From the NCBI GenBank assembly GCA_017449975.1, contig JAFSYK010000083.1:1-38842 (forward strand): a stretch of DNA of 38,842 nucleotides. The letters are read 5' to 3'. The position numbers and the translations under genes were made by a program. Under the pieces are notes generated by a model. The model had not been told where the DNA came from, searched no databases, and worked only from the letters and a program-made list of their open reading frames with translations. The DNA comes from Bacteroidales bacterium. GTDB taxonomy: Bacteria > Bacteroidota > Bacteroidia > Bacteroidales > P3. The first letter of the stretch is position 1. Every line of letters begins with the position of its first letter. This document shows positions 1-38,842 of this stretch, piece by piece.

Positions 1-1
1 C

Positions 2-337
2 TGGTACAAGATGACCGCCAAGGCCGGCACCTTTGACGACAACGACCCCATCGGTGTGCTGGATGTCACCATCCTCAGCAACCTCGTCCTCGACAAGGTG
101 CTCGGCATCAAGGACCTCCGCACCGACAAGCGCATCGACTTCGTCGGCGGTATCCGCGGTCTCGGCGAGCTGAAACGTCGCGTCGACAACGGAGAGATGA
201 AGGTCGCCTTCGCCCTCTATCCCGTCAGCATGAAGCAGATCATCGACATTGCCGACACCGGCAACATCATGCCCCCGAAGACCACCTGGTTTGAGCCCAA
301 ACTCCGCTCCGGCCTCGTAATCCACGAGCTCTGCTAA
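2..337 (+). CDS. DUF1015 family protein, C-terminal fragment
   Basis: Partial gene whose 5' end lies outside the window; frame 2 is open from the first bases and begins WYKMTAK. The visible 111 residues match the C-terminal part of the DUF1015 family (proteins of about 400 residues). The conserved tail contains EMKVAFALYPVSMKQIID and MPPKTTWFEPKLRSGL. The family is widespread in Bacteroidota, often beside serine-biosynthesis genes, but its biochemical function is not established. The gene ends in TAA and is followed 13 bases later by a strong hairpin terminator, so it is the last gene of its transcript. The family call is firm; no function is claimed. Confidence 0.85.
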   Translation, partial: WYKMTAKAGTFDDNDPIGVLDVTILSNLVLDKVLGIKDLRTDKRIDFVGGIRGLGELKRRVDNGEMKVAFALYPVSMKQIIDIADTGNIMPPKTTWFEPKLRSGLVIHELC

Positions 338-350
338 CACTCGAACAATC

Positions 351-384
351 AAGTGCTCCCCTTTCCACGAGGGGAGCACTTTTT
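351..384 (+). terminator. Rho-independent terminator after the DUF1015 gene
   Basis: A perfect 11-bp inverted repeat, AGTGCTCCCCT (352-362) and AGGGGAGCACT (370-380), has a 7-base loop and runs into a T-rich tail. It separates the DUF1015 gene from the next gene. Confidence 0.9.
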
Positions 385-408
385 CTTTATCCCAACCCAA
401 TCAAACAA

Positions 409-1914
409 ATGAAAAAGACCATCCTCTCCACCATAGCCATCATCCTGTCGCTCACAGGTCTGTCGCAAGACATCACATTCTCCATGGGCGAAAAAGGAGA
501 TCGTGCCGGATACGATCCCACTACAATCATTGTGGACAAGGCCATCAGCCCCGGCAACTACTACTCTGTAGAACCCAATTACAGTATTTTTAGAAAAACG
601 AAAGGCATCATGGTGCGAGAGCTAACCAAGGATTTTTCCGAGCTGCATCGCGTGGACATACCTAACACCAAAGAAGACGAAATCTACCATGTACATCGCA
701 ATGGAAACCAAATGAACATACTCATTATCCATTGCGACAAGAAGCAATATTCGTTGCGACATGTTGCCGTCGACCTGCTATCGTTCACCATTACCTCTGA
801 CAGTCTGATAATCGATAAAAAAATAGGAAAAAAAGTGTATCCCTATGATTGGTTGGCGATTTCTCCTTCGGGCAACTATCTCGCTTATATCTATGCATTT
901 GTCGACGAGAAAAACGACCAAAGCGAAGTACTAGCCATGGTATTCGACCGTTCCATGAAACGCCGTTGGCAGCGCTTTCTGCCTGTGAGGGCGATCTCTC
1001 AAATACTGGTCACTGATGACGGACGCTTGGCTACGGCAGGGCATTTCAACGACATAGACAACAACACTGCCGTCATCGAGGCCAGCATTTCCGACAGCCT
1101 CAACACCCGTAATGCCTTCTTCAGCACAAAGAATGTTATCGGACAACTGTCACTTCTCAACGTTTATGGCGACAAGCTGCTGATGAGTGCCCTCGAATGT
1201 GACAAAGGCATAGGCTGGGCCGGAGGATTTCTGTCAGGCTTTGTTGTCACCCACGGTGCTGTCTACACAGGTTTTTCTACCTATCTTTTCGATATAGGCG
1301 ACAGTCGGGTGGCGGGCACAGAAAGCCATACTTTCGACAAAGAGGATGCCCGCGTATTCTACAACGAGTCAATCATGTCGAGGATAATCTCGGACGACAT
1401 CAACCTTCTCTCCGCCCGCGCTCAACTCCCATTGACCAATGGTGGTGCTGTGCTCTACGGGCGCACCTGGAAAGAGAAAACCACACGCACCTCAACCGGT
1501 GCAACCAGTTCGACCTACCACTACATGGGGATGCTGCTTGTCAAAGTAGACTCCACGGCTCACATCGTCTGGACACGTCCCATCATGCATAGCAACGGCA
1601 TCAACGCAGACTTCAGTGAGAGTGCAGAGACCGATATAGTGTCGGTAGATAACGACATCATCCTCATCACCAATGAATCGGCCAGTGAGCCGGAGACTTA
1701 CGAACCGAACCAAGCGGCCACCGGCGCTTTCTTAATATCACACGGAGCCATTGCCGCATACCGATTCAGTCCCGAGGGCAATGTCACCAAGAAAATGCTG
1801 ATAGACGAAGGAATTAACATGATCAAGACCCGCCTTCGCCTCCAAGATGACGGCGACTTCACCTTTATCGTAAGCAACGCAAAAGGCCGCATCGCCGAGC
1901 TATCCATTAAATAA
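409..1914 (+). CDS. Secreted protein of unknown function
   Basis: A 501-residue protein starting at an ATG, with a clear signal peptide (MKKTILSTIAIILSLTGLSQ), so it is exported to the periplasm or beyond. I do not recognise the family. There is no evident lipobox, T9SS sorting tail or catalytic motif. The body is rich in alternating beta-type segments and aromatic or aspartate turns (for example YDWLAISPSGNYLAYIYAF), which would suit a beta-propeller-like fold; that is only inference. Codon use looks less GC-rich than in the flanking genes (many A/T third positions, runs of AAA and ATT), so it may have a different history. It is preceded by a terminator and converges on the minus-strand gene ending at 1957. 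Confidence 0.8.
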   Translation: MKKTILSTIAIILSLTGLSQDITFSMGEKGDRAGYDPTTIIVDKAISPGNYYSVEPNYSIFRKTKGIMVRELTKDFSELHRVDIPNTKEDEIYHVHRNGNQMNILIIHCDKKQYSLRHVAVDLLSFTITSDSLIIDKKIGKKVYPYDWLAISPSGNYLAYIYAFVDEKNDQSEVLAMVFDRSMKRRWQRFLPVRAISQILVTDDGRLATAGHFNDIDNNTAVIEASISDSLNTRNAFFSTKNVIGQLSLLNVYGDKLLMSALECDKGIGWAGGFLSGFVVTHGAVYTGFSTYLFDIGDSRVAGTESHTFDKEDARVFYNESIMSRIISDDINLLSARAQLPLTNGGAVLYGRTWKEKTTRTSTGATSSTYHYMGMLLVKVDSTAHIVWTRPIMHSNGINADFSESAETDIVSVDNDIILITNESASEPETYEPNQAATGAFLISHGAIAAYRFSPEGNVTKKMLIDEGINMIKTRLRLQDDGDFTFIVSNAKGRIAELSIK

Positions 1915-1956
1915 GAAACAAACTTACGGAGGCAAAGAATACACATCCCTATGACA

Positions 1957-2868
1957 CTAAAGCCCGCCAAGCGCAGGTGCAATCAACGTGTCGATGATGA
2001 AGGCGTCGTAGATTTGGACGCCGCGTTGGTTCAGGTGGTTGGCGTTGTAGAAATGCAGCGAGTCGTCGAGCGGCACCGGATAATAGTGGTAGTTTCCGTA
2101 TTGCCGCATGGCATCCTGAAAATCGGACAGGTTGGTATAGGAATCGGTGAGCGCCTTCGTGTCGGGCACCTCCAGCAGCAGGTACGGTACGCCCTGCTCT
2201 TTCAGATACGCCACGCAACGGGCCAACGCCTCTTCTTGTTGCGTCACGTTGACGATGGCTTTTGATTCTATCGGCTGCGGCGAGTAGCACTCCATCGGAT
2301 GTTCGACATAGCCTCCCTCGACATAGCCCTCTTCTTCCTCGACAAAATGGCGGAACGACGGCGACAACCCATTGTGCGGCATGGCATAGAGGGCCGTCAT
2401 CAGCACACGCCAGTTGCGGGTGCGCAACGCCATGCGCAGCATCGGCCACGACGGCGGCATGCTGCTGATCATATAGATGGCCGACTCGACACCATCGAGC
2501 ACCATGATGTCGGGATGCACCTCCATGACCACCAACCGTGGGTTGACACGCTGGAGCAAGGTACGCAGCAGCACCTCGGACTGCAACGGCGTCTGATTGG
2601 AGGAACCCAGATTGACGATATGAATGCCACAAGAATCAAAAATGCGCGGGTCGAAGGTGCGGTAGGAATGCGACGAGCCGAGGAAGAGCACGTCGACATC
2701 GCGGACCGTGTCGGTCTCCTTGACCTTTGTGTAGAGGCCGTCGCCCACCTGAAGCAGATAGCTCACATTGCGTAACTTGCCACTGCCGCCCAAGAGAAGG
2801 ATCATTGCCTCGACAAAAAGCAACGAGAGCAGAAGGAATAGGATTGTATTTTTAAGGAAAGGCTTCAA
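1957..2868 (-). CDS. SGNH-hydrolase-like protein, partner of MBOAT acyltransferase
   Basis: 303 residues with an N-terminal membrane anchor (about residues 5-27), then a presumed periplasmic SGNH-like domain. Motifs are the nucleophile-type block LFLGSSHSYR (about 61-70) and a C-terminal HLNQRG block where AlgJ/DltD/AlgX-like families usually carry an Asp-His pair; here the residues before the His are NAN. The start appears to be TTG at 2868, because an in-frame stop lies two codons upstream and the only early ATG (codon 22) would cut into the membrane anchor. It follows the MBOAT gene in the same direction with 72 bases between. Such pairs move acyl groups, commonly acetyl, onto exported polysaccharides: the MBOAT protein carries the group across the membrane and the SGNH protein finishes the transfer. 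The substrate cannot be told from sequence. Confidence 0.75.
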   Translation of the reverse strand: MKPFLKNTILFLLLSLLFVEAMILLLGGSGKLRNVSYLLQVGDGLYTKVKETDTVRDVDVLFLGSSHSYRTFDPRIFDSCGIHIVNLGSSNQTPLQSEVLLRTLLQRVNPRLVVMEVHPDIMVLDGVESAIYMISSMPPSWPMLRMALRTRNWRVLMTALYAMPHNGLSPSFRHFVEEEEGYVEGGYVEHPMECYSPQPIESKAIVNVTQQEEALARCVAYLKEQGVPYLLLEVPDTKALTDSYTNLSDFQDAMRQYGNYHYYPVPLDDSLHFYNANHLNQRGVQIYDAFIIDTLIAPALGGL

Positions 2869-2875
2869 AGATTAG

Positions 2876-2906
2876 TAGTTAAGTAGACAGTAGTTAAGTA
2901 GTTAAG
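2876..2906. repeat. Short tandem array, 8-bp word TAGTTAAG
   Basis: TAGTTAAG occurs at 2876-2883, 2891-2898 and 2899-2906, with a 7-base variant (TAGACAG) between the first two. It fills much of the gap between the MBOAT and SGNH genes. Confidence 0.75.
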
Positions 2907-2940
2907 GCAAATGCAAAGGCAATAATAAGGGATTAGTGCG

Positions 2941-4365
2941 TTAGAATTGGAAGTAGATGAAAGGCATTTCGCTGGTTTGCATATAGGCAAGGATAATGAA
3001 GATGACCGACATGTAGCACAGCCAGCGGAGCCAACGGCGGTGCGGCTGACGGCAGAACTCATGCTCCTGGTCGCGGTTGCACCATTCCACCACAAGCAGG
3101 ATCAGCAGTGCGGGAATCAGAAACGGAAAGTCGCCATTGGTGGGCGACAGGAACTGTCCCCCTCTGACCATGCCGGCAAAATAATGTCCCGTGAATGACA
3201 GCGACGGCGAACGGAAGATGACCCACCCCACCGTAGCCAGCACGAAGGTCAGCAACATACGCCCCACTTCGCCCCACGACGGCAGGCGACGTTCCGCCGC
3301 CACGGTGTCGCGAAAACGACGGTTGCGACCCAGCAGTATGAGTGGCATAAAGAGCAAGGCATGGAAGAAGCCCCAAGCCAGGAAGGTCCAGTTGGCGCCA
3401 TGCCAGAAACCACTCACCAAGAAGATAATCATGGTGTTGAGCACAACACGCAAGCGACTCACACGGCTGCCGCCCAGCGGGATATAGAGGTAGTCGCGAA
3501 ACCACGAGGTCAGCGAGATGTGCCACCGCCGCCAGAATTCGGCAATGTCGCGACTGAAATAGGGAACGTTGAAATTGCGCCGCAGCCGGATGCCAAACAA
3601 TTTGGAACAGCCGATGGCGATGTCGCTGTACCCCGAGAAGTCGCCATAAATCTGGAACGAGAAAAGCACGGCGGCGACAATCAGCGTGGCGCCTCCATAG
3701 AGCGAGGGGTCTGCATAGACCTGGTCGACGTAGACCGCGCAGCCGTCGGCCACAATCAGCTTCTTGAAGAAACCCCACAGCATCTGGCGCAGTCCGTCGA
3801 CGGCCAAGGCATAGTCGAAACGGCGCGACCGCTCGAACTGGGGCAGTAGACTGGAGGCGCGCTCGATGGGTCCCGCCACCAGCTGCGGGAAGAAGCTGAC
3901 ATAGGCGAAGAACGCCACAACATCGCGCGTGGGCTTTATCGTGCCACGATAGACATCGATGGAGTAGCTCAGCGCCTGGAAGGTATAGAACGAGATGCCT
4001 ACCGGCAGCACCAGATGGAGCAGCAGCGCATCGGATCGGCCGCCAAGGAACAGGTCGGCAAACGACCGGGCAAAGAAGTCATAGTATTTGAAGAGGCCCA
4101 ATATCGTCAGGTTGATGGCGATGTTGGTCCACATAACCACCTTGTCGCGCCGCTGGCGACGGCCGTCCATCAGGATGCCGCTCAGCCACGAGCAACCAGA
4201 CGTGAAAGCTATCAGCAGCAGGAAACGCCAATCCCAACAGCCGTAGAAGAAATAGGACGCTGTCAACACAAACAGATTCTGCCAACGCAAAGAGCGCCGT
4301 AGCAACCAGTAAACGGCGAAGACCACCGGCAGAAAGAGGGCAAACGACAGCGAGTTGAAAAGCAT
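2941..4365 (-). CDS. MBOAT family O-acyltransferase (AlgI-like)
   Basis: 474 residues from the ATG at 4365; an upstream TTG at 4377 would add only four residues and falls in the promoter. It is a polytopic membrane protein (about ten hydrophobic segments) of the membrane-bound O-acyltransferase family, PatA/AlgI branch. Diagnostic blocks are FWRRWHISLTSWFRDYLYIP (about 277-296) and SGFWHGANWTFLAWG (about 318-332) with the family's catalytic His at about 322, plus FFPQLVAGPIER (about 158-169). In this family the protein moves an acyl group across the inner membrane for O-acylation of a cell-surface polymer. The SGNH-like gene downstream is the expected partner. A TAnnTTTG promoter element sits only nine bases ahead of the ATG. 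Confidence 0.93.
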   Translation of the reverse strand: MLFNSLSFALFLPVVFAVYWLLRRSLRWQNLFVLTASYFFYGCWDWRFLLLIAFTSGCSWLSGILMDGRRQRRDKVVMWTNIAINLTILGLFKYYDFFARSFADLFLGGRSDALLLHLVLPVGISFYTFQALSYSIDVYRGTIKPTRDVVAFFAYVSFFPQLVAGPIERASSLLPQFERSRRFDYALAVDGLRQMLWGFFKKLIVADGCAVYVDQVYADPSLYGGATLIVAAVLFSFQIYGDFSGYSDIAIGCSKLFGIRLRRNFNVPYFSRDIAEFWRRWHISLTSWFRDYLYIPLGGSRVSRLRVVLNTMIIFLVSGFWHGANWTFLAWGFFHALLFMPLILLGRNRRFRDTVAAERRLPSWGEVGRMLLTFVLATVGWVIFRSPSLSFTGHYFAGMVRGGQFLSPTNGDFPFLIPALLILLVVEWCNRDQEHEFCRQPHRRWLRWLCYMSVIFIILAYMQTSEMPFIYFQF

Positions 4366-4374
4366 AATAGATTG

Positions 4375-4382
4375 CAAAAGTA
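4375..4382 (-). promoter_or_regulatory. Bacteroidota -7 promoter element for MBOAT gene
   Basis: Reading on the minus strand, TACTTTTG matches the Bacteroides -7 consensus TAnnTTTG. Its last base is only nine bases before the ATG at 4365, so the transcript would have almost no 5' leader. No clear TTTG box is visible 20 bases upstream. Confidence 0.6.
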
Positions 4383-4432
4383 CAGATTTTCTCCCGCCTA
4401 TGAAGAAAAAAACGTATCATTGCAAATTGAAA

Positions 4433-4467
4433 GGTTATGGGTTAGCGGTTATAGATAATTGAGAATA
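4433..4467. repeat. Short tandem array, GGTTATN heptamers, upstream of hydE
   Basis: Five contiguous 7-base words run GGTTATG, GGTTAGC, GGTTATA, GATAATT, GAGAATA and end six bases before the hydE ATG. The 19 bases at 4447-4465 are identical to 9553-9571, upstream of the DUF3857 gene. Confidence 0.75.
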
Positions 4468-4473
4468 TAAAAA

Positions 4474-5529
4474 ATGAATACCATAATAGACAGCATTGAT
4501 CATATCCGTGAGGAGCGTGACATCAGCCGCGAGGTGCTGGAGCAGCTACTGACCACCGACGATGCGGAGGTGGTGGAGTACCTGCGCAAGAGTGCACGCG
4601 ACGTTGCCGACAGCATGTATGGCAAGCGTATCTTACTGCGGGGTCTCATCGAGATTTCCAGCCACTGCAAAAACGACTGTCTCTACTGCGGACTGCGCCG
4701 CAGCAACCGCGAGGCGGTACGCTACCGACTGACGGAAGAGGAAATCTACGACTGCTGCGAGCAGGGCTACCGACTGGGATTCCGCACCTTTGTGATGCAG
4801 GGTGGCGAGGACGGCTGGTTCAACGACGAACGCATGTGCCGCATTGTGCGCACCGTGCGCCAGCAATACCCCGACTGCGCCATCACGCTGTCGTTGGGCG
4901 AACGCAGTCGTGAGAGCTACCAAGCCCTCTACGACGCCGGCGCCAACCGCTACCTGCTGCGTCACGAGACCGCCGACGCCGAGCACTACGCCCGTCTGCA
5001 CCCCGCCGAGATGTCGTGGCAGCACCGCATCGACTGTCTCCACGCGCTGAAAGAGATTGGCTACCAGGTAGGTTGCGGTTTCATGGTAGGGTCGCCCTAC
5101 CAGACCTTCGACACCTTATACAAAGACCTGCAATTCTTACGGTCGTTCCAACCGCACATGGTGGGCATCGGTCCCTTCATCGCGGCACACAACACCCCCT
5201 TCGCCGATCAGCCCAACGGCAAGGTGAGTTACACGCTGCGGCTGCTCTCCATCATCCGACTGCTGCTGCCCAACGTGCTGCTGCCCGCCACCACGGCGCT
5301 GGGCACGCTGCATCCCAGGGGACGCGAGCAGGGCATCCTGCACGGCGCCAACGTGGTGATGCCCAACCTGTCGCCCCGCGAGCACCGCAAAGACTACGCC
5401 ATCTACGACAACAAGATATGCACCGGCGACGAAGCCGCCGAATGTCGCTCCTGCATGGAGATGCGGATGCGGGTCATCGGCTACGAGACCGTTGTGGACA
5501 GAGGGGACCACTTGGGAATTGAGAGTTGA
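4474..5529 (+). CDS. hydE: [FeFe]-hydrogenase maturation radical SAM protein HydE
   Basis: 351 residues, the usual HydE length. It is a radical SAM enzyme acting with HydG and HydF to build the di-iron subcluster of the [FeFe]-hydrogenase H-cluster in the cytoplasm. The SAM-cluster motif HCKNDCLYCG supplies Cys65, Cys69 and Cys72. The secondary-cluster motif CX7CX2C seen in many HydE proteins is also present near the C-terminus (CTGDEAAECRSC). The barrel motifs GLRRSN and VMQGGEDG support HydE rather than the related biotin synthase. The last codons (Ile-Glu-Ser-stop) lie inside a heptamer array, so the C-terminus is array-derived. hydG lies about 8 kb downstream on the same strand; hydF and the hydrogenase are not in the window. 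Confidence 0.95.
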   Translation: MNTIIDSIDHIREERDISREVLEQLLTTDDAEVVEYLRKSARDVADSMYGKRILLRGLIEISSHCKNDCLYCGLRRSNREAVRYRLTEEEIYDCCEQGYRLGFRTFVMQGGEDGWFNDERMCRIVRTVRQQYPDCAITLSLGERSRESYQALYDAGANRYLLRHETADAEHYARLHPAEMSWQHRIDCLHALKEIGYQVGCGFMVGSPYQTFDTLYKDLQFLRSFQPHMVGIGPFIAAHNTPFADQPNGKVSYTLRLLSIIRLLLPNVLLPATTALGTLHPRGREQGILHGANVVMPNLSPREHRKDYAIYDNKICTGDEAAECRSCMEMRMRVIGYETVVDRGDHLGIES

Positions 5530-5548
5530 GAATTGAGAGTTGATATTA
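5514..5548. repeat. Heptamer array overlapping the hydE stop codon
   Basis: Five 7-base words (GGGAATT, GAGAGTT, GAGAATT, GAGAGTT, GATATTA) begin inside the last codons of hydE, contain its TGA stop (5527-5529), and run up to the terminator. It is the same word class, on the opposite strand, as the TCTCAAT array at 25998 and the array at 37693. Confidence 0.75.
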
Positions 5549-5549
5549 T

Positions 5550-5579
5550 GTGAATGGTGCCACCATTCACTTTTTTTTT
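5550..5579 (+). terminator. Rho-independent terminator of hydE
   Basis: Inverted repeat GTGAATGG (5550-5557) and CCATTCAC (5563-5570) with a 5-base loop, followed directly by nine T residues. Confidence 0.9.
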
Positions 5580-5581
5580 GT

Positions 5582-5589
5582 TACCTTTG
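5582..5589 (+). promoter_or_regulatory. Bacteroidota -7 promoter element for mscS-like gene
   Basis: TACCTTTG matches TAnnTTTG and lies directly after the hydE terminator, 43 bases before the MscS ATG. The -33 box is not clear. Confidence 0.6.
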
Positions 5590-5632
5590 CAGTTATTGTT
5601 TTTTTGACTGTTAAACTCATTTTATTTCAGAT

Positions 5633-6727
5633 ATGCTACTTTTAGATGACAACACCACTTCGTTGATAGCCGCGACGGCGATGCAGAGTGACGCCAGCAC
5701 GGTGCCGCCACCTGCCGATGACGAGTTCACCCAGATGATGCAGACCCGCGACAGCATCCACAACGCCCTCAAGGACAGCCTTAAAGGCATGGATATCAAC
5801 GACCTCAAGGCCGTTGTCTCGGGCGAGAACACCATCCTGCAGGACGGTGTCCGCGAGCTCACCCAGCTGACCGTCCAATTCATCCCCAGGCTTCTGGTGG
5901 CCATCCTCATCCTCTGGATAGGATTCAAGCTCACCAAGATGCTCAAGAAAATCATTATCCGAGCCCTCGACAAGCGCAACGCCGACGCTTCGCTCAAAAG
6001 CTTCCTCGGATCGCTGTCCGATGTGCTGCTCAAGGCAATGATTATCTTCATGGCAATGGATGTCGTCGGCATCAAAGCCACCTCGTTCATCGCCCTACTG
6101 GGTGCCATGGGATTGGCCATCGGTATGGCGTTGCAAGGTACCCTGCAGAACTTCGCCGGCGGTGTCATCATCCTGCTGATGAAGCCCTTCAAGGTGGACG
6201 ACTATATCGAATGCGGCCCCTACAAGGGTTATATCAAAGAGATACGCATCTTCCACACCTTCATGCGTCCTTTCAACGGGCGTACCATCATCATCCCCAA
6301 CAGCGAGCTGGCTACCAAGAGCCTGATCAACCACACCAAGGAACCCATCATCCGACTGGATGTGGTGGCCAGCGTGGCCTACGGCACCGACCTTAAGAAA
6401 GCCAAAGAGGTGCTGTGGGAGGTCGTCAACAACGAGCCGCTCATCGTGCACGAACCCAAAGCCCCGACGATAGCCGTCAGCGAACTGAACAACAGTTCGG
6501 TAGACATCACCTTGTGGCTCTGGACGACAGTGGAGGACTACTGGGAGCTGTGGAAACATATCCGCGAAGACATCTACATCGCCTTCAACAATGCCGGCGT
6601 GGAGATACCGTTCCCGCAGGTAACCGTGCACCAGCCCGCAGAGAAGCCTGCAATACGCATGGAGCCGCGCGCCGCTGTAGAACGCCACAGCTCCGTGGAA
6701 GGCGAACGGATTGGAACGGGGGATTGA
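5633..6727 (+). CDS. MscS-family small-conductance mechanosensitive channel
   Basis: 364 residues from the ATG at 5633. MscS channels open on membrane tension to release solutes during osmotic downshock. The N-terminal ~80 residues are an unusual polar extension. Membrane segments follow at about 83-103 (FIPRLLVAILILWIGFKL) and 125-150, then the pore helix block GAMGLAIGMALQGTLQNF with the Gly/Ala packing typical of MscS TM3. The beta-domain block GRTIIIPNSELA confirms the family. A ~35-residue charged tail follows the cytoplasmic cage. It has its own promoter and lies between hydE and the envelope genes, with no functional link visible. Confidence 0.93.
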   Translation: MLLLDDNTTSLIAATAMQSDASTVPPPADDEFTQMMQTRDSIHNALKDSLKGMDINDLKAVVSGENTILQDGVRELTQLTVQFIPRLLVAILILWIGFKLTKMLKKIIIRALDKRNADASLKSFLGSLSDVLLKAMIIFMAMDVVGIKATSFIALLGAMGLAIGMALQGTLQNFAGGVIILLMKPFKVDDYIECGPYKGYIKEIRIFHTFMRPFNGRTIIIPNSELATKSLINHTKEPIIRLDVVASVAYGTDLKKAKEVLWEVVNNEPLIVHEPKAPTIAVSELNNSSVDITLWLWTTVEDYWELWKHIREDIYIAFNNAGVEIPFPQVTVHQPAEKPAIRMEPRAAVERHSSVEGERIGTGD

Positions 6728-6745
6728 GAAGTTTTAAGGGTGGAT

Positions 6746-6773
6746 AGTAAAAAGTAAACACTAAAAACTAAAA
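6746..6773. repeat. Heptamer array AGTAAAA/ACTAAAA
   Basis: Four contiguous 7-base words: AGTAAAA, AGTAAAC, ACTAAAA, ACTAAAA. It lies in the gap after the MscS stop and is followed within six bases by a 9-bp array. Confidence 0.7.
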
Positions 6774-6778
6774 AATTA

Positions 6779-6832
6779 TTAGACCAATTAGACTAATTAG
6801 ACCAATGGGACCAATTAGACCTATTAGTCAAC
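6779..6832. repeat. 9-bp tandem array, word TTAGACCAA
   Basis: Six contiguous nonamers start at 6779, 6788, 6797, 6806, 6815 and 6824; the first three are TTAGACCAA, TTAGACTAA, TTAGACCAA and the sixth is divergent. The same word class occurs at 13291-13335 and 18378-18413. The array ends 18 bases before the next ATG. Confidence 0.85.
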
Positions 6833-6850
6833 TCACTTGTCAGAGAATTT

Positions 6851-8005
6851 ATGAAGAATAGACGCCTCTTTTGGGCTTTTAGTTTGGGTCTTTTGCTTTT
6901 CTCCGTTCCGACAAAAGCGGAGGGGTTGCTGCACGAAAATGCATTTGTGTCGCTGCTCACCTGCGGGGCAGGATCGGAGGTGGAGAGTTACTTCGGTCAC
7001 ACCGCCATCCGTGTGTGTGACACGTCACAGGGCATCGACCTCGTCTATAACTACGGCACCTACGACTTCGACCAACCCCATTTCTACTGGACCTTCGCCC
7101 GCGGCAATCTCAACTACTGCCTGAGTCGCACGACCTATTGGGCCTTCCTGCAAACCTACACCTACGAACAACGAGCCGTCTACGAACAGCGCCTCAACCT
7201 CACCCAGCAACAGCGCGACAACATGTTTGTGTTGTTGGAGAACAACTACCATCCCGACTACCGCTACTATCGCTACGATTTCTTCCGCGACAACTGCGCC
7301 ACGCGTCCGCGCGACATCCTCGAATCCGCCTTGGGACACCGCAGCCTGCATTATGCCGAGCCCCTCTCCCCCACCTCCTACCGCGACGTGCTGTATGCTT
7401 CGACGGAAGAGCACCTGTGGTGGCGGCTGGCCTTCGACATCGTGCTGGGCATCCCCACCGACCACCGCTGCGACGGCCGTGAGCTGATGTTCGCCCCGTT
7501 GCTGCTCATGCAGCAAGTCGCCACCGAGACCACCGGCAACGGACAGCCGCTAGCCGCCGAACGGCAACAGATACTGCCCGAACACCCTGCAACCGATGGC
7601 TGGCAGGCCTCGCCATTGATGCTGGCGTGGTGCCTGATGCTGGTGGTGTTGGCACTCACGATGCTGTCGTTCCGCTACGGATGGACGCTACGTTGGCTGG
7701 ACATCATCCTCTACGGTGCCGCATTCCTCGTGGCACTGCTGCTGCTCTTCCTGTGGCTGGGCACCAATCACCGCTACACGGAATGGAACCTGAACCTGCT
7801 GTGGGCGTCGCCTCTCTGGCTCTATTTCCTCATCCGCGGCGCAAAGAGTCGGCCGTGGCTCATCGTCGTTCAGCTGGCATTGCTGCTGTTGGCGTTGCTG
7901 ACAGCCCTCGTTGGCTGGCCGCAGCACCTGAACAGTGCTGTGATACCCATCACGCTGGTGTTCTTTATCCGCCTTATCGCCCTTTCACGACAAAAACAAC
8001 AATAA
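6851..8005 (+). CDS. DUF4105 / Lnb-like membrane protein
   Basis: 384 residues: an N-terminal signal segment (about 5-23), an extracytoplasmic DUF4105 (Lnb_N) domain (about 30-230), then about five membrane segments (about 255-375). Family motifs are YFGHTAIRV (about 45-53), with a conserved His, and FRDNCATRPRDIL (about 145-157), with a conserved Cys; these are the likely catalytic pair. Proteins of this architecture in Bacteroides include Lnb, reported as a lipoprotein N-acyltransferase that adds the third acyl chain to lipoproteins in organisms lacking Lnt. The family call is firm, but equivalence to Lnb is inference because Bacteroidota carry several DUF4105 paralogs. The next gene starts three bases after the stop, implying co-transcription. 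Confidence 0.85.
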   Translation: MKNRRLFWAFSLGLLLFSVPTKAEGLLHENAFVSLLTCGAGSEVESYFGHTAIRVCDTSQGIDLVYNYGTYDFDQPHFYWTFARGNLNYCLSRTTYWAFLQTYTYEQRAVYEQRLNLTQQQRDNMFVLLENNYHPDYRYYRYDFFRDNCATRPRDILESALGHRSLHYAEPLSPTSYRDVLYASTEEHLWWRLAFDIVLGIPTDHRCDGRELMFAPLLLMQQVATETTGNGQPLAAERQQILPEHPATDGWQASPLMLAWCLMLVVLALTMLSFRYGWTLRWLDIILYGAAFLVALLLLFLWLGTNHRYTEWNLNLLWASPLWLYFLIRGAKSRPWLIVVQLALLLLALLTALVGWPQHLNSAVIPITLVFFIRLIALSRQKQQ

Positions 8006-8008
8006 AAT

Positions 8009-9544
8009 ATGAAACTTTCCACTCGTTTTCTCCTCTCAATCTGCATCCTATCGACGCTGCCGCACGCCACACAGGCACAGCGCATCACCGCCGACAACCC
8101 GCTGCAGATGAACAATCTGGTAATCTTTGTGCGTTTCGCCGACGACGCGGAAATCAACAAGAACATCGCCGACATCGACCCCATGTTCAACAGCAGCGAA
8201 GAGGGCTATCGCAGTGTTTGGAATTACTACATCGCCGCAAGCTACGGCAGCATCCATCTCCGTACACTGTATGCCGACCAGATTGGCGGCGAAGGGAACA
8301 TCGTCTCCTACACCGACACCTATCCCCGGGGTTACTTCATGCCCTACAGCGCCAGCAATCCCGACGGCTATACCGACGAGGTGCCGCTGATGGGCATCCA
8401 TCCCCGTGAGCGCGAATTATTGGCACGCGTCACCGACTACGTCGAACAGAACCATCTCGTTGCCGACAGTTGCAACCTCGACGGCGACGGCGACGGGAAG
8501 ATTGACAACGTAAGCTTTATTATCAAAGGTGGCGTGGGCGCCTGGGCCAGCATCCTTTGGCCGCACATGGAATTCTTCCCGCAGGACTCGATGGACCACA
8601 CCGTACAAATCAACGGCTACAGCCTCCACGCTTTCAACATGGAATTCGAGGGGTCGTCGTACTTCAGCATCGAGACCTTCTGCCATGAGCTGGGCCACTC
8701 GCTTCGCATACCCGATTTCTACCACTACACCGATTTCACCAATGTGGATCCTGTCGGCCCGTGGGACATCATGGCCAACGGCAGGCTGGTCCATTCGTCG
8801 GCCATCGTCAAATACAAATATCTGCACACTGTCGACGACCCCATCGAGATTACTGAGGACGGCACCTACACGCTGAACAGCGTCGGCAGCAGTCCGTCGC
8901 AAAACCTCTACTACATCCGGTCCCGCATCGACAGCACGCAATGGTACACCATTGAATACCGCAACCGTGACGACGCCTTCGAGTCGCAGCTCCCCATCAG
9001 CGGTCTGCTCATCGGTCGCTGGGCCGACACCACCACGGTCAGCAACATGTACATGGGCAACGCCTTCTTTCACTATCCCGACCACGCCCACTCCTACTGG
9101 ATATTCCGTCCCGGCAGTAGCCACGACACCATACAGGGCTACGTTAGCTTTGCCTCGCTCGACGGCAGAGAAAATTACGACCGTTTTGACGGCACCACCG
9201 ACCCGCATTCCTACCTCACCGACGGAACGCCGGAGAACCTGTTTGCGCTCTTCGACATCGAACCCAACGGCACCACCTGCAGCTTCAAAATACAATTCAA
9301 CAATGCCGACATCGACGAAGTGGCCGCAGCAGGCTGGCGCTGCTACCCCAACCCCGCCAGCAACGGCATCCATATCGCGCTGCCCAACGAAGGCACACAG
9401 TCACTGACCCTCCACGATGCACTGGGACGCTGTGTGATGCGGAAAACGCTGAGCGGTGGCGACACCTACCTGCCGCTGCAGCTACCCAAGGGCGTCTATA
9501 CATTGACGATAGGCGGAAAACGGGAGAAACTAATGGTGAATTAA
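8009..9544 (+). CDS. M6-family secreted metalloprotease with T9SS sorting domain
   Basis: 511 residues with a signal peptide (about 1-23, ending TQA-Q). The zinc site HELGHSLRIPD has His226, Glu227, His230 and Asp236, matching the extended HExxHxxxxxD motif of the M6 (immune inhibitor A-like) peptidases. The preceding DGDGDGKIDNVSF block is also typical. The final ~75 residues (from about CYPNPASNGIHIALP) form a T9SS type A sorting domain, so the protease should be carried to the cell surface or medium and the tail removed. It sits three bases downstream of the Lnb-like gene. Likely role: extracellular proteolysis for nutrition. Confidence 0.92.
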   Translation: MKLSTRFLLSICILSTLPHATQAQRITADNPLQMNNLVIFVRFADDAEINKNIADIDPMFNSSEEGYRSVWNYYIAASYGSIHLRTLYADQIGGEGNIVSYTDTYPRGYFMPYSASNPDGYTDEVPLMGIHPRERELLARVTDYVEQNHLVADSCNLDGDGDGKIDNVSFIIKGGVGAWASILWPHMEFFPQDSMDHTVQINGYSLHAFNMEFEGSSYFSIETFCHELGHSLRIPDFYHYTDFTNVDPVGPWDIMANGRLVHSSAIVKYKYLHTVDDPIEITEDGTYTLNSVGSSPSQNLYYIRSRIDSTQWYTIEYRNRDDAFESQLPISGLLIGRWADTTTVSNMYMGNAFFHYPDHAHSYWIFRPGSSHDTIQGYVSFASLDGRENYDRFDGTTDPHSYLTDGTPENLFALFDIEPNGTTCSFKIQFNNADIDEVAAAGWRCYPNPASNGIHIALPNEGTQSLTLHDALGRCVMRKTLSGGDTYLPLQLPKGVYTLTIGGKREKLMVN

Positions 9545-9545
9545 A

Positions 9546-9596
9546 GGTTATTGGTTATAGATAATTGAGAAATCGTTATAACGTTATTACGAAATT
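9546..9596. repeat. Heptamer plus octamer array between protease and DUF3857 gene
   Basis: Heptamers GGTTATT, GGTTATA, GATAATT, GAGAAAT (9546-9573) are followed by octamers ACGTTATT and ACGAAATT (9581-9596). The 19 bases at 9553-9571 match 4447-4465. The 16 bases at 9581-9596 match 23508-23523. Confidence 0.75.
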
Positions 9597-9610
9597 AAAG
9601 AAAAAAAAAT

Positions 9611-11521
9611 ATGAAAAAGTGTCTTTGGTTATTGGTTCTGGCAGCGGGCATGCTGCCTTTGCAGGCACAACATCAGACCTCGCTGTATGACTCGACCTCA
9701 GTCTTGATGGAGGAATCGGGTCTCAGTCATGTGATCCACCACGAGCGCATCCGTGTGGAAGACCTCACCGGTTGTCGCAACAACACTGTGCTCAAAATCG
9801 ACTACGACCCCCTGTCGGCATACGTCGAGTTCCGCAACGTCAGCGTATACCGTCGCTCGACCGGTCATACCGACGTGTTGCTGCACAACGGCAACGGCAG
9901 CCAAGTGTACGACTATGTGGCGCCGGCACGACTCATCTACTGGGGCGCATCGCAGAAGATGATACAGATTGGCCATCTGGAGCCCGGCGACGAGATTGAA
10001 TACACCACCTACCGCAAAGGCTTCACCTATGCCCTGCTGGCCGACGACGACAGCCGCTACATACCCCCCATGCGCGGTCACTTCTACGACATCGTGCCCT
10101 TCTGGAGTTCCCAGCCCGTGCAGAAGCGTGTGTACCGCGTCACCCTGCCTACGAGCAAGACGCTGCAGTATGCGGTGTACAACGACCCCGACAACACGGT
10201 GCATATCGACCAAGCAAAACATGGCGACAAGCAGACCTATACCTTCACCGCCAACGACATACAACCTTTGAAGCCGGAACCCCGCACCTTGGCCAACAAC
10301 GACATCGAGCCCAAGGTGTTGCTCAGCACGGCACCCGACTGGCAGAGCAAATCGCGCTGGTTCTACGGCGTCAATGAAGACTATGGCAGCTTCGTTCCCA
10401 CCCCCGAGGTGCAGGAGATGGTCGACAACCTGCTGGCTGACGCCCGCAACGAGCAGGACAGCATCGCCATCCTCACCCACTGGGTGGCCGACAACATCCG
10501 CTACTGCGGCATCACCATGGGCGAGGGCGAAGGCTACACGCTGCACAACGCCGACATGAACTTCACCGACCGCTGTGGCGTGTGCAAGGACAAGGCCGGC
10601 ATGCTGGTCACCATGCTGCGCGCGGCGGGCTTCGAGGCCTACGCCGCCATGACCATGGCCCACGAGCGCATCGACCCCATCCCCGCCGACCAGTTCAACC
10701 ACAGTGTCTGCGCTGTGCGTCACCGCGACGGTCGTTTCGAGATGCTTGACCCCACTTGGGTGCCCAACGTGCGCGAGCTGTGGAGCAGCGCCGAGCAGCA
10801 GCAGGGCTACCTCATCGGCCTGCCCGACGGCGCCACGCTGCAATACACGCCTATCTCCGCCCCCGAGAATCACTACATCCGCATCATTGCCAACAACAGC
10901 CTGGACAAGGCAGGCACACTGACCGGAACGCTGACTCTCACCGCCGAAGGGCAGAGCGACAGCCGTGTGCGTTCGGTATTCAACGCCCCGCAGAGCCTCT
11001 GGCGCACCAACCTGGAACAGCAACTGCTGGCGGTGGTCCCGCAAGCCGAAATCATCGATATCCAATACACCGACCCCGACTCCTACATCAGTCAGCCGGT
11101 ACGCATCACCTACCGCTACCGCATACCCAACTACGCCACCCTGGACGGCAACACCGCCGTGTTCATCCCCCTGTCGGCCCGCAACCTCTTTGCTCGCGCC
11201 ATGTCGCACCTGTCGTTTGACACGAAAGCGGAACAGCGCACGCAGCCTTTCGCCGACGCCTGTTCGCGACTGGTGGAAATTCACGAGACGCTACAGCTGC
11301 CTGCCGAATACAAGCAGCTGCACTTCCCCATGGTGGAAGGCGTCGCCAACCCCGCTGCCAGCTTCGGCTGCCGCTACTGGATGGAGGGCGACACCCTGTC
11401 GTTCGACGAGACGGTCATCCTGGGCAAACGTGTCTACGACGCACAGGACTGGCCCATGTTCCGCCAGACGGTGATGAACCAACGCATGCTGGCCGACACA
11501 CCGGTGGTTTTGACAAAATAG
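9611..11521 (+). CDS. DUF3857 / transglutaminase-like secreted protein
   Basis: 636 residues with a signal peptide (MKKCLWLLVLAAGMLPLQAQ). An N-terminal DUF3857 domain (about 30-210) precedes a transglutaminase-like cysteine-protease-fold domain (about 265-385) and a C-terminal beta-rich region. The Cys-His-Asp triad is visible: Cys in DRCGVCKDKAGML (about 320), His in FNHSVCAV (about 362) and Asp in MLDPTW (about 379). The family is common in Bacteroidota and thought to act on proteins or peptides in the periplasm or at the surface, but substrates are unknown. It is the first of two tandem paralogs, and this one looks catalytically intact. Confidence 0.88.
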   Translation: MKKCLWLLVLAAGMLPLQAQHQTSLYDSTSVLMEESGLSHVIHHERIRVEDLTGCRNNTVLKIDYDPLSAYVEFRNVSVYRRSTGHTDVLLHNGNGSQVYDYVAPARLIYWGASQKMIQIGHLEPGDEIEYTTYRKGFTYALLADDDSRYIPPMRGHFYDIVPFWSSQPVQKRVYRVTLPTSKTLQYAVYNDPDNTVHIDQAKHGDKQTYTFTANDIQPLKPEPRTLANNDIEPKVLLSTAPDWQSKSRWFYGVNEDYGSFVPTPEVQEMVDNLLADARNEQDSIAILTHWVADNIRYCGITMGEGEGYTLHNADMNFTDRCGVCKDKAGMLVTMLRAAGFEAYAAMTMAHERIDPIPADQFNHSVCAVRHRDGRFEMLDPTWVPNVRELWSSAEQQQGYLIGLPDGATLQYTPISAPENHYIRIIANNSLDKAGTLTGTLTLTAEGQSDSRVRSVFNAPQSLWRTNLEQQLLAVVPQAEIIDIQYTDPDSYISQPVRITYRYRIPNYATLDGNTAVFIPLSARNLFARAMSHLSFDTKAEQRTQPFADACSRLVEIHETLQLPAEYKQLHFPMVEGVANPAASFGCRYWMEGDTLSFDETVILGKRVYDAQDWPMFRQTVMNQRMLADTPVVLTK

Positions 11522-11544
11522 AATTTCGAATTTTGAATTTTGAA
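11521..11544. repeat. Heptamer array GAATTTT between the DUF3857 paralogs
   Basis: Words GAATTTC, GAATTTT, GAATTTT and a partial copy start at the last base of the upstream TAG stop (11519-11521) and run to the next ATG (11545). The array makes up essentially the whole spacer. Confidence 0.75.
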
Positions 11545-12951
11545 ATGATGAAAAAGATATTGTTTCCCCTTTTTGTTTTAGTCTTTTCGACCACATTGCT
11601 GGCCCAGAGCGGTCAGCCCGATGCGGAGTACCTGCTCATCCGTCGCTCCTATACCACCCACAGCGACGGCAGCATGGATGTCCGTTTCCGCAAAGAGATA
11701 CAGCTGCTGCGCAACCGTGCCGTCACCGCCTACGCCCTCAACGGCGAGACCTTCATCGAATACAACCCCCAGTTTGAGACGCTGACCATCAACGAGTGCT
11801 ACACCCTGTTGCCCGACGGCAGCCGTGTCGAACCCCGCCCGAGCGCCTACGTGGATCAGCTGCCGTCGCATTGCGCCGACTGCGGTCGTCTCAACAACAT
11901 CCGCGAGATGGCCATCATCCACACCGGACTGGAAGAGGGCTGCACGGTGGTGCTGGACTACACACTGCATCGCCAGACCACCCGGTTGTGGGAGCACTTC
12001 GACATGATGCAGCGCTATCCGGTGAAGCATTATGAGGTGATTGTAAACGGAGAGATGTGGCGCAACGAGCGCAACATACCGCAGGACGACTGGAGCGCAC
12101 AGCCCTATGCCGTCAAGCCCACCCGCTATGAGATAGACGTCCAGCTGGGCGAGCTGCCCCAGTGGACGGGCGAACGCTGGCTGGCCAACGCCACCAACGT
12201 AGACACCCTGGCCGACATGCCGCAGATGGAGCGCGCCGATGCTGTCTGTCGGTGGGTGCGCGACAATGTGGTCTGTCACCACGGCCTCGACCTGGCACGA
12301 CTCGACTACGCCATCACGCCCGCCGCCACGGTCTACAACGACAACTGCGGCACGCCGGCCGACGTGGTTGCCATGACCACCGCCATGCTGAACCGTGTCG
12401 GCATCGACGCCACGTTGGTACGCGACAGCACTGTGAACAACATCGCCGAGAGTTTCCGCATCGAGGTCATCATCGACAAGATACATTACCGCATCAACCC
12501 CTTGTCGAGACAGACCTGGACACCTGTCGGTGCCGCCGTCGACGACAACGCGCCGCTGGTTATCGACAGCACCTTGGCCTATCATCCGCAAGAGATGGCC
12601 GACGGCTACAGCCGCATCACGCTGCCCGCCGACGAAGGCACGATGAACATCAACCCGGAACTGCTCGTCCCCTCCCGCAACATACCGGTGGCGGTAAAGC
12701 CCTGCGACGAGAGCTACCGCTACACCATTGAGCTGCCCCGCAAAACCGACCTGGTGGGTGGCAAACAGGAGGTGCGCTACAGCGTCGACGGCGTGGGCAG
12801 CATCGAGATTACGGTGAAACAGAAAGGCCGCAAGCTTATCGCCAGCCGTCACATCGTCATCACCTGCGACGAGGTGGACATGGAGCACTATGCCGAGTTC
12901 CGCCACATGATGCAGGAGTGGCAGCGTGGCCGCGAATTTTTTGTAAAATAA
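11545..12951 (+). CDS. DUF3857 / transglutaminase-like protein, triad degraded
   Basis: About 468 residues from the ATG at 11545 (a second ATG follows at 11548; a TTG at 11533 lies within the repeat array and is unlikely). A signal peptide (KKILFPLFVLVFSTTLLAQ) is followed by DUF3857 and a transglutaminase-like domain, as in the upstream paralog, but without the long C-terminal region. The Cys is kept (DNCGTPADVVAM, about residue 267). The His position (NHSVC in the paralog) aligns with FRIEV, and the Asp position (LDPTW) with INPLSR, so two triad residues appear lost. It may be a non-catalytic partner of the upstream enzyme. This rests on hand alignment. A hairpin follows the stop. Confidence 0.82.
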   Translation: MMKKILFPLFVLVFSTTLLAQSGQPDAEYLLIRRSYTTHSDGSMDVRFRKEIQLLRNRAVTAYALNGETFIEYNPQFETLTINECYTLLPDGSRVEPRPSAYVDQLPSHCADCGRLNNIREMAIIHTGLEEGCTVVLDYTLHRQTTRLWEHFDMMQRYPVKHYEVIVNGEMWRNERNIPQDDWSAQPYAVKPTRYEIDVQLGELPQWTGERWLANATNVDTLADMPQMERADAVCRWVRDNVVCHHGLDLARLDYAITPAATVYNDNCGTPADVVAMTTAMLNRVGIDATLVRDSTVNNIAESFRIEVIIDKIHYRINPLSRQTWTPVGAAVDDNAPLVIDSTLAYHPQEMADGYSRITLPADEGTMNINPELLVPSRNIPVAVKPCDESYRYTIELPRKTDLVGGKQEVRYSVDGVGSIEITVKQKGRKLIASRHIVITCDEVDMEHYAEFRHMMQEWQRGREFFVK

Positions 12952-12970
12952 TCGCGCAAAGCGATTATTT
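12946..12970 (+). terminator. Hairpin at the end of the second DUF3857 gene
   Basis: AAATAATCGC (12946-12955) pairs with GCGATTATTT (12961-12970) around the loop GCAAA, overlapping the stop codon. It lacks a long T tail, so termination strength is uncertain. Confidence 0.6.
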
Positions 12971-12982
12971 CACAAAAAACGC

Positions 12983-12990
12983 TATATTTG
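12983..12990 (+). promoter_or_regulatory. Bacteroidota -7 promoter element for TM1266-like gene and hydG
   Basis: TATATTTG matches TAnnTTTG, directly after the hairpin and 39 bases before the ATG at 13030. No clear -33 box. Confidence 0.6.
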
Positions 12991-13029
12991 CAGCGTCAAC
13001 CTTTTTCTAACCCAAAAGCCTAACACCTG

Positions 13030-13287
13030 ATGGAGCAGAGAATTGGAACCATTACCATACTCATATCCGACCGTAATCGGTCGACCGAGGTCAACCAGAT
13101 TCTTTCGCATTACAGCGACATTATATTGTGTCGCCAAGGGCTGCCGTTCCACAACCGACCCGTGGCGGTCATCGCCCTTATTGTGAAGGGCACCATGGAC
13201 CAAATCAACACCCTCACCGGCCAGTTGGGACGGCTGGAAGGCGTGGAGTGCAAAGCAGCGCTGACAAAATTGAAAACTGAAACTTGA
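13030..13287 (+). CDS. TM1266-type putative iron-only hydrogenase system regulator
   Basis: 85 residues. The sequence (RIGTITILISDRNRST at the start, then a repeated alpha/beta pattern ending GRLEGVECKAAL) matches the small TM1266 family, annotated as putative regulators of the iron-only hydrogenase system and having an ACT/CopG-like fold. Members characteristically sit beside hydE, hydF or hydG, and here hydG follows 83 bases downstream on the same strand. The family assignment is good; a direct regulatory role is not demonstrated. It has its own promoter and likely shares a transcript with hydG. Confidence 0.85.
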   Translation: MEQRIGTITILISDRNRSTEVNQILSHYSDIILCRQGLPFHNRPVAVIALIVKGTMDQINTLTGQLGRLEGVECKAALTKLKTET

Positions 13288-13290
13288 ACA

Positions 13291-13335
13291 AATTGGACCA
13301 ATTGGTCTAATTGGTCTAATTAGACCAATTAGTCC
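13291..13335. repeat. 9-bp tandem array AATTGGTCT/AATTAGACC
   Basis: Five contiguous nonamers start at 13291, 13300, 13309, 13318 and 13327. The strand of the word switches inside the array, creating the perfect 18-bp palindrome TTGGTCTAATTAGACCAA at 13311-13328. Same class as 6779-6832 and 18378-18413. Confidence 0.85.
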
Positions 13336-13370
13336 CCTCCAACCCTTAAACCTTTTAACCCCAAAATATC

Positions 13371-14792
13371 ATGCGCAACCAAAATTTCATCGACCGCGAC
13401 AAACTGTACGGTCTTTTGCAAAACAACACACCCAGCGAGGGTGAGTTGAACGACATATTGAACAAGGCCCGCAAACTGAAAGGCCTCAACCTCGAAGATG
13501 TCGCCAAGCTGCTCTGCGTGGAGGACGAAGCCGACATCCAGAAGATTCTCGACACCGCCCACTACTGCAAAGAAGAAATCTATGGCAAGCGTCTGGTGCT
13601 CTTTGCCCCCATCTACACCGGCAACGCCTGCGTGAACAACTGCGTCTATTGCGGCTTCCGTCGCGACAACAAAGCGTTGAAACGCAAAATCCTCAACCTC
13701 GACGAGATTGAGCAGGAGACGCTCCACCTGCTCCGCATGGGTCACAAACGCGCCCTGCTTATCTGCGGCGAGAGTCCGCGCAACGATGCCGACTACATGG
13801 TGCAGGCCATCCGTCGCTGCTACGCCGCCAAAGACGAGAAGGGCAGCAGCATCCGTCGTATCAATGTGGAGCTGGCCCCCATGAGTGTCGAGGACTTCGC
13901 CAAACTGAAAGCCGAGAAGATTGGCACCTATGTCTGCTTCCAGGAGACCTACGACCCCGTGGAATATGCCAAATTCCACCCTGCCAACACCCCCAAAGGC
14001 GACTACCTCTATCGCCTCACCTGCATGGACCGCGCCATGGAAGGCGGCATCGACGACGTGGGACTGGGTGTGCTGTTCGGACTGGTGGACTACCGCTTCG
14101 AGATACTGGCCATCATGGAGCATGCCCGTCACCTGGAAGAGGACTACGGCTGTGGCCCCCACACCGTCAGCTTCCCGCGCATCGAGCCGGCCGAAGGAAC
14201 GCCGTTCAGCCTGCCCGAGAACATCCCGCATCCGGTCAGCGACAAAGACTTTATGAAGATTATCGCCATCATCCGCATCGCCATGCCTTATACAGGTATT
14301 ATTATTAGTACGCGCGAGCGTCCCGAGATGCGCGACCAGTTGGTCAAATACGGCGTCAGCCAGATTTCCGCCGCCAGCGAGACCAACCCCGGCGGCTACG
14401 ACGAGGGCGAAGGCAGCACCGACGAGAGCGACCACCAGAAGACCGGCGCCCAGTTCACGCTGGGCGACCACCGCTCGCTCGACGAGGTCATCAGCATGAT
14501 GATCGACGGCGGCTACATCCCCAGCTTCTGCACCGGCTGCTACCGCAAGGGTCGCGTGGGTGCCGACTTCATGGATCTGGCCAAACCGGGGCTCATCAAA
14601 GAGTACTGCAAACCCAACGCCATGTTCACCTTCCGCGAGTATTTGGAGGACTATGCATCGCCCGAAACCAAGGCAAAAGGACTTGAATTGCTCAAAAAAC
14701 TGACCCAAACATTCTCTAAAGAAGAGTTAAAACGTCGTGTCGAAGGCAATTTATGCAAGATTGGCGAAGGAGAAAGAGACCTCTACTTCTAA
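13371..14792 (+). CDS. hydG: [FeFe]-hydrogenase maturation radical SAM protein HydG
   Basis: 473 residues, normal HydG length. HydG is the radical SAM tyrosine lyase that makes the CO and CN- ligands of the H-cluster. The SAM-cluster motif ACVNNCVYCGF gives Cys87, Cys91 and Cys94. The C-terminal auxiliary-cluster motif has CTGCYRKGR followed 22 residues later by the Cys of EYCKPNA, as needed for the second cluster that assembles the Fe(CO)2CN synthon. GFRRDN and ICGESP blocks separate it from ThiH. It follows the TM1266-type gene; hydE is at 4474 on the same strand, separated by unrelated envelope genes. Confidence 0.96.
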   Translation: MRNQNFIDRDKLYGLLQNNTPSEGELNDILNKARKLKGLNLEDVAKLLCVEDEADIQKILDTAHYCKEEIYGKRLVLFAPIYTGNACVNNCVYCGFRRDNKALKRKILNLDEIEQETLHLLRMGHKRALLICGESPRNDADYMVQAIRRCYAAKDEKGSSIRRINVELAPMSVEDFAKLKAEKIGTYVCFQETYDPVEYAKFHPANTPKGDYLYRLTCMDRAMEGGIDDVGLGVLFGLVDYRFEILAIMEHARHLEEDYGCGPHTVSFPRIEPAEGTPFSLPENIPHPVSDKDFMKIIAIIRIAMPYTGIIISTRERPEMRDQLVKYGVSQISAASETNPGGYDEGEGSTDESDHQKTGAQFTLGDHRSLDEVISMMIDGGYIPSFCTGCYRKGRVGADFMDLAKPGLIKEYCKPNAMFTFREYLEDYASPETKAKGLELLKKLTQTFSKEELKRRVEGNLCKIGEGERDLYF

Positions 14793-14853
14793 CATAAAAT
14801 CAACATATTAACACGAAATAAACATTTTTCTGTTAATAATTGCGGAAGCACTA

Positions 14854-14885
14854 TTTGCACATCTAAAAAAAATGAAGTACTTTCG
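14854..14885 (+). promoter_or_regulatory. Full Bacteroidota promoter of the outer-membrane barrel gene
   Basis: TTTG (14854-14857), a spacer of exactly 20 bases, and TACTTTCG (14878-14885; one mismatch to TAnnTTTG). About 70 bases of leader follow before the ATG at 14958. The spacing fits the published Bacteroides -33/-7 architecture. Confidence 0.7.
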
Positions 14886-14957
14886 CACAATCAAAATCAA
14901 AGCAATGGGGATGCCGAAAACCATGCAGAGTAGGCACAACTAAAATCATTCCACAAA

Positions 14958-15677
14958 ATGAAAAAAGTATTTTTAACCCTCGCACTTGCTGCTTTCGCTT
15001 TTGCAGCTAACGCACAGTTCGTGGTCAGCGGTAGCCTCGGCTTCAACCACCAAGGTATCAAGAACACCAATGATGGTAAAGAGTATTGGACTGCCACTCC
15101 CAACAAGACCACTGGATTCAACATCAATCTGAAGGGTGGTTATCAAATCAATGAGGACCTCCAGGCTGGTTTGTTGATTGGTTTCAACAGCACCAAGTCC
15201 GTCAACGAGCAGGATCTGGGTGCTACCGGTTCTGTTAACAACACCACTACCATCAAGTCTCACGACTTCAGATTTGGTGTCTATGGTCGTTACACTTGCC
15301 TCCACTTCAACAAGATTAGCCTCTTTGCAGAGGGACAGCTTGCCATTGCTATGGGCGGCGGCAAAACCGAGGTTGAAGCTGCCAACACTCCCACTGTCAC
15401 CACGGATGCTCCTAAGACCTTCGATCTGGGTCTCAATATCATCCCTGGCATCAGCTACAATCTCACCGACAACCTGACTGCTGACCTCTATCTGAACTTC
15501 ATCAGCCTGGGCTTCAACATGAACAAGACCACCACCAAGGTCGCCGGCGCCACCCCTGGTACCGAGGTTGACGATGTCGTCACCACCACCGACTTTGGCT
15601 TCAACGCCACCAGCTCGCAGAACAGCATCACCGCTCTCTGGAACAACGTGAGCATTGGTGTCACTTACAGATTCTAA
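14958..15677 (+). CDS. Small outer-membrane beta-barrel protein
   Basis: 239 residues with a signal peptide (MKKVFLTLALAAFAFAANAQ). The mature protein has alternating amphipathic strands and ends in Phe (IGVTYRF), the usual outer-membrane signature, matching the generic OmpW/OmpA-like outer-membrane beta-barrel class of Bacteroidota. Probably eight strands, by length. Codon use is strongly biased to GGT, GCT, AAC and ACC compared with its neighbours, suggesting very high expression, in keeping with a complete promoter and a strong terminator as a single-gene unit. No substrate or function can be named. Confidence 0.85.
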   Translation: MKKVFLTLALAAFAFAANAQFVVSGSLGFNHQGIKNTNDGKEYWTATPNKTTGFNINLKGGYQINEDLQAGLLIGFNSTKSVNEQDLGATGSVNNTTTIKSHDFRFGVYGRYTCLHFNKISLFAEGQLAIAMGGGKTEVEAANTPTVTTDAPKTFDLGLNIIPGISYNLTDNLTADLYLNFISLGFNMNKTTTKVAGATPGTEVDDVVTTTDFGFNATSSQNSITALWNNVSIGVTYRF

Positions 15678-15707
15678 CACATCGCGCCCAAAGGCGCATT
15701 CTACTTT

Positions 15708-15750
15708 AGCAAAGGCGAAGCCGTTTGACTTCGCCTTTGCTTTTTTATTT
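15708..15750 (+). terminator. Rho-independent terminator of the barrel gene
   Basis: Perfect 13-bp stem AGCAAAGGCGAAG (15708-15720) and CTTCGCCTTTGCT (15729-15741) with an 8-base loop and a T-rich tail. The strongest terminator in the window. Confidence 0.95.
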
Positions 15751-15771
15751 TCAGTTTTCAATTTACTTTTG

Positions 15772-15779
15772 TATCTTTG
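15772..15779 (+). promoter_or_regulatory. Bacteroidota -7 promoter element for the crotonase gene
   Basis: TATCTTTG fits TAnnTTTG exactly, 72 bases before the crotonase ATG. It likely drives the crotonase/Hbd pair. Confidence 0.6.
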
Positions 15780-15809
15780 CAGACACGAAACAAAAACAGT
15801 TGTTCCAAT

Positions 15810-15849
15810 CACTCAAACATTCAAGCATTCACGCAATCAAGCAATCCTA
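15810..15849. repeat. 8-bp tandem array CATTCAAG before the crotonase start
   Basis: Five contiguous octamers (CACTCAAA, CATTCAAG, CATTCACG, CAATCAAG, CAATCCTA), ending two bases before the ATG at 15852. Transcribed as part of the leader. Confidence 0.75.
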
Positions 15850-15851
15850 TC

Positions 15852-16628
15852 ATGGCTGAATTTCTGAAAATAGAGCAACGCGGAGCTGTCTGCATCTGCA
15901 CCATCTCCGCTCCCAAGACCCTCAACGCGCTCAACAGCACCATACTGGGTGAGCTCAACGATTTTCTGGACACGCTGGACACCCACACAACCCGCTGTCT
16001 GATACTCACCGGCGACGGTGAGAAATCGTTTGTAGCCGGTGCTGACATCAGCGAGATGGCACACCTCAACGAGGAGGAAGGCTTTGCCTTCGGTCAGCGC
16101 GGTGCCGACGTATTCCGTCGCATCGAGACGCTGCCCATCCCCGTCATCGCTGCCGTCAACGGCTTCGCCCTGGGTGGCGGCTGTGAGCTAGCCATGGCTT
16201 GCGACATCCGTCTCTGCAGCGACAACGCCCGCTTCGGTCAGCCCGAAGTAGGCCTGGGCATCATCCCTGGATTCAGCGGCACCTGGCGTCTGGCCCGCAT
16301 GGTAGGCATGGGCATGGCCAAACAGCTCATCTTCTCGGGCAAGCCCATCCGCGCCGACGAAGCGCTGCGCATCGGATTGGTCAACGCCGTCTACAGCCAG
16401 GCCGACCTGATGAACGAAGCCATCGCACTGGCCGACAGCATTGCCGCCAACGCACCGCTGGCAGTAGCCGCCGCCAAGGAGTGCATCAACGAAGAGTACG
16501 ACCTCCCCGCCGACGAAGCCATCCGCTATGAGAATGAACTCTTTGGCGAGTGCTTTGCCACCGAAGACCAGAAAAACGGAATGAAAGCCTTTTTGAACAA
16601 GGAGAAGGCAGTTTTTGAAGGAAAATAG
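15852..16628 (+). CDS. Enoyl-CoA hydratase / crotonase family (3-hydroxybutyryl-CoA dehydratase type)
   Basis: 258 residues from the ATG at 15852 (MAEFLKIEQ), the standard crotonase length; upstream in-frame sequence is leader and repeat. Both catalytic glutamates are present: Glu112 in GGGCELAMACD and Glu132 in FGQPEVGLGIIPG. The oxyanion-hole block FVAGADISEM is at about 60-69. The enzyme interconverts enoyl-CoA and 3-hydroxyacyl-CoA. The 3-hydroxybutyryl-CoA dehydrogenase gene follows 106 bases downstream, so the pair would carry the two middle steps of the acetoacetyl-CoA to crotonyl-CoA route used in butyrate formation. Thiolase, acyl-CoA dehydrogenase and Etf genes are not in the window, so pathway direction is inferred. 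Confidence 0.9.
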   Translation: MAEFLKIEQRGAVCICTISAPKTLNALNSTILGELNDFLDTLDTHTTRCLILTGDGEKSFVAGADISEMAHLNEEEGFAFGQRGADVFRRIETLPIPVIAAVNGFALGGGCELAMACDIRLCSDNARFGQPEVGLGIIPGFSGTWRLARMVGMGMAKQLIFSGKPIRADEALRIGLVNAVYSQADLMNEAIALADSIAANAPLAVAAAKECINEEYDLPADEAIRYENELFGECFATEDQKNGMKAFLNKEKAVFEGK

Positions 16629-16630
16629 AA

Positions 16631-16702
16631 TCTAGATTTTCTAGAGGGTCTAGATGATCTAGAGATTCTAGATTTTCTAGATTATCTAGACTATCTAGAA
16701 AA
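16631..16702. repeat. Eight-unit 9-bp array of palindromic TCTAGA plus variable triplet
   Basis: TCTAGA occurs at 16631, 16640, 16649, 16658, 16667, 16676, 16685 and 16694, exactly nine bases apart. The three bases between cores differ (TTT, GGG, TGA, GAT, TTT, TTA, CTA, AAA). Each core is its own reverse complement and contains CTAG. The array starts two bases after the crotonase stop. Confidence 0.95.
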
Positions 16703-16734
16703 AAATAAAACAAACAACCTAAAATACAATCACC

Positions 16735-17571
16735 ATGAAAATCTATGTTATCGGAACTGGCACCATGGCCAAGGGTATTGTGAAGGCCTTTGCCGCCAAG
16801 ATGCCCGTCGTTATGAAGAGCCGCACCCAGGCCTCGCTGGACAAAGCCATGGCTTCCATCGCCAAGGGCTACGGAAAACTGGTTGAGAAAGGCAAGATGA
16901 CCCAGGAGGCCGTCGACGCCCTGATGGCCAACATCACCACCACCACCGACTATGCCACCTTCGCCGATGCCGACCTCGTCATCGAGGCCGCCGTAGAAGA
17001 GATGCAGCTGAAGAAAGAGGTGTTCAAGGAGCTGGACGGCATCTGCAAACCCGAAGCCATCTTCGCCACCAACTCGTCGAGTCTGAGCATCACCGAGATC
17101 GCCGCCTGCACGCAGCGTCCCGCCCAGTTCATCGGCATGCACTTCTTCAACCCCGCCGACCGCATGGCGCTCGTTGAGGTCATCCGCGGCCAGCTCACCT
17201 CCGACGAGGTGTGCAAGTGCGTCGTCGACCTGGCCACCAGCATCGGCAAACAGCCTGTGGAGGTGAAGGAAGCCCCCGGCTTTGTAGTCAACCGCATCCT
17301 CATCCCCATGATCAACGAGGCAGTGGGTATCCTCGCCGATGGCATCGCCACCGCTGAAGATATCGACAAGTGCATGATGCTCGGTGCCAACCACCCGATG
17401 GGACCGCTCGCGCTGGCCGACCTGATTGGCAACGATGTCAACCTGGCCATCATGGAGGTGCTCTACAAAGAGTTCGGCGACCCGAAATACCGTCCCCACC
17501 CGCTGCTGCGCAAAATGGTGCGCGCCGGCCTGCTGGGTCGCAAGACGGGCGAAGGTTTCTACAAATACTAA
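16735..17571 (+). CDS. hbd: 3-hydroxybutyryl-CoA dehydrogenase
   Basis: 278 residues, similar throughout to clostridial Hbd. It has an N-terminal Rossmann domain (GTGTMAKGI, residues 7-15), the catalytic block GMHFFNPA with its His (about 136-143), [24 protein letters not shown], and a C-terminal domain ending [27 protein letters not shown]. It reduces acetoacetyl-CoA to 3-hydroxybutyryl-CoA, or the reverse. Oddity: after the second Rossmann strand, the acidic residue that binds the NAD ribose in most Hbd proteins (as in LRDI) is replaced by Lys-Ser-Arg (VVMKSRT, about 25-31), so NADP(H) may be preferred. It is co-directional with the crotonase gene. A terminator follows. Confidence 0.92.
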
Positions 17572-17600
17572 GAAACAACAGTTTCTAGAAACTGCAAACA

Positions 17601-17631
17601 AAAAAAAACTCCCACTTGTGGGAGTTTTTTT
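17601..17631. terminator. Bidirectional-type hairpin terminator after hbd
   Basis: ACTCCCA (17608-17614) pairs with TGGGAGT (17619-17625), flanked by an A run and a T run that extend the stem and give U tracts on both strands. Confidence 0.85.
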
Positions 17632-17633
17632 GT

Positions 17634-17641
17634 TATCTTTG
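17634..17641 (+). promoter_or_regulatory. Bacteroidota -7 promoter element for the MORN lipoprotein
   Basis: TATCTTTG fits TAnnTTTG, three bases after the hbd terminator and 27 bases before the ATG at 17669. Confidence 0.6.
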
Positions 17642-17668
17642 CATACGCTTGTAAAAACAGGAGATAAA

Positions 17669-18379
17669 ATGAAAACAACAACTCGCCTTGCCTTGGCTGT
17701 ACTCTCTGGCATCGTCATACTGACCAGCTGTAAGAATGAAGAAGAAAAAGTTGTCGCCACCTGGCCCGGTGGCAGTCCGCAGATTGTGTACACCCTGCAG
17801 GGCAAGGACGACAAGGCCGTCAAGGTTGCCGAACGCCGCTACTACGAGAACGGCCAACTGCAATGCGAGAAGCACTACGACGCCAAGGACAGCAAACCCA
17901 ACGGCACTTGGACCTTTTACTATGACAACGGTCACCGCTTTGCCGAAGGACGTTTCGACGCCAACCATCCGCGTGGCACCGAGTGGAAACTGACCACCCG
18001 CGACGGTGCCGACTATGGCGTCGGCAGCGACTCCGTGGTGGTGGCCGAGCTGGGCGACGCCGAAAATCCCGCTACCATCTTCTTCTACCGCGACAGCATC
18101 GTGACGGTGCGCCAGTTCTACAGCACCGGCGCACTGCGGTGCGAAGGCAAGACCATCAACGGTCTGCGTGAAGGACTGTGGAAATTCTACTTTTCCAACG
18201 GCAGTCCGCAGACCGAAGCCAGCTTTGTCGGCGGCAAAGAAGAGGGCACCTATACCGTCTACCGTGAGAACGGCATCCCCTACTACCGTGGGGAGTACAA
18301 GGCAGGTCGCCGTATCGGCAACTGGGAGCTCTACGACGAAAATGCCAACTTGGTCTCAACCCAAGACTATGGAAAATAG
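17669..18379 (+). CDS. MORN-repeat (YwqK-like) lipoprotein
   Basis: 236 residues from the ATG at 17669; the same frame is open further upstream but that part overlaps hbd and the terminator. A lipoprotein signal ends ILTSC with the acylated Cys at about 22. The residues after it (CKNEEEK) have a Lys followed by acidic residues, like the export signal that sends Bacteroidota lipoproteins to the outer face of the outer membrane. The body carries MORN-type repeats of the YxNGxxxxxxxYxxGxxxGxW kind (for example GLREGLWKFYFSNG, RRIGNWELYDENA). Databases often name such proteins YwqK-family antitoxin; no toxin partner is seen here and I would not use that function. Confidence 0.85.
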   Translation: MKTTTRLALAVLSGIVILTSCKNEEEKVVATWPGGSPQIVYTLQGKDDKAVKVAERRYYENGQLQCEKHYDAKDSKPNGTWTFYYDNGHRFAEGRFDANHPRGTEWKLTTRDGADYGVGSDSVVVAELGDAENPATIFFYRDSIVTVRQFYSTGALRCEGKTINGLREGLWKFYFSNGSPQTEASFVGGKEEGTYTVYRENGIPYYRGEYKAGRRIGNWELYDENANLVSTQDYGK

Positions 18380-18413
18380 GACCAATTAGACCAATTGGAC
18401 CAATAAGACCCAT
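18378..18413. repeat. 9-bp tandem array TAGACCAAT starting in a stop codon
   Basis: Four contiguous nonamers (AGGACCAAT, TAGACCAAT, TGGACCAAT, AAGACCCAT). The first begins at the second base of the upstream TAG stop. The array ends 11 bases before the cca ATG. Same word class as 6779 and 13291. Confidence 0.8.
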
Positions 18414-18424
18414 CAACAAAAAGA

Positions 18425-19870
18425 ATGGACGTTCAACTGGACAACCCCATCTATTCCCTTGTCGGCGAAGTGGCCGACAAGATGGGTGTGGCCGCCTACG
18501 CCGTGGGCGGTGTGGTGCGCGATTACTTTCTGCAGCGCGACTGCACCGACATCGACATCGTATGTGTGGGCAGCGGCATCGAATTGGCCGAAGCCAGTGC
18601 CGCCGAGATCGACAGCCGCCGCAAGGAGGGCGACAAACACAAGACCGCGGTGTCGGTATTCAAGAACTTCGGCACTGCCTCATTCATATACCACTACAAC
18701 CATCGCCGCTGGCAGATTGAGTTTGTCGGCGCCCGCAAGGAGAGCTACCGCCACGAGAGCCGTAAACCCATCGTGGAGAACGGCACCCTGGTCGACGACC
18801 AGAATCGTCGCGACTTCACCATCAACGCTATGGCCGTGTCGCTCAACAAGGAGACCTTTGGCGACTTGGTGGACCCCTTTGGCGGCATCCGTGACCTCGA
18901 CGCCGGCATCATCCGCACACCGCTGGACCCCGACATCACCTTTAGCGACGACCCGTTGCGCATGATGCGTGCCATCCGTTTTGCGTCGCAGCTGGGCTAC
19001 CGTATCGACGACAAAACTTTCGACGCCATCACCCGCAACGTGGCACGCATCCATATCGTATCGGCGGAGCGTATCACCACGGAGCTGAACAAAATCGTGC
19101 TCTCCCCCACCCCCTCCATCGGCTTCAAGTTGTTACAGAAATGTGGACTGCTGCAGCTTATCTTCCCCGAGTTTGCCGCACTGAAAGGCGTGGAGACGGT
19201 GGAAGGACGCGGACACAAAGACAACTTCTACCACACGCTGGAGGTGACCGACCATGTGGCGGCGCACAGCGACGACCTCTGGCTGCGCTGGGCGGCGCTG
19301 CTCCACGACATCGGCAAGCCTGCCACCAAACGTTACGACGAGAAACTGGGATGGACCTTCCACGGCCACGAAGCCCGTGGCAGCCGCATGGTGCGCAAGA
19401 TATTCACCCGACTGAAGATGCCGCTGGACGCCAAGATGCACTACGTAGAGAAGTTGGTGCTGCTGCACCTACGCCCCATCATCCTGGCGGAGGACATCGT
19501 CACCGACTCCGCCGTGCGGCGACTGCTCTTTGAGGCTGGCGACGACATCGACGACCTGATGACACTCTGCGAGGCCGACATCACCTCGAAGAATGAAGAG
19601 AAGGTGCGTCGCTACCTTGCCAACTTCCAGCTGGTGCGCCAGAAGTTGGTGGAGATAGAAGAAAAAGACCGCATCCGCAACTTCCAGCCCCCGGTGTCGG
19701 GCATCGACATCATGGAGACCTTCGGGTTAGAACCCTGCCATGAAATAGGCATCATCAAGGATGCCATCAAAGACGCCATCCTCGACGGCATCATCCCCAA
19801 CGAACGCGACGCCGCCTGGCAGATGATGCTGGAAAAGGGAGCGGAACTGGGATTAAAGGCTAAAAACTAA
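18425..19870 (+). CDS. cca: CCA tRNA nucleotidyltransferase with HD domain
   Basis: 481 residues. The N-terminal nucleotidyltransferase head has AYAVGGVVRDYFL (25-37) and the metal-binding pair Asp42/Asp44 in DCTDIDIV. The RRDFTINAM block and the DPLRMMRAIRFASQLGY neck follow, as in class II CCA-adding enzymes and poly(A) polymerases. An HD phosphohydrolase domain follows (LLHDIGKPATK, about 291-301, and FHGHEARGS). The enzyme adds or repairs the 3' CCA of tRNAs; the HD part may give 2',3'-cyclic phosphate or phosphatase activity, by family knowledge. The last codons lie in a perfect inverted repeat shared with convergent miaA, another tRNA-modifying gene. Confidence 0.93.
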   Translation: MDVQLDNPIYSLVGEVADKMGVAAYAVGGVVRDYFLQRDCTDIDIVCVGSGIELAEASAAEIDSRRKEGDKHKTAVSVFKNFGTASFIYHYNHRRWQIEFVGARKESYRHESRKPIVENGTLVDDQNRRDFTINAMAVSLNKETFGDLVDPFGGIRDLDAGIIRTPLDPDITFSDDPLRMMRAIRFASQLGYRIDDKTFDAITRNVARIHIVSAERITTELNKIVLSPTPSIGFKLLQKCGLLQLIFPEFAALKGVETVEGRGHKDNFYHTLEVTDHVAAHSDDLWLRWAALLHDIGKPATKRYDEKLGWTFHGHEARGSRMVRKIFTRLKMPLDAKMHYVEKLVLLHLRPIILAEDIVTDSAVRRLLFEAGDDIDDLMTLCEADITSKNEEKVRRYLANFQLVRQKLVEIEEKDRIRNFQPPVSGIDIMETFGLEPCHEIGIIKDAIKDAILDGIIPNERDAAWQMMLEKGAELGLKAKN

Positions 19871-19889
19871 GGTTTTTAGCCTTTAATCC
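19850..19889. terminator. Shared hairpin at the cca/miaA convergent junction
   Basis: A perfect 18-bp inverted repeat (19850-19867 with 19872-19889) has the 4-base loop TAAG. One arm encodes the C-terminus of Cca, whose TAA lies at 19868-19870; the other encodes the C-terminus of MiaA, whose stop is at 19876-19878. It can serve both directions, but the T tract outside the stem is short. Confidence 0.75.
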
Positions 19890-20733
19890 TCCTGAACCAC
19901 GTCCTTTGTTTGCGGGCGTAGTGCCATGTGTTGAGTTTGATCCATTCGGCGATGGTGTGCGGTGCCGAGGGATTGCTGCCGTCGGGCAGTGGCTCATAGA
20001 ATTCCTTATATCCTACCGTGTTGAGCGGCTGCGGATGCTTTGCGTGCCACAGCGGCTCCAAACGCCGCGCCTCCTGTTCCAAGCCATCGCGCAGCATGGC
20101 ATCGACGCGGCTGTCGATACGATGACGCAACTCCTCGGTGGGGCGGTCGACGTTGTAGTAGCGTACCGCAAAGGGGCGTGGCGCTGGCAGGTTGGCGGCC
20201 AGCACCTCACTGTAGGGACGTCCGGTTGTCAGACATATCTCCAGGGCACGCTGGATGCGTACCGGGTTGCGGGCGTCGACACGCGCTGCATAGTCGGGAT
20301 CCAACGACTCCAGTCGGCGGAACATCGCCGCTATTCCCTCCGTGCGAAACTGTTCCTTCAGCTGGCTACGCAGCGCGTCGGTCGGGGTGGGCATGCTGGA
20401 GATACCCTTGCACAGGGCGTCGACATAAAGACCGCTGCCACCCACCGCCACCACGTCGTCGCGATGAAGAAAGAGCTGTTCCAGCAACCGCAGCGCATCC
20501 TGTTCGTAGTCCGACACGTTATACGGATCCATGATGGAACGGCAAGCAATGAAATGGTGCGGAACGGCGGCCAGCTCCTCGGGCGTGGGACGTGCCACGC
20601 CGATAGATAGCTCCTGGTAGAACTGACGCGAATCGCAAGAAACCACCTCGGTATGCAACGACAACGCCAGCTCTATTGCATAGGCCGTCTTGCCCGACGC
20701 AGTAGGTCCGATGACAACATGCAAGGTTTTCAT
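19876..20733 (-). CDS. miaA: tRNA dimethylallyltransferase
   Basis: 285 residues. MiaA transfers a dimethylallyl group to N6 of A37 in tRNAs that read UNN codons. The N-terminal P-loop GPTASGKT is at residues 8-15, followed by SCDSRQFYQELSIGVARPT (family DSxQxY and G(T/V)A(K/R)P motifs), DPYNVSDY, GGSGLYVDAL and the C-terminal YARKQRTWFRR. The length is slightly short but normal for Bacteroidota. It lies downstream of aroA on the same strand with a 61-base gap, and converges on cca with only five bases between the two stop codons. Confidence 0.95.
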   Translation of the reverse strand: MKTLHVVIGPTASGKTAYAIELALSLHTEVVSCDSRQFYQELSIGVARPTPEELAAVPHHFIACRSIMDPYNVSDYEQDALRLLEQLFLHRDDVVAVGGSGLYVDALCKGISSMPTPTDALRSQLKEQFRTEGIAAMFRRLESLDPDYAARVDARNPVRIQRALEICLTTGRPYSEVLAANLPAPRPFAVRYYNVDRPTEELRHRIDSRVDAMLRDGLEQEARRLEPLWHAKHPQPLNTVGYKEFYEPLPDGSNPSAPHTIAEWIKLNTWHYARKQRTWFRRIKG

Positions 20734-20747
20734 ACCATCACTAAGGT

Positions 20748-20781
20748 GGAGTTAAAATGGAAGTTAAAATGGGAGTTAGCG
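20748..20781. repeat. 11-12-bp imperfect tandem repeat upstream of miaA
   Basis: GGAGTTAAAAT (20748-20758), GGAAGTTAAAAT (20759-20770) and a partial GGGAGTTAGCG follow each other in the short gap between aroA and miaA. Confidence 0.55.
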
Positions 20782-20794
20782 TTGAATCGTGAAT

Positions 20795-22027
20795 TTATTT
20801 CAAGGCTCTTTGCAGCCGTGCGAACTGGGTCCAGAAATCAGGGAACGACTTGTTGACCACCTCGGGATGTAGAATCTGCATCTCGGGGAAACGAAGCAAC
20901 AGCGGAGCGAAGGTCATGGCGATACGGTGGTCGTTGTAGGTGTCCACCCTGTCGATAGCCTGCAACTGGGAAGGATAGAGATGCAGCTCGTTGTCGGTGC
21001 AAACCAACCGACAGCCCATCGCCGTAAGCAGCTGCTGTACGGCCGTCAGCCTGTCGCTCTCCTTGTATTTCAGATTGGCGATACCACGCAGACGGGCATT
21101 GACACCCAATGCAGCACAAGCCACCGCCACCGATGGGAACAAGTCGGGGCAGTCGATAAAATTGGCACGATATAATCGTGTGGGTTCATTTTTCCGTTCA
21201 ATGGTGACCGACGTGGCACGACCTTTATAGGGTGGGTGCACACACCGAGCCACCACGCCCAGCGGTTCGAAGAGTTCCGTCAACACGCTGTCACCCTGTG
21301 GCGATGGCAGCTCCAATCCCTTCAGACGCAGCCGATAGTCCGGCATCAGTGCAGCGGCAGTGAAAAAGGCAGACGCCGCCGACCAGTCGGACTCCATCGT
21401 CACGGTGCGGGAGATAGGTGATTTGTCACGGTGATCTATCGTGTAGATACGCCCGTTGCGGCTGCGCTGCACCGGTATACCCACCGACTCCAACAGGCTG
21501 CGTGTCATCTCAATATAGGGTCTTGAAGCCGGACGCTGTGTCAACGACAGCGTCATGCCCTCGGGCAGCTCGGAAGCCATCAGCATCAGCGCCGAAACAA
21601 ACTGACTGCTGCGCGAAGGGTCGACATAGACCATCTTGCGGCGCGGCACGTCGCCTTCGATGCGGACAGGAAGATAACCGTCCCGCTCTGTGCTGCGGAC
21701 ATTGAAACCCATGCCGTTGAGCGCCTCTATCAGCTCTGCCATCGGACGTTGGACAAGACGCTTGTCGCCCGTCAAGATATGAACGCCCGGCGTCGCTGCC
21801 AGCAGCACCATCATACAGCGCGCCACCATGCCCGAGGCGCCGCAATGGAACTGTCGCACACCGGTATGGGAGACCTGTTCCAGCAGGGTGCGCAGAATCT
21901 TGGCATCGTCGCATACGGCGACATTGCGCAGGTGATAGGGCTTGCCATGAAGATGATTCAAGAACAGCCATCGGAGGCTCAGGCTCTTCGACGGCGGCAA
22001 CTCAATATGGATGTCGTTGGTGTTCAA
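20795..22027 (-). CDS. aroA: 3-phosphoshikimate 1-carboxyvinyltransferase (EPSP synthase)
   Basis: 410 residues. It condenses shikimate-3-phosphate with phosphoenolpyruvate in chorismate synthesis. Seen: the N-terminal PPSKSLSLRWL, QRPM, PSRSSQF, the catalytic Asp in DCPDLFPSVAVA, the KESDR block with the conserved Glu/Arg, NDHRIAM and the C-terminal NKSFPDFW. The loop normally reading GNAGTAMRP is here GASGMVARC, so the positions equivalent to E. coli Thr97 and Pro101 are Met and Cys. The ATG overlaps the stop of the upstream sigma-54 activator gene by ATGA, implying translational coupling. Confidence 0.94.
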   Translation of the reverse strand: MNTNDIHIELPPSKSLSLRWLFLNHLHGKPYHLRNVAVCDDAKILRTLLEQVSHTGVRQFHCGASGMVARCMMVLLAATPGVHILTGDKRLVQRPMAELIEALNGMGFNVRSTERDGYLPVRIEGDVPRRKMVYVDPSRSSQFVSALMLMASELPEGMTLSLTQRPASRPYIEMTRSLLESVGIPVQRSRNGRIYTIDHRDKSPISRTVTMESDWSAASAFFTAAALMPDYRLRLKGLELPSPQGDSVLTELFEPLGVVARCVHPPYKGRATSVTIERKNEPTRLYRANFIDCPDLFPSVAVACAALGVNARLRGIANLKYKESDRLTAVQQLLTAMGCRLVCTDNELHLYPSQLQAIDRVDTYNDHRIAMTFAPLLLRFPEMQILHPEVVNKSFPDFWTQFARLQRALK

Positions 22028-23298
22028 ATATGGTATTCCTTTATCTTGCGGTAGAGGGTGCGCTCGGAGATATGCAGCTCCTGGGCGGCGAGACGACGGT
22101 TGCCCTTATGGCGTTCCAAGGCCATGATGATGGCTCGGCGGGTCCGTTCGTCAAGCGCCAGCGGCTCGTCGTCGACAAGCTCCATATCCTGAAACTCCAC
22201 ATCCTCGGGCATCGACGGCTCGGCAGGGGTAATCACGGCATTGTAGCCGGTGGGCTTCACCACATGATGCGACGTTGTGGCTGGCAGAGGATGCGACGTC
22301 TCGGCATGGGTGGGTTCTGTGTGTTGGATAAACGCGCCGCCTTGTGCCAACTGTGTCAACGCATGCCGCAGGTCGTTGATTTCCGACCGCATCTCGTTGA
22401 TCATCTGTCCCATGGTAAGCGCTTTCAACAACAGCTCACGGTCGGAGATGGCCGACGGGTTGAAGGCGCCCTGCCCTTGCACCAAAGCCGGCATCTTCTC
22501 GGAAGGCACATAATTGAGGTAGTTCTGCAGGATGGGCAAAGTGATGGTACGCTCCGTTTCGACCACGGCAATCTGTTCCGTGAGATTCTTCAACTCACGG
22601 ATGTTGCCATACCACGGGTAACCCATCAGATACTGCTTGGCATCCTCGGTGAGGAAGATGGGCGGCATCTTGTACTTCTCCGCCACATCCGACGAGAACT
22701 TGCGGAACAGCAGCGGTATGTCGTCGCGACGCTCGCGCAACGGCGGGATATAGATAGAAATTTGGTTGAGACGATAGTAGAGGTCGTCGCGGAAACGACC
22801 GTTGCGCACCGCCGCCATGATGTCGACATTGGTGGCGGCGACAATGCGCACATTCACCTTGCGGGCCACCGAGGAGCCCACCGGTATGATTTCGCCATTC
22901 TCCAACACACGCAGCAGCTTGACCTGCATGGCCAACGGCAATTCGCCAATTTCGTCGAGGAAGATGGTACCGCCGTCGGCCTCCTCGAAATAGCCACGAC
23001 GATCCTTGTCGGCACCCGTGAACGCACCCTTCACATGGCCGAAAAGCTCGCTCTCTATCGTACCCTCCGGAATAGCGCCACAGTTGACGGAGATAAGTCC
23101 TTTCCCTTGACGCACATGCTTGCGCAGCGAGTAATCATGGATGATGCGGGAGAAGACATCCTTGCCCACGCCGCTCTCGCCGGTGATGAGGATGCTGAGA
23201 TCGGTGGGGGCCACCTGAATGGCCTTATTGAGGGCGATAAGCAACTTGGGGTCGTTGCCAATAATATCGTAGCGGTTCTTGAGCGTTTGGAGATCCAT
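22024..23298 (-). CDS. Sigma-54-dependent transcriptional activator without sensor domain
   Basis: 424 residues. An AAA+ sigma-54 activator domain begins almost at the N-terminus: Walker A GESGVGKD (40-47), the sigma-54 contact loop GAFTGA (91-96), Walker [13 protein letters not shown] (about 110-121) and the arginine region [11 protein letters not shown] linker with a predicted helical segment (about 290-320) and a Pro/Thr-rich stretch leads to a C-terminal Fis-type helix-turn-helix ([20 protein letters not shown]). There is no receiver, GAF or PAS domain, so any signal must come through another protein or through expression. The intact GAFTGA implies real sigma-54 activation. Its ATG lies next to the 32-bp repeat array, and aroA overlaps its stop. 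Confidence 0.92.
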
Positions 23299-23304
23299 TA
23301 AAAT

Positions 23305-23497
23305 GGTTATTGGTTAGGGGTTATTGGTTATTGAAGGGTTATTGGTTAGAGGTTATTGGTTATTGAAGGGTTATTGGTTAGAGGTTATTGGTTATTGAAG
23401 GGTTATTGGTTAGAGGTTATTGGTTATTGAAGGGTTAATGGTTAGGGGTTATTGGTTATTGAAGGGTTATTGGTTATTGGTTAGGGGTTATTGAGGG
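23305..23497. repeat. Higher-order tandem repeat: 32-bp unit of four GGTTATT heptamers plus GAAG
   Basis: Five 32-bp units start at 23305, 23337, 23369, 23401 and 23433. Each is four heptamers (GGTTATT, GGTTARR, GGTTATT, GGTTATT; one copy has GGTTAAT) followed by GAAG. A sixth, rearranged unit (23465-23495) ends in GAG. The array starts six bases from the sigma-54 activator ATG and fills most of the gap to dnaG. Confidence 0.95.
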
Positions 23498-23541
23498 TTT
23501 CGTAATAACGTTATTACGAAATTACGTTATTACGAGATTAC
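23498..23541. repeat. 24-bp palindrome and ACGTTATT octamers downstream of dnaG
   Basis: 23498-23521 is a perfect 24-bp palindrome with core CGTAATAACGTTATTACG. Octamers ACGTTATT, ACGAAATT, ACGTTATT, ACGAGATT run from 23508 to 23539, ending six bases from the dnaG stop. It could form a hairpin at the dnaG 3' end. 23508-23523 is identical to 9581-9596. Confidence 0.85.
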
Positions 23542-23544
23542 ACT

Positions 23545-25503
23545 TCATGTTATCACTCTGTGCAGGGCGCCGTTGTTGATGGTGATATGCAGTTCCTTTA
23601 ACGCTTTCTTTTCGGCCAGCAGAAGCAACATCTCCTCCTCGTCGGTACAATTCTTCAGTTTCTCATCGACCGAACGCATGCGTTGCTCCAGCTTGTTAGA
23701 TTTAAACGAAAGCACAGTTTCCACAACATCCTGCGACAGCCGCTGCTCGGGTGGAGGGATAATCACATGCTTGTCTTTCCACTTGTTGCTGATAGTATAC
23801 TCCTCGATGAACATACCCATGGCCATGTTACGCATAGCGACGTCGTTGCAACGGGCGAAGAAATTGGCATCGGGCAGCGGTTCCCCTTTCTGTATCGCCT
23901 GGTCGTAGAGGTCGAAAATCTGCTGCATCAATGTGCTGTCAAATCGCAGCTCATCGTTCTTCAAGTCACTGACTATCAAATCCGCTATCCGTCCCGACGG
24001 TATCTGTTCGTTGCCGTAGCGCACCAGCAGGGTCACCAATCGGCGTTCGTACAACGAGATTGTGCTGGACGCCGTGGGCGTCATTGGCGTAGGCTGCGGC
24101 GCTGGCGAATCGGTCGACGGCTGCGACGCCGTTCCCTCGGCCGGAGCAGGCGTGACAGCCTCCGGAGTGGGTGTATTGCCGTGTGCCGCACTACGCAGCT
24201 GTGCGATGCGTTTGGCCACCAACGTCGTCAACGTCTGCTCTGCCACGGCAAAGAGCGACGCACACTGTGTGATATAGGCGGCGCGCTCCAATGGGTCGGG
24301 AACCAGCGCTATGCTCTGGATGATGCTGTTCTCCAGCTCCGCCTTGCGGATGGGGTCGCGCTTGATTCCCTCGCCCACAAGACGCATCCGATAAAGCAGA
24401 AAATTCTCTTCGTGCTCAGCAAGATACTGCTGCAACTGCTCGCTGCCGTACTTCTGGGCGTAACTGTCGGGGTCCTCGCCATCAGGGAAGAGCACCATGC
24501 GGACATGCATGCCTTCGGCAAAAAGCAAGTCGACAGCCTTCAGCGTCGCCTTGATACCCGCCGCGTCGCCATCGTAGAGCACCGTGACGTTGGGCGTGTA
24601 GCGTTTGATGAGTCGAATCTGCGGGACGGTCAACGCCGTACCACACGACGCCACGGTATTCTCCACACCCGACATCGACATCGATACCACATCGACATTC
24701 CCCTCCACCAGATAGCATTTGTTGGCACGGCTGATGGCCTGGCGCGCCTGATAGAGGCCGTAGAGGCTGTTGCTCTTGATGTAGATCTCCGACTCGGGCG
24801 AGTTGACGTACTTCGCCGCCTGTTTCTCCTTGGTGAGCACACGTCCGCTGAAACCCAGCACACGTCCCGAAATGCTGAAGATAGGGAACATCACACGGGC
24901 ACGGAAACGGTCGTAGGCACGACCCGTCTCCTCCTTGACAACGGTGAGGCCGGTCTTGACCAGCACATCATCGGAATAGCCGTTCTTGCGGGCATGGTCG
25001 GTGAAATCGGTCCACTCGTCCTTGCAGAAGCCCAGACCGAACTTGCGTATCACCTCGTCAGTCAGTCCGCGGCCATGCAGATAGCTCAAACCCACCGCAC
25101 GACCCATCTCGTCGTTATAGAGCACATCGGCGAAATACTTCTGTGCGAACTCGGTGAGGTGAAAGAGCGCGTCGCGTTCCGACTGGCGCTGTTGCTCCTC
25201 CTCCGAGGGCTTCTCCTCTTCGATTTCGATGTGGTATTTCTGAGCCAGATAGTGCAACGCCTCGGGATAGGTGTAGTGTTCGTGCTTCATGAGGAAGCTC
25301 ACCGAGTCGCCCGCCTCGCCACAACCGAAACATTTGAAGATGCCTCGGGCGGGATTGACGTGGAACGACGGAGTCTTTTCGTTGTGAAACGGACAGCACG
25401 CCAGATAAGAACCTCCACGCTTTTTGAGCGTAAGAAATTCTCCCACAACCTCCTCAATACGGGCGGCCTCGCGTATACGTTGTACTGTCTCTGCCGGAAT
25501 CAT
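23545..25503 (-). CDS. dnaG: DNA primase
   Basis: 652 residues. DnaG makes RNA primers for replication. The N-terminal CHC2 zinc-binding domain has Cys37, His40, Cys58 and Cys61 (CPFHNEKTPSFHVNP and FKCFGCGEAGD). The catalytic core includes the TOPRIM block with LVEGNVDVVSM and YDGDAAGIKA (acidic metal-binding residues). A Pro/Ala/Thr-rich linker (about 447-480) precedes a helical C-terminal domain that should bind the DnaB helicase. A consensus promoter element ends only five bases before the ATG, so the message may be leaderless. It is on the same strand as the sigma-54 activator and aroA, but 246 bases of repeats intervene. Confidence 0.97.
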   Translation of the reverse strand: MIPAETVQRIREAARIEEVVGEFLTLKKRGGSYLACCPFHNEKTPSFHVNPARGIFKCFGCGEAGDSVSFLMKHEHYTYPEALHYLAQKYHIEIEEEKPSEEEQQRQSERDALFHLTEFAQKYFADVLYNDEMGRAVGLSYLHGRGLTDEVIRKFGLGFCKDEWTDFTDHARKNGYSDDVLVKTGLTVVKEETGRAYDRFRARVMFPIFSISGRVLGFSGRVLTKEKQAAKYVNSPESEIYIKSNSLYGLYQARQAISRANKCYLVEGNVDVVSMSMSGVENTVASCGTALTVPQIRLIKRYTPNVTVLYDGDAAGIKATLKAVDLLFAEGMHVRMVLFPDGEDPDSYAQKYGSEQLQQYLAEHEENFLLYRMRLVGEGIKRDPIRKAELENSIIQSIALVPDPLERAAYITQCASLFAVAEQTLTTLVAKRIAQLRSAAHGNTPTPEAVTPAPAEGTASQPSTDSPAPQPTPMTPTASSTISLYERRLVTLLVRYGNEQIPSGRIADLIVSDLKNDELRFDSTLMQQIFDLYDQAIQKGEPLPDANFFARCNDVAMRNMAMGMFIEEYTISNKWKDKHVIIPPPEQRLSQDVVETVLSFKSNKLEQRMRSVDEKLKNCTDEEEMLLLLAEKKALKELHITINNGALHRVIT

Positions 25504-25508
25504 AAATG

Positions 25509-25516
25509 CAAAGATA
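25509..25516 (-). promoter_or_regulatory. Bacteroidota -7 promoter element abutting the dnaG start
   Basis: On the minus strand TATCTTTG (exact TAnnTTTG) is followed by five bases and then the dnaG ATG (25503). Transcription would start at or next to the start codon. The -33 box is not clear. Confidence 0.6.
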
Positions 25517-25626
25517 CACTTTTTCTATGACATTTTGGCAGCATGACAATTCATAGTAATGCAGATAACACAAAATAAAAACAAGAAAGTGCCGTTATTT
25601 ATAATAACCTCTAATAATTAGTTGTG

Positions 25627-25676
25627 AACACGAATCTAACGAATTACTATTCGTGTTATTCGTGCAATTCGTGTTC
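25627..25676. repeat. 9-bp array ATTCGTGTT with inverted copy
   Basis: Three contiguous nonamers (ATTCGTGTT, ATTCGTGCA, ATTCGTGTT) lie at 25649-25675, with an inverted copy AACACGAAT at 25627-25635 that could pair with them. The rest of the 225-base gap between dnaG and the adhesin (25504-25728) is AT-rich and holds no gene I can support. Confidence 0.75.
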
Positions 25677-25728
25677 AAATAAAACGAATAATTAGTGGTT
25701 ACCTATATATAATTCCCAAAAAACGACG

Positions 25729-26226
25729 GTGACACGGAAAGAGATACTTGTATCGTTCTGCATCTGCCTATTGGCACTGTATAGCCACGCTGCCGCAGCA
25801 GGCGACGGTGACACGACAGCTGTCCGTGTAGGCGACCGCGTGCAGTTGTCTGAAAACCTGGGGCAGTGGGACTCCCCGGTGTGGTTTGCGGCACAGATGC
25901 ATGGCGGCGCCGCCTTTTTGGAACGCGACGGCATCCTGCTGGTGGTGCAAGAGTCGCCCAACGGTTTGGGGAACACGCCCTCTAGTACCAGCAAAACTCT
26001 CAATTCTCAATTCTCAATTCCCGATTCCACCACCAGCGCGGGCACCGCTACCACGCCTACCGGATGCGTTTCTCGGGCGCCAACAGCGGATGCACGCCAC
26101 AAGGCAGGGAGCGGACTGACGACTATGAGAACTACTACATCGGCCGCGACCGCACGCGCTGGGCGACGCATGTGCGGCGATACAACCGTGTGGACTATCC
26201 CAACCTTTACGACAACATCACGCTGA
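25729..26226 (+). pseudogene. N-terminal part of T9SS adhesin, out of frame with the rest
   Basis: Starts at GTG 25729 with a signal peptide (EILVSFCICLLALYSHAAAA). The next ~55 residues include QLSENLGQWDSPVWFAAQMH and GAAFLERDGILLVVQ, the typical opening of large Bacteroidota SBBP/PKD surface proteins. After about residue 75 the frame enters a heptamer array (25998-26025). Beyond it, this frame reads non-protein-like Thr/Ala/Arg-rich sequence to a stop at 26224, while the family sequence resumes in another frame (GHRYHAYRMRFSGAN). So this is the start of the gene at 26064-29555, broken by a frameshift at the array: pseudogene, phase-off state or sequencing error. Confidence 0.8.
25998..26025. 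repeat. Intragenic heptamer array TCTCAAT at the adhesin frameshift
   Basis: TCTCAAT at 25998-26004, 26005-26011 and 26012-26018, then the degenerate copy TCCCGAT (26019-26025). Because 7 is not a multiple of 3, each gain or loss of a unit changes the frame. Gain of one unit or loss of two would join the upstream frame to the downstream frame. Confidence 0.9.
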
Positions 26227-29200
26227 AGGTCTATGGAGCAGAACATGCGTTGAAATACGACTTGGTGGTACATCCCGGAGGCAACCCCGGTGACATCCAT
26301 ATCCAATACGAGGGGGCCGAAGGGCTGCGCATCAGCAACGGGAGACTGGTTGTCAAGACCTCGGTCAACGAGGTGGTCGAGCATCGACCCTACGCCTACC
26401 AGGTGATAAAGGGCGACACGGTGACCGTCGACGCCCGCTACCGACTGAAAGGGTCGCAGGTCACCTTTGTCGTAGGCGATTACGACACCAGCGAGCCACT
26501 CGTTATCGACCCCACGCTGGTCTTCTCCACCTATACCGGGTCGGGGGCCGACAACTGGGGCACCACCGCCACCTACGACTCCTACAAGAACACCTACACC
26601 GCTGGATTGGTCTTCAACATCGGCTATCCCGTCTCCGTGGGAGCCTACAGCGACAACTTCAGCGGCAACGCCGATATCGGCATCTTCAAATTCGACACCA
26701 CCGGCAGCCAGCGACTCTTCGCCACCTATCTGGGTGGCACCTATGCCGACATGCCGCACAGCATGTATGTCAACACTTTTGACGAGTTGCTCATCTTTGG
26801 CACCACGGGGTCGACAGACTTCCCCACCAGTCCCGATGCTTTGGACACCAGCTTCAACGGCGGCACCGAGCTGGCCTATCTCTGCTTCTACAACAGCGAA
26901 TACTACCGCAACATCTACTATCCCGACGGCAGCGACATCTTCGTGAGCCATTTCAGCAGTGACGGCAGCGCCCTGCTGGCCTCGACTTACGTGGGCGGCA
27001 GCGGCAACGACGGACTGAACTACCGTGCACGATACAACGACAATCCCGTCACCATCATGCAGGGCAACGACTCGCTCTACCACAATTACGGTGACGGCGC
27101 GCGGGGTGAGATTATCACCGACAACCTGAACAATGTCTACATCGGTTCGACCACCTTCTCCTACAACTTCCCCACCACTGCCAACGCCTGGCAGTGTGTC
27201 TCGGGTGGCCAGCAGGAGGGTGTGTTGCTGAAGCTGGACCACAACCTGCGCAACCTGCTGTGGAGCACTTACGTGGGTGGTTTCGAGGACGACGCCATCT
27301 ATTCCATCGACTGCGACGACGCCTACAATGTGGTAGCCTGCGGCGGCACCAATTCCGCAGGACTCCCGTTTCCGAGCGGCGGTGTGCAGCCTACCTTTGG
27401 TGGAGGCAGCGCCGACGGCATGGTGGTGAAGATTTCGGCCGGCGGCGACAGTCTGCTGGGCGCCACCTATTACGGGTCGCCCGCCTACGACCAGTGCTAC
27501 TTTGTGCGTTGCGGCAAACACAACGACATCTTCCTCTATGGACAGACGCAGGCTGAAGGCAGCACCATGGTCTACAACGCCACCTACAACACCCCGGGCG
27601 CCGGCATGCTGCTGGCACGACTGAGCGACGACCTGCAAAGCCGGGTGTGGAGCACTGTCTTCGGCACCCCCAACGAGACCCCCAACCTCTCCCCCACCGC
27701 TTTTGCCGCCGACATCTGCGACCGAGTCTATGCCGTGGGCTGGGGACGAGACTTTGTGGGCTACAACGGGGTGCAATGGAATACCGCCGGCACCTGGAAC
27801 ATGGCGACGACCGGCGACGCCTACCAGAGCAACACCGACGGACAGGACTTCTATATCATCTGCGTAGACAACACCGCATCGCAGCTGGAATACGCCACCT
27901 TCTTCGGTGAGCTGCACATCGAGAACAGCGACGGCGGCGGTGACCATGTGGACGGCGGCACCAGCCGTATCGACAGGTTGGCCACGCTGTACCAATCGGT
28001 ATGTGCCAGCTGTGGCGGCCACGACGCTTTCCCGACAACGCCGGGCGTTTGGTCGCAGCACAACAACAGCAGCAACTGCAACAACGCCCTGTTCCGCTTC
28101 AACATCCACGACGACTTCCCTGTGGCGGAGTTCGTCACACCACCCGCCGCCTGCGCCCCCTACACCGTGCATTTCCACAACACCGGCCGTGGCGAAAGCT
28201 TTACGTGGACCTTTGGCGACGGAGGCAGCGCCACCATAGCCAACCCCATACACACCTTCACCGATCCGGGCGAATATACGGTGCAGCTGGTGGCCACCAA
28301 AGCCGACGGCTGCAAGACCAGCGACACCGCTACCGCCATCGTGAAAGTCATCGGCAACACGCCGACCAGCCACCGCTACGACGTGTGCGACGGCGACCGA
28401 ATACAGATAGGCACCACACCGCTGCCCGGATGCATGTACCGATGGCGCGGCGGCACGGTGAGCGACAGCACCATCGCCAACCCTTACGTCACGGCTTCGG
28501 GTACCTACCTACTAGAGGTGCGCACCGCCGGCGCCCCTTGCGCGGAGGTCGACACCTTCCGGGTCTTATTCCGTCATCTCATCGACACGGTGCTGGTGAC
28601 CCCGCCAACTTGTCCCGGCGGCCACGACGGCAGCGCGACAGCAGTCACCTCGGGTGGCGGCAGCACGACGTATACCTACACCTGGGACGGCACCGCTACC
28701 AGTAGCGCACAATACGGTGGACTCAGTGACGACGGAGCGACACACACACTGCATGTCACCGACGGCGTATGCGAGAGCAGCTACAGCTTCACCATTGCCC
28801 CGCTGCCCCGACCCATAATCCGCCACACCTACACCAGACAGATATGTGAAGACTGCACAGGCGAGATAGCCGTTACCGTCGACGGCAGCGGCGACTATAG
28901 CGGACTGTGGGACGATGGTGCCACAGGTATGCAGCGCGACAGCCTCTGTGCGGGCAGCTACGGTGTCACCATCAGCGACACGAACGGCTGCACCTACCGC
29001 GACAGCGCCACCATCCAGCTGGTCACCCTTGCCGACAGCCTGCGGGCGTGGGCCGACGACACCGTGCTATTCGTTGGAAACCAGACCCGGCTGCATGTCA
29101 CCGAGGCGGCTGGCGCCACCTATCTGTGGATGCCGGGCGAAGGACTGGACAACCCGATGGCGACCAACCCCGTTGCCAGTCCGTCGGCCGACATAACCTA

Positions 29201-29555
29201 CAGTGTGACACGCAGCGACACGACAGGCTGCCAATACACAGCCCGCGTGACGCTGCACTGCAGCGCCATCGACTGTGGCGAGAGTCTGCTCTTTATACCC
29301 AACACCTTCACTCCCAACGACGACGGCTACAACGACCGGCTCTGCTTCCGCAGCGAGAACATCAGCGCCTTCCATATCGCCATCTTCTCTCGTTGGGGCG
29401 AGAAAGTATACGAATCCTATGACCCTTCGGACTGCTGGGACGGCCGCTATCACGGCAACCCCTGTTTGCCGGGCGTCTACTACTACACCTGCCACATCCG
29501 CTGCGCCAACAACCAAGAGAACGACTTGAAAGGAGATGTGACACTGATAAGATGA
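26064..29555 (+). CDS. Large T9SS surface adhesin (SBBP, PKD, SprB repeats), body of a frameshifted gene
   Basis: 1163 residues from the first ATG (26064), but the frame is open from 25986 and family-like sequence is visible a few codons earlier (GHRYHAYRMRF), so this ATG is probably not the real start; the signal peptide lies in the out-of-frame fragment at 25729. Order: an N-terminal domain (YENYYIGRDRTRWATHV), SBBP-type beta-propeller repeats (PTLVFSTYTGSGADNWG and similar, to about 640), a PKD domain (FTWTFGDGG, about 710), a SprB-like repeat (CPGGHDGSATAV) and a C-terminal gliding-motility-associated domain (IPNTFTPNDDGYND to the end), which is the T9SS type B signal. As written it lacks a signal peptide and would not be secreted. 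The USP-like gene starts 26 bases after its stop. Confidence 0.88.
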   Translation: MRFSGANSGCTPQGRERTDDYENYYIGRDRTRWATHVRRYNRVDYPNLYDNITLKVYGAEHALKYDLVVHPGGNPGDIHIQYEGAEGLRISNGRLVVKTSVNEVVEHRPYAYQVIKGDTVTVDARYRLKGSQVTFVVGDYDTSEPLVIDPTLVFSTYTGSGADNWGTTATYDSYKNTYTAGLVFNIGYPVSVGAYSDNFSGNADIGIFKFDTTGSQRLFATYLGGTYADMPHSMYVNTFDELLIFGTTGSTDFPTSPDALDTSFNGGTELAYLCFYNSEYYRNIYYPDGSDIFVSHFSSDGSALLASTYVGGSGNDGLNYRARYNDNPVTIMQGNDSLYHNYGDGARGEIITDNLNNVYIGSTTFSYNFPTTANAWQCVSGGQQEGVLLKLDHNLRNLLWSTYVGGFEDDAIYSIDCDDAYNVVACGGTNSAGLPFPSGGVQPTFGGGSADGMVVKISAGGDSLLGATYYGSPAYDQCYFVRCGKHNDIFLYGQTQAEGSTMVYNATYNTPGAGMLLARLSDDLQSRVWSTVFGTPNETPNLSPTAFAADICDRVYAVGWGRDFVGYNGVQWNTAGTWNMATTGDAYQSNTDGQDFYIICVDNTASQLEYATFFGELHIENSDGGGDHVDGGTSRIDRLATLYQSVCASCGGHDAFPTTPGVWSQHNNSSNCNNALFRFNIHDDFPVAEFVTPPAACAPYTVHFHNTGRGESFTWTFGDGGSATIANPIHTFTDPGEYTVQLVATKADGCKTSDTATAIVKVIGNTPTSHRYDVCDGDRIQIGTTPLPGCMYRWRGGTVSDSTIANPYVTASGTYLLEVRTAGAPCAEVDTFRVLFRHLIDTVLVTPPTCPGGHDGSATAVTSGGGSTTYTYTWDGTATSSAQYGGLSDDGATHTLHVTDGVCESSYSFTIAPLPRPIIRHTYTRQICEDCTGEIAVTVDGSGDYSGLWDDGATGMQRDSLCAGSYGVTISDTNGCTYRDSATIQLVTLADSLRAWADDTVLFVGNQTRLHVTEAAGATYLWMPGEGLDNPMATNPVASPSADITYSVTRSDTTGCQYTARVTLHCSAIDCGESLLFIPNTFTPNDDGYNDRLCFRSENISAFHIAIFSRWGEKVYESYDPSDCWDGRYHGNPCLPGVYYYTCHIRCANNQENDLKGDVTLIR

Positions 29556-29580
29556 ATGCGGCAATTAGTCCAATAATACC

Positions 29581-30441
29581 ATGAGCAAAGAAAAGAAAGA
29601 CCAGTTTGTTGTTGCCTACCTGCCTTGTGCGGAGGTGGTGGACTGTGTGATGGCGCACACCGTCCGACTGGCCGAGATGCTCAAAAAAGATATTATCCTG
29701 CTGCATATCGCCGACCATCGCTATCACGACAGCTCGGTCAACGAAGGGCTGCTACAACGTCTACAAAACGAGATAAACAGCCGGCAAGAGGGCACGCCTC
29801 ACGTCAGCTACTGTGTGCTGCGGCAGCCGACACGGAAAGCCATTGCCGCGCTGGGCGGACTGCTGAACAGTGTCGCCGTGGTGGCTGCCGTCGACCCCAA
29901 CGCCCGCAAGCGCACCGCCACACATTACAGAGAGGTGCTGCACAACTTCAGCGAATGCAAGACCGCCTACCTTACTGTGCAGTACGACGGCAAAACGGTT
30001 CAACAACCCCACTACGACACTGTGGCGTTCTCTGTCGACTACAGCAAAGAGAGCAAGGAGAAGTTAATCTGGGCCAGCTATTTTGCTCGTTTCAACCAGA
30101 GTCGGCTGGACCTTTTCCACCACACCTACAGCGACGAGGGGCTGCGTCAGAAATGGCACAACAACATGCGCTTCCTCAACAAATTCTTCGACGGTTTCGG
30201 CATCCACTACCAAGCGCATGCGTTACACGGACGTCAAGGACTTTTTGCCGAGACGGCTGTGGTCGAAGCGGCCCACAGGGAGGGCTGCCACCTGCTTATC
30301 TCCACCACCACCGACCTGCGCAACAAAGACCTGCTGGACTATCTGCTGGGATGTGCCGAACAGCGCACCATCCGCAACGAGTACAGACTCCCCATCCTTT
30401 TCCTAAATCCAAGGGACGACCTCTATGTCCTGTGTGACTAA
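29581..30441 (+). CDS. Universal-stress-protein-like protein, tandem domain
   Basis: 286 residues, no signal peptide. The N-terminal half begins with a beta strand and a helix of the USP kind (FVVAYLPCAEVVDCVMAHTVRLAEMLKKDIILLHIAD). The second half (from about 140) repeats a similar alpha/beta arrangement and ends EYRLPILFLNPRDDLYVLCD. This suggests two USP/HUP-like domains. I see no clear ATP-binding GxxGx9GS motif, so nucleotide binding is doubtful. It is closely downstream of the adhesin gene and ends in a strong terminator. The family call is moderate. Confidence 0.65.
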   Translation: MSKEKKDQFVVAYLPCAEVVDCVMAHTVRLAEMLKKDIILLHIADHRYHDSSVNEGLLQRLQNEINSRQEGTPHVSYCVLRQPTRKAIAALGGLLNSVAVVAAVDPNARKRTATHYREVLHNFSECKTAYLTVQYDGKTVQQPHYDTVAFSVDYSKESKEKLIWASYFARFNQSRLDLFHHTYSDEGLRQKWHNNMRFLNKFFDGFGIHYQAHALHGRQGLFAETAVVEAAHREGCHLLISTTTDLRNKDLLDYLLGCAEQRTIRNEYRLPILFLNPRDDLYVLCD

Positions 30442-30445
30442 AAAT

Positions 30446-30480
30446 GAAAGGGCTCGCGTCGGCGAGCCCTTTCCCTTTTT
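30446..30480. terminator. Strong hairpin terminator between convergent genes
   Basis: Perfect 12-bp stem GAAAGGGCTCGC (30446-30457) and GCGAGCCCTTTC (30462-30473) with loop GTCG. A T run follows on the plus strand, and there is a T run on the minus strand beyond 30446, so it can serve both genes. Confidence 0.92.
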
Positions 30481-30493
30481 AAAGAGAAGTCTT

Positions 30494-33400
30494 TTACTTG
30501 ACCACCTCGATTACACCGTTGTGGTCGATATTTCCAGTGTAGCCTTTGGCCACAAAGCGGTAATAGTAGGTACCGGCAGGCTCGTTCGAGGGATCCCAGA
30601 AATCATCCTCCGACGAGATGTTCTCAACATGGTAGACGCGAGAACCCCAGCGGTTGTAGATATCCAGACTGTTGATAGGATAGGAGAAACCCGTCACCAG
30701 ATTGCCGATAACAAAACGGTCGTTGATGCCATCGCCATTGGGGGTCACCACATTGGGGAACTGCAGGAAGTCGTTGACGAGCAACAACGTTGTCTCTGCC
30801 GTGTCTGAGCACTGATAGGGTGCGCCCGTCATGGAGAAGTTGTCGGTGCGGGCAATCAGACGGATGATATAGGTTCCCGAAACATCGCTGTCGAGCGACG
30901 TCCACGTGAAGGTGGGATTGGGTGAGCGGTCAGTGTGGAATGAATAGGGATTGTCACGGTCGTACTGAATCTCCCAGAAGTAATTGTTCTCCTCCACGTC
31001 AGGCTGCGTCTGGTTGTGCAGCAGAATCGTAGGATTCAAAACGGTAGGATATACCGGATCCCAGTTGAACGCGGCGTGGGGGCTATGGAAGACATGGACG
31101 AAATCGGGCAACAGCAGCGAGTCGACACAGCCGCCTTCCGAGTAGACATAATACTTCACATCGTAGTTACCCGCCATATAGGTGTGGGTGACATCCTTGT
31201 CGGTCGACGTGGTGCTGTCGCCAAAGTCCCACAGATAGGTGGCGCCATACACTGAATTGTTGGTGATGTGGATGGTATACGGCTCGCAGCCTTCCAACGG
31301 GTAGACACCCGGATCGAGGCTGGGCACCGGCGTCGGCGAATTGCGTACAACAATGGTGTCACGGGCATGGCAAACGAGACCCGACACCGTATGATTCTGC
31401 ACCTCGACGGAATAGACGATATCGTTGCCCGTGTTCATGGCTGTCGTAATCGTCGGCGTGGTATCTCCGGTAGGCTCCCAGATATAGGTGTAATTCTGAC
31501 TGGCGGTGAAGCGGTCGCGGGCATCGAGCACCATCGACTGAACGTTGCACAATAGCGTATCGTTACCCAGGGACGGCTGCGGGTTACGGACGATATTGAC
31601 CGTAGTAACCGTATCCCAGCGGCATCCGAAAGCATCGTAGACATGCAGCAGCAGCGGAAACACGCCAGCCGTGTCTTCCGACATGACGAAACCGCTGAAT
31701 TCATCGGTATAGTGAACTTTCAATCCCTGATAACGACCGTCGGGATAGGTGGTCGAATGCAGCGGATCGGGCTCCCACTCGATACTATCGATACCCACCT
31801 GATATTCGCAGCCATTACCCGACGACACATTGCAGATATCCATCGACCAGTTGAAGACCCAACCGTTATCAGAGCCCCAGTAGTCGCAGACCTGGATGTT
31901 CCACTCGCCATTGAGCGGACAGCCAATCAGTTCCGAGAAACTGCTATAGGGGGTATAATAGTCGAGTTTGTTCTCATGGTCCGACGGCTTCTTCGTCGTA
32001 AAGGACGACGTGTTGGCCGTTGTGCCAGCCTGGGAATAGGGTTGCGGTATCGTTTGGTACACATGATTCGTCACCTGGATGGTATTGCCAGAAGCACCCA
32101 TGTAGGAAGGTACGGAGGTGTTGAAGACAGGAACGTCTGCCGCACGACCGTCCACCAACGTATAGTTGCTGTTACGGCTGAAGCAATAGTCCAGACCTTC
32201 GCCAAACATATTATAGATGGAGTCACAATACTGACTACTACCCGTTCCATCGTAGGTGTGGTGGCTGTCACCACCATAGGGATAACCCGTGTAAGTACCG
32301 CTACCATAGTTGTTACGATCCGGGAAGTCGGCCGGCACACTGGCGTCGTAGGTCGGGTTACCAAACTTCAAAACTGCGGTGGCACCCGTAGGACAGATGA
32401 TGGAAAGACGATAGTCGCCCATATACTCATGCTCGTAGTTGATACAGATGGAGCAGATATCCTCGGCCGATTGGATGGTACGGCCCTGCGGGAAGCTGGT
32501 GAAGAACACCGGCGACGAATAGCACTGCGTGGGACAGTTAGGACCGTCGGGGATAAAAGTCTTGATATCGTTAACCTGCGTCTCACTACGCACAAAGCTG
32601 ATGGGCTGCAAGATAAGTCGTGCATTATCGCCCTCGTAACCCACATTTACCAACAAGGAGTCGGACTCGCAGATTTCAGGCAGTGAAAAAATCGTCTTGA
32701 TGGGATTCTGGGCAAGACGTACACGCACCGACTCATGATTGATGGACTTACATCCCGAGCGATCCGTGATAAAGAGCTGCACATCGTAACAGTCCGGGTC
32801 AAAGTATCCATTGTAGGGTACCCGCGTGCCACCCACCTGAATAATCGAGTCACCATTACCGAGAATCCACGTGAAAGTGGAAGTAGCATCGGTAGGCGTA
32901 TAATAACCCGTGTTGGTAGTATACTCGCCATGACCCAACAGCACAACGCCCTGTCCCTGACAGAGGTTGAGACCACGATAGAACTGGGTGTCGATCTGGA
33001 TAATCTCACCCGTAGTGGGATGGAAAGTCGTATCGTACTCATTGGCATCGCCGTAGCGACTGGTGTCGACAACCACACCGTTGTACGTTCGATAATATAA
33101 CGTGTCGATGACGGCGACGACATGCTCGCAGGGAACCTCGCACTCCACGCGCATCATGAAACCCAGATGGGAGCCGTCGGAGGCGTTCGAAGTACGAAAA
33201 CGGATGGTCAACGTCTGCGAAGTGTTGCTGGCCGACACAAAGATGGAATTGTTCAGCATATCCGCATGGAGGTTGTTGTTGATTTTAAACAACAGCCGCG
33301 AGTTGACGCTGGGACCGTCGTAGATATACAACGTATCGTGAGGGTCGATATCCAACTCGTCGAGACGCAACGACAGACGCAAGGGGTCGCTGCACATCGA

Positions 33401-33616
33401 CGAAGTAATCGTTATGCGGTAATCAACACCCAACGAATAGCGGTGCGTCGAACCTATCAAACCATCGTCGGTAATAGCATAGGCATTGCCGGCAACCAAG
33501 GTCTCGGTGGTACCATTCGTGGTCGCATTGAGTTCTAACGTGACACCCGTCTGCGCATACAGCGAAGCCATAGCACACGTGAGAACCGAGAAAAGAATAA
33601 AACGAATGTATTTCAT
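30494..33616 (-). CDS. Large T9SS secreted protein with CUB-like and PKD domains
   Basis: 1040 residues with a signal peptide (MKYIRFILFSVLTCAMASLYAQ). A CUB-like domain (about 45-180; DTLYIYDGPSVNSRLLF) is followed by a middle region resembling a proprotein-convertase P-type beta domain (YMGDYRLSIICPTGA to GEWNIQVCDYWGSDNGWVFNWS), a PKD domain (TYLWDFGDSTT, about 800) and the C-terminal gliding-motility-associated / T9SS type B domain (FPNVVTPNGDGINDRF to the end). It should be displayed on or released from the surface; the adhesive domains suggest binding to polymers or cells. A small secreted protein gene lies just upstream. It converges on the USP-like gene at a shared terminator. Confidence 0.9.
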   Translation of the reverse strand: MKYIRFILFSVLTCAMASLYAQTGVTLELNATTNGTTETLVAGNAYAITDDGLIGSTHRYSLGVDYRITITSSMCSDPLRLSLRLDELDIDPHDTLYIYDGPSVNSRLLFKINNNLHADMLNNSIFVSASNTSQTLTIRFRTSNASDGSHLGFMMRVECEVPCEHVVAVIDTLYYRTYNGVVVDTSRYGDANEYDTTFHPTTGEIIQIDTQFYRGLNLCQGQGVVLLGHGEYTTNTGYYTPTDATSTFTWILGNGDSIIQVGGTRVPYNGYFDPDCYDVQLFITDRSGCKSINHESVRVRLAQNPIKTIFSLPEICESDSLLVNVGYEGDNARLILQPISFVRSETQVNDIKTFIPDGPNCPTQCYSSPVFFTSFPQGRTIQSAEDICSICINYEHEYMGDYRLSIICPTGATAVLKFGNPTYDASVPADFPDRNNYGSGTYTGYPYGGDSHHTYDGTGSSQYCDSIYNMFGEGLDYCFSRNSNYTLVDGRAADVPVFNTSVPSYMGASGNTIQVTNHVYQTIPQPYSQAGTTANTSSFTTKKPSDHENKLDYYTPYSSFSELIGCPLNGEWNIQVCDYWGSDNGWVFNWSMDICNVSSGNGCEYQVGIDSIEWEPDPLHSTTYPDGRYQGLKVHYTDEFSGFVMSEDTAGVFPLLLHVYDAFGCRWDTVTTVNIVRNPQPSLGNDTLLCNVQSMVLDARDRFTASQNYTYIWEPTGDTTPTITTAMNTGNDIVYSVEVQNHTVSGLVCHARDTIVVRNSPTPVPSLDPGVYPLEGCEPYTIHITNNSVYGATYLWDFGDSTTSTDKDVTHTYMAGNYDVKYYVYSEGGCVDSLLLPDFVHVFHSPHAAFNWDPVYPTVLNPTILLHNQTQPDVEENNYFWEIQYDRDNPYSFHTDRSPNPTFTWTSLDSDVSGTYIIRLIARTDNFSMTGAPYQCSDTAETTLLLVNDFLQFPNVVTPNGDGINDRFVIGNLVTGFSYPINSLDIYNRWGSRVYHVENISSEDDFWDPSNEPAGTYYYRFVAKGYTGNIDHNGVIEVVK

Positions 33617-33640
33617 AATGTGGTTAGGTTTTCTTGTGCA

Positions 33641-34117
33641 TTAATTCCCCATCTGGCTCATTTTATCCACGGCACGTTGCTGGGCCAAACGCATCGGGAC
33701 CAATACCAGATAGCTGTGTTCCGAGCCTGCAGTGCGGAAGTAAATCGGCCCCTCGGCATGAATGCTTTGGAAACGATTGAAATCATAACGGTAATAACTC
33801 AGCACGTTTAAATCAATCTGCACATCCCTGTCCATCGGCTCACCCGTGAAAAGGTCTCTCACTTCACTGATATCGTGAACCGGTGCACCCGCCTGCAGCG
33901 TATCGGACACCTCAAACGAGAACTGTGAGAAAGCGCAGTAATACAGCACCTTATCCGCAGGATATTGATTAAATCGCTGAAGATCATTTTTGAACTTGGG
34001 CAAGACAATGGCGTCACAATCTTGTGCCGACAGAGAGCCTGCACTGCAGATAAACAGCGCCATCAGGAGCAACATTGACTTGCCGTTACGACGGAAACGA
34101 GATGCGGATATTTTCAT
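33641..34117 (-). CDS. Small secreted protein of unknown function
   Basis: 158 residues with an N-terminal signal peptide (about 14-32, ending SLSA-Q). I do not recognise the family; there is no lipobox and no sorting domain. It is followed 24 bases later by the large CUB/PKD T9SS gene on the same strand, so the two are probably co-transcribed and may work together. It occupies the place directly downstream of rnfE where rnfA is usually found, but bears no resemblance to the polytopic RnfA. Confidence 0.75.
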   Translation of the reverse strand: MKISASRFRRNGKSMLLLMALFICSAGSLSAQDCDAIVLPKFKNDLQRFNQYPADKVLYYCAFSQFSFEVSDTLQAGAPVHDISEVRDLFTGEPMDRDVQIDLNVLSYYRYDFNRFQSIHAEGPIYFRTAGSEHSYLVLVPMRLAQQRAVDKMSQMGN

Positions 34118-34134
34118 AAGATTTTGGATTGGGG

Positions 34135-34159
34135 TTCGTTATTACGTTATTACGAATCA
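34135..34159. repeat. Octamer array ACGTTATT downstream of rnfE
   Basis: TTCGTTATT (34135-34143), ACGTTATT (34144-34151) and ACGAATCA (34152-34159) occupy the 48-base gap between rnfE and the small secreted protein gene. Same word class as 9581 and 23508. Confidence 0.65.
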
Positions 34160-34165
34160 TTATTG

Positions 34166-34744
34166 TTAGCGCAAACGGTTGACGGCAGCCATCAGCAGAC
34201 CCAACACGAGGAAACCGCCCGGAGGCAGGATGAAGAGCAGCATGCCGTCGGCACCGCCGATGATGCTGTGGCCGAAAATGCAGCCCGTGCCCAGCAACTC
34301 GCGGACAATACCCACGAGGGTCAGTGCCCATGTGAAGCCCAGGCCCATGAAGATGCCGTCGAGGCAAGAGTGCCAGGCGTTGTTCTTGGAGGCGAAAGCC
34401 TCGGCGCGACCCAACACGATGCAGTTCACCACGATGAGGGAGATGAACAGACCCAGACTATCATAGAGGCTGGGCAGATAGGCCTTCATGACCATCTCGA
34501 CAATCGTAACAAACGAAGCGATGACAACGATGAAAGCAGGAATACGCACCTTGTCGGGGATGACACTCTTGAGGAGTGAGATAACGATGTTGGACATCAT
34601 CAAGACAAAGGTGGTGGCCAAACCCATGCTCATGCCGTTGACGGCAGAGGTGGTGGTGGCCAAAGTGGGGCACATACCCAAGATGAGCACCCATGTGGGG
34701 TTCTCTTTTACTAAACCATTACGGATAATATCTACTGCTTTCAT
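34166..34744 (-). CDS. rnfE: Rnf electron transport complex subunit E
   Basis: 192 residues, polytopic (about six membrane segments). RnfE is an integral membrane subunit of the Rnf complex, which couples ferredoxin oxidation and NAD+ reduction to Na+ or H+ pumping. The conserved Cys residues in LGMCPTLATT and VNCIVLGRAEAFA, known to bind a membrane [2Fe-2S] cluster together with RnfA, are present. It is the last recognisable rnf gene of the cluster; its partner rnfA, which commonly follows rnfE, is not found here. The start lies six bases after the rnfG stop. Confidence 0.95.
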   Translation of the reverse strand: MKAVDIIRNGLVKENPTWVLILGMCPTLATTTSAVNGMSMGLATTFVLMMSNIVISLLKSVIPDKVRIPAFIVVIASFVTIVEMVMKAYLPSLYDSLGLFISLIVVNCIVLGRAEAFASKNNAWHSCLDGIFMGLGFTWALTLVGIVRELLGTGCIFGHSIIGGADGMLLFILPPGGFLVLGLLMAAVNRLR

Positions 34745-34750
34745 GGAATA

Positions 34751-35314
34751 TTAGATGTTGAGATGTTGAAATGTGTTGGCAGCATCACTGATTACGGTGA
34801 GGAAAGCACGCGAAGTGATGGTGGAACCTGTGATAGCGTCGACTTCGCCGCCGTCTTTGGAGACGGTCAGATTGGCCGAAGCCGGATCTTTGCCAATAAT
34901 AGAGCCCTTGCCGTCTTTCTGGAACCAGAGGTCGGCCTTGGCGCCCAAACCCGGTGTCTCGTGGGTCTCCAGAATCTTATAGCCATAGACCACGCCGTTG
35001 GTGTCGAAACCCACCATCAGCTGCAGGTGTCCGCCGAAGCCTTTGTCGTTGCCAGCCTCGATGGCGGCGCCGACACACTCGTCAGCCTCGTTGTAGGCCA
35101 CGTGGCAGACGCAGCCGTCGACCGTCTTATCCTCGATACGGGCGAAGCTAGGCAGTACCGCGCTGATTGCACTCTCGACCTTGGCCTGCTGGGCCTTGGC
35201 TATAGGTTCTGCCGTCGCCCCGTTGAGGGCTGCCAGCGCCGCTGCCGCCACAAGTGCGATGGCCGTCAGCGACAGTAACATATTCAATAATGTAGAAGGA
35301 GCTTTCTTTGCCAT
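34751..35314 (-). CDS. rnfG: Rnf electron transport complex subunit G
   Basis: About 187 residues from the ATG at 35314; a TTG at 35326 would add four residues (MSSI). One N-terminal membrane segment (about 10-32) anchors a periplasmic FMN-binding domain. FMN is attached through a phosphoester bond to a Thr in the motif here reading DAITGSTITSRAF (about residues 159-171). The GYKILETHETPGLGAK block is typical of the family. It relays electrons between RnfD and the membrane cluster. It is tightly packed between rnfD and rnfE. Confidence 0.93.
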   Translation of the reverse strand: MAKKAPSTLLNMLLSLTAIALVAAAALAALNGATAEPIAKAQQAKVESAISAVLPSFARIEDKTVDGCVCHVAYNEADECVGAAIEAGNDKGFGGHLQLMVGFDTNGVVYGYKILETHETPGLGAKADLWFQKDGKGSIIGKDPASANLTVSKDGGEVDAITGSTITSRAFLTVISDAANTFQHLNI

Positions 35315-35343
35315 AATACTACTCAATTTTCAGTTCTGAATGA

Positions 35344-36330
35344 TCAATTTGCAAAGCGTTTGGGATGGAAACCACGGTTGATAAGCGGCGTCACTGCGTT
35401 CATCAACAGGATGGCGAAAGAGACACCTTCGGGATAGGCACCCCAGATACGGATAATGATTGTCAGCAAACCGCAACCGGCACCGAAAATCAGCTGACCC
35501 GCTTTCGACATAGGCGATGTAACCATATCGGTAGCCATAAAGCAGGCGCCCAGCATGACACCACCGGTGAGAATGGCCGTCAGCGGATCGGGCATATGAT
35601 GCAAAACACCCTTAATCATCATCGTGTGGTCAGGCTGCAGCCACAAGATAAGGCTGAACAGGGCAGCCGTACCGATGAAGGCGACAGGGATGTGCCAACT
35701 GATAATTTTCTTCCATAAGAGATATGCCGCACCGAGCAGAATGGCGAGAGCCGAAACCTCACCCAGAGAACCACCGATATGGCCCAAGAAAGCATCCATA
35801 AGGGTTACATCCTCGGGAAATCCACCCTCCTTGAACACACCCAGGGGCGTGGCACCGGTAACCACATCGAGATTCATCGGGAAAATACCATTCACGACAG
35901 GCCAGGTAGTCATCTGCACGGGGAAAGAAATCAGCATAAAGACACGTCCCACCAGTGCGGGGTTAAACGGATTCTTACCCAAGCCACCAAACGACATCTT
36001 GCCAATGCCGATGGCAACCAAAGCGCCGATGGCAACCAGCCAAATCATATTGGCGGTGGCCGGCACGTTGAAGGCCAAGAGGAGACCCGTCACAACGGCG
36101 GAGCCGTCGCTTACCGTTGAAGGGACTTTCATTATCCACTTCTCAATCATCCACTGGAAGAGGCAGCAGCAAGCCACCGAAACAAGACTAATCAACAGCG
36201 CATTCAGTCCAAAGAAGGCAATAGAGACCAAAAGCGTGGGGATTAATGCCATGTTGACACGCCACATGATACGGCGTGTGGACTCGTCGCTATGTACATG
36301 GGGAGATCCGGAAATATTCAGTATATTCAT
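35344..36330 (-). CDS. rnfD: Rnf electron transport complex subunit D
   Basis: 328 residues, integral membrane, NqrB/RnfD family. Starts MNILNISGSPHVHS. The covalent FMN site is DVVTGATPLGVF with the acceptor Thr at about 161. Other family blocks are KNPFNPALVGRVFM (about 119-132) and the C-terminal YPEGVSFAILLMNAVTPLI. It carries electrons across the membrane and is thought to form part of the ion path. It sits between rnfC and rnfG with short gaps. Confidence 0.95.
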   Translation of the reverse strand: MNILNISGSPHVHSDESTRRIMWRVNMALIPTLLVSIAFFGLNALLISLVSVACCCLFQWMIEKWIMKVPSTVSDGSAVVTGLLLAFNVPATANMIWLVAIGALVAIGIGKMSFGGLGKNPFNPALVGRVFMLISFPVQMTTWPVVNGIFPMNLDVVTGATPLGVFKEGGFPEDVTLMDAFLGHIGGSLGEVSALAILLGAAYLLWKKIISWHIPVAFIGTAALFSLILWLQPDHTMMIKGVLHHMPDPLTAILTGGVMLGACFMATDMVTSPMSKAGQLIFGAGCGLLTIIIRIWGAYPEGVSFAILLMNAVTPLINRGFHPKRFAN

Positions 36331-36358
36331 TGTTTTATTATTTACTTATTCTATGCAC

Positions 36359-37690
36359 TTATTTCTTTTTGGCCATCATCATGGCGCGGACTTTGTTCTT
36401 GCCGAGACGAATCTCGTCGGTCAGCGGCTTATTGGCGGGACAGCTGAAGAAGCAGCATCCGCACTCGATACAATCGAGGATGTTGCGCTGCTGCGCCTCC
36501 TCGATGCGGTTGTTGCGCACCAATGCCGAAAAGAGGTAGGGTTCCAGACCCATCGGGCATCCCTCTGCACATTTGCCACAGCGGATGCAGGCTGTTTCAG
36601 GCTTGCGCCTTGCTTCTTTCTCATCCATCACCAGCACACTGCTGGCACCCTTGGTGGTGGGAGCGTCGAGGTTGCACACCGCCTTACCCATCATAGGACC
36701 ACCACTGATGACCTTGCCGGTAGTCTCGGGCAGCGAGCCGAGTGCATGACGGATGATATCATTATAGGTGATACCGATACGTACCTGGTAGTTGTGCTGT
36801 GACGGCAACGCCTTACCGGTGACGGTGAGAATATTCTCGATAAGGGGTTTGTTCTTCTGGATGGCCTCGTAGACCGCAAAGGCGGTACCCACGTTGCTCA
36901 CCACGCAGCCCACGTCGATAGGCAGCTTGCCGCTGGGAACACGACGGCCCGTGATAGCGTTGATCAGCTGTTTCTCGGCGCCCTGCGGATATTTCACCTT
37001 GAGCGGCTCAACGGCAATGCCTTCGAACTGACTGGCCATGGCTTTCATCACGGCAATGGGTTCGGGCTTGTTGTTCTCGATACCGATATAGGCCATCGGG
37101 ACACCCAACGCCTTGCGCAGGATGCTGACGCCGATGCAGATCTCCTCGGCATGCTCGAGCATCACACGGTGATCGGAGGTGAGGTAGGGCTCACACTCGA
37201 CTGCGTTGATGATAAGGTACTCCGCCTTCTTTCCCGGAGGCACGGCATACTTGATGTGGGCGGGGAATGTAGCACCACCCAAACCAACAATGCCCATCTC
37301 TTTCAACTTGTCGACAATCTCGGTCGGCGTGAGGTCACACTGCCGCTTGATTTCCGGCGTGCGGTCGATGGTCTCCACCCACTCGTCGCCCTGTACCTGA
37401 ATATAGACAGCGGGTTTGGCCAAGCCGAAAGCATCCTTGCAGCTTTCGACCTTCAGCACCGTTCCGCTGACGGGCGAATGAACATTGGCGCACATGAAGG
37501 TCTGTGCCTCGCCGATGAGCTGACCCACTTTCACCTGGTCGCCCTTGGCCACCACTGGCGTAGCGGGGGCGCCAAGGTGTTGGTTCATGAGCACTACAAC
37601 CTGTTCGGGCAGCGGCATCTGTTCGATAACCGCCTGCGTCGATATTTTATTTTCTTCGGGGTGGACACCACCCATTGGGAAAGTCTTCAT
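36359..37690 (-). CDS. rnfC: Rnf electron transport complex subunit C
   Basis: 443 residues, peripheral cytoplasmic subunit holding the NADH/FMN site and two [4Fe-4S] clusters. Visible: the start FPMGGVHPEENK, the Gly-rich NADH/FMN-binding region VGLGGATFPAHIKY (about 134-147), a SLBB-like region, and ferredoxin motifs CIRCGKCAEGCP (about 382-393) and CIECGCCFFSCP (about 421-432). It receives or donates electrons to NAD(H). The length is typical for short RnfC forms lacking the long Ala-rich tail of enterobacteria. Its start is separated from the rnfB stop only by a heptamer array. Confidence 0.96.
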   Translation of the reverse strand: MKTFPMGGVHPEENKISTQAVIEQMPLPEQVVVLMNQHLGAPATPVVAKGDQVKVGQLIGEAQTFMCANVHSPVSGTVLKVESCKDAFGLAKPAVYIQVQGDEWVETIDRTPEIKRQCDLTPTEIVDKLKEMGIVGLGGATFPAHIKYAVPPGKKAEYLIINAVECEPYLTSDHRVMLEHAEEICIGVSILRKALGVPMAYIGIENNKPEPIAVMKAMASQFEGIAVEPLKVKYPQGAEKQLINAITGRRVPSGKLPIDVGCVVSNVGTAFAVYEAIQKNKPLIENILTVTGKALPSQHNYQVRIGITYNDIIRHALGSLPETTGKVISGGPMMGKAVCNLDAPTTKGASSVLVMDEKEARRKPETACIRCGKCAEGCPMGLEPYLFSALVRNNRIEEAQQRNILDCIECGCCFFSCPANKPLTDEIRLGKNKVRAMMMAKKK

Positions 37691-37692
37691 CT

Positions 37693-37727
37693 ATTCAAAT
37701 TGAGAATTGAGTGTTGAGAACTGAGAT
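37693..37727. repeat. Heptamer array filling the rnfB-rnfC gap
   Basis: Five 7-base words (TTCAAAT is degenerate; then TTGAGAA, TTGAGTG, TTGAGAA, CTGAGAT on the plus strand) occupy all but two bases between the rnfC start (37690) and the rnfB stop (37728). Same class as 5514 and 25998. Confidence 0.75.
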
Positions 37728-38600
37728 TTAGTTGGCCGCTGGCGTTTCTGGTGTTGTTGCAGCGGGCTTGGCGGCCGGCGCCGGGAAGTTGACAGCCTGA
37801 ATGGCACCCGTGGGGCATTCGGCCACGCACTTGCGGCAGGACTTGCACTTGTTGAAATCGATATAGGCGACATTGTTCTCGACCTGGATGGCCTCGAACG
37901 GACAGACCTTGGCACATTTTCCGCAGCCGATACAGGCGTTGTCGCAAGTTTTGCGTGCCTGCGCACCTTTCTCTTTGTTGATACAGCCCACATAGACCCT
38001 GCGGTTCTGCCGACCTTTGTTGCGTAACTCGATAACGCCACGCGGACAGGCCTTGGCGCAGGCACCACAAGCGGTGCACTTCTCCTCGTCGACCGTGGGG
38101 GTGTGGGTCTCCGGATCCATGCTGATGGCGCCGAACTGGCAGGCCTGCACGCAGCTGCCCAGACCCAGACAGCCAAACGGGCAACCGTTCTCGCCCGTAT
38201 AGAGACTGTGGGCAAAGGCACAATCCTGCAGACCATCGTAATGCGTCACAGCCTTGTCGCCCACATGACAGGGACGGCAGCGAATTACCGCCACCTGCGG
38301 CTCGGCAGCCTCGGAAACACAGCCCAGGATGGCTGCCACTTTCTGTGCCACAGCGTCACCGCCGGCGGGACATTTCAGACCGTCCATATTGCCCTGCTTG
38401 GCGAAAGCCTCAGCCATAGCACGGCAGCCAGCCTTGCCGCAGCCACCGCAGTTGGCACCGGGCAGCACGTCGGCAATCACATCAATCAGAGGGTTCTCCT
38501 CAACCTTAAACTTCTGGGCCACAAAATAGAGCAAGACGGCGAAGAAAGCACCCGTCAGGCCCAGAACCAATACAGCAATTAGGATAGAATGTGTCATCAC
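37728..38600 (-). CDS. rnfB: Rnf electron transport complex subunit B
   Basis: 290 residues. An N-terminal membrane helix (about 5-28) is followed by the four-Cys cluster domain (GANCGGCGKAGC and LKCPAGGD, about 49-80), then several ferredoxin-type motifs: CPFGCLGLGSCVQACQ, CTACGACAKACP, CIGCGKCAKVCP and CKSCRKCVAECP. It accepts electrons from reduced ferredoxin and passes them into the complex. A Pro/Ala-rich tail ends the protein. A second ATG is the next codon (38597). It is the first gene of the rnfBCDGE operon, with a full promoter about 45 bases upstream. Confidence 0.95.
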   Translation of the reverse strand: MMTHSILIAVLVLGLTGAFFAVLLYFVAQKFKVEENPLIDVIADVLPGANCGGCGKAGCRAMAEAFAKQGNMDGLKCPAGGDAVAQKVAAILGCVSEAAEPQVAVIRCRPCHVGDKAVTHYDGLQDCAFAHSLYTGENGCPFGCLGLGSCVQACQFGAISMDPETHTPTVDEEKCTACGACAKACPRGVIELRNKGRQNRRVYVGCINKEKGAQARKTCDNACIGCGKCAKVCPFEAIQVENNVAYIDFNKCKSCRKCVAECPTGAIQAVNFPAPAAKPAATTPETPAAN

Positions 38601-38644
38601 GTTTCAATCAAATGATTCGTAGTAAACATAATAATACCAAATTG

Positions 38645-38676
38645 CAAAAATACTAATCTTTTTACAGACTGACAAA
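38645..38676 (-). promoter_or_regulatory. Full Bacteroidota promoter of the rnf operon
   Basis: On the minus strand TTTG (38676-38673), a spacer of exactly 20 bases, then TATTTTTG (38652-38645), an exact TAnnTTTG. A leader of about 40 bases leads to the rnfB ATG at 38600. Confidence 0.75.
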
Positions 38677-38842
38677 CTTATAATAAATAATTTTACAATA
38701 CCCTAAAATCCGCAGATAATTTTTCGAGTGTCAGATTTAGCCCTTGCTTGTGACGATTGTGTCTGACTCTAGGCTTAGAAACGCTTGACATGACTTGTAT
38801 GCAGACACCTTCCCCTTACCCCGTAAGGTCGAGAGGCTTTGA
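38677..38842. other. Window end, no gene supported
   Basis: AT-rich then mixed sequence. An ATG at 38789 on the plus strand opens a frame that runs off the window after 17 codons without recognisable content. I see no RNA gene or clear repeat here. Confidence 0.4.

Follow-up and report, generated by a model that had tools for sequence, protein, structure and literature searches.

A TCTCAAT heptamer array at the frame break of a split T9SS cargo gene belongs to a repeat family found between and within genes of a Bacteroidales genus

Results

A T9SS cargo gene divided between two frames

The window analysed here, a stretch of 38,842 nucleotides, is the entire contig C55 of a draft genome (G000) of 2.31 Mb in 103 contigs. 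It contains a gene for a putative T9SS type-B cargo protein that is distributed over two ORFs lying in two different frames (Table 1). A single DUF7948 domain is shared between them, with profile positions 3-51 in the first frame (20.3 bits, below the cut-off of 27) and positions 53-214 in the second (200.4 bits). This confirms the original prediction that the signal peptide and first domain are separated from the remainder by a change of frame. The signal peptide of the upstream ORF was called by eye and none was seen in the downstream ORF, the open frame of which extends back beyond the array to 25986, with homology from 26022. The assignment of a T9SS surface-display domain to the second frame is borne out by matches above cut-off to TIGR04131 (47.5 bits, cut-off 35) and CHU_C (60.6 bits, cut-off 27), accompanied by a SprB match slightly under its cut-off (27.2 bits against 28). 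Of the T9SS machinery SprA was searched and found in the genome (2438 bits, G000:C47). The domain make-up of DUF7948, PKD, SprB and CHU_C and the conservation in the genus are those of T9SS type-B cargo. This copy differs in being encoded in two frames, so that in the assembled allele no single frame holds both signal peptide and sorting domain. From the domains we infer that the protein is an adhesin.

Table 1. Positions of the split gene, its array and related arrays in the window
Feature	Position	Strand	Basis or remarks
Upstream ORF	25729..26226	+	GTG start, 165 aa; signal peptide and N-terminal DUF7948, out-of-frame residues past the array
Frame-change zone	~25957..26021	+	Approximate end of first-frame homology to start of second-frame homology (RFHHQR)
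Three perfect TCTCAAT units	25998..26018	+	TRF 25998-26020, 3.3 copies
Degenerate fourth unit TCCCGAT	26019..26025	+	Sequence
Downstream ORF	26064..29555	+	1163 aa; remaining DUF7948, PKD, SprB repeat, CHU_C / T9SS type-B sorting domain
DUF7948, profile positions 53-214	26034..26516	+	Profile match
PKD_4 domain	28119..28343	+	Profile match
CHU_C (T9SS type-B sorting) domain	29292..29534	+	Profile match
Related degenerate array (TTGAGAATTGAGAG)	5512..5543	+	3' end of ORF 4474-5529
Related degenerate array AATTGAG (rotation of ATTGAGA)	37698..37726	-	77% matches; ends ~7 nt before the start of minus-strand ORF 36359-37690

In the assembly both the array and the break in frame are genuine, the array being a tandem repeat with a non-triplet unit at a frame junction, as in phase-variable genes. 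Compared with the closest relative, first-frame homology stops near QES (25956) and second-frame homology restarts at RFHHQRGHRYH (26022), with the array in between. The break had been placed exactly at the array; the array does lie in the linker at the junction, but since homology ends before it, the break could also fall in the approximately 40 non-repeat bases that precede it. The calculation that one more unit or two fewer would yield one continuous protein of about 1270 residues holds. Elsewhere in the window a 32-bp unit is repeated 6.1 times between two genes (23305-23499), and many short tandem arrays are located in the spacers.

The gene in related genomes

Relatives at the protein level include rumen and faecal Bacteroidales metagenome-assembled genomes, among them bacterium P3 (Candidatus Hemicellulosilyticus sp. 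P3 in the NCBI taxonomy) and Candidatus Colimorpha merdihippi (Candidatus Colimorpha being placed in Bacteroidales incertae sedis). When the locus is compared across the genus, the gene proves to be conserved but the array does not: the best match is free of internal stops in all 36 same-genus relatives searched, while the array is absent from the linker of all 29 relatives aligned there, the scanned stretch containing no TCTCAAT unit. Two of these 29 have a single ATTGAGA farther upstream. In six of the 36 (G003, G005, G011, G033, G034 and G035) the match is split into several pieces of one longer open frame. Bacterium P3 reads through the same stretch in a single frame, which stays open for 1286 codons and contains the linker EAPPNGGAADSNGRGLPARFHHQRGHRYH.

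The long part of the gene is open throughout and shares 74% identity with its closest homologue, found in G031, with differences of 0.188, 0.174 and 0.536 at codon positions 1, 2 and 3 (1176 codons). This third-position bias, together with the open frame, indicates that the break is either recent or not real. The short 5' part is 51% identical to the closest relative over 55 codons, with differences of 0.364, 0.291 and 0.545 by codon position. In PurL and IleRS this genome has nearer relatives than G031, which suggests that the split gene may have a history of its own. No second full-length copy occurs in this genome among the matches listed (eight were found in all), the other listed row being a match to the sorting domain, and one pattern scan of viral contigs revealed no copy of the locus.

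The TCTCAAT repeat family

The three-unit pattern has 23 overlapping matches in the 2.31 Mb genome and its reversed, non-complemented counterpart has none, and it is thus not a product of chance. The two-unit pattern gives 77 overlapping matches, again with none for the reversed control, which merge into 54 arrays. Among the 53 arrays examined 36 have two units, 12 have three and five have four; none is longer. A single heptamer is hence present in this genome as numerous short direct arrays. Across the genus, 29 of 60 genomes, this one included, have arrays of three units; the reversed control also matched in 11 of the 60, which suggests repeats of other heptamers there. In some assemblies the sequence stops at an array or close to one, and G025:C62 ends inside one. 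A 26-base motif found beside three arrays was considered as a general vehicle of the repeat and rejected, as it occurs five times in the genome. Our search of the literature for the TCTCAAT repeat in this group, its nucleotide and peptide letters included, found no report.

Thirty of the 53 arrays overlap called genes. Of these, 27 are in sense orientation, distributed over 24 genes, and the other three cover the 3' end of an oppositely oriented gene, whose stop codon the array provides. Eight non-genic arrays (L116, L119, L124, L129, L131, L137, L138:4099 and L150) end 4-18 nt ahead of the called start codon of a gene that runs in the same direction, as has been described for TAACTGA repeats, and three more lie at most 18 nt from the end of an opposing gene. 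Gene starts are approximate, since genes were called with a home-made caller based on hexamer scores. In the TCTCAAT orientation the repeat contains no stop in any frame and all frames encode the same cyclic heptapeptide, SQFSILN, whereas the complement carries TGA. An array can therefore sit on the sense strand of a gene when the insert keeps the frame.

Arrays inside genes

Twenty of the 24 array-bearing genes were scanned against NCBIfam (E up to 1e-10), two of which had no family. Matches above curated cut-offs identify IleRS, PurL, HtpG, Ddl, an SdhA-like protein, NqrA, QueG, GH92, a radical SAM protein, an ABC-F protein, a T9SS type-A tail and a choice-of-anchor J domain; similarity below cut-off was found to the MurL, SusC/RagA, DltB, patatin and hydroxyacylglutathione hydrolase families. 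The repeat is thus not preferentially located in contingency (surface) genes. The array before QueG (L147) and the L152 pair may instead lie in a leader sequence or where genes overlap. In the SusC/RagA-like protein the array codes for part of a likely signal peptide (L125:2102-2200).

In PurL and IleRS, the two genes tested for this, the array forms an in-frame insert in a conserved gene that is absent from relatives, which often have repetitive peptides of another kind in that position. Around the IleRS array about 23 residues fall in gaps of the structure 8c8w. Of 53 relatives matched at this loop 29 were compared, and SQFSILN is absent from all 29; two (G004 and G001) have the degenerate FQFSIFN, three have KDLKDAKDLKD, one has LSDLSDLSDKSD and six have a short loop. 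The loop, which precedes WTTTPWTLP, is hypervariable, with different repetitive peptides in different species (L276-L305). Likewise, SQFSILN is missing from all 44 other PurL loci compared, several of which have different repetitive linkers. Measured against solved structures, the insert status of HtpG, NqrA and Ddl is less clear than that of IleRS. For HtpG there is a 9-residue gap in 2iop immediately ahead of the array residues and for NqrA there are two gaps of 6 and 2 residues; Ddl shows no net insert against 4fu0, so that its array-encoded residues occupy a segment of normal length. Two further cases of coding repeats were seen in other genomes, in both of which the family was assigned by eye. 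Array peptides stand at seemingly the same place of a FolC-like protein in G021, G010 and G075 (L202, L252 and L257), and in G025 an inverted-pair form of the repeat lies in frame within a LeuRS-like gene (L275:2033).

Frame breaks at arrays

Called genes hold arrays in frame by construction and the 27 sense-strand arrays alone are thus no proof that breaks are rare. For this reason the flanks of arrays were tested directly. In a strict test of 219 arrays from nine genomes, which covered part of the arrays of G030, G010, G075, G017, G036 and G025 and all but one contig of G027, 34 arrays lie in frame inside a single gene, 22 lie between two genes and 160 have a non-coding flank. The test misses intragenic arrays, as 14 of the 27 in this genome pass it. 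Three rows are break-like, at two loci, L152 and the window. L152 was rejected as a second break because it consists of two overlapping ABC-transporter genes, and by our reading the window holds the one true frame break among the 219 arrays. In a further flank test, of the 27 sense-strand arrays, four had different best frames on their two sides (L128:4899, L133:2501 and both arrays of L152), which reflects weak scores, a gene end and a gene overlap, and for two more (L125 and L147) the upstream frame was not open.

We also scanned 251,155 bp of this genome, for the most part centred on arrays, for changes of frame and obtained seven same-strand junctions. Six of these were read as gene overlaps from sequence and coordinates (L123 was checked), which leaves that of the window. 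A retrained version of the scan missed the window junction by placing a non-coding gap at the array, and the flank test was used instead. Split PurL genes in G010 and G030 were rejected as breaks since the splits are runs of N. The frames of PurL in G019 (L186, around 1900) are broken without an array, perhaps by a small deletion or an assembly error.

Array length and inverted pairs

G021 and G027 are sister species with 93% identical PurL DNA. Seven array-bearing stretches were paired between them, six of which were read as outside genes. In all six the arrays differ at one spot at least, some by exactly 7 bases; in L207/L227 a base change alters the count of perfect units. The two coding arrays in the remaining pair (L212/L218), a four-unit array that passes the strict test and a three-unit array read as coding by eye, are identical between the two species. 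These differences demonstrate change on the time scale of species and not a switch.

In G021, G027 and a few other genomes, arrays are paired, with ATTGAGA arms, a loop and TCTCAAT arms. Such inverted pairs of the form (ATTGAGA)n, loop, (TCTCAAT)n are found at L200, L203, L207, L221, L226 and L229 of the two sister species, and the opposite order hardly occurs. Of the 219 arrays, 50 have an ATTGAGA or ATTGAAA partner within 80 nt on the upstream side and two on the downstream side (40 and one, respectively, for ATTGAGA alone), counts in which both arms of a pair may each be included. In this genome three of 53 arrays have an upstream partner within 80 nt, all of them ATTGAAA and none ATTGAGA, and the window array has no inverted partner within that distance.

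Discussion

The array at the frame break is one copy of a TCTCAAT family that occurs throughout the genus, both between and within genes, and that can occupy loops and linkers in a number of core enzymes where the insert leaves the frame intact. In the present gene the array is found in the variable DUF7948 linker of a conserved cargo protein, at a total length that fails to preserve the frame. The assembled allele is predicted to produce a short exported fragment that lacks the sorting domain and a long part that lacks the signal peptide, and would in effect be off. As to cause and age, we suggest that the frame change was recent and came about by an insertion or by gain or loss of repeat units. 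On balance, we consider it probable that a tolerant linker acquired an insertion or changed in length and that a recent frameshift (off) allele resulted, the simplest form of which is a loss-of-function or strain-level allele and not a dedicated switch. Against this explanation stands the genus-wide conservation of the gene, which would make its loss unusual and which favours a cause in the assembly or the population consensus, or a revertible allele.

The first of these alternatives, an assembly or consensus error at the array in a gene that is really in frame, has a minor but appreciable chance of being correct. It would agree with the unbroken state of the gene in all relatives searched, with our seeing no other lesion in the gene, with the draft nature of an assembly in 103 contigs and with the location of some arrays at contig ends in other assemblies. 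However, in the same assembly 14 other arrays are flanked on either side by coding sequence in a single frame, and its sole break-like locus apart from the window is the gene overlap at L152. By our reading no other true break exists in the 251 kb scanned, on which ground we rejected a general frameshift error of the assembly. Moreover, an array of 28 bases is short compared with usual reads, which also counts against such an error.

Reversible phase variation, in which slipped-strand gain or loss of units toggles the surface protein and the assembly has caught the off state, seems rather unlikely to us. The original prediction of a candidate phase switch does find some backing: the unit length is not a multiple of three, the protein has a T9SS sorting domain and the long part is otherwise open, and family arrays outside genes differ between sister species, partly in 7-base steps. 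The gene hmw1a of Haemophilus influenzae PittAA provides a precedent for a frame-shifted gene with an intragenic heptamer array; like the present gene, it encodes a surface protein and has a non-triplet repeat at the frame break (14 units; cited part of PMC2651432). But the differences in length seen here are differences between species, each represented by one genome. The three perfect units seen here compare with 14 in hmw1a and 13-38 in hmw promoters, and in the part of the H. influenzae survey on which we draw, three units are just its permissive listing threshold, heptamer tracts with a stated length having 13-38 (PMC2651432). The 53 arrays of this genome have at most four units each, both coding arrays compared between the sister species are unchanged and, by our reading, no second array among the 219 sits at a true frame break. 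Furthermore, the repeat is common to housekeeping genes, including core enzymes in which frequent switching would presumably be harmful. A dedicated switch, although conceivable, is therefore not our preferred reading; the array, with its three perfect units, is short and falls within the range of two to four units of its siblings.

That programmed ribosomal frameshifting over the array yields the full protein is highly improbable. A -1 shift would connect the frames and both parts look coding, but the zone, read in frame and inspected by eye, lacks a slippery X XXY YYZ heptamer of classical form, and all 36 relatives use one frame.

The closest known systems, which the repeat may be said to resemble, are the TAACTGA heptamers, the Rickettsia palindromic elements and the heptamer simple sequence repeats of H. 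influenzae. TAACTGA direct repeats occur in marine Beggiatoaceae, cyanobacteria and some Bacteroidetes (MacGregor 2015, cited in part, PMC4679880). As far as that account is cited here, they too form short direct arrays, which contain stops when read in one orientation and encode an open heptapeptide when read in the opposite one; many lie beside start codons, and overlap with stop codons as well as some copies in ORFs are described (PMC4679880). Apart from the different heptamer, they appear from the same part of the account to be mostly intergenic and, within genes, to lie mainly at protein ends (PMC4679880), whereas 27 of 53 arrays here are on the sense strand of called genes, core-enzyme loops included, and some genomes of the present genus pair their arrays as inverted repeats. 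Rickettsia palindromic elements are 105-146 bp long with inverted ends, and 19 reading frames are cited for them in the portion of a review used here (PMC2229807). They have in common with the present family in-frame translation within conserved genes along with intergenic copies (same portion, PMC2229807), and some copies in the present genus likewise form inverted repeats. In contrast to these elements as there described, the unit here is 7 bp and the array 21-28 bp, nearly always without an inverted partner in this genome.

In our view the more interesting result is a repeat family that feeds the loops of housekeeping proteins. We tentatively propose, as a possible if doubtful generalization, that self-propagating short repeats, heptamers and others, some of them paired as hairpins, seed and rewrite loops and linkers of essential enzymes in frame in this gut Bacteroidales genus, and that out-of-frame copies, such as the present one, turn surface genes off in a perhaps reversible manner. 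The finding of a heptamer where a frame is broken does not by itself point to a phase switch, and the genomic background of the repeat needs to be counted first. If the in-frame reading is right, a repeat that encodes the same peptide in all frames can occupy loops of IleRS, PurL, HtpG and NqrA without introducing a stop, and the genus would be a natural laboratory for selfish-looking repeats that turn into protein sequence.
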